From contig JAUNDG010000020.1 of the NCBI GenBank assembly GCA_030526195.1, positions 1 to 43,629 of the forward strand: a stretch of 43,629 bases of DNA, read 5' to 3'. The first letter of the stretch is position 1; every line of letters begins with the position of its first letter. The notes beneath the pieces are model-generated. The model saw only the letters and a program-made list of their open reading frames with translations. It ran no database searches and was not told the DNA's origin. Origin of the DNA: Lachnospiraceae bacterium. Lineage in GTDB: Bacteria > Bacillota > Clostridia > Lachnospirales > Lachnospiraceae. The translations under genes and the position numbers were made by a program. Shown here in pieces: positions 1 to 43,629 of the stretch.

Positions 1-1
1 C

Positions 2-457
2 CACGATCACCATGACCATGATCATCACGATCACGACCACGAAGGCGGTTGCTGCGGCGGTCACGACCATGGCCACGATCACCATGACCATGACCATGAT
101 CATCACGATCACGACCACGAAGGCGGCTGCTGCGGTGGCCATGATCACGACCACGATCACCACGATCATCACGACCACGAAGGCGGTTGCTGCGGTGGCC
201 ACGACCATGATCACGACCACGAAGGCGGCTGCTGCGGTGGCCATGATCACGACCACGATCACCATGACCATGATCATCACGATCACGACCACGAAGGCGG
301 TTGCTGCAGCGGTCATGACCACGACCACGATCACCACGATCATGATCACGACCACGAAGGCAGCTGCTGCGGCGGCCACGACCATGACCACGACCACGAA
401 GGCGGTTGCTGCGGCGGTCACGACCATGGCCACGATCACCACCATCATGACCATGCC
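2..457 (+). repeat. In-frame His/Asp/Cys repeat array
   Basis: Seven units of the form EGGCCGG-(HD)n are encoded with Cys-Cys codon pairs at about 50-55, 128-133, 188-193, 230-235, 302-307, 365-370 and 407-412. Spacing between pairs ranges from about 42 to 78 bp, so units have gained or lost His-Asp codons. The DNA is a degenerate CAYGAY array, which makes it prone to slippage and to assembly collapse. The array continues to the left edge and may be longer upstream. Confidence 0.9.
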
Positions 458-2755
458 CACGGCGCTGCGGCCGAGGGTATCGCCGCGGACGATCCGTCCC
501 AGGCTTACTGCAATGACCCGTCCCATCCGGCCGGTTGCCGCGTAGGTGAGCATGACTATGCCGTCGGCCAGAGACGCGTCTTCATTCTGGAAGGTCTTGA
601 CTGCCCGAACTGTGCGCAGAAGATCGAATTCGCCATCAACAAGCTGGATGTTGTGGAGCAGGCCGTTGTGACCTACGCCAACCTCCAGATGCGTGTGGCC
701 GCCACAGAGCAGAAGGGTCTTCACGAACTCATCCAGAAGACCATCGATTCCGTGGAAGCCGGTATCACCGTTATCGAAAGAAAGAGCGGCAGAAAGCCGA
801 AGGTTGAAGAGACAAACGGAGTAAAGAAGGATCCGATGAAGCGCTCCTTAATGGAAATCATCATCGGTGCCCTCATCTTTGTGGTGCCCTTCGTCGCCAG
901 CCATGCTCATCTTGTCAATGAAGGTCCCAGCTGGGCCAGCGTGCTCTTTGTCATCGCCTATATCATCCTGGGCGGCAAGGTTCTCAAGACAGCGGCCTCC
1001 AATATCCGCCGCGGTCAGTGGTTTGATGAAAACTTCCTGATGGCCATTGCCACATTAGGCGCCTTCGTGCTGGGTGTCTACTCCGGCACCTGGGAATTTG
1101 ACGAAGCCGTCGGTGTTATGCTGTTCTACCGCATCGGCGAATACTTCGAACAGAAGGCCACAGCCCAGTCCCGTTCACAGATTATGAACGCCGTCGATAT
1201 GCGTCCGGAAGTCGTCAACCTGGTGAAGGGCGATGATGTGGAAGTCATCGGCGCCGAAGAAGCTGTTGTGGGCGATATCGTTATGGTGCGTCCGGGCGAC
1301 CGTATCCCGCTTGATGGTGTCATCGTGGAAGGTGAAAGCCGCATCGACACCTCACCGGTGACAGGTGAGCCGGTGCCGGTCAAGGCCGGCGTTGGCGACA
1401 GCGTCATTTCCGGTTGCGTCAACACCAGCGGCGTTCTGAAAATGCGTGTCGAGAAGCCGCTTGAGGATTCTATGGTAACCCGCATTCTGGATTCTGTCGA
1501 AAATGCGGCGGCTTCCAAACCGCAGATTGACCGTTTCATCACCAAGTTCTCCCGGATCTACACACCGATCGTCGTTCTGGCGGCTCTGGCTGTTGCCATC
1601 ATTCCGTCACTGCTGGCGCTGGGTGGCATCAGACTGCCGATGGTGGCTGCCATGCATCCGGAACTGGCCGATTATGTGCAGTACTGGATCACCACAGCCT
1701 TAACATTCCTTGTTATCAGCTGCCCCTGCGCTCTGGTTCTGTCCGTCCCGCTGGCTTTCTTTGCCGGCATCGGCGCAGCATCCAAGAAAAATATCCTCTT
1801 CAAGGGCGGTATTGCCATTGAAGGTCTTAAGAATGTCAAGTCTGTTGTTATGGATAAGACCGGTACCATCACAGAGGGTAACTTCGTGGTGCAGCAGGTT
1901 TGCCAGGCACCGGACAAGGCTTACAGCGAAAATGAATTACTGGCTCTGGCCGCTTCCGCAGAAATGACATCCACACATCCCATCGGCACCAGCATTGTGG
2001 CCGCCGCTAAGGAACAGGGTCTTGACGTGGTGTCTCCGGAAACCATGGAAGAACTGGCCGGCAGAGGTATCAAAGCTCTGTGCAAGGGCAAAGAGGTTCT
2101 GGCCGGCAACCGCAAACTTCTGGAAGAAGCCGGTGTGGATCTGAGTGCTTATGTTAAGGAAGGCTTCGGCACAGAAGTTCTTCTGGCCATTGACGGCCGT
2201 TATGCCGGTGCCGTTGTGATCGCCGATACGATCAAGAAGGATGCACCGGGCGCCATCAAGAAGATCAAGAGTCTGGGTATCCTGACAGCCATGCTGACAG
2301 GTGATGCCAAGGACAGCGCTGAGGATGTGGCTAAGAAGACCGGTATCGACGAGGTTCACGCCAAGCTGATGCCGCAGGATAAGCTGGCTCACCTCATGCA
2401 GATCCGTGAAAAACACGGCAATGTCATGTTCGTCGGTGACGGCATCAACGATGCGCCGGTTCTGGCCGGTGCCGATGTGGGTGCTGCCATGGGCAGCGGT
2501 GCAGACGCCGCCATCGAAGCGGCCGATGTTGTCTTCATGACATCCGCCATGGATGCTATTCCGGAAGCCATCGATATCGCCAAGGCCACAAACCGCAAGG
2601 CCTGGCAGAATGTCTGGTTCGCTCTGGCCATCAAGATCATCGTTATGATCCTGGGTCTTTGCGGCTATGCCAACATGTGGGTGGCTGTTTTTGCCGACAC
2701 AGGCGTTTCCATGCTGTGTCTCCTCAATTCCTTCTTAATTCTGAAGAGAAAGTAA
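2..2755 (+). CDS. Zn/Cd/Pb-type P1B ATPase, 5' truncated, His/Cys-rich N-terminus
   Basis: The frame is open from the left edge, so the gene starts outside the window; an internal ATG at 653 is not the start because the metal-binding domain lies before it. Seven EG(G/S)CC(G/S)G units alternating with His/Asp runs fill the first ~150 visible codons. A heavy-metal-associated domain follows (CPNC, codons at 602-613). The ATPase core has TGE in the actuator, an SCPC membrane motif (Cys codons 1721 and 1727), the phosphorylated DKTGT (1853), an HP motif near 1975 and GDGINDAP near 2435. CPC plus the C-terminal DTG near 2696 point to the PIB-2 group, which exports Zn, Cd or Pb from the cytoplasm using ATP. 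The His/Cys tail would be a cytosolic metal sponge or sensor. A MATE gene follows 8 bp downstream. Substrate is inferred, not shown. Confidence 0.93.
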   Translation, partial: HDHHDHDHHDHDHEGGCCGGHDHGHDHHDHDHDHHDHDHEGGCCGGHDHDHDHHDHHDHEGGCCGGHDHDHDHEGGCCGGHDHDHDHHDHDHHDHDHEGGCCSGHDHDHDHHDHDHDHEGSCCGGHDHDHDHEGGCCGGHDHGHDHHHHDHAHGAAAEGIAADDPSQAYCNDPSHPAGCRVGEHDYAVGQRRVFILEGLDCPNCAQKIEFAINKLDVVEQAVVTYANLQMRVAATEQKGLHELIQKTIDSVEAGITVIERKSGRKPKVEETNGVKKDPMKRSLMEIIIGALIFVVPFVASHAHLVNEGPSWASVLFVIAYIILGGKVLKTAASNIRRGQWFDENFLMAIATLGAFVLGVYSGTWEFDEAVGVMLFYRIGEYFEQKATAQSRSQIMNAVDMRPEVVNLVKGDDVEVIGAEEAVVGDIVMVRPGDRIPLDGVIVEGESRIDTSPVTGEPVPVKAGVGDSVISGCVNTSGVLKMRVEKPLEDSMVTRILDSVENAAASKPQIDRFITKFSRIYTPIVVLAALAVAIIPSLLALGGIRLPMVAAMHPELADYVQYWITTALTFLVISCPCALVLSVPLAFFAGIGAASKKNILFKGGIAIEGLKNVKSVVMDKTGTITEGNFVVQQVCQAPDKAYSENELLALAASAEMTSTHPIGTSIVAAAKEQGLDVVSPETMEELAGRGIKALCKGKEVLAGNRKLLEEAGVDLSAYVKEGFGTEVLLAIDGRYAGAVVIADTIKKDAPGAIKKIKSLGILTAMLTGDAKDSAEDVAKKTGIDEVHAKLMPQDKLAHLMQIREKHGNVMFVGDGINDAPVLAGADVGAAMGSGADAAIEAADVVFMTSAMDAIPEAIDIAKATNRKAWQNVWFALAIKIIVMILGLCGYANMWVAVFADTGVSMLCLLNSFLILKRK

Positions 2756-2763
2756 TCTGACGC

Positions 2764-4131
2764 ATGAAAAAAGAACATTCTATGCTTCATGGAAGGATCT
2801 TGCTTTCAATCGTCATTTTTGCACTCCCTTTGCTGGGCAGCAGCATTGTGCAGCAGCTGTATAATACGGCGGATTTACTGTTTGTCAGTAACTTCGCCGG
2901 CAAAACAGCCGCAGCCGCTGTTGGTGCCAGCGGTCTCATTTTCACCTGTCTCATCGGCATCTGCACCGGGTTGTCTGTTGGTGTCAACATTCTGGTGGCC
3001 AACGCCGTGGGGCAGGGGAAAATGGATTATGCGCGATACATTTCCAGAATGGCGGTGATCATCAGTGTTATCACCGGCCTGGTGCTGATGGTGCTGGGGC
3101 TTGTTCTGGCAGAGCCGGTGCTCCGCATCATGCAGACACCGGACAATATTGTGCCCGTGGCTCTTGTCTATCTGCGGACCTATCTTGTGAGCATGCCCTT
3201 TATGGTCATCTACAACATGGGCAGCAGCGTGATGCGGGGCTTCGGCAATTCAAAGACACCGTTCCTGATCCTGGTCGCCGGCGGCTGCTTCAACATCCTG
3301 GCAGACTTCCTGCTGGTGGCGGTTTTGAAAATGGGTGTCTTCGGCGCCGCCTTGGCAACGCTGATCTGCCAGGGCATCTGCGCTATTCTGGTGCTTTGGG
3401 TGCTGGTGCGGAAAAAGAGCGCCGGCTCCATCGCCGGAAAATGGTGCCGGCCGGATAGCCTTCTATTAAGGAAGATATTCGGTCTCAGCATCCCCGTGGC
3501 CATTCAGGCCATCGTGGTGACCTTGTCCAACATCATCGTGCAAAGCCACATCAACGCCTTTGGCGAAGATACCATCGCCGCTTTCACGGCCTATTTCCGT
3601 ATTGAATGCTTTCTCTACCTGCCACTGGTGGCGGTGGGACAGGCCATGACCACCTTTGCGGGGCAGAATGCGGGGGCCGGCCAGCATCGTAGGATCCGGC
3701 AGGGCGCCATTTCCGCAGCTATTGCCTGTGGGGTCTTCGCCTTCCTGCTGGGGTTGGTGCTGGTGCTCAATCGGCGCCTGGTCTTTGGCTGGTTTCTGCA
3801 GGATGCGGAGGTTCTGCGCATCGGCGGAGAAATCGTGTCCCTCACATTTCCTCTTTACTGGCTGTACGGTGTGCTCGAGGTGTTCAGCGGTTCCATGAAG
3901 GGACTGGGTCGCACCGTGACATCCATGTGCATCACCTTCGGCGTGCTTTGCGCCGGGCGCGTGGCGTATCTCTTTGTCACAGACCTTTTCGTCAGACAGG
4001 TGAAGGTGGTGGCAGCGGTCTATCCGCTGACCTGGGGCTGTGCGGCACTTTTATTTATGATTCTATTCTTTATGTATAACAGGAAGCTGATAAGGAGTTC
4101 CGAAAATGGAAAATCTGAGAAACAGCCATGA
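2764..4131 (+). CDS. MATE family efflux transporter
   Basis: A 455-residue membrane protein of about twelve hydrophobic segments. The N-terminal LPLLGSSIVQQLYNTADLLFV, the conserved QxxGxG region after TM3 and the second-half repeat PVAIQAIVVTLSNIIV match the DinF/NorM-like MATE superfamily, which uses Na+ or H+ gradients to export cationic organic compounds. The length is normal. It starts 8 bp after the ATPase stop and overlaps the next gene by 26 bp, so the three are almost certainly co-transcribed and translationally coupled. The ribosome binding site is weak (GAGAAAG inside the ATPase end), in keeping with coupling. Context suggests export of a metal- or tetrapyrrole-linked small molecule, but that is inference. 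Confidence 0.9.
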   Translation: MKKEHSMLHGRILLSIVIFALPLLGSSIVQQLYNTADLLFVSNFAGKTAAAAVGASGLIFTCLIGICTGLSVGVNILVANAVGQGKMDYARYISRMAVIISVITGLVLMVLGLVLAEPVLRIMQTPDNIVPVALVYLRTYLVSMPFMVIYNMGSSVMRGFGNSKTPFLILVAGGCFNILADFLLVAVLKMGVFGAALATLICQGICAILVLWVLVRKKSAGSIAGKWCRPDSLLLRKIFGLSIPVAIQAIVVTLSNIIVQSHINAFGEDTIAAFTAYFRIECFLYLPLVAVGQAMTTFAGQNAGAGQHRRIRQGAISAAIACGVFAFLLGLVLVLNRRLVFGWFLQDAEVLRIGGEIVSLTFPLYWLYGVLEVFSGSMKGLGRTVTSMCITFGVLCAGRVAYLFVTDLFVRQVKVVAAVYPLTWGCAALLFMILFFMYNRKLIRSSENGKSEKQP

Positions 4132-5902
4132 GATCGGCGAGCAGGAGATCCTGGTAGCCAGCTTCGGCACCCGTTATGCCGAGCAGCGCACCCGGGCCAT
4201 CGCTGCGATTGAAGAGGCTATTGAAGAAACATTTCCGCAATGGGATGTCAGACGGGCCTTTACCAGTCAGATGATCCTGAAAAATCTGAGAAAACACGAC
4301 GGTCTCGCCATCGATGATGTGAGAGAGGCCCTCGAAAATGCCAGAAATGCCGGGGTGAAGCGTCTGGTGATCCAGCCGGCGCTCATCATGGAAGGCATTG
4401 AATACAACGATATCTGTGCTCTGGGCCGCAATTATATCGACAGTTTTGAGAAAATCTGCATCGGTAAGCCGCTGTTCTCTTCGGAGGATGATTACAAGCG
4501 GATCATGCGGGCCATCGTGGCTGACACCGCCGCCTATCAGGACGGGGAGACAGCCATCTGCTATATGGGCCACGGCACAACCGTGGAAGCCAATCGCGTC
4601 TACTGCAAGTTGCAGCAGAAATTCAACAGTGCCGGATTTGATCAGTATCTGGTGGGCACCGTGGAATCCGATCCCGATGTGACCCATCTGATGGCCAAGG
4701 TGAAGGCCGGCAAATATAAACGCATCGTTCTCCGCCCCCTCATGATCGTGGCCGGGGACCATGCGCACCAGGATATGGCCGGCGATGCGGCAGACTCCTG
4801 GAAGAGCCTTTTTGAAGCCGAAGGCTATGAGGTCATCTGCGAACTTAAGGGTCTTGGTGAAATGGAAGAGATCCAGAACCTGATGGTGCAGCACACCAAG
4901 GATGCGATGCGCGATCTGGATGAGGCCGATTACTTCGATCTGGGCGAATTCCATGTGCGCCCCGGCGAAAAACAGCAGGGCCATCTCTATGTTGATCGTA
5001 CAGCTTTCACGCTGCACGCCACCGTGATCCGGGGGTATCGTCCCGGCAAGGTGCTGCTGCTGACCGGCGGTGTGCACAGCTGTGAATATGTGGGCATCCA
5101 GGCCCTCATCGAGCTGGCCGACAAGCTGACACCGGAAGAGGTGATCGGTACCGTGATCATCATCCCCGTTGTCAACACCAGCGGGTTCGAGCACAGACTG
5201 CCCAGCGTCCTGCCGGAAGATCATAAGAATCTCAACCGTGTGTTCCCGGGTGATCCGGAGGGCACGGCGGCGGACCGTCTGGCGTATTACATTCAGCAGA
5301 AACTCTTCACAAGAGTTGACTATTATATTGACGTTCACTGCGGCGGTATCTATGAAGATCTCCGTCCTTATGTCTACTTCGTGGGCAACTGCGATCCGGC
5401 GGTGTCCGACCAGGCTGAAACCGCGGCTTCCTGCTGCGATGTGGCCTATATGGTCAAATCCAACGCCTCAACCGGTGCCTACAACTATGCCGGCATCATG
5501 GGTATTCCGTCCCTGCTGCTGGAAAGAGGCGGCCGTGGCCGCTGGACACATCAGGAGGTGCGGGATGATATCCGCGATATCGTCAACGTGATGCGGTTGT
5601 GGGGCTTTTTGAGCGGAGAACCCTTATTGCCGATCCTGCCGCCCCGTTGTCTCTATAATCCGATCTATCACTGCGTCGAGCATTCCGGTTTCTGGTATCC
5701 GACCATTGATATCGAACAGAACATCACAAGAGGTCAGGTGATCGGTGAGATCCGCGACTATCACGGCCATGTTCTGGAGGTTTGTGTCGCTGAGCATTCC
5801 GGACAGATTATGTACATGACAAAGACACTCTGGGTCGACAAGGCCACAGAAGTGGCCATGTACGCTGTGTTCTGCGATTGCGACGAATGCGACCATCACT
5901 AA
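4106..5902 (+). CDS. CbiK-like cobaltochelatase fused to AstE/AspA zinc hydrolase
   Basis: A 598-residue, apparently cytoplasmic fusion. Residues ~13-270 match the class II anaerobic sirohydrochlorin cobaltochelatase CbiK: FGT near the start, RRAFTS, MGHGT (H156) and AGDHAHQDMAGD (H219), the two metal-handling histidines of that family, then GLGE. Residues ~285-590 match the succinylglutamate desuccinylase/aspartoacylase family: GGVHSCE (H324, E327) and DVH (H411) as zinc ligands, NLNRVFPG as the substrate-binding segment and LLLERGG carrying the likely catalytic Glu. The protein ends CDCDECDHH, a probable extra metal site. AAGGAG lies 8 bp before the ATG. CbiK inserts Co2+ (or Ni/Fe) into sirohydrochlorin, while AstE/AspA enzymes cleave N-acyl amino acids; their fusion is unusual and the joint reaction is unknown. 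No other cobalamin gene is nearby. Confidence 0.85.
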   Translation: MENLRNSHEIGEQEILVASFGTRYAEQRTRAIAAIEEAIEETFPQWDVRRAFTSQMILKNLRKHDGLAIDDVREALENARNAGVKRLVIQPALIMEGIEYNDICALGRNYIDSFEKICIGKPLFSSEDDYKRIMRAIVADTAAYQDGETAICYMGHGTTVEANRVYCKLQQKFNSAGFDQYLVGTVESDPDVTHLMAKVKAGKYKRIVLRPLMIVAGDHAHQDMAGDAADSWKSLFEAEGYEVICELKGLGEMEEIQNLMVQHTKDAMRDLDEADYFDLGEFHVRPGEKQQGHLYVDRTAFTLHATVIRGYRPGKVLLLTGGVHSCEYVGIQALIELADKLTPEEVIGTVIIIPVVNTSGFEHRLPSVLPEDHKNLNRVFPGDPEGTAADRLAYYIQQKLFTRVDYYIDVHCGGIYEDLRPYVYFVGNCDPAVSDQAETAASCCDVAYMVKSNASTGAYNYAGIMGIPSLLLERGGRGRWTHQEVRDDIRDIVNVMRLWGFLSGEPLLPILPPRCLYNPIYHCVEHSGFWYPTIDIEQNITRGQVIGEIRDYHGHVLEVCVAEHSGQIMYMTKTLWVDKATEVAMYAVFCDCDECDHH

Positions 5903-5930
5903 GCGTTTCACATTTTTATTTTCTCCTACG

Positions 5931-5965
5931 CAGGCTGCCGTCACCAACAGTGCGGCAGCCTGTTT
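5931..5965 (+). terminator. Stem-loop after the fusion gene, weak terminator
   Basis: A perfect 10-bp stem (5931-5940 with 5953-5962) and a 12-nt loop sit 28 bp after the stop codon. The following T run is short (TGTTTGTCC), so it may be a leaky terminator or an mRNA-stabilising hairpin before the second hydrolase gene. Confidence 0.6.
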
Positions 5966-6123
5966 GTCCATCACCGTCGGGCTATCGGGAAAGTGCCATT
6001 TTCACAGGAGATTGTCCGGCACCGGGGTCTGATCCGGATGGTGGCATTGTCGGCGATCCTGTCACAGGCGACACCTGTAGATTTTGCATTGAATAAAAGG
6101 TATATCTAATAGGAAGAAACACC

Positions 6124-7065
6124 ATGAACGTATGCGGCATCACATGTCAGAGGGGTGAAAAAAAGCAAGTTATGCTGCGCCCCTACGATCTGCCCTTCGA
6201 GCTGCCGGTCACACTCATTTGCGGCCGCCGTCAGGGCATGACCCTTCTGGTCACCACTCAGATCCACGCCGGTGAATACAACGGCTCGGCGGCGTCCATG
6301 CTGCTGGCCCGGGACATCGATCCCGAACGCCTGGCGGGCAATCTGATCATTTTCCATTGCGTCAACCTCACCGGCTTCTGGCAGCGCAAGCGGCGCTTCG
6401 TGCCGGAGGACCGGGCCAACCTGAATGCCAATTTCCCCGGCGATCGCCACGGCACAACGGGCCATCAGATCGCCCGTTGGTTTGTGGAGCACATTTTCCC
6501 GCAGGTGGAGTTCATCACGGATCTCCACGGCGGCAAGGACAACGACCTTCTGGAACCCTGTATCTTCTATCCTCGGGCCAAATCTGTCACGGAAATGGCG
6601 CTCTCGGCGGCCAAAAAGATGAATGTGCCTTACCTGCTGGCCTCCTCAAATGCCACCGGGCTTTACGGCTACGCGGCCAATGAAATGAACATCCCCGGTT
6701 TTATCATCGAGCGGGGCTACGGCTGCGTGCAGCGACCGGAATGGATCGAGGGTCATCGCGACGGCGTGCGTCTTCTGATGGACCATTTTCGGATGTATGA
6801 ACTTGAGCGGGAAATTCCCCATCCGGAACCGAAGGTCTATGAGCGGTCGGCCTATATCACATTTTCGGAAAGAGGTGTCTGGCATCCGACCATGACGCCG
6901 GGTCAGCCCTTTGAAAAGGGGGCGCTCCTGGGCTACACCTCGGACTTCTTCGGCAACGTTATCAATCGCTACGAAGCCGAGCATGCCGGCACACCCATTT
7001 ATTTCAACGCCGGTCTGTGCGTGCTGGAGGGAGACGAAGCCATCGCCTATGGGATTGATGAGTAA
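6124..7065 (+). CDS. AstE/AspA family zinc hydrolase, stand-alone paralogue
   Basis: 313 residues homologous along their length to the C-terminal half of the preceding fusion protein. Zinc ligands are IHAGE (H48, E51) and DLH (H135), and IIERG holds the probable catalytic Glu. The fusion's NLNRVFPG is here NLNANFPG, so the conserved Arg that normally binds the substrate carboxylate is replaced by Ala; a different substrate or weakened activity is likely. AGGAAG precedes the ATG. It follows the fusion gene by 221 bp containing a hairpin, same strand. Members of this family deacylate N-acyl amino acids such as succinylglutamate or acetylaspartate; the real substrate cannot be read from the sequence. 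Confidence 0.85.
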   Translation: MNVCGITCQRGEKKQVMLRPYDLPFELPVTLICGRRQGMTLLVTTQIHAGEYNGSAASMLLARDIDPERLAGNLIIFHCVNLTGFWQRKRRFVPEDRANLNANFPGDRHGTTGHQIARWFVEHIFPQVEFITDLHGGKDNDLLEPCIFYPRAKSVTEMALSAAKKMNVPYLLASSNATGLYGYAANEMNIPGFIIERGYGCVQRPEWIEGHRDGVRLLMDHFRMYELEREIPHPEPKVYERSAYITFSERGVWHPTMTPGQPFEKGALLGYTSDFFGNVINRYEAEHAGTPIYFNAGLCVLEGDEAIAYGIDE

Positions 7066-7209
7066 GCGTATCCCGTGTATCCGTGTGGGCGGAGGCGGCT
7101 CCGTGAGCTGTCATCATTCAGGAAATGGCGCTCCCGGCGTCATCAGGCTGAGGCGATGAGATTGGAAGTGTCAGGCACTTTTTGGAATTATATAAAAGTT
7201 TTAGAAAAT

Positions 7210-7236
7210 GAGGGGCGAGAAGGCCCCTCGTTTGTT
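7210..7236 (+). terminator. Intrinsic terminator of the metal cassette
   Basis: Stem GAGGGGC (7210-7216) with GCCCCTC (7223-7229), 6-nt loop, then GTTTGTT. It lies 145 bp downstream of the second hydrolase gene. Confidence 0.7.
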
Positions 7237-7241
7237 ATAAT
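7233..7241 (+). promoter_or_regulatory. Candidate extended -10 for the Hrb gene
   Basis: TGTTATAAT is a perfect TGn-TATAAT extended -10. No -35 stands out, as is usual for this promoter class. The inverted repeat at 7244-7272 covers the likely transcription start. Confidence 0.45.
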
Positions 7242-7396
7242 AAGGCATAACCAGGCTGAGATGCGTTATGCCGTTTGACTTAAGCGCGATTTCCGGCGGG
7301 AACTCCTGCAGGAAACATGTGATGAGCATCCAGCCGTGAAATCTATGAATGATAATGGCCGGGAACGGCAAAAAATGGAAAAAGGAGGGCCTCCCC

Positions 7397-8191
7397 ATGA
7401 ACAAGAAAGCTATGTACAAACTCAGCTACGGACTTTTCGTTCTGACCGCCAAGGAAGGTGACAAGGACAACGGCTGCATCGTCAACACCGCTATTCAGGC
7501 TGCATCCACACCGAATCAGGTCAGCGTGTGCGTCAACAAAGCCAACTACACCCACGATATGATCATGCGGACCGGCCTCTTTACCGTGTCCATCATCGGC
7601 CAGGATGCCACCTTCGATCTGTTTAAGCATTTTGGGTTTGCGACAGGCCGTGAAGTGGACAAATTCGCGGATTTCGCCGATGCAGCCCGCGCCGAAAATG
7701 GCCTGCTCTACGTCACCAAGGGCACCAACGCCTACATTTCCGTCAAGGTCACGCAGACCGTTGACCTGGGCTCCCACTCGATGTTCGTCGGCGAAGTCAC
7801 CGACATGGAAGTGCTGAGCGATGTGCCGTCAGCTACTTATGAATATTACATGGCTAACATCAAGCCGAAGAAACCGGCCCCCGCTCCGGCACCGGAAGCC
7901 GGCGGCAAGACTGTCTGGGTCTGCAAGATCTGCAACTACGAATATGAAGGCGAAGAACTGCCGCCGGATTACATCTGCCCGCTGTGCAAGCATCCGGCCG
8001 AAGACTTCGAAAAAGTCGTCAAACCTGCCGATCCCGCCCCGGCTCCCGCACCTGCCGAAGATGCCGGCGGTAAGACCGTCTGGGTCTGCAAGATCTGCGG
8101 CTATGAATACGAAGGTGAAGAACTGCCGCCGGATTACATCTGCCCGCTGTGTAAGCATCCCGTGGATGATTTTGAGAAAGTTGTGAAGTGA
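7397..8191 (+). CDS. hrb: High-molecular-weight rubredoxin: flavin reductase plus two rubredoxin domains
   Basis: Start chosen at 7397 because AAAGGAGGG lies just upstream; a longer in-frame start at 7349 lacks a site. Of 264 residues, ~1-155 form a flavin reductase-like FMN-binding domain (begins KLSYGLFVLTA, includes NTAIQAAS). Two rubredoxin domains follow, each WVCKIC...ICPLCKHP with CxxC/CxxC iron ligands, separated and preceded by Pro/Ala linkers. The two are almost identical (about 39 of 41 residues), a recent duplication; the usual clostridial Hrb carries one. Such proteins shuttle electrons from NAD(P)H to rubredoxin-dependent oxidoreductases such as FprA in O2/NO defence of anaerobes. 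It stands alone between a promoter and a terminator. Confidence 0.9.
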   Translation: MNKKAMYKLSYGLFVLTAKEGDKDNGCIVNTAIQAASTPNQVSVCVNKANYTHDMIMRTGLFTVSIIGQDATFDLFKHFGFATGREVDKFADFADAARAENGLLYVTKGTNAYISVKVTQTVDLGSHSMFVGEVTDMEVLSDVPSATYEYYMANIKPKKPAPAPAPEAGGKTVWVCKICNYEYEGEELPPDYICPLCKHPAEDFEKVVKPADPAPAPAPAEDAGGKTVWVCKICGYEYEGEELPPDYICPLCKHPVDDFEKVVK

Positions 8192-8302
8192 ATGGATGAC
8201 CTGCAAGGTCGCGAAAGAAGGCCATGAAAAGCGGTTTGCTTCGTGAGCCATGCGGACACGATCGGTTCGAGAAAGTGAATAAGAAAAAATAAAGATAAGA
8301 GA

Positions 8303-8331
8303 AGAGTCAGCCGGGAGGCTGGCTCTTTTTT
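8303..8331 (+). terminator. Strong intrinsic terminator after Hrb
   Basis: Ten-bp stem (8303-8312 with 8317-8326, one G-T pair), GGGA tetraloop and a run of T's (8326-8331). Confidence 0.9.
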
Positions 8332-8416
8332 GACGCAAATAATGCTATAAAAATCCGCAGGCTATTATTTGTGTATCTTGTCGCAACGCAAGGTGGCGGT
8401 AAATTGCCGGAATTGA

Positions 8417-8425
8417 TGGTATAAT
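8417..8425 (+). promoter_or_regulatory. Extended -10 promoter of the toxin-bearing operon
   Basis: TGGTATAAT matches the TGn-TATAAT extended -10 element. It lies about 100 bp before the ATG at 8529 and is the only good promoter upstream of the six-gene run. No -35 at the proper distance. Confidence 0.55.
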
Positions 8426-8528
8426 TTCAGAAAACCATATTAATGTGCCTGAATAGATAGAATGCCCAAAAAAGGGAGAGGCATATGTAAATGGCGTATT
8501 ATTTGATTCGTTGAGTTGGGGGTGCCTA

Positions 8529-10496
8529 ATGAGAAGAGCATTTGTAAAACTGTTGGCAATGGTGGTTGTGTTGACTGGCTGCATTGGCATGAGTAGTCTT
8601 TCGGTTTGTGCTGATGATGAAGGTACATTGTCAGGTTTGATGTATAACCTTGGTGAAAAAGAAAAATATGATTATTCAAAAGCGGAGGTTTCCGGTGGCG
8701 TTGGCAAACGTTTCTATGTGGAGGGCGACTATGAGCGAACTTCTGCAGTTAATGGGTTTACAAGTTTTGCTGTTCATAGTGGCAATTTAAAGATCTTTGT
8801 AGATGAAGATTTTGCAAAAGAATTGATAGAAAACGAAGATGCAAAAAAGTGGCATGTTATCAATGATAACAGTAAAGAAGTAAATGGGTCAGCTTTAGCA
8901 GGAAAGGTTGGCTCAGGTGCTATTCTTGTTCAAACTTCAAAGGATGGAAAAGCCTGGATTACCGTTGATAGTGTTACGGATTTTAACAATCATTTGGATA
9001 GCATCAATGTGCCTGTAAAAAATGAAATCAAAATGGATTCATTTTATGAAACAACAGATGTTCAGTTAGTAAACGGATGCTATTACAGGATCATTGTCGC
9101 GTATAAGCTTCAAAGAGAAGCAAAACCAACACGTATAGGACTTTATGATAAAAAGAATCCTGTCAATAAAGAGCAGATAGAAGTCTATCAGTTTTATGCG
9201 TTTGACCCTTCCGTTGACCGGACGGAGGAACTTGATAAAACTAACGCATACGCATTTAGTGATGTGTATCGAGCAGATAGTCCGGATGGCTTTGAATTAA
9301 AGGAAGGGACTAAGAAACTGTTGGACAGTGATGACCCGCATTGTGATTGGAATGTGGGAAGGTTCTATATCAGCGGTTACACAGGAAAAAATACAGAAGA
9401 TAGTGACTGTCCGGTGTTCTTTAAGACACCCGGCGATAAAGTGGCTCTTTGGTTTAATCTAGAGCAGGAATTAGATAGTTGTAATAAAACGGCTGATATC
9501 CAAGTATACAAAACTCCATCCGGCTCAGACATCGAATTTGGTACTTTAAGAATAGATAAATTTGGCAGAGGGGCATTGTTTGTCAGGAAAACGGATAACT
9601 TAAATAACAGTGAAAGACAGATATACACCAATTACCTGGAAGCATCAGCTACTGTTGGAGCCAATACACGTGTTGACCTGTTTGAAGAAGGTGATTATGA
9701 GATTTCGTTAGATTATCAGCTTCATTTTGATAAGCCGTTTGTATTTGGCCTGACAACAACAAAGACGCTTACCTATAAAATGCCGTTTAAGTTTAAAGTA
9801 CGCAATGGGGACATATCGGCATTTATTAGAGAAGTCGATACAGGGGCCTTTATCTCTAACGCAAATGTTGCCGAAAATGGCTTCTATATTGACTTGGCAA
9901 ATTCTAAATACCTGGATCTTTCAATTGAACGTGAAGCCTATGTAGACAGTTTAGATGGTCCTGTTTTAGATACTAAAACAAGTGTAGTGGCAAAAGAATT
10001 CCGTGAATATAAAGATGAGGGTATTTATACAGTAACTGTTGAGAACAAAGCCACAGGAAAGACCATAGAGAAAAAGGTATATGTCGGTGATGAAGACGTA
10101 TTAAAGGTGCATGTTGCAACAGGTATGCCGTTGGATGAAATAAAAGAACGGATGGCTCGAGGGGCTGTGATAAATGACAATGGGCAATTGATTGATATTT
10201 CAAAAGGAACTGAGCTTGAAGAGAACGCAAGTGCTGAAACCACGCTGATTTCCCCAGATGTCAATATGACGGAATCTGATATGCGAGAGGGTACTGAATC
10301 TCTAAATGAAGAATCGGTAAATATTGAGGAGGATGAAAGTCAGAATAAGGCAACGGGTGATAATATCCCATCGAAAAAAAGCACACATATAGGTGGCTCA
10401 AAAGAAGGGCTCGTCTTATGTACATTTGTGGGAAGCATTATAGTTTTGCTTATCGTGATTCTTCTTGTGAAAAAAGGTAAAAAAAGAAAGGGATAA
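8529..10496 (+). CDS. Secreted, C-terminally membrane-anchored surface protein
   Basis: Start set at 8529 (MRRAFVK) since GGGGG lies 8 bp upstream; an in-frame TTG at 8511 is less likely. 655 residues: signal peptide with a hydrophobic core and possible cleavage after SVCA; an LTGC within the core could act as a lipobox, so the anchor type is uncertain. A long hydrophilic extracellular part rich in short beta-type stretches follows, then a Ser/Glu/Asn-rich stalk (~555-620), a TM helix near 627-647 and a KKGKKRKG cytoplasmic tail. No LPXTG motif. No family recognised. Six bp separate it from the lipoprotein toxin gene, so it may act with the toxin as a surface partner; that is inference. Confidence 0.75.
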   Translation: MRRAFVKLLAMVVVLTGCIGMSSLSVCADDEGTLSGLMYNLGEKEKYDYSKAEVSGGVGKRFYVEGDYERTSAVNGFTSFAVHSGNLKIFVDEDFAKELIENEDAKKWHVINDNSKEVNGSALAGKVGSGAILVQTSKDGKAWITVDSVTDFNNHLDSINVPVKNEIKMDSFYETTDVQLVNGCYYRIIVAYKLQREAKPTRIGLYDKKNPVNKEQIEVYQFYAFDPSVDRTEELDKTNAYAFSDVYRADSPDGFELKEGTKKLLDSDDPHCDWNVGRFYISGYTGKNTEDSDCPVFFKTPGDKVALWFNLEQELDSCNKTADIQVYKTPSGSDIEFGTLRIDKFGRGALFVRKTDNLNNSERQIYTNYLEASATVGANTRVDLFEEGDYEISLDYQLHFDKPFVFGLTTTKTLTYKMPFKFKVRNGDISAFIREVDTGAFISNANVAENGFYIDLANSKYLDLSIEREAYVDSLDGPVLDTKTSVVAKEFREYKDEGIYTVTVENKATGKTIEKKVYVGDEDVLKVHVATGMPLDEIKERMARGAVINDNGQLIDISKGTELEENASAETTLISPDVNMTESDMREGTESLNEESVNIEEDESQNKATGDNIPSKKSTHIGGSKEGLVLCTFVGSIIVLLIVILLVKKGKKRKG

Positions 10497-10502
10497 TGCG
10501 GC

Positions 10503-11747
10503 ATGAAAAAAATGATAGCATTATTGCTTGCTTGTTCTTTGTTTTTATGTTCGTGTGCAAAAAATGAGGGGATTTCCGAGGAACAAGTAGCAGAGCCGCT
10601 TGATGAGACTACAGAAGTCTTTGAAAGTGATAGTGCAGATGAAGCTAATGATGAATTATATTCAAATCAAACGGATTCTTGTGATATTTCTATTGAAGGT
10701 CTTGAGGATGATAATCTTTTAAGATATGTAGAAAACAAAGTATATTCCGATCTTGTGATAAATATCGATAGCGAAGAGTACTTTGTAGAAAATGTAGAAG
10801 CTGTTTATTATCCTAAGGAATACGTAGAAGCATTAGCATCAAACTCTCAATCTAATCGGTATTTTGGATATACGGCAGCAGAACTAAATGCACAATTTCA
10901 AGGTACAAAGTATGTTTTTACACTTGGCGAAGACGGTCAGACAACAGTGGTTCCTATGGAAACACTCACAGATGATGTTTATATTAAATGCCTTGAAAAT
11001 GTGATCATTGGAACCGGTGTCATCCTTGTTTGTGTGACGGTGTCCTTGGTGGCAGCACCTGCAGCGCCAGCAGTTGCTATGATTTTTGCCGCTTCAGCAT
11101 CGACAGGTGCTGCGTTTGCGGTTGAGTCCGGAACATTGGCATTTGCAGCAGCGGCCATTGCAAAAGGATATGAAACGGAGAGTTTCAGCGAGGCAATGAG
11201 AGCCGGAGCAGAGGCGGCCGGAGAAGGCTTCAAATGGGGGGCGATTTCTGGGGCCGCTTTTGGTGGGGGAAAAGAGTTTTTTGCACTCAAAGGCGCGACA
11301 TTGAATGGATTATCACTGAATGAAGCGGCAAAAATACAAAAAGAATCAGGATATCCATTGGAATTAATAAAGCAGTTTAAAAGCATTGAGGAATACAGAG
11401 TCTATAAAGAAGCTGGATTGTATACCAAAATGGTTAATGGCAAGATGGCTTTGGTGAGAAATATCGATTTGCAGTATGTTTCTGAATTGCCAAACGGAGA
11501 GAAAGTGACAAATCTTGTTCGGATGCAAAAAGGTTATGCGCCAATTGATCCAGCTACAGGAAAACAATATCAACTTCATCATATTAATCAGAATATGGAA
11601 GGAACATTAGCAATACTCACGGAAAGTGAACACCAGGGAAATTCGGCAATATTGAATTTGTTTGGAAAAGAATCGGAGATTAATAGGAATGCCTTTGCAA
11701 AAATAAGACGAGAGTTCTGGAAAAAATATGCGGCTGGTTTGTTATAG
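10503..11747 (+). CDS. Lipoprotein polymorphic toxin with C-terminal LHH (HNH/EndoVII) nuclease domain
   Basis: 414 residues. The signal peptide ends in lipobox LCSC (Cys18). An acidic ectodomain (~20-160) is followed by a long Ala/Gly-rich hydrophobic stretch (~166-222) and an amphipathic Gly-rich part. The C-terminus has YQLHHINQN (LHH at 358-360), LTESEH and a basic helix, matching the LHH family of HNH/Endonuclease VII-type toxin nucleases from polymorphic toxin systems. The next gene encodes a SUKH-family protein, the usual immunity partner of such nucleases. Known LHH toxins of Firmicutes usually carry LXG or WXG N-termini; a lipoprotein N-terminus is unusual. The hydrophobic region could serve membrane translocation. 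Target is probably DNA; antibacterial use is inferred. Confidence 0.82.
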   Translation: MKKMIALLLACSLFLCSCAKNEGISEEQVAEPLDETTEVFESDSADEANDELYSNQTDSCDISIEGLEDDNLLRYVENKVYSDLVINIDSEEYFVENVEAVYYPKEYVEALASNSQSNRYFGYTAAELNAQFQGTKYVFTLGEDGQTTVVPMETLTDDVYIKCLENVIIGTGVILVCVTVSLVAAPAAPAVAMIFAASASTGAAFAVESGTLAFAAAAIAKGYETESFSEAMRAGAEAAGEGFKWGAISGAAFGGGKEFFALKGATLNGLSLNEAAKIQKESGYPLELIKQFKSIEEYRVYKEAGLYTKMVNGKMALVRNIDLQYVSELPNGEKVTNLVRMQKGYAPIDPATGKQYQLHHINQNMEGTLAILTESEHQGNSAILNLFGKESEINRNAFAKIRREFWKKYAAGLL

Positions 11748-11758
11748 GGGGATTTATT

Positions 11759-12133
11759 ATGAAAATAGCGGAGATATTTAGCCAGAAAGAAGATTTTATC
11801 GCTGGGAATGGTGTGACAAAGGATGAGGTGCTACGTGCGGAAAGTGAACTGGGATTATCATTTTCTGAAGAATATAAAGAGTATTTGATGACTTTTGGTC
11901 TGGCAATGTTTGATGGCCATGAACTGACAGGTTTGGGAAGAATTGAAAGATTGAATGTAATTCTTGTAACACAGCAGATGAGGGCACGCTTCAAAGATAT
12001 ACCGTTGGATTGGTACGTGATAGAGGATGCTGGTATTGATAATATCGTTATCTGGCAGGATTCAAAAGGCAAAATATTCTTTAATAACCAGGAAGTGTAT
12101 GACTCTTTTTCAGCATATATTTCTGATATGTAG
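11759..12133 (+). CDS. SUKH (SMI1/KNR4) family immunity protein
   Basis: 124 residues, cytoplasmic, acidic. VTKDEVLRAESELGLSFSEEYKEYLMTFG near residue 20 is the classic SMI1/KNR4 opening, followed by the mixed strand/helix pattern and a C-terminal helix (DSFSAYISDM). SUKH proteins neutralise nuclease toxins in polymorphic toxin loci; B. subtilis YobK next to the YobL toxin is a known example. It begins 11 bp after the LHH toxin stop with GGGGG as ribosome binding site, giving the typical toxin-immunity order. Confidence 0.87.
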   Translation: MKIAEIFSQKEDFIAGNGVTKDEVLRAESELGLSFSEEYKEYLMTFGLAMFDGHELTGLGRIERLNVILVTQQMRARFKDIPLDWYVIEDAGIDNIVIWQDSKGKIFFNNQEVYDSFSAYISDM

Positions 12134-12179
12134 TTGTGTGCTTTCGTAATGTGCTTTTACTTTATTTTGAGGAAGTGGC

Positions 12180-13799
12180 ATGGGTGAATATTATTGCCCG
12201 AAATGTGGCGCAGTATTAAATGAGCAAAATGGATTTGATCCGGCTCAAGGGACTTGGAAATGTACAGAGTGCGGAGCATTTCTAATGGACGATGAGGTAT
12301 ATAGCGGACATGATTTTGAAGGGGTGGCCTGGTTTTGTGATAGCTGCGGTGCACTTCTCAATTGCCAGGACGGCTTCTCAGATGTATATGGCTCTTGGTC
12401 GTGTACAAATTGTGGATATAATAATCCAATTAATGAAGATAACATATTCGAAGAGGCAGAGTTTTCATGTCCAAATTGTGGTGTGGCGTTAGATTATCAA
12501 CCGGGGTTTGATAAATATGATGATAATTGGGAATGTACAGCATGTGGAACTTCTTTGTACCATAAGTACAGTTGCGATGAGTACTCTATAGTTGAAGAAC
12601 CAGAGTATAAATGTCCCAATTGTGATGCTGCACTAGATTATCAACCAGGGTTTAATAAATATGACGATGATTGGGAATGTACAGCGTGTGGAGCTTCTCT
12701 GCATCATAAATACAGTTGCGATGAGTATTCTATAGCAGAGGAACCAGAGTATAAATGCCCCAATTGTGATGCTGCACTAGATTATCAATCGGGATTTGAT
12801 AAATATGATGATAATTGGGAATGCACAGCATGTGGGACTCAATTGCATCGCAAATCCAACAGAAACGATTATTGCGTTGCTGAAGAATCTCAATACCTAT
12901 GTCCAGTTTGTGGATCCGATTTAACAGAACAAATGGACTTCGACTGCGAATTATTGAAATGGGAATGTATTGAGTGCGGAGCAAAGTTGCACCGAGATTA
13001 TTACGTTGATTCATTCGAGGAGGCGTTTGAGGATGCGGTATTTACAAAATACAAAAAGAATAATTCTGATGTATCGCCCTCAAACATCGTCAATTGTTCT
13101 CAATCAAATAAAATAAAGGATAAAAAAGAGCAGCATTATTCAGAAGTAGAAAAAGTGGATAGAGGAGATAGAGATGCCTCATTAAGCGTTAGAAAAAAGA
13201 TACCGCGGTGGAGAATAGTTTTTTCAGTGGTTATTATCTCGATTCTAACGCTAATTATTGTGGTTTCATATTATGAAAGCACACTTCTGATTGTGACAAA
13301 TGTGGAAGCTGAAGATGTAGTCGGAAAAGAATATCAACAAGTAGTAGAACAATTAAAAAAAACTGGGTTCACATGGATAATTACGAAAGAGAAAAATGAC
13401 TTATCGCAGTATGAAGTAGATGAAGTGAATGCAGTATGCGAAGTGCAAATCGCTTTTGAAAGCGAGTTCCATGCAGATTCGGAATTTCCCTCAAATTTTC
13501 CGATTATAGTATATTATCATGCAATGGAAAAAAGGAATCCACCGTTATCATCAAATCAGGCCAAAGGAGAGAATTACAAAGAGGTGCTTAAAGTGTTTAA
13601 TGAGGCGGGTTTCTATAATATTTCATATGATGTGAAATACGATATTCTTACTGGATGGCTTGCAAAAGATGGAGATGTGAAAAAAGTGACGATAGATGGG
13701 AGAGAAGACTTTTCAACAGAGAAAGAATATAAATTGGATGCGGAAATAGTGATTTCATATCATACTTATCGTAAGAATAAAGGGAAAAGAATTGAGTGA
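12180..13799 (+). CDS. Multi-zinc-ribbon protein with one TM helix and PASTA-like repeats
   Basis: 539 residues. About six zinc ribbons (CPxCG...WxCxxCG pattern) fill residues 1-280; each resembles the Sec23/Sec24-type finger often named in clostridial annotations. Three of them are near-identical tandem copies. A Lys/Ser-rich linker (~285-340), one TM helix (~345-365) and two extracytoplasmic PASTA-like segments follow (VVGKEYQQVVEQLKKTGF and GENYKEVLKVFNEAGF). The arrangement puts ribbons in the cytoplasm and PASTA-like domains outside, suggesting a membrane sensor or scaffold. GAGGAAG precedes the ATG; it starts 46 bp after the immunity gene. Ligand and partners are unknown. Confidence 0.8.
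   Translation: MGEYYCPKCGAVLNEQNGFDPAQGTWKCTECGAFLMDDEVYSGHDFEGVAWFCDSCGALLNCQDGFSDVYGSWSCTNCGYNNPINEDNIFEEAEFSCPNCGVALDYQPGFDKYDDNWECTACGTSLYHKYSCDEYSIVEEPEYKCPNCDAALDYQPGFNKYDDDWECTACGASLHHKYSCDEYSIAEEPEYKCPNCDAALDYQSGFDKYDDNWECTACGTQLHRKSNRNDYCVAEESQYLCPVCGSDLTEQMDFDCELLKWECIECGAKLHRDYYVDSFEEAFEDAVFTKYKKNNSDVSPSNIVNCSQSNKIKDKKEQHYSEVEKVDRGDRDASLSVRKKIPRWRIVFSVVIISILTLIIVVSYYESTLLIVTNVEAEDVVGKEYQQVVEQLKKTGFTWIITKEKNDLSQYEVDEVNAVCEVQIAFESEFHADSEFPSNFPIIVYYHAMEKRNPPLSSNQAKGENYKEVLKVFNEAGFYNISYDVKYDILTGWLAKDGDVKKVTIDGREDFSTEKEYKLDAEIVISYHTYRKNKGKRIE
12462..12893 (+). repeat. Three 144-bp in-frame tandem repeats (zinc ribbon unit)
   Basis: Units at 12462-12605, 12606-12749 and 12750-12893, exactly 48 codons each and mostly identical at DNA level, especially the last two (GCACTAGATTATCAA, TGGGAATGTACAGC). 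They keep the reading frame, so unit loss or gain would change ribbon number without disrupting the protein. Confidence 0.9.
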
Positions 13800-13874
13800 G
13801 ACGTGCTCTTGACAATGAAGCATTATCTATCGAAAGCGCATTTTCTGGCTTGTTTTTGGGAATGAGGGGATAGA

Positions 13875-15341
13875 ATGGGCGATCTTTTCAAAAAAGATAG
13901 TGAAGAGAATAAATTCTTTATATATGAGTTTACGGTTGGCCCCAATGGTTACCAGTTTGCTGCGAATATCCAATCAGCCATGTCAACAGCAGAATCTGAA
14001 TTAATGTCAGTATCTGAACGTTTAGAAGAAACTGAAGAATCTTTAAAGAAACTAACACCGGAATGTGACAAACTGGATTATATTCTGGCGGCAAGTAGCG
14101 GCGTACTGTGCGGTTTGCTTGATGTTTTTCTTGTGGGAAAACCGGGAGAATCTCCGATTGGGGATTTAACAGATAAATGGTTTGAAGATCGAACAAAGGA
14201 TTTTGCTAAACTGAGTGGCTGGACAGGTAAAGACAATGATGATGCTACATCAGCAGTAAGATATCTAGAGAAAACGTTTAAGATTCCTTATGACCAGCGT
14301 GGGGCTGGGGATGCAGGTGGAAAAGTCTTTGATTTGACACCTAAGAATCATCATTTTAAATCCCTTGCACATAACCCGACACTTTTGGGATTGTTTTTTT
14401 CGATACTGGATCAATGGAATGACACATCTCATTTTGTTACAGATGGCAGGGTGATTACTTTAGAAGGGGCTGACGAATTATTTGAACTTCGTGGTGAGAC
14501 GGTACCGGCTAAACTCTTTTTTGGATTTCTTAATTGGTTTGGACATTTGATTTCAGATATGTCGGGATCATCTGGCAGCGTCAGTCGTGGCATGGGTATT
14601 CCTTCACCGATATGGTCTTGGTCAAATGATATTATTGCAATAAAGGATAAACTTCACATTACGCCGGGCGAATTCGATCAGTCATTAAATGACTTGGCTC
14701 AAAACATTTATAATTCAGGATACGATGCCAGATTTCAATCAGCTCAATGTATTCCGGTTTTTTTCAATGAGCTAATTGTACGATTAATGTATTCTGTCAG
14801 GCGGATGATCACATATTATCAGCAAACAGAGCAACAAACAAGATCGTTCAAAGCATTGTGGAAAGCGTGCGAGCCATTTTCAAATGCATCAGTTAAGCGG
14901 ATGTTGACAGTTGCCCATGGCTCTTTTTGTGTTGTTGATGCAGGTGATGCCGCAATAAGAGGTCTGTTGAAAGGTCAGGGAGCATTTGATGTTGGTGAAT
15001 TCGTTATGCGTCTCAATATTATTGGTATCGGACGTTTTTCCATATCTCTATACGGAGAAGCGAAAAGAGCCATTCAGCGTATGGGGATTGACCGTGAAGT
15101 TGTGTGCTTGACGAGAGAACGAACTATTCTTCTTGATTATATTGAAGGATTGAGATGCCTGGAAGAAGTATATGACGATGAGTCTCTTCTGGTATTTGTT
15201 CAGGATCTTCAAAACAGTGAGTTATACATTGAAAATTTTGAAAAAACAGTAGCATTGGCTGAAAAACGAGGTGTGCCAGATAAGAAGATTCTTCATAACA
15301 AGGCGGAAATCGATGCCTATTTTGCTCCAAGGAGGCCATGA
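13875..15341 (+). CDS. Unrecognised helical protein, first gene of an overlapping pair
   Basis: 488 residues, no signal peptide. GAGGGG lies ahead of the ATG. An N-terminal coiled coil (~30-65, ESELMSVSERLEETEESLKKL) is followed by a moderately hydrophobic stretch near 70-85, a central region with LFFGFLNWFGHLISDMSG and a mainly helical second half (MYSVRRMITYYQQTEQQTR). I do not recognise a family, catalytic motif or nucleotide-binding site. Its stop codon overlaps the start of the next gene, so the products probably act together. AT-rich like its neighbours. It could be a phage-defence or toxin component, but nothing in the sequence proves this. Confidence 0.7.
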   Translation: MGDLFKKDSEENKFFIYEFTVGPNGYQFAANIQSAMSTAESELMSVSERLEETEESLKKLTPECDKLDYILAASSGVLCGLLDVFLVGKPGESPIGDLTDKWFEDRTKDFAKLSGWTGKDNDDATSAVRYLEKTFKIPYDQRGAGDAGGKVFDLTPKNHHFKSLAHNPTLLGLFFSILDQWNDTSHFVTDGRVITLEGADELFELRGETVPAKLFFGFLNWFGHLISDMSGSSGSVSRGMGIPSPIWSWSNDIIAIKDKLHITPGEFDQSLNDLAQNIYNSGYDARFQSAQCIPVFFNELIVRLMYSVRRMITYYQQTEQQTRSFKALWKACEPFSNASVKRMLTVAHGSFCVVDAGDAAIRGLLKGQGAFDVGEFVMRLNIIGIGRFSISLYGEAKRAIQRMGIDREVVCLTRERTILLDYIEGLRCLEEVYDDESLLVFVQDLQNSELYIENFEKTVALAEKRGVPDKKILHNKAEIDAYFAPRRP

Positions 15342-16480
15342 TGAAGGCAAAAACAAAATCGCAACTTCAGATTGCAAGAGAAAAGGCTCAAGATGCCGTT
15401 AATGTTACAAATCAAGGGATTGAAAAGCTTGGACAGTATACCAAAGATCTTTATCAAGCATTGTCGGCTTTGCAGGATCACTTTGATTTGATTAGGAATG
15501 TTCCAACGGAAAAGAAACTACAGGTTGAAGAACTTAAGAAAATCAGAGTGAACTGGAAGCAGCAAGCCGAAAAAATCGAAAATGATTATAATGCTGCAAA
15601 AGTAAAAAATGCGGGGGCGGGAGCTGTTGGGGCTGGCATGGGAGTTGCAGTTGCTGCTATGGGGCCGACAGTAGCCATGGGGATTGCCACAACGTTTGGT
15701 GTTGCATCAACAGGCACTGCAATTTCTGCATTAAGTGGAGTTGCGGCTCAAAATGCTGCCCTTGCCTGGCTTGGTGGTGGCGCACTTGCGGCTGGCGGCG
15801 GAGGTATGGCGGCCGGGAAAGTTCTTCTCCTGATGACGGGACCGGTGGGCATTGCGATTGCATCAGCTGCATTGGTGGCAAGTGGCGTTATGATCTGGAA
15901 AGGAACGACAGAGAAAAAACGTCTTGAAGATATTTTTACCGGCATTAGTAATCGTGATGTAAAATCCTACGAGTTAGCAATAGTGGAATTACAAGAACGT
16001 ATCAAACGTATTCATGGCGAGAACAAAGTGTTGCGCGAGGTGCTTGAAAGCATCCGAGGGTATGGTCTCGACTATAGTTTGATGACAGAAAAACAGCAGT
16101 ATGCACTTGGCGCATCTTTTAACATGATGAATTCTTCGACACAACTTTTGATCAATCCTATTCTTGGATTGATGCCTAAATTTTCGGAAAATGATTATTT
16201 GGGATATCTTGAGTGGCCACGAAGAAAAGCTAAAAAGGTAACTTTTGATAGATACCAAGATGTCGTCATTTTCCTTGCAAACTTCTTATATAAGATTGAA
16301 CTGAACAGTACTGATTGCGAATTATTATGGAAGGCATTGAAAAATAACAAGGAACTGGTCGAGTCGATGGGAATCTCGAAAAATGAGTTCTCGAGGGAAT
16401 TGTTCGATGCGGCGTTAGAAGCACTGCAGTATCAAAGTCTTACAGCAATGAAGGATCGTATTCAGAAAGGGCGCACGTGA
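15341..16480 (+). CDS. Coiled-coil protein with long Gly/Ala-rich membrane segment, second gene of the pair
   Basis: 379 residues from the ATG at 15341, preferred because GGAGG lies 5 bp upstream; the ATG at 15338 would leave only 2 bp. N-terminal helices/coiled coil (~1-90), then about 97 residues (~92-188) of Gly/Ala-rich hydrophobic sequence with glycine-zipper spacing (GAGAVGAGMG, GGGALAAGGGGMAAG) able to form several TM hairpins, then another coiled coil (~200-235) and a helical C-terminus. No signal peptide. The coil-hydrophobic hairpin-coil plan recalls alpha-helical pore formers, which is inference. The stop overlaps a terminator, so it ends the operon. No known family recognised. Confidence 0.7.
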   Translation: MKAKTKSQLQIAREKAQDAVNVTNQGIEKLGQYTKDLYQALSALQDHFDLIRNVPTEKKLQVEELKKIRVNWKQQAEKIENDYNAAKVKNAGAGAVGAGMGVAVAAMGPTVAMGIATTFGVASTGTAISALSGVAAQNAALAWLGGGALAAGGGGMAAGKVLLLMTGPVGIAIASAALVASGVMIWKGTTEKKRLEDIFTGISNRDVKSYELAIVELQERIKRIHGENKVLREVLESIRGYGLDYSLMTEKQQYALGASFNMMNSSTQLLINPILGLMPKFSENDYLGYLEWPRRKAKKVTFDRYQDVVIFLANFLYKIELNSTDCELLWKALKNNKELVESMGISKNEFSRELFDAALEALQYQSLTAMKDRIQKGRT

Positions 16481-16494
16481 TGTGCGCCCCTTTT
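16469..16494 (+). terminator. Terminator ending the six-gene run, overlapping the stop codon
   Basis: Stem GGGCGCAC (16469-16476) with GTGCGCCC (16482-16489), loop GTGAT that contains the TGA stop of the upstream gene, then CTTTTCTT. It lies 29 bp from the end of the convergent gene. Confidence 0.88.
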
Positions 16495-16509
16495 CTTGAG
16501 AAAATTGAT

Positions 16510-17757
16510 TTATGTCGTATATTTCAGCCCGCGCCCACTTCCGGTGGTATGGATATAACCATCCTCAACAAGCTTCTTAAGAATCTTGACAACCTTGTTT
16601 TTGCCAAACCCGGTCATTTCTACAATGGTTGAGCTGGCAACGGTACGGCCTTTTATAAATTCGTACACTTTGTTTTCGTCATCAGACAAATCATTTTTTT
16701 GAAGGATTACCGGCAGCGAGATACGAATGCTGGAATCGCTGATATCAAAGATCGGTTTCCGTTCACTGTTCTGATAGGATTCGATAATTCTGCGGATACC
16801 GGTGCCGAAGCGCTCTATCATCCCTAAACGCAGGAAGACTGTTGCAATGATGCGGTTTCTTAATAAGGAAAGACCGCCTTTGAAATAGTCTTCTTTACTT
16901 ATGCCCTTCGGCAAACCACCGGGGGAGGTGATTTCAATTCTGTCCGAAAACATAGCAACATTAATGGGCGCTTTTACGTCCCATGCTCTATGAACTAAGG
17001 CATTAGCGATGGATTCTCGGAAAGCTTCTTCCGGAATCAAAGAAACGGTATTTCTTATTGCACCACGGATCTGTTCATATTGATAATACTTGCGATATGT
17101 TTCGATGGCCTGATCGTATTGCAGCAAAAGAGATTCATTTTCGAAGGTTTCACGGTCGAGAATGATGCTGATGGAATCTCCGAATCTCATAAGGTCAATG
17201 CCCGGGAAGCTGTTTTTATCTGCCAGAAGTTCGCCGGCGATGTTCAAGCCTTGACCAGGCTTGTCGAGCTCGAGTGTTTTGAGGGTGTCCTCAGAGAAAT
17301 CTGTCAGAAGGAGTTTTTCTTTCAGCTTCTGCTCCAAGGTGTTGAAGGTCAGACCCTCTTCTTTTGTCGCTAATTCTTCATATGATGTATCCTGCCCATC
17401 TAAAATAAGGCGTGTGAGATCAAGGCGGTCCACCTCAATCGTTGCTGAATCATTTCGACGATAGGCTTTGGACTTATAAAGATAGGGCTTATGAGGACCC
17501 TCTTTTACAGTGAGTTTGATAACAGAAGTTGCGTTATCAATTTCCAGACGGTATTCGGGAACTGGATTAAGACTGTCGTTTATACGGTTTTCTATATCAA
17601 GACAAACCTTGACCGGATCGTGGATGCCTATTTCTGTCCCTTCATCAGTAATTCCAAAATAAATTTCCCCGGTTCCATAATTCGCAAAGGCACTAACTGT
17701 TTTTAAAAATGTATTTGAAACAGTTTCTTTGAATTCAGTATTTCTTGATTCGCGCAT
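16510..17757 (-). CDS. AlbA_2/Schlafen-type ATP-binding transcriptional regulator
   Basis: 415 residues from the ATG at 17757, chosen because AGGAGGG lies 9 bp upstream; the open frame extends further into the promoter palindrome but lacks a site. N-terminal AlbA_2 (Schlafen AAA-4-like) domain: ESRNTEFKE, FANYGTGEIYFGI. A RecG-related HATPase_c_4-like middle follows: EEAFRESIANALVHRAWD, ITSPGGLP and RFGTGIRRI. The C-terminus is a winged helix (GFGKNKVVKILKKLVEDGYIHTTGSGRG). Such proteins are widespread putative regulators, often on mobile or defence islands. It converges on the six-gene run and carries its own palindromic promoter, so autoregulation is likely. Direct targets unknown. Confidence 0.88.
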   Translation of the reverse strand: MRESRNTEFKETVSNTFLKTVSAFANYGTGEIYFGITDEGTEIGIHDPVKVCLDIENRINDSLNPVPEYRLEIDNATSVIKLTVKEGPHKPYLYKSKAYRRNDSATIEVDRLDLTRLILDGQDTSYEELATKEEGLTFNTLEQKLKEKLLLTDFSEDTLKTLELDKPGQGLNIAGELLADKNSFPGIDLMRFGDSISIILDRETFENESLLLQYDQAIETYRKYYQYEQIRGAIRNTVSLIPEEAFRESIANALVHRAWDVKAPINVAMFSDRIEITSPGGLPKGISKEDYFKGGLSLLRNRIIATVFLRLGMIERFGTGIRRIIESYQNSERKPIFDISDSSIRISLPVILQKNDLSDDENKVYEFIKGRTVASSTIVEMTGFGKNKVVKILKKLVEDGYIHTTGSGRGLKYTT

Positions 17758-17782
17758 AATACGATGCCCTCCTGTTGAGAAA

Positions 17783-17811
17783 ACAGTACCATAAAACAAA
17801 CGCAAAAGCAA
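17783..17811 (-). promoter_or_regulatory. Sigma-A type promoter of the AlbA_2 gene
   Basis: Read on the minus strand: -35 TTGCTT (17811-17806), 17-bp spacer, -10 TACTGT (17788-17783) preceded by TGG as an extended -10. The start would fall about 20 bp before the ATG at 17757, leaving a short leader with the AGGAGGG site. Confidence 0.65.
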
Positions 17812-17846
17812 ACGCAAAATTTTGCGTTTGCTTTTGCGTTTGTTTT
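17793..17846. repeat. Perfect 54-bp palindrome, probable operator
   Basis: Two 27-bp arms with no spacer, centred between 17819 and 17820. Each arm is built from two CGCAAA-type half-sites (AAACGCAAAA-like units), and one arm covers the -35 and spacer of the AlbA_2 promoter. A 15-bp copy of the core (TTTGCGTTTGCTTTT) recurs at 17885-17899. A cooperative repressor site is the simplest reading; an extruded cruciform is possible. Confidence 0.8.
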
Positions 17847-17969
17847 TGTGACGAAAAAAGGACAAAAATGGGCCAAATACGTCATTTGCGTTTGCTTTTC
17901 AGCCTTAAAGGTGGCTATTTTCAAGAGCGCATTTAGCAACGAGGGGTGGCAGGAAAATGTTTCCGTAAG

Positions 17970-17978
17970 TGTTATAAT
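17970..17978 (+). promoter_or_regulatory. Extended -10 upstream of zinc-ribbon gene
   Basis: TGTTATAAT matches TGn-TATAAT and lies about 100 bp before the ATG at 18082. No -35 seen. Confidence 0.45.
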
Positions 17979-18081
17979 CGCAGGATAGTTAAAGAAAACA
18001 TCATGCCTGTCATAAGAAAACGCATGGCAGGACCTGCAATATAAGCTGATTGAGGGCTGATATATCGAAAGGAAATCTGTG

Positions 18082-18486
18082 ATGGCTATCAAACTTGTGT
18101 CAATGAAATGCCCGGAGTGCAGAGCACTGCTTGATGTGGAGGAGAATCGCAAGCAGATCTTTTGCTCGTACTGTGGCACGAAGATTATGATCCAAAATGA
18201 CAATGAACATATTGTCCGACATATCGATGAGGCGGGCATCAAGCGTTCTGAATTGAATGCTATGGTCCGTTTAAAGGAATTGGAGCTAGAGGAAAAGGAA
18301 AATGAAAGAAGACGAAAAGGCCGATATACGGCCTATATAATTGCCTGCATCCTGTTGGTGGTTGGCATCGTATCTGAAATTATCGTTCATGAGAATCCGC
18401 TGGGCCTCTTCATGATCCTTGGGGCTGTGTACATTGCTATGTTTGCGTTTTTCTCAAGCGATGACGATAAGAAAAAGAAACACTAA
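18082..18486 (+). CDS. Small zinc-ribbon membrane protein
   Basis: 134 residues from the ATG at 18082; a GTG lies directly before it, and GAAAGGA sits about 9 bp upstream of the ATG. The N-terminus has one ribbon (MKCPECRALLDVEE...FCSYCGTKI), then a charged helix (RLKELELEEKENERRRKG), two TM helices (~87-105 and ~110-125) and a DDDKKKKH tail. Ribbon and tail would be cytoplasmic. No named family. The next gene, also a zinc-ribbon membrane protein, starts 31 bp later, so the two probably form an operon. Confidence 0.78.
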   Translation: MAIKLVSMKCPECRALLDVEENRKQIFCSYCGTKIMIQNDNEHIVRHIDEAGIKRSELNAMVRLKELELEEKENERRRKGRYTAYIIACILLVVGIVSEIIVHENPLGLFMILGAVYIAMFAFFSSDDDKKKKH

Positions 18487-18517
18487 TAATTAAGGGATAA
18501 AGGAACGATACGTAAAA

Positions 18518-20479
18518 ATGAAATGTCAAAACTGTGGTAATGAATTAGCGGAAGGCGTGGCCTTTTGCTGTGAATGTGGCACGAAAGTGGCACCGCCCAT
18601 AGCCTTTTGCCGCGAATGTGGGGCGAAAGTGGAGGCTGGGGCCAAGTTTTGCCCTGAATGCGGGGCGAGCTTAACTGTCCGAAAGGAAGCGACACCTGAA
18701 AAAGATAAGAAAGAAAAACAGCCGAAGAAAACAAAATCGACGAAGAAACAAACGCTGACAGAAAAACCGCCTATGGCAGAAGTCAGAAAAGAAGAACCGC
18801 ATAAACCGGAAACAAATAAAGTGGAGACATCTACTATCAAAGAAGAAACGGTAAAGGAAGAACCAGCAAGGGAAGAATCCATAAAAGAAGAGCCGGTAAA
18901 AGAAGCTCCGGCAGCGAAAACTCAACCGGAAGCACCGAAGGATTCAGTTCAGAATGAGCCGAGTCAGACAAAGACGTCTCCACCCAAAAAGCAGGCAAAC
19001 CAGAAGAAAACCAGTGCCTCAACGAGCGATAAACTGAAAGGTAAAGCTATCGAGTTCTGGCAGAAACTGGATCTGTTTTGCCAGGTTGCATTGATCAGTG
19101 CCACGGTTGTTCTGGTCTTGTTCCTTGTGGCTGTTGCAAAACACAGAGGCTTGCCGATCATCATTTCCGTGCTCCAGATTGCGGGGCTGATCGTAGCATT
19201 TCTTATGCATAAGGGGTACATCACAAGTCAGAAAACCTGGCTTAAGTATCTTCTTTTGGGAGCGGTCATTTTGTTTGCCCTCATCAATGTGATGAGTTAT
19301 TCCTTTGGCGGATCAAGGTCATACAAGTCTCAGGAATCGAAATCGACAGCTGAGACGCAAGCGATATCTCAGCCGATACGGAAGCCTCTGAAAGCTCAGA
19401 AACTGCCGAAGGTGACGGAAGCACCGGAAGCGCCGATCGTGCCGGAGCGAACAGAAAAGGATGGTTTTTCTGAAGAGAACAATGAACTTGTGACCATCGG
19501 CGACTTTGCATTTTCTGTGCCGGATTATTGGGAGGCTGATAAGGAAAAAGAGGATGAATATCGGGCTTATGCCGAGCGTGATGGCAAAACAGCCATGCTT
19601 CAGATTGAATCCCAAAAGGATAATTTTGATCCTGTCACCTTCGACATCTTGCAGGAAGAAAATGACAATGGCCTGATGGCTGAGTCGATGAAGGCCTGGT
19701 TTGATGCCAGCGGCGATGTGACGTCAGAGTCCTTCGAAAATGGGGTTATTAAGGGCTATATTTATAGCTGCGATTTCGAGCAGGATGATGTGAAGGGGAA
19801 ATGTCAGTGTCTGGTGTTCCCTTCCGAAAATGATAATTGCTGGATTTTTGTTTCTTTGACAGAGTCAGATAATACGGAGTATACGTATTTTGGCGATTAT
19901 CGAAAAATTCTGGAATCGATTGCAGTGGTAGAACCGGAAGAGGAATCGACGGAAGAACCGGTGACTGAAGAAGAAACAGAAAATGAGGCTGCTGACGCCG
20001 AGGAGGATCCAATACCGGATATGACCGAGGAAGAGGAAGCCGCGATGTTTGATAAGGTGTATGACTTCCTTGACAGATTTGAGTCTGGAGGTGACTCGTC
20101 AAATGAGAATTTGACAGTTGATAATTGTCCTGATTTAGCTGCGATGTTGAGCAATAAAGCGGATATGGATCCGTCCTATGCTTCGTTTGCCTCCAAATAT
20201 AAAGGTCGCAATATAGAATTCGACGGTCGCATTGATTATTGTGCCCGCCACGGGAATTACAAAACAAGATTTGATTATCTTGTCAGTGCCGGCGATTATG
20301 ATCCGGATCACCAAACAGGTCCGTCCTTCAAATTTGATGATGTCAGTTATTCTGACCTTCACACCGATATTGATACTGTAAGCGTCGGCTTAAATGTGCG
20401 CATCGTGGCAGAAGTGGTCAAATACGACAGTAATGCCGGTTTGTTTTATCTGAAGCCGGTTTCGATAAGCGCCCGCTGA
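18518..20479 (+). CDS. Zinc-ribbon membrane protein with C-terminal DUF4839-like domain
   Basis: 653 residues. The N-terminus has three short ribbon-type units (CxxCGNEL, CxECGTK, CRECGAK, CPECGAS), a long Lys/Glu/Pro-rich linker (~55-165), and about three TM helices (~186-258). An extracytoplasmic segment (~330-465) opens with VTIGDFAFSVPDYWE, a pattern seen in lipid-anchored surface proteins with a PsbP-like or similar fold. An acidic linker follows, and from ~530 to the end the sequence (DNCPDLAAMLSN...FDGRIDYCARHGNY) fits DUF4839, known from zinc-ribbon proteins of Firmicutes. No terminator separates it from the small ribbon gene. Function unknown. Confidence 0.78.
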   Translation: MKCQNCGNELAEGVAFCCECGTKVAPPIAFCRECGAKVEAGAKFCPECGASLTVRKEATPEKDKKEKQPKKTKSTKKQTLTEKPPMAEVRKEEPHKPETNKVETSTIKEETVKEEPAREESIKEEPVKEAPAAKTQPEAPKDSVQNEPSQTKTSPPKKQANQKKTSASTSDKLKGKAIEFWQKLDLFCQVALISATVVLVLFLVAVAKHRGLPIIISVLQIAGLIVAFLMHKGYITSQKTWLKYLLLGAVILFALINVMSYSFGGSRSYKSQESKSTAETQAISQPIRKPLKAQKLPKVTEAPEAPIVPERTEKDGFSEENNELVTIGDFAFSVPDYWEADKEKEDEYRAYAERDGKTAMLQIESQKDNFDPVTFDILQEENDNGLMAESMKAWFDASGDVTSESFENGVIKGYIYSCDFEQDDVKGKCQCLVFPSENDNCWIFVSLTESDNTEYTYFGDYRKILESIAVVEPEEESTEEPVTEEETENEAADAEEDPIPDMTEEEEAAMFDKVYDFLDRFESGGDSSNENLTVDNCPDLAAMLSNKADMDPSYASFASKYKGRNIEFDGRIDYCARHGNYKTRFDYLVSAGDYDPDHQTGPSFKFDDVSYSDLHTDIDTVSVGLNVRIVAEVVKYDSNAGLFYLKPVSISAR

Positions 20480-20485
20480 TATAAT
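20477..20485 (+). promoter_or_regulatory. Candidate extended -10 overlapping the DUF4839 gene stop
   Basis: TGATATAAT overlaps the TGA stop codon. Transcription from here would give an RNA of about 120 nt ending at the terminator at 20581-20609. Weakly supported. Confidence 0.25.
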
Positions 20486-20580
20486 GCCGATTTCCACATA
20501 GTGAGTATTACTGACGATAGTGATTGAGAACTATGAGGCTGTGTGAACCTTAGAAAAATCCAAAAGATAATATAACAATA

Positions 20581-20609
20581 AAAGCTGTGAGGCGACTCGC
20601 AGCTTTTTT
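20581..20609 (+). terminator. Strong intrinsic terminator with GCGA tetraloop
   Basis: Stem 20581-20591 with 20596-20606 (one G-T pair), loop GCGA, then six T's. It closes the zinc-ribbon operon. Confidence 0.92.
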
Positions 20610-20754
20610 CGTGGTAGAATATATCTGACAATCTGATTCATCTTTGAAAACTGGTTTCGCAATGAGACGGAAAGTGCATATGTCTGTTCCGCACGAGGTG
20701 CTCTGCCTGCTTTGCGGATTGGTTTTCAATATCATATAAAGAAAGGACCCCACC

Positions 20755-22647
20755 GTGAAAAAAAGAACCCTTATCCCCTTGGCGCTGACGTTAACCATCT
20801 TGCTTTTCGCAGGCTGCGGCGCCAAAACATCTGAAAATACCGCCGACGCCGACAAAGCGGATGCTTCCGCTGAAGTTACCGCCGAGTCCGAGCCGGAAAT
20901 GGCAACCGACGACACTAACGCCGAGGATGACGCGCCGGTCGTCACCATCGTTTACACCAACGACGTTCACTGTGCCATCGATAACGTGCTGGACAAACCG
21001 GAGGATGCGCCGGAGGACGAACCCGCCGAGCCGGGCCTTCGTCTTTCAAAAGTGGCGCAGTATGTCAATGACCTGCGGGCCGAGGACCGGGAGGTTTTCC
21101 TGGTGGACGCCGGCGACGAAATCCAGGGCTCCATTTACGGCGGTTTTGATGAAGGCAAGTCTATCATCAGCCTCATGAACGCTGCGGGCTACCAGGTCGC
21201 GACCCCGGGCAACCACGAATTTGACTACGGCCTGCCGGTGCTGGCCGAGCGCCGGAGTGAGGCCGCGTACCCCTACATTTCCTGCAATTTCCACTATACC
21301 GGTGAAGAAAATGGCGCGGATCCCTTCGAACCCTACGCCATTTTCGAAGCAGGCGATGTGAAGGTGGCCTTCATCGGCATCACCACCCCGGAAGCCATTA
21401 CCAGCTCCACGCCGACTTATTTCCAGAATGAAAATGGTGATTTCATCTACACCATCGACGGCATCCACGACCCCGCCGATTTCTACAACTGCGTTCAGGA
21501 AACCATCGACGCCGTGAAGGATGAGGCCGATTACGTCATCGCCATCGGCCACGTGGGCATCGACAAGCAGGTGGTGGAAAATGGCATTTCCAGCTACGAT
21601 GTCATCGAGAATACCTGCGGCCTCGACGCTTTCATCGACGGCCATTCCCACAGCATCATGGAAGGTACCCTCGTCGAGGACAAGGAAGGCCACGAGGTCA
21701 TGCTGACTCAGACCGGCAGCAAGCTGGCCAACATCGGCGTTATGGATATTTACAAAAATGGCGCTGTTGACACGAATCTCATTTCCGAACTTGAAAATGC
21801 CGATCCCGATGTCGCCGCGCTTGAGGAGAGTATCATCAGCGCTGTTCAGGAGAAAATGGGTGAGCAGATCGCGGTTCTTGAGACGGAACTCACCATCAAC
21901 AATCCGGAGGATGACAGCGAGCGTCTGGTCCGGGCGCAGGAAGTGAACGCCGGCGATTTCGTGGCGGATGCTCAGTATTGGTACCTTAATATGGAAAAGG
22001 AATTGGGCTGTGACATTTCCCTGGCGAACGGCGGTTCTGTGAGAAGCACCGTGAAGGCCGGCAAGGTCACTCTCGGCGATGTCAAAAATGTGTCACCCTT
22101 CGGCAATCAGATTTGTCTGATCGAAGCCACCGGCCAGCAGGTGCTGGATGCTCTTGAAATGGGTGTGACCGTGGTCGGCGAATGGGATGAGGTCTGGGAA
22201 GCACCCTCAGAAAATGGCGGTTTCATGCAGGTTTCCGGTCTGCGTTACACCATCGATACCGCAGTGCCCAGCTCCGTTAAGACTGACGAAAATGGCATGT
22301 TCCAGTCCGTTGACGGCGATTATCGCGTCAAGGATGTGGCGGTTTACAACCGCGAAACCGGCGATTATGAGCCGCTTGCTCTTGATAAGAGTTATCGCAT
22401 CGGCGGTGCCAGCTACATCCTCCGCAGCTCCGGCAACGGCTTAAGCATGTTTGCCGATTGTGAACTGGTGGGCGATTACATCGGCGAGGATTCAGAAGTT
22501 CTGGCCGCTTACTTCGAAAGCTTCACCAAAGACGGCGAGTATGCCATGGTTAAAACAGCCGGCTCACCCCTGCTTTCATACAAAGGCTTCGACCTTGATT
22601 ATGAAAACCCCGCCGGCAGCGGTCGCATTACCATTCTGGACAGCTAA
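20755..22647 (+). CDS. 5'-nucleotidase/UshA-family metallophosphatase lipoprotein
   Basis: 630 residues with a GTG start after AGAAAGGA. Signal peptide with lipobox FAGC, an Asp/Ala/Glu linker, then the calcineurin-like metallophosphatase domain: YTNDVHC (metal ligands D, H), DAGDEIQGS, PGNHEFDYG, IGHVG and DGHSHS. The C-terminal 5'-nucleotidase domain (~370-600) has LANGGSVRS and VSPFGNQ. Such proteins hydrolyse extracellular nucleotides or sugar nucleotides to nucleosides plus phosphate at the cell surface. The BMP-type nucleoside importer 7 kb downstream would be a sensible taker of the product. TGGTAGAAT at 20612-20620 is a possible extended -10. Transcribed alone. Confidence 0.93.
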   Translation: MKKRTLIPLALTLTILLFAGCGAKTSENTADADKADASAEVTAESEPEMATDDTNAEDDAPVVTIVYTNDVHCAIDNVLDKPEDAPEDEPAEPGLRLSKVAQYVNDLRAEDREVFLVDAGDEIQGSIYGGFDEGKSIISLMNAAGYQVATPGNHEFDYGLPVLAERRSEAAYPYISCNFHYTGEENGADPFEPYAIFEAGDVKVAFIGITTPEAITSSTPTYFQNENGDFIYTIDGIHDPADFYNCVQETIDAVKDEADYVIAIGHVGIDKQVVENGISSYDVIENTCGLDAFIDGHSHSIMEGTLVEDKEGHEVMLTQTGSKLANIGVMDIYKNGAVDTNLISELENADPDVAALEESIISAVQEKMGEQIAVLETELTINNPEDDSERLVRAQEVNAGDFVADAQYWYLNMEKELGCDISLANGGSVRSTVKAGKVTLGDVKNVSPFGNQICLIEATGQQVLDALEMGVTVVGEWDEVWEAPSENGGFMQVSGLRYTIDTAVPSSVKTDENGMFQSVDGDYRVKDVAVYNRETGDYEPLALDKSYRIGGASYILRSSGNGLSMFADCELVGDYIGEDSEVLAAYFESFTKDGEYAMVKTAGSPLLSYKGFDLDYENPAGSGRITILDS

Positions 22648-23000
22648 GGCTTGCGCTTCTTTCTCAGCGACTCGCTCGTTGAAGAATGTGCGCGCAAACG
22701 ATATATTTTCAAACACAAAATCAACCGAAATCATCAAGAAACCAACAAGAAAAACAGGACCCGCGGGTCCTGTTTTTCTTGTTGCGAGATATATTTGCCT
22801 TTCTAAACCACCTGGATTTTTCGCGGTTCCCTGGCAACCGTTATCTTGTGTTGGATTCAGGGAAAAAATCATAGTGTTTTTGATTGATCAACCCTGATTT
22901 GTTGAGATATAAACTGACATCAGGGAAAAAAGAGTTCTCCGGCGAAGAAAAGTTCCCTGCAAACCAATTATGCTAAGGGGAATCAGGGAATCCCGCATTA
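22648..23000. other. Convergent intergenic region with repeated CAGGGAA
   Basis: Besides the bidirectional terminator at 22743-22784, the stretch 22827-22990 has five copies of CAGGGAA/TTCCCTG (22827, 22858, 22921, 22953 and 22984) in both orientations. No coding signal was seen. Confidence 0.55.
22743..22784. terminator. Perfect 42-bp palindromic bidirectional terminator
   Basis: Two 21-bp arms (22743-22763 and 22764-22784). GC-rich centre CAGGACCCGCGGGTCCTG is flanked by AAAAA on the left and TTTTT on the right, so it can terminate transcription from both strands between the nucleotidase gene and the convergent lipoprotein gene. Confidence 0.92.
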
Positions 23001-23582
23001 TCACATGGAGTCTGCCACATTTGACAGCTTCTGCAGGCAACGCAGGCTGACTTCTGTGTAGTAATTGTATTCGGCATCCGTCAGATCCTCGTCTTCGAGG
23101 GCATCAAACTTCGCTGTCATCTCAAGCTCCTTGCCCAGGAGTTCGGTGTACTCTGTCAGCACCTTGAAGTCAGACAGATCCGCTTTCTTCATGAAGTCAC
23201 AGTAGTCATCAACAAAAGCTTCATAAGAGTCAATGGCTTCCTTAATCTCCGGGCGGATGGCGCTGTTGTCGGCTTTGTTGGTCTCCTCAGCCGGTGCCGG
23301 TTCGGGTGCGGGCTCCTCAGCCGCCGGTTCGGGAGCAGCTTCTTCGGCCGGGGTCTCTTCGACATCCGTCAGCTCTTCAGTGCTCTTTTCGAGTTCTTTC
23401 TTCAATTCTTCCGTTTCTTTTTCAATTTCTTTCTTCAGCTCTTCGGTCTCTTTTTCCATTTCCTCGAGCATCTGGTCCACCTCGGTCTGAGAGTAGGTGG
23501 GCTCTTCTTTTTTGCTGCCGCAGGCCGTCATGGAGCCGATCAGTCCAAGTGCCAGAACAATAGCGAGTACACGTCTTTTCAT
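23001..23582 (-). CDS. Coiled-coil lipoprotein, possibly DUF6591-like
   Basis: 193 residues from the ATG at 23582, preceded by AGGAGG; the open frame runs further upstream without a site. Signal peptide with lipobox MTAC, then a heptad coiled coil of KETEELKKE repeats (~28-65), an Ala/Pro/Glu-rich linker and a C-terminal helical domain (~105-190: IRPEIKEAIDSYEAFVDDYCDFMKK). The C-terminal pattern is common in small clostridial lipoproteins and resembles DUF6591, from memory only. No enzymatic motif. It lies upstream of nothing on its strand except the terminator, so it is monocistronic or follows the XRE gene 65 bp before it. Confidence 0.78.
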   Translation of the reverse strand: MKRRVLAIVLALGLIGSMTACGSKKEEPTYSQTEVDQMLEEMEKETEELKKEIEKETEELKKELEKSTEELTDVEETPAEEAAPEPAAEEPAPEPAPAEETNKADNSAIRPEIKEAIDSYEAFVDDYCDFMKKADLSDFKVLTEYTELLGKELEMTAKFDALEDEDLTDAEYNYYTEVSLRCLQKLSNVADSM

Positions 23583-23647
23583 AGTTGTCGTCCTCCTTCG
23601 GTACGATACGCGGTTGCGGGTGAATCTTGCGCACATGTCAAAAATGG

Positions 23648-24025
23648 CTACTCTTCGTTGCGGATTTTTGCGATTTCCTCGGGGCTATTTGCACCCTCAT
23701 TTCCGAAAATGGCCATGCGGCTGCCGAGCATGATGGCCTGATCCAGCAAATGCACCGTGGTTTGGGTGTATTCCCGGAGCGCCTCAATTGTACGGCGATA
23801 TTCGGTCATCAGGTCAGCATTCGACGCCTCGGTACGGCCCAACAGCTCATCGATGGTGACATGGAAAAAGTCCGCCAGCGCCTTCAGATTTTCGATGCGC
23901 GGAATGCCCGTGCCATTTTCCCATTTCGTGATAACCTGCCGGGACACGTTCAGTTTCTCCGACAATTTTTCCTGGGACAGACCCTGTCGCTCCCTGAGTT
24001 GTTTCAGTTTTTCTCCAAATGTCAT
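23648..24025 (-). CDS. XRE-family HTH transcriptional regulator
   Basis: 125 residues from the ATG at 24025 (AAAGGGG upstream). The N-terminal HTH_3 domain is complete: FGEKLKQLRERQGLSQEKLSEKLNVSRQVITKWENGTGIPRIENLKALADFFHVTIDELLG. The remaining ~60 residues are helical with no known ligand-binding domain. It lies 65 bp upstream of the coiled-coil lipoprotein on the same strand and divergent to the ribbon protein at 24462, so either could be its target. Typical length for small chromosomal Cro/CI-type regulators. Confidence 0.9.
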   Translation of the reverse strand: MTFGEKLKQLRERQGLSQEKLSEKLNVSRQVITKWENGTGIPRIENLKALADFFHVTIDELLGRTEASNADLMTEYRRTIEALREYTQTTVHLLDQAIMLGSRMAIFGNEGANSPEEIAKIRNEE

Positions 24026-24461
24026 GCGCAATTTCCCCTTTACTCCTTTCAGTATAGAGGTCTGTGCCCCGGGGACAAGCAAGCCAAAATGACACGATTG
24101 CCACGGGAAGTAGCCGTTTAAGTGGCTGCTGACATAAAGATACAACCGGGCGGATCGCATTTATATGCCCAAAATCTTTCCAAGAAAATGGGGTTCGATC
24201 ACGCCTCCAATAGTCAGGCGCTCCTGATAGCGAAGTGACCGTTTCGTCATAGAGATGAGTGGGAACTTGATTTATGCCTCTCAAGCATTACAATATTCTT
24301 TAGAAAATGAGTTTACATTATGGCGAAACGTATGTGGTCAACTCACTCTGCTATTGTTTCGTGGAGGCGTTACGCAATCGTAAGATATAAACTGTTTATA
24401 GTCAGGCTTTTGATTCGAGCGATTGTGAATAGCTGTGAGTTGTTATGAAAGGAGGACTCGC
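24026..24461. other. Divergent intergenic region, XRE gene and ribbon gene
   Basis: 436 bp without a supported gene. It should contain both divergent promoters but I see no clear -35/-10 pair. Two GAAAATG copies (24184, 24303) lie here. Confidence 0.5.
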
Positions 24462-25610
24462 ATGGCAGATAAGCTTCAACCCGGCATTCTAGCCGAGCTG
24501 TATTATGAGAGGGTCCTTCTTGAGAAAATGCCCCGGCAGCTGGATCTGATGGCCGACCTCTATCCCGGGTTTGTCATCGAGGAGGTGCCTTCCGATAATA
24601 AAACGAAGACCGTCGCGGATTATGATGAGGCTTCAGGTTTCATCCGGGCGGTGCGGTATCATGACCGGTTGTACGGTGGCAGCCACAATCGGGTGACGCA
24701 AATTCTGGGGCGGCTCACCGGTACAGCCAAGGGCAGTTCGGAAAAGGAGCGCTACACAGCGGAGCGGATACGGGAGCGCATCGCCGGTACGTTGGCGGTA
24801 TCCCCTGAAAGCCTGACGGCATTTCGTGATTATTGGCTGGTGCGCATCGGGGAAGAAGTAGAGAATGGCTCGGAGGAAGCACTGTATCGCCTTCGGGATG
24901 AACTGGACGGTTACCTTGATATCCTGTTGGATGCGGGTAATGATTCATCATCTCAAGAACCTTCGCCATCCGAATTATCAGCGCTTACATCAGCAACTCC
25001 ATTATCAGAGATATCATCAGAGTCAGCCACATCATCAGAAAAGGCATCACAGTCAGCCACATCATCGGGGCTTCGTACGATAGCTACGGATAATGCGGTC
25101 TGTGATATCGCCCCGGAGGTCATGGATGCCTTCCTTCGCATGGTGCTGTATCAATGGAACCTCGGAACGGTGGCGGGCCTGGTGAATGTCTGGGTCTGGC
25201 TTTTACTGGGGGCTTTGCTGCGGCAGCAGATCAATCGCCTGTTGTTTGTGTATCTGAGTACACTGGAACCGCGGATCCCGGAAGTGGATGATCGCATCAC
25301 AAAGGAAGATCTCCTGGAGGGTGAATCCTTCTATGAGGGCGATGACCTTGATAATCGTTTCCCGGGCATTTTGTGGTACTGTGATCGCTGCGGTGAGCGC
25401 CTCAACGAACAGACCGGGTTCGATGACCATTTACCGGAATGGGCCTGCCGGAAGTGTGGCTATGAGAACCGGTTATCCATAGAAGACATCTACAATTGCG
25501 AAAAAGAGTACCTCGACGGATCCGATCCGGTGGATAAAGAGGATTTCTTCTGGGCTTTGAAGGAACGCCATGATGAGGTTGACGCCATAAACCAACGCCC
25601 AAAAACCTGA
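24462..25610 (+). CDS. Zinc-ribbon protein of unknown function
   Basis: 382 residues from the ATG at 24462 with AAAGGAGG just upstream. The N-terminal ~155 residues are charged and helical (VTQILGRLTGTAKGSSEKERYTAERIRERI). A Ser/Thr/Ala-rich low-complexity linker (~165-210, repeated SATSSE) leads to a hydrophobic stretch (~240-260, LVNVWVWLLLGALL) and a C-terminal ribbon WYCDRCGERLNEQTGFD...WACRKCGY. That ribbon closely resembles those of the 12180-13799 protein. The C-terminus stops right before the remnant HTH gene, in the same frame. No family recognised apart from the ribbon. Confidence 0.75.
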   Translation: MADKLQPGILAELYYERVLLEKMPRQLDLMADLYPGFVIEEVPSDNKTKTVADYDEASGFIRAVRYHDRLYGGSHNRVTQILGRLTGTAKGSSEKERYTAERIRERIAGTLAVSPESLTAFRDYWLVRIGEEVENGSEEALYRLRDELDGYLDILLDAGNDSSSQEPSPSELSALTSATPLSEISSESATSSEKASQSATSSGLRTIATDNAVCDIAPEVMDAFLRMVLYQWNLGTVAGLVNVWVWLLLGALLRQQINRLLFVYLSTLEPRIPEVDDRITKEDLLEGESFYEGDDLDNRFPGILWYCDRCGERLNEQTGFDDHLPEWACRKCGYENRLSIEDIYNCEKEYLDGSDPVDKEDFFWALKERHDEVDAINQRPKT

Positions 25611-25613
25611 TAA

Positions 25614-26099
25614 CAGAAAAAAGACCTGGGGCTGACACAGAAGGAACTGGCGGCGCTGGCGGGGGTGTCAAAGCCGACGGTTGAAAGATGGGAGCGGTCC
25701 GATAAGCCGATCACGGGGCCGATCGTGCCGCTGCTGTATTTGCTGACGCCGGAAAAGATTGAGGCGGTGGTGCTGCCCGAACGCCAGCTACCGATCCGTA
25801 TGCTGTATATGTACAAAGAGCGGGTGTGCACGTTGATCGAAGCGGATGAGCGCACGCGCCGGGTGAAGATTAAAAATTACACGGACCATAACCAGTTCCG
25901 CGCGTTCGGGTGCAATGAGACTCCGTCCTTTGAGGACTATGAGGAATTCTTAAGAAGTCACTGCTTCCCGGAAACCCGGGATAAATTGAAGCTGATCCTA
26001 CAGGATCTGGATTTGCCGTTTTAAGATCCATTTTTGATTATCAGAAAGACAAAGGGCCGTATGGCGGAGGATGATTTCTGGTTGAAACTGGAGTGTTAG
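25614..26099 (+). pseudogene. Decayed XRE-type regulator of the kind found near HipA-like genes
   Basis: In the frame of 25665 the sequence reads LGLTQKELAALAGVSKPTVERWE, a clear HTH, but no ATG, GTG or TTG precedes it; two stops (25608-25613) lie directly upstream and the N-terminal helix is missing. A GTG at 25665 would start inside the HTH. After RDKLKLILQDLDLPF a TAA stop (26022-26024) interrupts, yet the same frame continues DPFLIIRKTKGRMAEDDFWLKLE to a TAG at 26097. From memory, relatives read LPFYDPF at this spot, so TAA would be a Tyr-codon mutation. Both ends look broken. No HipA-like kinase gene is nearby. A shortened functional protein from 25665 is possible but less likely. Confidence 0.7.
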
Positions 26100-26124
26100 A
26101 ATATTTCAGGAGGTAGGCACCGCC

Positions 26125-28146
26125 ATGCGTTTATTGCGGGACATCAAATTTTGGAAAAAGGTGATGCTGGGGTGTATCCTGCCACTTTTGATCATCAGCG
26201 TGCTCATCGGGAGTATGTCGTACACTAAGGCGCGGGAAACCGCGGTTCGCAACAGCCGCAGCAGCATCGCTGACGGTGTCAACCGGGTCGACAGCAGTAT
26301 CACGATCCGGGCGCGGCAGATTGCCGGCGCGGCGGATGCCCTGGTGCAAAGTGCAGCGGCTCTGAGCGAGATTTCCGGGAGCACAGCGGAGGCGCGGGAG
26401 CTCTTTTTTGAATTTATCTCCCCCTTCCAGGAGATCACATCCGCTGCGATCCTTGATGAAAATGGCCTTGTCTTCAGCACGGACGCTGAGGCTTCCTTCA
26501 CAAAGGAAGAGGCAGCGGTCCTTTTGGAGCGGGCGGCGCGTTATCCCGGCCGGCCTTTGTGGATTGATGGGGACGGCCTCTACGTCATCCGCAGCATCAG
26601 CGAAAATGACGCTTCCGAGGTGTTGGTGCTATCTCTTGATGCCCGGGTTCTGGGGCAGCAGTTGTTGTCGAAACAGAAGACTTTGAGCCAGCAGATTACA
26701 GCCATTTTCGCGGAGGATCGCCATATTCTGTATCAGGATAATGCGATTCCCGAGAATGTTCAGGACCTGATCTGGCAGCGCTATGCCACCGGTGCCCACA
26801 GTTTTACCGCGGACATGGATGGCAGCGGGATTTACTGTGTCACACAGTACAACGGTCTCACGGGCTGGGTCACGGTGTCCTATATCGATGAACAGGGGCT
26901 GTTTCCGGATGCGGATTATCTGCGCCAGTACATTGTGGTAGTGGTGCTTGCGTGTATCCTGGCCGCCGGTGTAATTTTGATGATCATGGCCCGGGCCATT
27001 TCACGGCCGCTGGGCAGTCTTAATAAAGCCATGAAAGAAGTGCAGGCCCAGCACCTCGATGTCCATCTGCCGGTGGATCGGAAGGATGAAATCGGGGAAC
27101 TCACCGAGTCATTTAACATCATGATGGCCCGGATCCAGGACCTCATCGACCGCGTCTATGCGGGCAAACTGGCTCAGAAAAATGCGGAGCTCGAAGCCCT
27201 TCAGGCCCAGATCAATCCCCATTTTCTGTATAATACCCTGGATTCCATCAACTGGATGCTGATCGAGCGGGATGAAATGGAGATCAGCGATGTGGTCGTG
27301 TCGTTGGGCAAACTCATGCAGTACAGCATGGACACCAGCCGGACTCAGGTGCCGCTTTCCGAGGAATACCGGAATGCGCTGGATTATTTCACGATCCAGA
27401 AGAACCGGCTGGAGGATCGGCTGGAGTATCAGCTGGAACTGGAGCCGGCACTGGAGGGGTATCTCATTCCGAAACTGACCCTGCAGCCCCTTATCGAAAA
27501 TGCCATTTCCCACGGCATCATTCCGTCCGGTCGTCACGGGCGGATCGTGGTGCGCACGGCCATGGAGCCGGACGGGATTGTTATTGCGGTGGAGGACAAC
27601 GGCGACGGTATGAACGAAGCGGAACTGGCGCATTTTCGAAGTCTCCTGTCCGGGGATAAGGAAGGGGCAGCCAACATCGGCATTTACAATGTGGCCCGCC
27701 GTCTGCGGCTTCATTTCAATGACCGGTGCCGCTTCGAGGTGGAGAGTCAGCCCGGGATGGGCACCACCGTGGCCCTGCATCTGCCGATCATCGGCGATAT
27801 GATCGAAGGCAATGGGCCTGCAGACAGATTACAGTCTGTTGATGCAACGGGACTTATTGATGCGGCGGCGGGTGAAAAACTGCCGAAATGCAATGAGGTT
27901 TACGGCCTTGACGGATTCCCGGGGGATATGAACGGGGAGGATGAGGGGCTGTCCGATTATGACGAAGGGCTTGACGGCAGTATGCCCACAGAGTATGATG
28001 GCACACATGATTTCGATGAATCGGTTGTCGGTGAGGTGAGCGGAGCCTATGATGAGGTGAACGCGTCCTATGATGAGGCCCTCGGCCTCGGCGACGACTT
28101 GATGAGACATGACGATGGCGACGATCCGCTGGATGCGCCGCTGTGA
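26125..28146 (+). CDS. YesM/LytS-type sensor histidine kinase with acidic C-terminal tail
   Basis: 673 residues; AGGAGG precedes the ATG. TM1 ~14-33, extracytoplasmic dCache-like sensor (~35-270), TM2 ~273-295, HAMP (~298-350), His_kinase domain with LEALQAQINPHFLYNTLDSINW holding the phosphorylated His, then HATPase_c with N box PLIENAISHGI and G boxes EDNGDGMN and GIYNVARRL. Beyond ~565 comes about 100 residues of acidic, repetitive sequence (several YDE units) that ordinary YesM kinases lack. The response regulator follows 15 bp later. The nearby BMP nucleoside transporter is a plausible target; ligand unknown. Confidence 0.93.
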   Translation: MRLLRDIKFWKKVMLGCILPLLIISVLIGSMSYTKARETAVRNSRSSIADGVNRVDSSITIRARQIAGAADALVQSAAALSEISGSTAEARELFFEFISPFQEITSAAILDENGLVFSTDAEASFTKEEAAVLLERAARYPGRPLWIDGDGLYVIRSISENDASEVLVLSLDARVLGQQLLSKQKTLSQQITAIFAEDRHILYQDNAIPENVQDLIWQRYATGAHSFTADMDGSGIYCVTQYNGLTGWVTVSYIDEQGLFPDADYLRQYIVVVVLACILAAGVILMIMARAISRPLGSLNKAMKEVQAQHLDVHLPVDRKDEIGELTESFNIMMARIQDLIDRVYAGKLAQKNAELEALQAQINPHFLYNTLDSINWMLIERDEMEISDVVVSLGKLMQYSMDTSRTQVPLSEEYRNALDYFTIQKNRLEDRLEYQLELEPALEGYLIPKLTLQPLIENAISHGIIPSGRHGRIVVRTAMEPDGIVIAVEDNGDGMNEAELAHFRSLLSGDKEGAANIGIYNVARRLRLHFNDRCRFEVESQPGMGTTVALHLPIIGDMIEGNGPADRLQSVDATGLIDAAAGEKLPKCNEVYGLDGFPGDMNGEDEGLSDYDEGLDGSMPTEYDGTHDFDESVVGEVSGAYDEVNASYDEALGLGDDLMRHDDGDDPLDAPL

Positions 28147-28161
28147 TCGGGAGGTTGTGCT

Positions 28162-28902
28162 GTGAAGATTTTGATTGTTGATGACGAGCCGAAGATCCGC
28201 AAGGGTCTTTGCAAGATCGTGGATATGAAGCCGGGGTGGTACGTGCCGGAATCCTTCGCGGATGCGGAGAGTGCCATCGCTTATCTTGAGGCCCACGAGG
28301 TGGATGTGGTCATCACGGATATTCATATGCCCGGGATGAGCGGGCTTGACCTCATCGAGAAAATGCGGGAGGCCTGCCCGAAGGTGGTGTTTGTGATCCT
28401 GAGCGGCTACGGGAAATTTGAGTATGCGCAGAAGGCCATCGACCTGGGCGTGAAAAAATATCTCATGAAGCCCACCTCTCCTTCGGAGGTGATTGCGGCT
28501 CTGGAGCAGATCGAGGCGGAGAATCTCAACAAGAGCGCGGCCTCAACGCCCCATCAGCCCACCAATAATCTCATCACGCAGCACGCCATGCAGTACGTGG
28601 ACCTGCATTACCGCTCCCGCATCACCCTGCGGGAAATGGCTGCGGCCCTTTACATTTCCCCGAACTACCTGTCCGACCTCTTCCGGAAGAACACCGGCAT
28701 GAAACTGTCGGATTATATCACCAACGTGCGCCTCGAAAAGGCGAAGGAGTACCTCCGGGATGTGCACTACAAGGTGGGGGATGTGGCCTCGCTGGTGGGC
28801 ATCGCCGATGCCCGGTACTTTTCCGGCCTCTTCCGCAAAAAATACGGCATGTCCCCCATGGAATACCGCAGCCGGTACGCCGCCGGGGAAGCCGATGTGT
28901 GA
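28162..28902 (+). CDS. AraC-type response regulator (YesN-like, short)
   Basis: 246 residues with a GTG start after GGGAGG. REC domain 1-120: VDDEPK acidic pocket, VVITDIHMPGMSG (phosphoacceptor Asp), LSGYGKFEYA and LMKP Lys. After a short linker (~125-140) comes an AraC HTH_18 domain: TLREMAAALYISPNYLSDLFRKNTGMKLSDYI and ARYFSGLFRKKYGMSPMEYR. YesN relatives usually have a longer middle region, so this is a compact version. Operon with the kinase, 15 bp apart. Likely activates transcription upon phosphorylation; the downstream BMP operon is the nearest candidate. Confidence 0.94.
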   Translation: MKILIVDDEPKIRKGLCKIVDMKPGWYVPESFADAESAIAYLEAHEVDVVITDIHMPGMSGLDLIEKMREACPKVVFVILSGYGKFEYAQKAIDLGVKKYLMKPTSPSEVIAALEQIEAENLNKSAASTPHQPTNNLITQHAMQYVDLHYRSRITLREMAAALYISPNYLSDLFRKNTGMKLSDYITNVRLEKAKEYLRDVHYKVGDVASLVGIADARYFSGLFRKKYGMSPMEYRSRYAAGEADV

Positions 28903-29321
28903 GCGGGCCCCGGAACACCATTTTTTCGAAAATGAGGCAGCGGGAGCACTGCAGTATGGTGGCAACCGAGAATACCATTTCCGAAAATGGGCTGTCCATG
29001 CGGCAGCATATCTCGTTCGGGACTAACGGAAATAATGATAATAAAGCTGAATAAGAAGGCTTTCGGCAACTGTGCAGAACCGGTCCAAATGCCGGCTCTG
29101 CATTTTTTCTCGGCATTTCTTGTTAAAGTAGACAAAGGAATGGTGCGAGAATGGCCCTTGCTTGAGCAATGGGGAGAGGATTTTTCGATGACTTCGTAAT
29201 ATCCTCTACAAAATCGGTAGATTATCGCCTATGAGATTTTTCTCAATTTACTATACTTGAGTTATGCCAAACATCCGCATGGGATGAGAGACATGGGATG
29301 GAAAAAAGGAGGTAAAACATT
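28903..29321 (+). other. Intergenic region upstream of the BMP importer
   Basis: Contains two GAAAATG copies, one inside CATTTCCGAAAATGG (28976-28990), the two-component terminator (29073-29110) and a TATACT (29252-29257) as possible -10 about 65 bp before the BMP gene. No gene recognised. Confidence 0.55.
29073..29110 (+). terminator. Intrinsic terminator after the two-component operon
   Basis: Stem TGCAGAACCGG (29073-29083) with CCGGCTCTGCA (29092-29102), one mismatch, 8-nt loop, then six T's. Confidence 0.88.
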
Positions 29322-30365
29322 ATGATGAAAAAGTTACTGGCACTTGTGCTGACCTCAGTTGTGGTTCTGGGTTCCCTGACCGGCTGCGGTGAAAAGAAAA
29401 ATGATGCTGCCGAAGGCGCATCCACAGAAGCTGCTGCTGAGACAACAGTCGCTGCCGAAGATCTGAAGATCGTTCTGCTGCTGCCGGGCGAGATCAACGA
29501 CCAGGGTTGGAACGCTTCCAACTACGCCGGCGTTGTAGCCTGCAACGAACAGCTGGGCACCAGCATGGAATATGTGGAAGCCGTTCAGGAAGCTGACTTC
29601 GAATCCACTTTCCGTGAATATGCCGAACGCGGTTATGACATCATCATGGCTGCCGGTTCTCAGTTTGACGAAGCTGCTGCCAGCGTGGCTGCTTCTTATC
29701 CGGACACACGCTTCATGGTTGTTAACGGTTCCAAGTGCGATGCCGATAACCTTTGCCCGCTGTTCCCGAAGGAATATGAAGCTTCTTACCTGGCCGCTAT
29801 CATCGCCGGCTACATCACAGAAAATGGTCAGTTCGGTATGATCGGTGGTGACCCGAATCAGGCTATGAAGGACCTGATGGCTGTTTACGGCAAGACTGCT
29901 GTTGAAGTGGCCTCAGAACGCGGTATCGAAGGCGCTGCTTACAACCTGGCTTATGCTAACAGCTGGAGCGATGTTGCTCTTGGTAAGCAGATGTCCGAAA
30001 GCATGATCGACGGCGGTGCTGACGTTATGTTCGCTTATGCCAACGAGCTGGGCCTTGGCGTTATCAACGGCGCTGTTGAAAAGGGTGCCAAGTATGTGGG
30101 CTACTCTTCAAACCAGAATGACATCGATCCGAACACTGTTGTGGCTTCCATCGACTTTGATTATGCCACTATGTATGTCTGGGCTATCGATCAGTATATG
30201 AACGGCAACCTGGCCGGTCACCAGATTGTTGAAGTTGGTGTTCCGGAAGGCATCTACTTCCCGGTTTACACAGATAACTGCCCGGGAGAAGCTATGGCAG
30301 CTTGTGATCAGGCTGTTGAAGATCTGAAGGCCGGCAAAGTTGACCTGAAGGCATTATTTGATTAA
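29322..30365 (+). CDS. BMP-family nucleoside-binding lipoprotein
   Basis: 347 residues; GGAGG lies just upstream of a tandem ATGATG. Signal peptide with lipobox LTGC, an Ala/Glu/Thr linker, then the BMP/PnrA fold from ~45: LLPGEINDQGWN, AAGSQFDEA, YPDTRFMVVNG, YLAAIIAGYITENGQFGMIGG and VDYS-type segments. These are the extracellular substrate-capturing subunits of nucleoside (purine/pyrimidine) ABC importers. First gene of the operon, followed by a hairpin that may raise its level over the membrane components. The Asn-Asp-Gln-Gly-Trp motif is characteristic. Confidence 0.93.
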   Translation: MMKKLLALVLTSVVVLGSLTGCGEKKNDAAEGASTEAAAETTVAAEDLKIVLLLPGEINDQGWNASNYAGVVACNEQLGTSMEYVEAVQEADFESTFREYAERGYDIIMAAGSQFDEAAASVAASYPDTRFMVVNGSKCDADNLCPLFPKEYEASYLAAIIAGYITENGQFGMIGGDPNQAMKDLMAVYGKTAVEVASERGIEGAAYNLAYANSWSDVALGKQMSESMIDGGADVMFAYANELGLGVINGAVEKGAKYVGYSSNQNDIDPNTVVASIDFDYATMYVWAIDQYMNGNLAGHQIVEVGVPEGIYFPVYTDNCPGEAMAACDQAVEDLKAGKVDLKALFD

Positions 30366-30394
30366 TCGTCTGTTCTTATCATAGCAACGAAACC

Positions 30395-30421
30395 TTCGGC
30401 CTGCCCTCGCGGCAGGCCGAA
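30395..30421 (+). promoter_or_regulatory. Intra-operon stem-loop between binding protein and ATPase genes
   Basis: Perfect 11-bp stem (30395-30405 with 30411-30421), loop CTCGC, no T run after it. It is best read as an mRNA 3'-end stabiliser or partial attenuator allowing more binding protein than transporter. Confidence 0.7.
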
Positions 30422-30452
30422 AATGTCTCTGAAGATAGAGGGAGGAAGGCTG

Positions 30453-31976
30453 ATGGCTGTTCCCGTAGTAGAACTGCAGCACGTGACCAAGTGTTTCGCC
30501 AAGGTTGTGGCGAACAAGGACGTGTCACTGAGCGTTAATGAGGGTGAGGTCGTGGCCCTGCTGGGCGAAAATGGCGCCGGCAAGAGCACGATCATGAAGA
30601 TTTTATACGGCCTTTACGGTCTCGATGAGGGCAAGATCCTCATTCGCGGCAAAGAGGTCACCGTCAAAAATCCGGCGGATGCCATGGCACAGGGCATCGC
30701 CATGATCCAGCAGCATTTTTCGCTGGTTCCCACTCATACCGCCACAGAAAATATCATTCTGGGCAATGTGCACGGATTCATTCCGTTAAAAGATTACACT
30801 GAAAAACTGGAAAAAATAGCCGCTGAATACGGCTTTGAAGTGCCGATGGATAAACCGGTGGGCGAACTGGCCGTGGGTCAGCAGCAGAAGATCGAGATCC
30901 TGAAGGCACTGTATATCAACACCAACGTCCTCATCATGGACGAGCCCACCGCGGTGCTCACACCCCAGGAGTCCGATAACCTGATGACCTTCATCAAAGA
31001 CTTCACGGCCAAAGGCAACAGCGTCATTTTCATCACTCATAAGATGAAAGAGGTTATGGCGGTGGCCGACCGGATCGTCGTTATGCGTAACGGCGTGGTG
31101 GTGGATGAGGTGCGCCGGGAATCCACTTCCGAGCAGGAACTGGCCCGCCTCATGATCGGGCAGGAAATCGTGCCCCCCGAGCGGACCGAAGAAGCCATTT
31201 CCGAAAATGAGGTGCTCACTTTAGAAAATGTGTCTCTGAAGGAAAAACACAACGCCAAGGCCCTGCAGCATGTGAGCTTTGCCATTCACGAAGGCGAGAT
31301 CTTCGGTATCGCCGGCGTCAGCGGCAACGGCCAGGACGATCTGTGCGATGTGATCTGCGGCCTGAAGAAACCCACCGAGGGTCGGATTTTACTCAGAGGC
31401 GAAGATGTGACCAACAGCTCCATTCGCAGCCGCAACGGCCGGGGCATCGGCTATGTGCCCGTGGACCGCTACCGCGACGCCATGGTTATGGATATGAATC
31501 TGGCCGAAAATGTGCTGCTGAAGCGCTGTTTCGATAAGAACTGGTTTAACAAGGGCTTTATTCGCAGGAAAATGCTCAACGAGTACACCAATCGTCTGAT
31601 CGAAAAGCACCGTGTGAAGGCCAATGATTACGCCGATATGGCCGGCGGTCTGTCCGGCGGTAATCAGCAGAAGGTGGTGCTGGGCCGCGAGGTCGACCTG
31701 GCAGGGAACCTCCTGGTGCTCAATCAGCCCACCCGTGGTCTTGACATGGGGGCTGTTGATCGTATCCACCATGTGATCATGGAGGAGAAGAAGAATAAGA
31801 AAGCCGTGTTGCTCATTTCCACCGAGCTGACGGAGATTTTTGAAATGTGCGATCGCATCGCCGTTATGCATGACGGGGAGATCATGGGGATCTACCGGAA
31901 CGGCGAGCTGACAACACAGGAGATCGGCCTTCTGATGGCCGGTGTATCACTTGACGGGGAGGCAAAGGGCGAATGA
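30453..31976 (+). CDS. Nucleoside ABC importer ATPase, two fused nucleotide-binding domains
   Basis: 507 residues from the ATG at 30453 (GAGGGAGG upstream; an earlier ATG at 30423 has none). First domain: Walker A GENGAGKST, signature LAVGQQQKIE, Walker B VLIMDEPTAVL. Second: degenerate Walker A GNGQDDL, signature LSGGNQQKVV, and LNQPTRGLD with Asn in place of the usual acid, all typical for the RbsA/YufO group. It energises uptake of nucleosides with the two permeases. The start of the next gene overlaps its stop by 4 bp. Confidence 0.93.
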   Translation: MAVPVVELQHVTKCFAKVVANKDVSLSVNEGEVVALLGENGAGKSTIMKILYGLYGLDEGKILIRGKEVTVKNPADAMAQGIAMIQQHFSLVPTHTATENIILGNVHGFIPLKDYTEKLEKIAAEYGFEVPMDKPVGELAVGQQQKIEILKALYINTNVLIMDEPTAVLTPQESDNLMTFIKDFTAKGNSVIFITHKMKEVMAVADRIVVMRNGVVVDEVRRESTSEQELARLMIGQEIVPPERTEEAISENEVLTLENVSLKEKHNAKALQHVSFAIHEGEIFGIAGVSGNGQDDLCDVICGLKKPTEGRILLRGEDVTNSSIRSRNGRGIGYVPVDRYRDAMVMDMNLAENVLLKRCFDKNWFNKGFIRRKMLNEYTNRLIEKHRVKANDYADMAGGLSGGNQQKVVLGREVDLAGNLLVLNQPTRGLDMGAVDRIHHVIMEEKKNKKAVLLISTELTEIFEMCDRIAVMHDGEIMGIYRNGELTTQEIGLLMAGVSLDGEAKGE

Positions 31977-33037
31977 AAACAAAGAATAATGTGCTGCTTT
32001 ACAACATAGCAGCCGTGCTGGTCGGTCTGGTGATCAGTGCCCTGCTGCTTCTGTTTATGAAGGTCAATCCGCTGTCTGTCTGCGGCCAGGCCTTCAGTAA
32101 GATCGTCACCGACGGTTACAATCTGGGCGAGATCCTGGTGAAAGCCACACCGCTCATTTTCACATCCCTGGCCTTTGCTTTTACTTACAACGCCAACCTC
32201 TTTAACATTGGCGCGCAGGGCCAGTTCACCATGGGCGCGATCATCGCGGTGGCTCTGTCACTGGGTCTTCAGTCCGTGCTGCCCACTGTCATTCTGCTCA
32301 TTGTGGTCCTGATCGGTTCCTTTGCCGGCGGCGCTGTTGTGGGTGGTCTGATCGGTGGGGCCAAGGCCAAATTCGGCGCCAACGAATTCCTGGTCAGTAT
32401 GATGTCCACTTACGTCATCACCAACTTCATGGACTATCTGCTGCGGACTTCCCTGCAGGAGACAAAGGCCGAATATATGCAGACGGATGCCATTTCATCC
32501 AGCGCTTATCTGCCGAATATCATTCCCGGCACCCGCGTCCACTTTGGTTTTATCATTGCCGTGGCCGCCGCTGTGGGTGTGTGGGTTCTGCTTAACAAGA
32601 CCAACCTGGGTTTCCAGATCCGGGCTGTGGGTAAGAATCGTTTTGCTGCTCAGCTGGCAGGTATCAGCACCGGCCGGATCTACATTATCAGCTTCATGAT
32701 CGCCGGCGGTCTGGCCGGTATGGCCGGTCTCACCGAGATCAACGGTGTGCAGCACATGCTGCTGAGAGATTTCAATGCGTCTATCGGGTCCTATGGCATC
32801 GGGATTGCTATTCTGGCTAACGGTAACCCCCTTGGCTGTATCTTTGCTTCCATCCTGTTTGGCTTCCTGAATGTCATGGGCACCACGATGGGCCGTCTGC
32901 CGGGCCTCAATATCCCGGCCAGTATCATCGAGCTGATCGAAGGCATTGTTATGATCTGCGTTATCATTTCCTACGCAGTCCGCGGCAATGTCGAAAATAA
33001 GAAGAAAAAAGCTCTTATGAGAAAGGCAGGTGTGTGA
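31973..33037 (+). CDS. Nucleoside ABC importer permease (YufP-like)
   Basis: 354 residues, about nine TM helices. LFNIGAQGQFTMGAIIAV and the EAA-like loop with GGLAGMAGLTEINGVQ are typical of BPD_transp_2 permeases paired with BMP binding proteins. Overlaps the ATPase stop through ATGA and the next permease gene. Normal length. Confidence 0.92.
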   Translation: MKTKNNVLLYNIAAVLVGLVISALLLLFMKVNPLSVCGQAFSKIVTDGYNLGEILVKATPLIFTSLAFAFTYNANLFNIGAQGQFTMGAIIAVALSLGLQSVLPTVILLIVVLIGSFAGGAVVGGLIGGAKAKFGANEFLVSMMSTYVITNFMDYLLRTSLQETKAEYMQTDAISSSAYLPNIIPGTRVHFGFIIAVAAAVGVWVLLNKTNLGFQIRAVGKNRFAAQLAGISTGRIYIISFMIAGGLAGMAGLTEINGVQHMLLRDFNASIGSYGIGIAILANGNPLGCIFASILFGFLNVMGTTMGRLPGLNIPASIIELIEGIVMICVIISYAVRGNVENKKKKALMRKAGV

Positions 33038-33039
33038 GT

Positions 33040-33948
33040 ATGATTAATATTCTGACTCGTGCGATCATGATGAGTACACCCCTGCTGTTGGGTGCTTTAG
33101 CTGAAGTTTTTGCCGAACGCACCGGTATGATGATCTGTGCGATCGAAGGTATCTTCCTGATGGGTGCCTGGGGTGGTTTCGTAGGCACCTATCTCACCGG
33201 CAGTATGGCGGTGGGTCTGCTCCTGGCGGTGGCTTTGGGTATGACCATGGCAGCGCTCTATGCGTTCGTCACCGTTACCCTCGGTCAGCAGCAGGTTGTG
33301 ACCGGTACCGCCATGAACATTCTGGCCGTCGGTCTTTGTACCTATTTCCAGCGTGTGCTTTTCGGCGTTCCCACAACACCGCTGCAGATCAACACACTGC
33401 CGAATATCGAAATTCCTCTGCTGTCCAAGATCCCCGTGATCGGTGAGATCTTCTTCTGCCAGAACATCCTGACCTATTTTGCCTATCTGCTGATTCCGGT
33501 GGCCATCTTCGTGCTTTACAAGACAGCCCTGGGTCTGGCCATCCGGTCCTGCGGTGAAAATCCCGTGGCCGTGGACGTGGCCGGTCTTTCAGTCAACAAG
33601 ATTCGTTTCCTGACGGTGCTGACAGCCGGCGGTATCGGCGGTCTGGCTGGTTCCTTCTACACAGTCGGTTACCTCGGGATGTTCTCCAGCAACGTCATCG
33701 GCGGCCGCGGCTGGATCGCCTTTGCCATCTGCTTCCTGGGCAACTGGTCCCCGAAGGGTGCCATCCTGGGTACTGTGGCATTTGGTCTCGCGGATGCGCT
33801 GTCCATCTACTTCCGTACCGGCTCCACCATCGTGCCGACGGAGCTCATCATCGCTTTGCCCTACATCCTGACCATCCTGCTCACCATCTTCCGGAGCAAC
33901 TTCAATGTACCGGCGAAGCTGGGTATTCCTTATAAGAAGGAATCCTGA
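33040..33948 (+). CDS. Nucleoside ABC importer permease (YufQ-like)
   Basis: 302 residues from the ATG at 33040; a GTG at 33034 in the same frame would overlap the previous stop and cannot be excluded. AGGCAGG lies upstream. BPD_transp_2 family: LGALAEVFAERTGMMICAIEGIFLMGAWGGF and GLSVNKIRFLTVLTAGGIGGLAGSF. It completes the four-gene importer (binding protein, ATPase, two permeases). A terminator follows 46 bp after the stop. Confidence 0.92.
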   Translation: MINILTRAIMMSTPLLLGALAEVFAERTGMMICAIEGIFLMGAWGGFVGTYLTGSMAVGLLLAVALGMTMAALYAFVTVTLGQQQVVTGTAMNILAVGLCTYFQRVLFGVPTTPLQINTLPNIEIPLLSKIPVIGEIFFCQNILTYFAYLLIPVAIFVLYKTALGLAIRSCGENPVAVDVAGLSVNKIRFLTVLTAGGIGGLAGSFYTVGYLGMFSSNVIGGRGWIAFAICFLGNWSPKGAILGTVAFGLADALSIYFRTGSTIVPTELIIALPYILTILLTIFRSNFNVPAKLGIPYKKES

Positions 33949-33993
33949 TGACATGGCCATTAACACAATAAGACATGTGTTTCCTATCCCAAT

Positions 33994-34030
33994 AAAAAAT
34001 CTCCCGGGTGTCTGCCCGGGAGATTTTTTT
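33994..34030. terminator. Perfect bidirectional terminator
   Basis: Fifteen-bp perfect stem (33994-34008 with 34015-34029), 6-nt loop, A6 on the left and T7 on the right. It separates the importer from the convergent STAS gene, whose stop is 12 bp away. Confidence 0.95.
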
Positions 34031-34041
34031 ATGCTTTTCAA

Positions 34042-34341
34042 TCAGCCCTCGATTGTGAGGATATCTGAGAAACCTGTGATCTCGAAAACTTCCATAACGG
34101 CATCGTTGACGCCTGTGAGCTTCAGAGAACCAACCTTGCTCATTTTCTTCTGAGCACCCAGCAGGACGCGAAGGCCGGCGCTGGAGATGTATTCGATGCC
34201 TGTCATGTCGATGACCAGGTCTGTGACAGCATCATCAAGGCCGTTAACGGTAGCTTCCAGTTCCGGAGCGGTCATGGTGTCGAGACGACCGGCAAGCTTC
34301 AGAGTAGCGGCAGCATCATTTTTTAAAAGATCAATTGTCAT
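34042..34341 (-). CDS. STAS-domain anti-sigma factor antagonist
   Basis: 99 residues from the ATG at 34341, preceded by AAAGGAG; the open frame extends upstream without a site. STAS domain: LAGRLDTMTAPELE, LVIDMTGIEYISSAGLRVLLGAQK with the Ser pair, of which one is the usual phosphorylation site, and FEITGFSDIL. SpoIIAA/RsbV-like proteins bind the anti-sigma kinase when dephosphorylated. Third gene of the minus-strand module, 133 bp after the kinase gene, so it may have its own promoter. Confidence 0.93.
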   Translation of the reverse strand: MTIDLLKNDAAATLKLAGRLDTMTAPELEATVNGLDDAVTDLVIDMTGIEYISSAGLRVLLGAQKKMSKVGSLKLTGVNDAVMEVFEITGFSDILTIEG

Positions 34342-34474
34342 GAGTAAAATCTCCTTTGAGTATGTTCTGTCTTTATCCGCGCACCGCATTGCCTTGGCTG
34401 ACAAGTCAGATGGCCCGTGCCCGGTTTTGTTTAGATTCATGAGGCCTGTGCATTTTCATGGCCTCTAACCTACA

Positions 34475-34885
34475 TCATAGCACTTTTGTCATGGTGAGGC
34501 AATTCTCACCATTTTCATAAACGTAATTTACTGTGTCCATGGTTTTCTTTGTGATGAAGATCCCCAGACCCCCGATGTCCCGCTCCTCGGCGGATAGGGT
34601 CACGTCCGGATCTTCGTGGGCCAGCGGGTTGAAGGGGATGCCGCTGTCCCGGAAGGCAAAGGTGGCCGTGCGAGAGTCATTTTCATAAGAAAATGACACA
34701 GCGGCTGTCCCTTCACTGTCCGGATAGGCATAATGGGCGATGTTCACGAAGATTTCTTCGATGACGACGGAAATGCCGATCATCAGCTTCATGGGGCAGT
34801 CCACGGCTTCGAGGCTTTCCTCGAAGAAGGCCTGAACCTGGGGCAGCGCCTCTAATGTGGCCGGAAATACCTGTTCTTTTGTCAT
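34475..34885 (-). CDS. RsbW-like GHKL anti-sigma factor kinase
   Basis: 136 residues, HATPase_c_2. N box VIEEIFVNIAHYAYP, G1 box FRDSGIPFNPL with its Asp, and G2 box GGLGIFITKK are all present, so ATP binding should be intact. Such kinases phosphorylate a STAS antagonist and sequester a sigma factor or other partner. The ATG overlaps the phosphatase stop by 4 bp. No sigma factor lies in the window, so the output partner is unknown. Confidence 0.92.
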   Translation of the reverse strand: MTKEQVFPATLEALPQVQAFFEESLEAVDCPMKLMIGISVVIEEIFVNIAHYAYPDSEGTAAVSFSYENDSRTATFAFRDSGIPFNPLAHEDPDVTLSAEERDIGGLGIFITKKTMDTVNYVYENGENCLTMTKVL

Positions 34886-37287
34886 TCCTCACCTCCGAAA
34901 TAATCGAACATCAGCATGGTGATGTCATCGAACTGCGGGGCCTCACCGACGAAGGCGTCAATGTCAGCCTTCAGGGCGGCCAGGAGTTCCTTAGCCGGCA
35001 GGTCGGTGTGCTGATTCATAAAGTTAAGCAAACGGTCTTCGCCGTAGAGCTCGTTGTTGGCGTTTGTGGCTTCCGTCACACCGTCGGTGTAGGTGAAGAA
35101 CCGGTCGCCGGCCTCAAGGTTCATGCTGTGCATGCGGTAGGGGATGCCCTCCATGCCGGCCAGCACAAGACCCGGTTTGAGCTTCAGATACTCGAAGCTG
35201 CCGTCCTTATGGCGGACCAGCGGCGGGTTGTGGCCCGCGTTGGCCAGGCGGATCTCACCGGTGGTCAGGTCCACGATACCCATGAGGAGGGTCACGAACA
35301 TGCCGGCTTCGTTGCCTTCGCACAGCTTGTCATTGGCTTCCGCTAAAATGGTGTTTACCGGCAGACCCTGTTCCGCCAGGTCCTTCACGGTGGTCTTGGC
35401 CCGCATCATGAAAAGAGAAGCGGGGATACCCTTGCCGGACACGTCGGCGGCCAGGAAGGCCACGGTGTTCTTGTCCAGCAGGTAGAAGTCGTAGAAGTCG
35501 CCGCCGACCTCCTTGGCCGTATCCATCCGGGCGAAGATATCGAAACGATGATCCCCGGGGAAGGGCGGGAAGGTTGAGGGCAGAGCGGAGTACTGGATCT
35601 GCTTGGCGTATTCCAGCTCCTTATCCAGCCGTGAGGCCGCTTCCGCGATATAGCGCTTCAAGGTGTCCACGGTGGAGTTGATGTCATCGGACAGGGACGC
35701 AAACTCGGCACTGGACCGAACGTTGACGGTGGTGTTGAGATTGCCGCCGGTGATCTGTTCCAGGGAGGCGTTGATCTTCCGCAGGTTGTTGATGATGGTG
35801 ACCTTGACCAGGACGTAGACCACCACGAAGAGGGTGGCGAAAATGAGGACCTGGATCAGGATGCTGATGTAAATGGACGCATCCCGCATGATGTTGGCCT
35901 CGGTCTCCGGAATGCCGCCCACGATGCCGTACCCTTCCGAGAAGCTGAAGGAGAAGAGGTGAGGCTTGCCCTCGAAGTTGGCCTTGTAGATCTTGCCCTC
36001 GGTCATGGTGTCCTTGTCGATCCAGATGCCCAGACGGGCCAGGTTCATGCCGTTGTGTTCTTCGCCGTCGGCCACGATCTTCCAGTTTTCGTCGGCGATC
36101 ATAATGAAGCCGTTTCGGCCGATGTGACGGTTGCGGGTGGCGATGTAGATCTCATCGTCCAGGGCGCTCTTATACTGGGCATAGGAGTAACCCACCTGAA
36201 TGGCCTTGCCGCCCGGCATGCGGATGGCGGCGAATTTTCGGCTGACGCTGGGGGTGGCGGAAATGGGCTGGTAGGGCTGCACGTAGTAGTCCTCCCCCTG
36301 GAAAAGACACATGAATTCCCGGGACTGATCGCCGCTGTTCATGTCAAAGCCAAGGAAATCCGGCCGGCTGGATTCTGTAATAATACCATCCTCTCCGAAA
36401 ATGTGGATCCCGATGACCCCGTTGGATATGGCCAGTTCCCGCAGCTGGTCAGAGGTCCAGGAGGGCTTGCTGGTGTAGACGGTCATGATCTTTTCTGTTT
36501 TGGCCAGCAGATGAGTGTCCGAGGTGTCCATGATATCCTGATACACATCGGCGATGGTCTGATTGATGACCACACTGGTCTGGGTCTCGGCCATGTTGCT
36601 CTGCAGCCGATAGGTGAAGAGACTGGTGATGAAGTAGGCGATGACGATGCAGATCATAAGCCACCGCTGGAAGGTTTCGGTGATGTTGCCCTTCTGCCCC
36701 CGGAGGCGCACCTTTTCACGGGACATAAGGGTGACCGCCAGAATCGCCAGGCCCAGAGCAACCCCATTTCCGATGATCATGGGGATCGCAGCCCGCTGCA
36801 CAAAGGAGAAGGCCTCTGTTGAGCGCTTGAGATTCAGCAGGAAAATGAGCAGCATGTGGATGTCTTCGCATACCAGGGCGATGCCGATGCCGTAGACCAG
36901 GTTTGGCTTTTTATCGTCGAACATCAGGTGGCGCAGGAGTGCTGCGATGAGGCCGGCCAGCAGTGTGGCCAGGGCGCAGGCGATGCGGGTGAAATCACCG
37001 GTGACGAACAGGTAGCGGTCTAAGGCACCGATGACACCGGCGATGGCACCGGCGGGGCCGCCGAAGATAAGACCGGCGCTTAAGGGGGCCGCATCCCGGA
37101 TGTTCACGATCATATCGTCGTGAGCGATGCCGAAGCGGGAGGCGAAGGCCGCCATAAGGCCGAAAATGATGCCGATGATCACCTGTTTGGCGATGGGATG
37201 GGCATGTTTGAAGGCTGTTTTTTTGTCGGCTGCGTAGAGCACGACAACCAGCACCAGGTTAACAATGACAGGAATAATGAATGGCAT
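34882..37287 (-). CDS. 5TM-LYT / HAMP / PP2C (SpoIIE-type) phosphatase
   Basis: 801 residues from the ATG at 37287, 10 bp after AAGGAAAGG; a TTG at 37296 is too close to that site. N-terminal 5TM-5TMR_LYT segment (~1-165: NIRDAAPLSAGLIFGGPAGAIAGVIG), a TM helix near 200, an extracytoplasmic Cache-like sensor (~220-440), TM near 455-475, HAMP (~475-530) and a SpoIIE/PP2C domain (~555-795) with GGDFYDF, ADVSGKGIPASLFM, NAGHNPP and FDDITML, the metal-binding acids in place. It would dephosphorylate the STAS antagonist in response to an external or membrane signal. First gene of the module. Confidence 0.93.
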   Translation of the reverse strand: MPFIIPVIVNLVLVVVLYAADKKTAFKHAHPIAKQVIIGIIFGLMAAFASRFGIAHDDMIVNIRDAAPLSAGLIFGGPAGAIAGVIGALDRYLFVTGDFTRIACALATLLAGLIAALLRHLMFDDKKPNLVYGIGIALVCEDIHMLLIFLLNLKRSTEAFSFVQRAAIPMIIGNGVALGLAILAVTLMSREKVRLRGQKGNITETFQRWLMICIVIAYFITSLFTYRLQSNMAETQTSVVINQTIADVYQDIMDTSDTHLLAKTEKIMTVYTSKPSWTSDQLRELAISNGVIGIHIFGEDGIITESSRPDFLGFDMNSGDQSREFMCLFQGEDYYVQPYQPISATPSVSRKFAAIRMPGGKAIQVGYSYAQYKSALDDEIYIATRNRHIGRNGFIMIADENWKIVADGEEHNGMNLARLGIWIDKDTMTEGKIYKANFEGKPHLFSFSFSEGYGIVGGIPETEANIMRDASIYISILIQVLIFATLFVVVYVLVKVTIINNLRKINASLEQITGGNLNTTVNVRSSAEFASLSDDINSTVDTLKRYIAEAASRLDKELEYAKQIQYSALPSTFPPFPGDHRFDIFARMDTAKEVGGDFYDFYLLDKNTVAFLAADVSGKGIPASLFMMRAKTTVKDLAEQGLPVNTILAEANDKLCEGNEAGMFVTLLMGIVDLTTGEIRLANAGHNPPLVRHKDGSFEYLKLKPGLVLAGMEGIPYRMHSMNLEAGDRFFTYTDGVTEATNANNELYGEDRLLNFMNQHTDLPAKELLAALKADIDAFVGEAPQFDDITMLMFDYFGGEE

Positions 37288-37509
37288 AGGGGTCAATCCT
37301 TTCCTTATTATATATAATGCGAGAAACGCCAGGCCGGGCCGGCGAAAGTTCTCATAGGTAGAGTTATTGTAACATAAATGTGGGCCTGTGTAGGGAAAAC
37401 ATGATAGTCAGGAGCAGAATCGTGCGTTATAGTGGAGGTATCAGAACACGAGGCGGTCGGGTGATCGCCGGCTGTGGGAGCGACGAGCGCTCAGTAAGGA
37501 GGAACCTCT

Positions 37510-37821
37510 ATGATCTTAGTGAATACCGATTATATCTCAGGAAAAGAACTGCAGACCCTTTCTCTTGTAAAGGGCAGCACCATTCAGTCAAAGAATATCG
37601 GCCGGGACATCACCCAGGGATTTAAGACCTTGGTTGGCGGCGAGCTGAAGGCTTATACGGAAATGATGAACGACGCCCGGAATCTGGCCACTCAGCGGAT
37701 GGTGGAAGAAGCCCAGGCTCTCGGCGCGGATGCCGTGATCAATGTGCGGTATGCCTCATCCTCTGTCATGCAGGGGGCTGCGGAGGTCATGGTGTACGGG
37801 ACCGCCGTGAAGTTTATCTGA
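37510..37821 (+). CDS. YbjQ/UPF0145 family protein
   Basis: 103 residues, AGGAGG before the ATG. VNTDYISGKELQTLSLVKGSTIQSKNIGRD, GGELKAYTEMM and EAQALGADAVINVRYASSSV are the hallmarks of the UPF0145 (YbjQ) family, a small pentamer-forming fold of unknown function related to heavy-metal-binding-like domains. Full length. Stands alone; no operon partner. Confidence 0.92.
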   Translation: MILVNTDYISGKELQTLSLVKGSTIQSKNIGRDITQGFKTLVGGELKAYTEMMNDARNLATQRMVEEAQALGADAVINVRYASSSVMQGAAEVMVYGTAVKFI

Positions 37822-37981
37822 GCAAGAGGCAAAATGTCATTGTATGAGGTCAGGATTCTCATGAGCCTTATGGTGTACGAGGTGTTGGTGACCGGCGTCG
37901 GGGAATCCGGGATACGGATGTGACAATGCCGGTAATTGTAGCAGAAAAATGGCAATTTCCAGATATAAACAGAAATAGAAA

Positions 37982-38010
37982 TTGATTTGCCCTGTCAGAA
38001 TTGGTACAAT
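37982..38010 (+). promoter_or_regulatory. Sigma-A type promoter, distal
   Basis: TTGATT (37982-37987), 17-bp spacer, TACAAT (38005-38010). It would give a leader of about 165 nt to the Hpt gene. Confidence 0.6.
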
Positions 38011-38077
38011 AGAAAGAGCATAAACAGACATTTGACAATTTCGCTTGTCATCTGATAGTTGTGGATAAGCATTTCTC

Positions 38078-38107
38078 TTGATTTGTCAAGGGGGGGGGTA
38101 ATATAAT
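38078..38107 (+). promoter_or_regulatory. Sigma-A type promoter with G9 tract in the spacer
   Basis: TTGATT (38078-38083), 18-bp spacer, TATAAT (38102-38107). The spacer includes nine consecutive G's (38090-38098). Losing one G would give the optimal 17 bp; gaining would weaken it. This is the standard structure of a phase-variable promoter. The start lies about 65 bp before the Hpt ATG. Confidence 0.7.
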
Positions 38108-38180
38108 TAAAGTCAGAATATCCCCGTTGCATAACACTCCGGTCAGATATAAGCGAGGTGTTTAGAGAGAGGGTGACAAG

Positions 38181-38546
38181 ATGACAATTCAGGAATGTTA
38201 TCAGGAACTTGGCGGTAGTTATGAAGAAGTGGCAAAGCGCCTTCCCAGCGCTGCGCTGATCAAAAAGTTTATCTCCAAATTCCCGAACGATGACAGCTTC
38301 AATCAGCTTAAGCAGGCCATGGCCGACGGTAAGGCTGAGGAAGCCTTCCGGGCAGCCCACACACTGAAGGGTGTCTGCGGTAACCTGAATTTCGACACAC
38401 TGGGTCATTCCACATCCATTCTGACAGAAGTTCTGCGCGCCGCAGGTGATGTGATGCCGGCAGAGGCACCGGATCTGTTTGTGGCAGTTGAAAGCGACTA
38501 TGCTCAGACCGTGAAAGCCATCGAAACATTTTTGGCTGAAGGCTGA
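38181..38546 (+). CDS. Stand-alone Hpt (histidine phosphotransfer) protein
   Basis: 121 residues of helical sequence with AHTLKGVCGNLNF, the Hpt signature whose His accepts phosphate from a receiver domain. The upstream 30 residues and C-terminal helix fit a four-helix bundle. GAGAGGG precedes the ATG, with 9 bp. Followed by a terminator, so it is monocistronic, but the multi-domain REC protein next door is the natural partner. Its promoter region seems switchable. Confidence 0.92.
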   Translation: MTIQECYQELGGSYEEVAKRLPSAALIKKFISKFPNDDSFNQLKQAMADGKAEEAFRAAHTLKGVCGNLNFDTLGHSTSILTEVLRAAGDVMPAEAPDLFVAVESDYAQTVKAIETFLAEG

Positions 38547-38584
38547 TAGCGCTTGAAACGCAGAACAGCATAAGTGAACACACC

Positions 38585-38619
38585 GGCAGGCGGGAGTCTA
38601 ACTTCCGCCTGCCTTTTTT
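38585..38619 (+). terminator. Strong intrinsic terminator after Hpt
   Basis: Stem 38585-38595 with 38603-38613 (one G-T pair), 7-nt loop, six T's. Confidence 0.93.
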
Positions 38620-38867
38620 CTTTGGGTTCATCATGCGCGCCTTATCGGATGTATTCATTTGGCGCATGGCTGTTTTATGAATTGATAAATAATTTCTGTC
38701 GGCAAGGAAAAGTATTTCCATGAGAAATGGTGTTTTTCGTGCCATGGTGTTGACACTTGCCTGAAAATGGGCGATATTTAATAGTGTGAACAACTATCCC
38801 TATAGGACAATTGTCTGAATTGTCGGCTGATTCAAGAAAATGAGTTTCAGCCGTTATTTTGGACTTT

Positions 38868-38876
38868 TGATATACT
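38868..38876 (+). promoter_or_regulatory. Extended -10 of the REC-GGDEF-EAL gene
   Basis: TGATATACT, about 48 bp before the ATG at 38924. No clear -35. Confidence 0.45.
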
Positions 38877-38923
38877 GACGTTGTTTTGTTGTTTATTTGA
38901 TTATTTTGCGGAAGGATAAGTCT

Positions 38924-41542
38924 ATGCCGTTTCGTAGAACGATCTTGATCGTTGAAGACAATGAACTGAATCGCGAGCTGCTGGCCGCTATCCTGGATGA
39001 GGAATATGACATCCTGGAAGCGGAGAACGGGCAGGTGGCTTTGGATATTCTGGCAGAGCATAAGGACCGTGTGTCTTTGATCCTCCTGGATGTGATGATG
39101 CCTGTTATGGATGGTTTCACCTTCCTTGACAGGATGAAGCAGAATCCGGAGATGGACCAGATCCCGGTCATCGTCACCACACAGAGTAACAGTGAGGCTG
39201 ACGAGCTGGCCGCGCTGAATCACGGCGCCACCGATTTCGTACCCAAGCCCTATCGCCCGCAGGTTATTCTCCATCGAGTTGCTGCTCTCATTAAACTCAG
39301 AGAGACAGCCAGCATGGTCACCGTGCTGCAGAACGATCGTCTCACCGGCCTCTACACAAAGGAATTCTTCCTTGAGAAGGTGCGGGAGCGGCTGCGTCTG
39401 GAGCCGGAAGGGGAATTTGCTCTTGTCTGCACCAATATTGAACGCTTTAAGCTGGTGAATGACCTTTTCGGTGTCGAAGCCGGCGATAACCTCCTGCGGG
39501 AAGTGGCCGCCCTCACCATGGAACAGGTCGGGGATGGCGGTTTCTGCGGCCGTCTGAACGGGGATCGCTTCATCATTTTCATGAATGCGGAAGCGGAACG
39601 TCAGGCGCGGGCCAGACTTCAGGAGACCATTGATCATGTCCGTCAGAACATCGAGGAGAGCCACGACCAGGGCTCTTTGATGAGAAATATGGTGATGCGC
39701 TGGGGCATTTACCCGATCCACGATCGGACCGTGCCCATTGAGCAGATGTGCGACCGGGCGGTGCTGGCCGTGGACAGTGTGCGGAATCAGTATCAGCAGC
39801 CCTTCGCCATTTACGACGATTCCATGCGGTCTCGTCTCTTGCGTGAGCAGGAGATCACCGCTGTTATGGAACAGGGCATCCGCGAAAAACAGTTTAAGGT
39901 TTATTTGCAGCCCAAGTGTGACATCCGCAACAATCGCATGGGCGGGGCCGAAGCGCTGGTCCGCTGGATCCATCCGGAATGGGGCTTCATGTCACCGGGC
40001 GAGTTTATTCCGTTATTTGAAAAAAATGGGTTTATCAGCAAGCTGGACAGCTATGTCTGGGAAGAGGTCTGCATCAAGCTTCAGGAATGGAAGCAGCAGG
40101 GCCTGCCGGCGTTGCCGATTTCCGTTAACGTTTCCCGGGCCGATGTGTTCCAGGGTAATCTCGTCGAGACCCTGAGCGGACTCATCAAAAAGTATGACGT
40201 GGATCCGGCCTATCTCCACCTGGAGATCACGGAAAGCGCCTACACCGAGAACCCGGATTTGATTGTGGATTGTGTCAATCAGCTTCAGAAAATGGGTTTC
40301 GTCATCGAAATGGACGACTTCGGCAACGGCTATTCTTCTTTGAATATGCTCAGCCGTATGTCTCTTGACGTCCTGAAGCTGGATATGTCCTTCGTTCAGA
40401 GTGAGGTGGCCAAGCCTGTCAGCCAGAGCTTCCTCAATCACATCATCAGCATGGCTCACCAGATTCACCTCACCGTTGTGGCGGAGGGTGTGGAAACCCG
40501 CGAGCAGATGAAGCGCCTCAAGGATGAAGGCTGCGACCTCATCCAGGGTTACTTCTATGCCAGACCCATGCCGGTGGCTGAATTCGAGAACATGCTCCGT
40601 GAGTTTGATCCTCAGGAAAATGAGTCATCCGCTGACGAAACTTATTGCGATACCATGTGGAACGCGATCCTCGTGGTGGATGAGGATGCCGATTATCGGA
40701 AGTCTGTGAAGGAAACCTTCACCACCTGGTATCGGGTTGTGGAAACAACGACCGCCGAAGAAGCCATCCATTTCCTGAAGACGTTCGGCCGGAATAATAC
40801 CGCCGCCGTGATCTTAAGCACCGGCCTGCCCGATGACGGGGCAGCGCAGGTTCTGAAATATCTTCAGAGCACAACGGCTCTTTGGAATCTGCCGGTTCTG
40901 GCCACGATTCCGCTTAATCAGTGTGCCGATAAAAATGAACTGGTTTACGATGCGGATGATTTCCTCTGTAAGAACCATCCGTTATTCGATCTTTACAGAC
41001 GTGTGCAGCGCATGGTGAATGTGGCATCCTTCCGTCAGAGAGAATTTGCCCTTCAGGCTGAGGCCTGCCGGGATCCGCTGACAGGGTTGCTCAATCGTCG
41101 CGGTCTGCAGAATGCCATGAACAGCCTGCGCCCCAGCAATATGCCGGTGGCGGTATGCCTCTTTGACCTGGATGATCTTAAGAAGGTCAACGATGAGGGC
41201 GGCCATGACATGGGTGACCGGATGCTTCAGAGCTTTGCGGAGATGCTTCAGCAGATGACCCGCGCGGATGATATCAAGTGCCGTTACGGCGGCGATGAAT
41301 TCGTGGCGATCCTGAAGCACATCCCCAACGAGGAAGCCGCCAAAGCCAAGGGCGAGCTGATCTGTCGCAGCTTCCGCGAAAGTGCGGCCAAGTGCGGCAT
41401 GGAGGTGGCCTGCTCTGTGGGTATTGCCCTTTCCAAAGTGGATCGTCCCATCGGCGAGGAAATGATCGAGCACGCCGACAAGGCCCTTTATGAAGCCAAG
41501 CGCGAGAATAAAGGTGGCTGCTGTCTGTGGGAAGAGGCCTGA
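38924..41542 (+). CDS. REC-GGDEF-EAL-REC-GGDEF c-di-GMP hybrid regulator
   Basis: 872 residues from the ATG at 38924 (GGAAGGA upstream). REC1 (~4-125): VEDNELNRE, LILLDVMMPVMDG with acceptor Asp, KPYRP. GGDEF1 (~137-290) is degenerate: RLNGDRF in place of the catalytic motif. EAL (~315-560) appears intact: EALVRW, NVS, EITES, DDFGNGYSSL, KLD, AEGVET, GYFYARP. REC2 (~578-700) is degenerate: the acceptor position in VILSTGLP is Ser. GGDEF2 (~715-870) is intact: RYGGDEF, preceded by FDLDDLKKVND. So it combines a probable cyclase and a probable phosphodiesterase, making and degrading c-di-GMP, with one working receiver. The Hpt gene just upstream likely feeds REC1. Monocistronic between two terminators. 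Confidence 0.93.
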   Translation: MPFRRTILIVEDNELNRELLAAILDEEYDILEAENGQVALDILAEHKDRVSLILLDVMMPVMDGFTFLDRMKQNPEMDQIPVIVTTQSNSEADELAALNHGATDFVPKPYRPQVILHRVAALIKLRETASMVTVLQNDRLTGLYTKEFFLEKVRERLRLEPEGEFALVCTNIERFKLVNDLFGVEAGDNLLREVAALTMEQVGDGGFCGRLNGDRFIIFMNAEAERQARARLQETIDHVRQNIEESHDQGSLMRNMVMRWGIYPIHDRTVPIEQMCDRAVLAVDSVRNQYQQPFAIYDDSMRSRLLREQEITAVMEQGIREKQFKVYLQPKCDIRNNRMGGAEALVRWIHPEWGFMSPGEFIPLFEKNGFISKLDSYVWEEVCIKLQEWKQQGLPALPISVNVSRADVFQGNLVETLSGLIKKYDVDPAYLHLEITESAYTENPDLIVDCVNQLQKMGFVIEMDDFGNGYSSLNMLSRMSLDVLKLDMSFVQSEVAKPVSQSFLNHIISMAHQIHLTVVAEGVETREQMKRLKDEGCDLIQGYFYARPMPVAEFENMLREFDPQENESSADETYCDTMWNAILVVDEDADYRKSVKETFTTWYRVVETTTAEEAIHFLKTFGRNNTAAVILSTGLPDDGAAQVLKYLQSTTALWNLPVLATIPLNQCADKNELVYDADDFLCKNHPLFDLYRRVQRMVNVASFRQREFALQAEACRDPLTGLLNRRGLQNAMNSLRPSNMPVAVCLFDLDDLKKVNDEGGHDMGDRMLQSFAEMLQQMTRADDIKCRYGGDEFVAILKHIPNEEAAKAKGELICRSFRESAAKCGMEVACSVGIALSKVDRPIGEEMIEHADKALYEAKRENKGGCCLWEEA

Positions 41543-41575
41543 TCGCCCGGGACTGAAATGACTTATGAGATGAGA

Positions 41576-41616
41576 AGACATACCTGGTAGCCGAACGAGC
41601 ACAGGTATGTCTTTTT
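41576..41616 (+). terminator. Intrinsic terminator
   Basis: Perfect 11-bp stem AGACATACCTG (41576-41586) with CAGGTATGTCT (41602-41612), 15-nt loop, five T's. Confidence 0.9.
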
Positions 41617-41753
41617 GATTATCCCGATGAGCCAGGTGAATGCTCATGCTTGCATGAAAGCATTCATTTGGCGAATGGCTTCGCCGAGGTGGTGCCGAAG
41701 GGATATCGGCAAGGCAGGCGATTTCCCTTAGAAAGAAGGAGTAAGAATAGAAA

Positions 41754-43484
41754 ATGATAAAACGAAATGACGCGATCGTCGCGAAGAAGTTCATGCAGCT
41801 TCTGATTCCGGCCTTTGGCACCGCCGTGGCCGTGTCCTTAAATGAATTTGTGGACAGCATTATGGTGTCCAACCTGATCGGCAGCGAGGCCATGGCCATC
41901 GTCAACCTGGGCACGCCGATCCTCTTGCTGGCGGCCTGCATGCAGTGTTTATTTGGTATCGGTGGCAGTGTGGTCTATTCCCGCTACATGGGCAATAAAG
42001 AAGAAGATGCCGCTCTGTCCACCTGGCGCACCACCATTGTGCTGGCGGCCATCTCCGGCATCCTCATCATGCTGGTGGGTCTTATCATCCGCCGGCCTCT
42101 GGCGGATATTCTGGCGGGCAACACGGGTCTCAATGACCAGTTGTATCCTTACCTCTTCTACCTGTTTCTGTCAGTGCCCTTCGTGGTGGTGATCATGTCG
42201 ATCTCCTCATTTTTGCCGGCACTGAACCATCCGACCCTGGGGAGCATCTGCGCCATCATGGCCAACGGCGTGAACCTTTTGATGGACTACGTTTACATCA
42301 AATGGCTGGGCTTCGGTGTTGAAGGCGCGGCGCTGGCCACCATGACCGGGTACATCGTCAGCGGCATTTTCCTGATCGTGCTGTTCGCCCGGAAAACCAT
42401 TGTGGTGAAGAAAGCGAAGGCGGACCTCAAAAAGGTGGGCATTATCGCCCGGGCCGGTCTGACCAATGCCTTCACCCAGCTTGGTTTTGCGGTTTCCTGG
42501 AGTTTCTGCAACTCTCTGGCCTCGGCTTTAGGCAATGACGTGGTGGTGTCCTATGCCTTTTTCATGCAGCTCAGCTCCATCGTGTCCATTTTCCTGGCCG
42601 GCATTTGCGACGGGGCCGTGCCCCTTTACTCCCTGCTTTACGGCGCGGGGGACAAGAAGGGCATCAAGCTTCTGACGAAAAAAGCCGGGATCATTCTGGA
42701 AATCAGCGCCATCGGCCTGGTGATCCTCTTCTGCATTTTCCCGGGCGTCCTGTTCCGGCTGTTCAATATCGTCTCGCCGGTGCAGCAGACCATGTGCCTG
42801 CATGCGATCTATGCCTTTGCCATTTTCGCCCCCATCCGGTCATTCTGTGTGCTGTACCGCAGCATGCTGAACGCCATGGGCTGGGAGAAATATGCGTCCC
42901 TGCAGTCGATCCTGGATAACATCGTCGGCGTCATGCTGTTCTCCTTCCTGGGCGTCAAGCTCATGGGCGCCAACGGTCTGTGGGATTCCTACGTGGTCAA
43001 GATCCTGGCACTGGTCCTTATCCTGGTGGTCTTTGCGCTCATTTACCATCGCCGCCACCCGGAATACTCCCGGTTCTATCTCTTCCCGGAACGGGCGGAG
43101 GCCTGTCTTCTGGATGTCACCCTGATGGGGGACGATGCCTCCATCGCCAACCTCAGTCAGCAGGCTGTTCAGAATTGCCGCGACAATGGCTTCGATGAAC
43201 GTACCAGCATGTTTGCCGGTCTTCTTCTTGAGGAAATGGCGCTGTACACCCGCCACCAGTGCGGCGAAGGTCAGCTCATGGATATTTTACTTAAAAATGA
43301 AAATGGCTCTCTGGCCATCGATTTCCGCAGTATCGGACAGCCCTTCAATCCCCTGATGGAAAATGAGCGGGATGAGCATTTCAATGTGACCCTCTTAAAT
43401 GAGCTGCCGGAGAAGGTGAGCTATTTGTATACCATGGGGCTCAACACGACCACGTTGTTGCTGTCCGGTGAGCCGTCATCATGA
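41754..43484 (+). CDS. MATE transporter fused to a degenerate GHKL anti-sigma-like domain
   Basis: 576 residues. Residues 1-440 are a MATE exporter of about twelve TM helices (LLIPAFGTAVAVSLNEFVDSIMVSNLIG; second half GLTNAFTQLGFAVSWSFCNSLA). From ~445 on comes a soluble cytoplasmic domain aligning with the RsbW-like kinase at 34475-34885: LLLEEMALYTRHQC for the N box and FRSIGQPFNPL for the G1 box. The N-box Asn is Tyr, the G1 Asp is Ser, and the glycine-rich G2 box is not evident, so ATP binding is doubtful. The domain may act as a docking or regulatory module. AAGGAG lies 12 bp before the ATG. The transported substrate is unknown. Confidence 0.87.
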   Translation: MIKRNDAIVAKKFMQLLIPAFGTAVAVSLNEFVDSIMVSNLIGSEAMAIVNLGTPILLLAACMQCLFGIGGSVVYSRYMGNKEEDAALSTWRTTIVLAAISGILIMLVGLIIRRPLADILAGNTGLNDQLYPYLFYLFLSVPFVVVIMSISSFLPALNHPTLGSICAIMANGVNLLMDYVYIKWLGFGVEGAALATMTGYIVSGIFLIVLFARKTIVVKKAKADLKKVGIIARAGLTNAFTQLGFAVSWSFCNSLASALGNDVVVSYAFFMQLSSIVSIFLAGICDGAVPLYSLLYGAGDKKGIKLLTKKAGIILEISAIGLVILFCIFPGVLFRLFNIVSPVQQTMCLHAIYAFAIFAPIRSFCVLYRSMLNAMGWEKYASLQSILDNIVGVMLFSFLGVKLMGANGLWDSYVVKILALVLILVVFALIYHRRHPEYSRFYLFPERAEACLLDVTLMGDDASIANLSQQAVQNCRDNGFDERTSMFAGLLLEEMALYTRHQCGEGQLMDILLKNENGSLAIDFRSIGQPFNPLMENERDEHFNVTLLNELPEKVSYLYTMGLNTTTLLLSGEPSS

Positions 43485-43561
43485 TCATGAAATGCACGGA
43501 TACAGACGGACAAAATCATAGATTTTGAATAATGATAAATATAGAAAACGGGAGGATTGTC

Positions 43562-43629
43562 ATGCAGGCACAAGCAAAAGATAAGGTTGTGATCGTGGAG
43601 GCTATGTCCACAGGCTTCAACCTGATACA
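43562..43629 (+). CDS. Start of a possible ATP-grasp enzyme, cut by the window edge
   Basis: GGGAGG precedes the ATG at 43562 by 6 bp. Twenty-two codons are visible (MQAQAKDKVVIVEAMSTGFNL). VVIVEAMSTGFNL resembles the N-terminal strand and loop of ATP-grasp amino-acid ligases (VIVDxxSTGxxLAP). It follows the MATE fusion by 77 bp in the same direction, so an enzyme-exporter pair is conceivable. The call rests on a short motif only. Confidence 0.5.
   Translation, partial: MQAQAKDKVVIVEAMSTGFNLI

Follow-up and report, generated by a model that had tools for sequence, protein, structure and literature searches.

A nine-G promoter spacer ahead of an Hpt gene in a Lachnospiraceae bacterium: a probable slippage promoter within an order-wide class

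An Hpt gene in a stretch of Lachnospiraceae DNA of 43,629 nucleotides (the window, meaning that whole stretch) is preceded by a predicted promoter, P2, with nine consecutive G's in its spacer. P2 is probably a slippage promoter of the Neisseria meningitidis porA type, at which a change in the number of G's could alter expression. The reading we prefer, at a probability of roughly 0.55, is that P2 serves the Hpt gene as a sigma-A-type promoter with a slippage-prone G9 tract, that the Hpt level varies in a graded manner, and that the site is a member of an order-wide class of promoters with poly-G spacers. This order-wide class is a larger finding than the window site itself.

Direct reading of the forward strand, together with a promoter scan, placed the -35 hexamer of P2 (TTGATT) at 38078..38083, followed by an 18-bp spacer (38084-38101) and the -10 hexamer TATAAT (38102..38107), 73 bp ahead of the Hpt ATG. 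This agreed with the earlier note, which had described TTGATT, an 18-bp spacer with nine G's and TATAAT at 38078-38107. The proposed slippage tract, GGGGGGGGG, lies within the spacer at 38090..38098 on the same strand and ends 3 bp short of the -10. The arrangement that marks the porA type, poly-G between -35 and -10, was thus found at P2. The scan scored P2 at 10 of 12 consensus matches; its description as near-consensus held for the -10, which is perfect, and not for the -35, which matches at 4/6 positions. The count of nine G's is the assembled length from one genome and might be off by one. No second genome of the species was found in the Hpt homologue search, the 42 genomes of the genus or the viral contigs.

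The distal promoter that the same note had placed at 37982-38010, here P1, was present on the forward strand (TTGATT, 17 bp, TACAAT, with a TG before the -10; 9/12 in the promoter scan), and from there to the Hpt gene the scan of the locus found nothing resembling a terminator. The promoter scan also listed a middle promoter-like site with a weak -10 (TTGACA, 16 bp, GATAGT; 38032..38059, +). Two inverted repeats were read in the forward strand beside P2, TGACAA-N6-TTGTCA at 38033..38050 (fold z -2.1) and CTTGA-TTTG-TCAAG at 38077..38090 (fold z -3.8); both have TTGTCA/TGACAA-like halves, and the second overlaps the -35 and spans it together with the first G of the tract. They are a possible operator, or chance. 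Behind the Hpt gene, the scan found a strong intrinsic terminator of 13 pairs, 9 of them G-C, with a T tail (38585..38613, +), and a promoter-like site belonging to the next gene (TTGACA-17-GATATT; 38750..38778, +). No Rfam family was found in the window at the gathering threshold.

The promoter scan yielded six promoter-like sites in 1.7 kb, compared with 2.6 (sd 1.6) in shuffles, so a single promoter match alone weighs little. One alternative is therefore that the P2 match is unused, with P1 or the middle site as the sole start of transcription and the G9 in the 5' leader. It draws on this abundance of sites, on the imperfect -35 and on the plausibility of P1, and also on the Hpt homologues, since a similar rule found no promoter-like site in the upstream stretch of 11 out of 57. 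We consider this alternative improbable, because the TATAAT of P2 is perfect and close to the gene and because good promoters stand at like distances ahead of some homologues, namely TTGACA-17-TATAAT at 73 bp (L183), TAGACT-17-TATAAT at 77 bp (L184) and TTGTCA-17-TATAAT at 65 bp (L045). P2 is presumably active as a promoter of the Hpt gene.

The Hpt gene (38181..38546, +) encodes a product of 121 aa with one domain, which matched PF01627 of Pfam at 39 bits (E 9.8e-10), above the curated cut-off of 24.6. We take the phosphorylatable histidine to be the one in the HTLKG motif, here His60 (codon 38358-38360). The product is cytosolic and fails a crude signal-peptide test. Further downstream lies a gene for a response regulator that carries GGDEF and EAL domains by Pfam (38924..41542, +; 872 aa from the ATG). 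In 3 of the 28 loci compared (L037, L039 and L041), Hpt adjoined a REC-GGDEF-EAL protein (54-61% identity), which makes the two likely partners and the REC-GGDEF-EAL protein the likely c-di-GMP partner of Hpt; phosphotransfer would run from Hpt to this neighbour. At L039, the second gene of the pair is split over two overlapping frames. The proposal that switching of the Hpt gene would toggle a global signalling state was unsupported, because P1 can read through and the terminator at 38585-38613 divides Hpt from the c-di-GMP regulator. With this terminator and a separate promoter-like site further downstream, the tract would affect Hpt alone, on top of P1 transcription, and with P1 upstream and no terminator-like site before the gene, tuning is predicted and not on/off control.

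None of the 57 Hpt homologues read (L002-L012, L031-L047 and L180-L208; the weaker homologues L013-L030 were excluded) had a G run above 5 upstream of the gene, over up to 250 bp where the contig allowed, so the G9 is particular to this lineage on what was read. Loci exist for 29 of the 58 Hpt matches outside the own genome, and the named homologues come from Clostridia, Oscillospiraceae included, and many are MAGs. A DNA search of the 42 genus genomes gave no match to the P2 promoter DNA outside its own genome; 17 of these genomes, the own one among them, matched, but in the others the match was confined to the YbjQ gene or to short stretches of Hpt. Plasmids gave no match to the locus, and viral contigs contained neither a relative of it nor a match to the class pattern given below.

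Long G runs are strongly avoided in this genome. The 2.54-Mb assembly (43 contigs) contains six G/C runs of at least 8, compared with about 74 expected under independent bases, and a 200-kb sample of it had no G or C run above 6. Besides the window G9, these are a G11 and a G8 that share a gene on contig C39, and one G8 each on C7, C16 and C40; the G9 is second in length only to the G11. In the 200-kb sample, 0.36% of intergenic 9-base slots, and 0.09% of all 9-base slots, fall inside a promoter-like spacer of P2 quality, figures to be read with the fact that the G9 site had been picked for its looks by an earlier reader. The avoidance of G runs and the 0.36% chance of such a placement together indicate that the tract and its position are hardly mere background. 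MutS is present in the genome, and MutS loss was rejected as the cause of the long tracts.

These results bear on a second alternative, in which P2 is an ordinary promoter whose G run is a product of drift in this lineage and slips at a low rate, switching is not selected and P1 gives most of the Hpt. The lack of the tract in 57/57 homologues agrees with such a history, as do the TG before the -10 of P1 with no terminator ahead of Hpt, the cytosolic product and the presence of MutS. However, the G9 is placed exactly in a promoter spacer in a genome that avoids long G runs, and poly-G spacers occur in the order far above controls, as described below. We regard origin by drift as possible but rather unlikely, and retain the slippage promoter as the preferred reading.

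We searched 392 genomes of the order with the pattern TTGA-N3..11-G8-N0..7-TANAAT, and obtained 57 distinct sites in 43 genomes, the window site included (58 match rows, one site being listed twice). The proportion of 43/392 is a lower bound, as the pattern limits the non-G part of the spacer to 9 bp. The reversed pattern gave 2 matches in the 392 genomes; a control with C8 for G8 gave 8 sites in 7/392 genomes, and 3 when reversed. The G run abuts the -10 in 39 of the 57 sites, and a gap of 3 bp occurs in 7, including the window site. The commonest form, with the G run abutting the -10 and a TTGACA-like -35 (at least 5/6), accounts for 36/57 sites and does not include the window site. Within these 36 tight sites, the number of G's was 8-11 and the spacer 13-20 bp with a mode of 18, a range that is what the pattern permits, and within the same permitted scope half of them (18/36) have the usual spacer of 16-18 bp. 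One genome of the order (G183) carries three poly-G spacer promoters (L137 with G9, L159 with G11 and L160 with G10), each ahead of a secreted-looking protein. G081 likewise has three sites.

For the phylum, a stricter pattern requiring TTGACA and TATAAT was used in 398 genomes; it matched in 2 of them, and in none when reversed. By our mapping, 18 of the 57 order sites, in 16/392 genomes, match this stricter pattern (Fisher 6e-4 vs the phylum), the order count being taken from the sites of the looser scan; the window site does not match it. The class is therefore concentrated in the order (16/392 against 2/398 genomes). A phylum-wide spread of the class was rejected, with the stricter pattern in just 2/398 genomes.

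The first gene behind the tract looked secreted at 31/51 sites, compared with 19/140 genes from the sample of the window's own genome (Fisher 4e-10) and 2/26 genes upstream of the tracts (Fisher 6e-6), by a crude rule of hydrophobicity and cleavage motif that was the same for sites and controls. The window site was excluded from this count, and 5 of the 57 sites were dropped as having no gene call. Site genes were called from the first start that had a Shine-Dalgarno-like word and was followed by 60 aa or an open end, and are in this respect slightly unlike the control genes, which were complete and of at least 100 aa. A secreted downstream gene is the commonest case and not a universal one; the Hpt of the window fails the rule, like 20/51 others. 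The non-secreted minority includes LytTR regulators and a diguanylate cyclase, assigned by Pfam, and a methyl-accepting chemotaxis protein, a flagellin and ABC transporter ATPases, named by eye. The diguanylate cyclase (L138, genome G384) and the by-eye chemotaxis receptor (L167, genome G081) each stand behind a poly-G spacer promoter.

We aligned seven groups of related promoters of the class, and the differences in G number found there are between species, not inside a population. In the LytTR pair L121/L122 (82% aa identity), the sole gap in 252 aligned columns was of 2 G, with G11 in one and G9 in the other. In the GDSL pair L118/L119 (90% identity), the sole gap through the promoter was also of 2 G, with more gaps in the leader. 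A G-only difference was thus seen in 2/7 promoter groups. Two further groups, L113/L152 and L111/L151, are each two copies within one genome; the G8 was the same and the one-base gap was a T beside or before the run. L120 and L153 both had G9, and the groups L129/L136 and L174/L175, as well as L154, were diverged beyond judging. The LytTR orthologues occur in 3 of the 9 genomes of genus g135. L121 (G185) has its G11 in a 20-bp spacer and L122 (G193) its G9 in an 18-bp spacer, and the third orthologue (G223) has an interrupted tract, GGGAAAGGG, in an 18-bp spacer, which suggests that such tracts can be lost or replaced while the spacing is held. The G223 LytTR gene matches in two pieces.

These alignments are also relevant to a third alternative, in which the G tract is a fixed element with no slippage, either an operator for a regulator that reads G tracts or a means of tuning the promoter through DNA shape. 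The abutment of G run and -10 in 39/57 sites, the inverted repeats beside the G9 and the equal G number in three compared groups would fit a fixed element. Against it, the tight set varies in both G number (8-11) and spacer length (13-20), and a difference of 2 G separates the members of two orthologous pairs; we consider it very improbable.

In the preferred reading, a change from G9 to G8 would give P2 the optimal 17-bp spacer and more transcription, and a change from G9 to G10 would give a 19-bp spacer and less. Cells would then differ in Hpt level in a graded manner, on top of P1 transcription, and P2 would belong to an order-wide poly-G set found mostly at secreted-protein genes, with a minority of signalling genes (LytTR regulators, a diguanylate cyclase and Hpt). 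Since P1 can read through and MutS is present, graded and slow variation of Hpt would be expected, not an on/off toggle. The earlier idea that slippage shifts the spacer and with it expression stands as the best reading of the tract, in that poly-G spacers recur in the order and the number of G's differs within two orthologous pairs; the Hpt homologues that have no tract tell against it. P1, the cytosolic product, the 4/6 -35, the 3-bp gap and MutS weaken the explanation further. Judging from the sequence, we infer that the G9 may slip and thereby affect the Hpt level.

A second long tract of this genome, a G8 on the minus strand of contig C16 (8845-8852; L049 1501-1508; L213), precedes a c-di-GMP-I riboswitch (L049 1362-1445, 61.6 bits) by 55 bases. 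The riboswitch is followed by a frame that stays open for at least 1379 aa and begins like a signal peptide; by eye it is a large surface protein. Reading by eye found TTGACT and TAAGAT 21 bp apart at this G8; the scan listed no promoter across the tract and only weaker sites elsewhere. Two long G tracts of the genome thus precede c-di-GMP-linked genes, which may be coincidence with so few tracts. The G11 and G8 of contig C39 (122506-122516 and 122690-122697; L055 1498-1508 and 1682-1689) lie inside a gene named by eye as PAPS-reductase-like, the frame of which seems to change near them, and are a possible slippage tract in a coding region.

A wider proposal, which we hold only tentatively and think unlikely as a whole, is that poly-G spacer promoters are a widespread and unreported phase-variation system of the order that in some lineages was recruited upstream of c-di-GMP signalling. 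Of the tracts in this genome, one would tune Hpt and another lies before the riboswitch and surface-protein gene, so that a single surface programme would be subject to both random switching and c-di-GMP control. The poly-G promoter design of host-adapted pathogens recurs in 43/392 genomes of this Clostridia-like order, mostly where the next gene encodes a secreted protein, and may act there to switch expression at random. If the switching is true, clonal populations of such bacteria would be mixtures in surface make-up, cells of the window species would also be mixed in phosphorelay capacity, and single-genome representatives would capture just one state.

Host-adapted pathogens, Neisseria and Treponema among them, are known to switch promoters through homopolymers, and cwpV and flgB of Clostridioides difficile vary by DNA inversion, not by homopolymer slippage. 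Two reports describe phase-variable expression of these two genes, and hence in Clostridia too (PMC2784873, PMC5386303). Among the matches listed in the open-access literature, a scope outside which most subscription papers and all bioRxiv preprints fall, there was no report of poly-G spacer promoters in this order. The closest likeness to P2 is N. meningitidis porA, where poly-G lies between -35 and -10 and the number of G's sets expression: relative to G11, surface expression is 2-fold lower with G10 and 13-fold lower with G9, and in a mutS mutant the frequency of switching rises about 1000-fold (PMC3639595). In contrast to porA, which is an outer membrane protein with proven variation, P2 serves a cytosolic Hpt, has a second promoter upstream and is known from sequence alone. 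The tp0126 promoter of Treponema pallidum likewise has poly-G between -35 and -10 and transcribes best at 17-bp spacing, but it serves an OmpW-like outer membrane protein in a spirochaete (PMC7864442). The same source places poly-G of varying length in the promoters of T. pallidum tprL and tprE/G/J; unlike in P2, the tprL tract overlaps part of the -10 and does not lie in the spacer, and a porA-like mechanism is stated there to be ruled out for tprL (PMC7864442). The mechanism is thus already known, and the P2 site is probably a new member.
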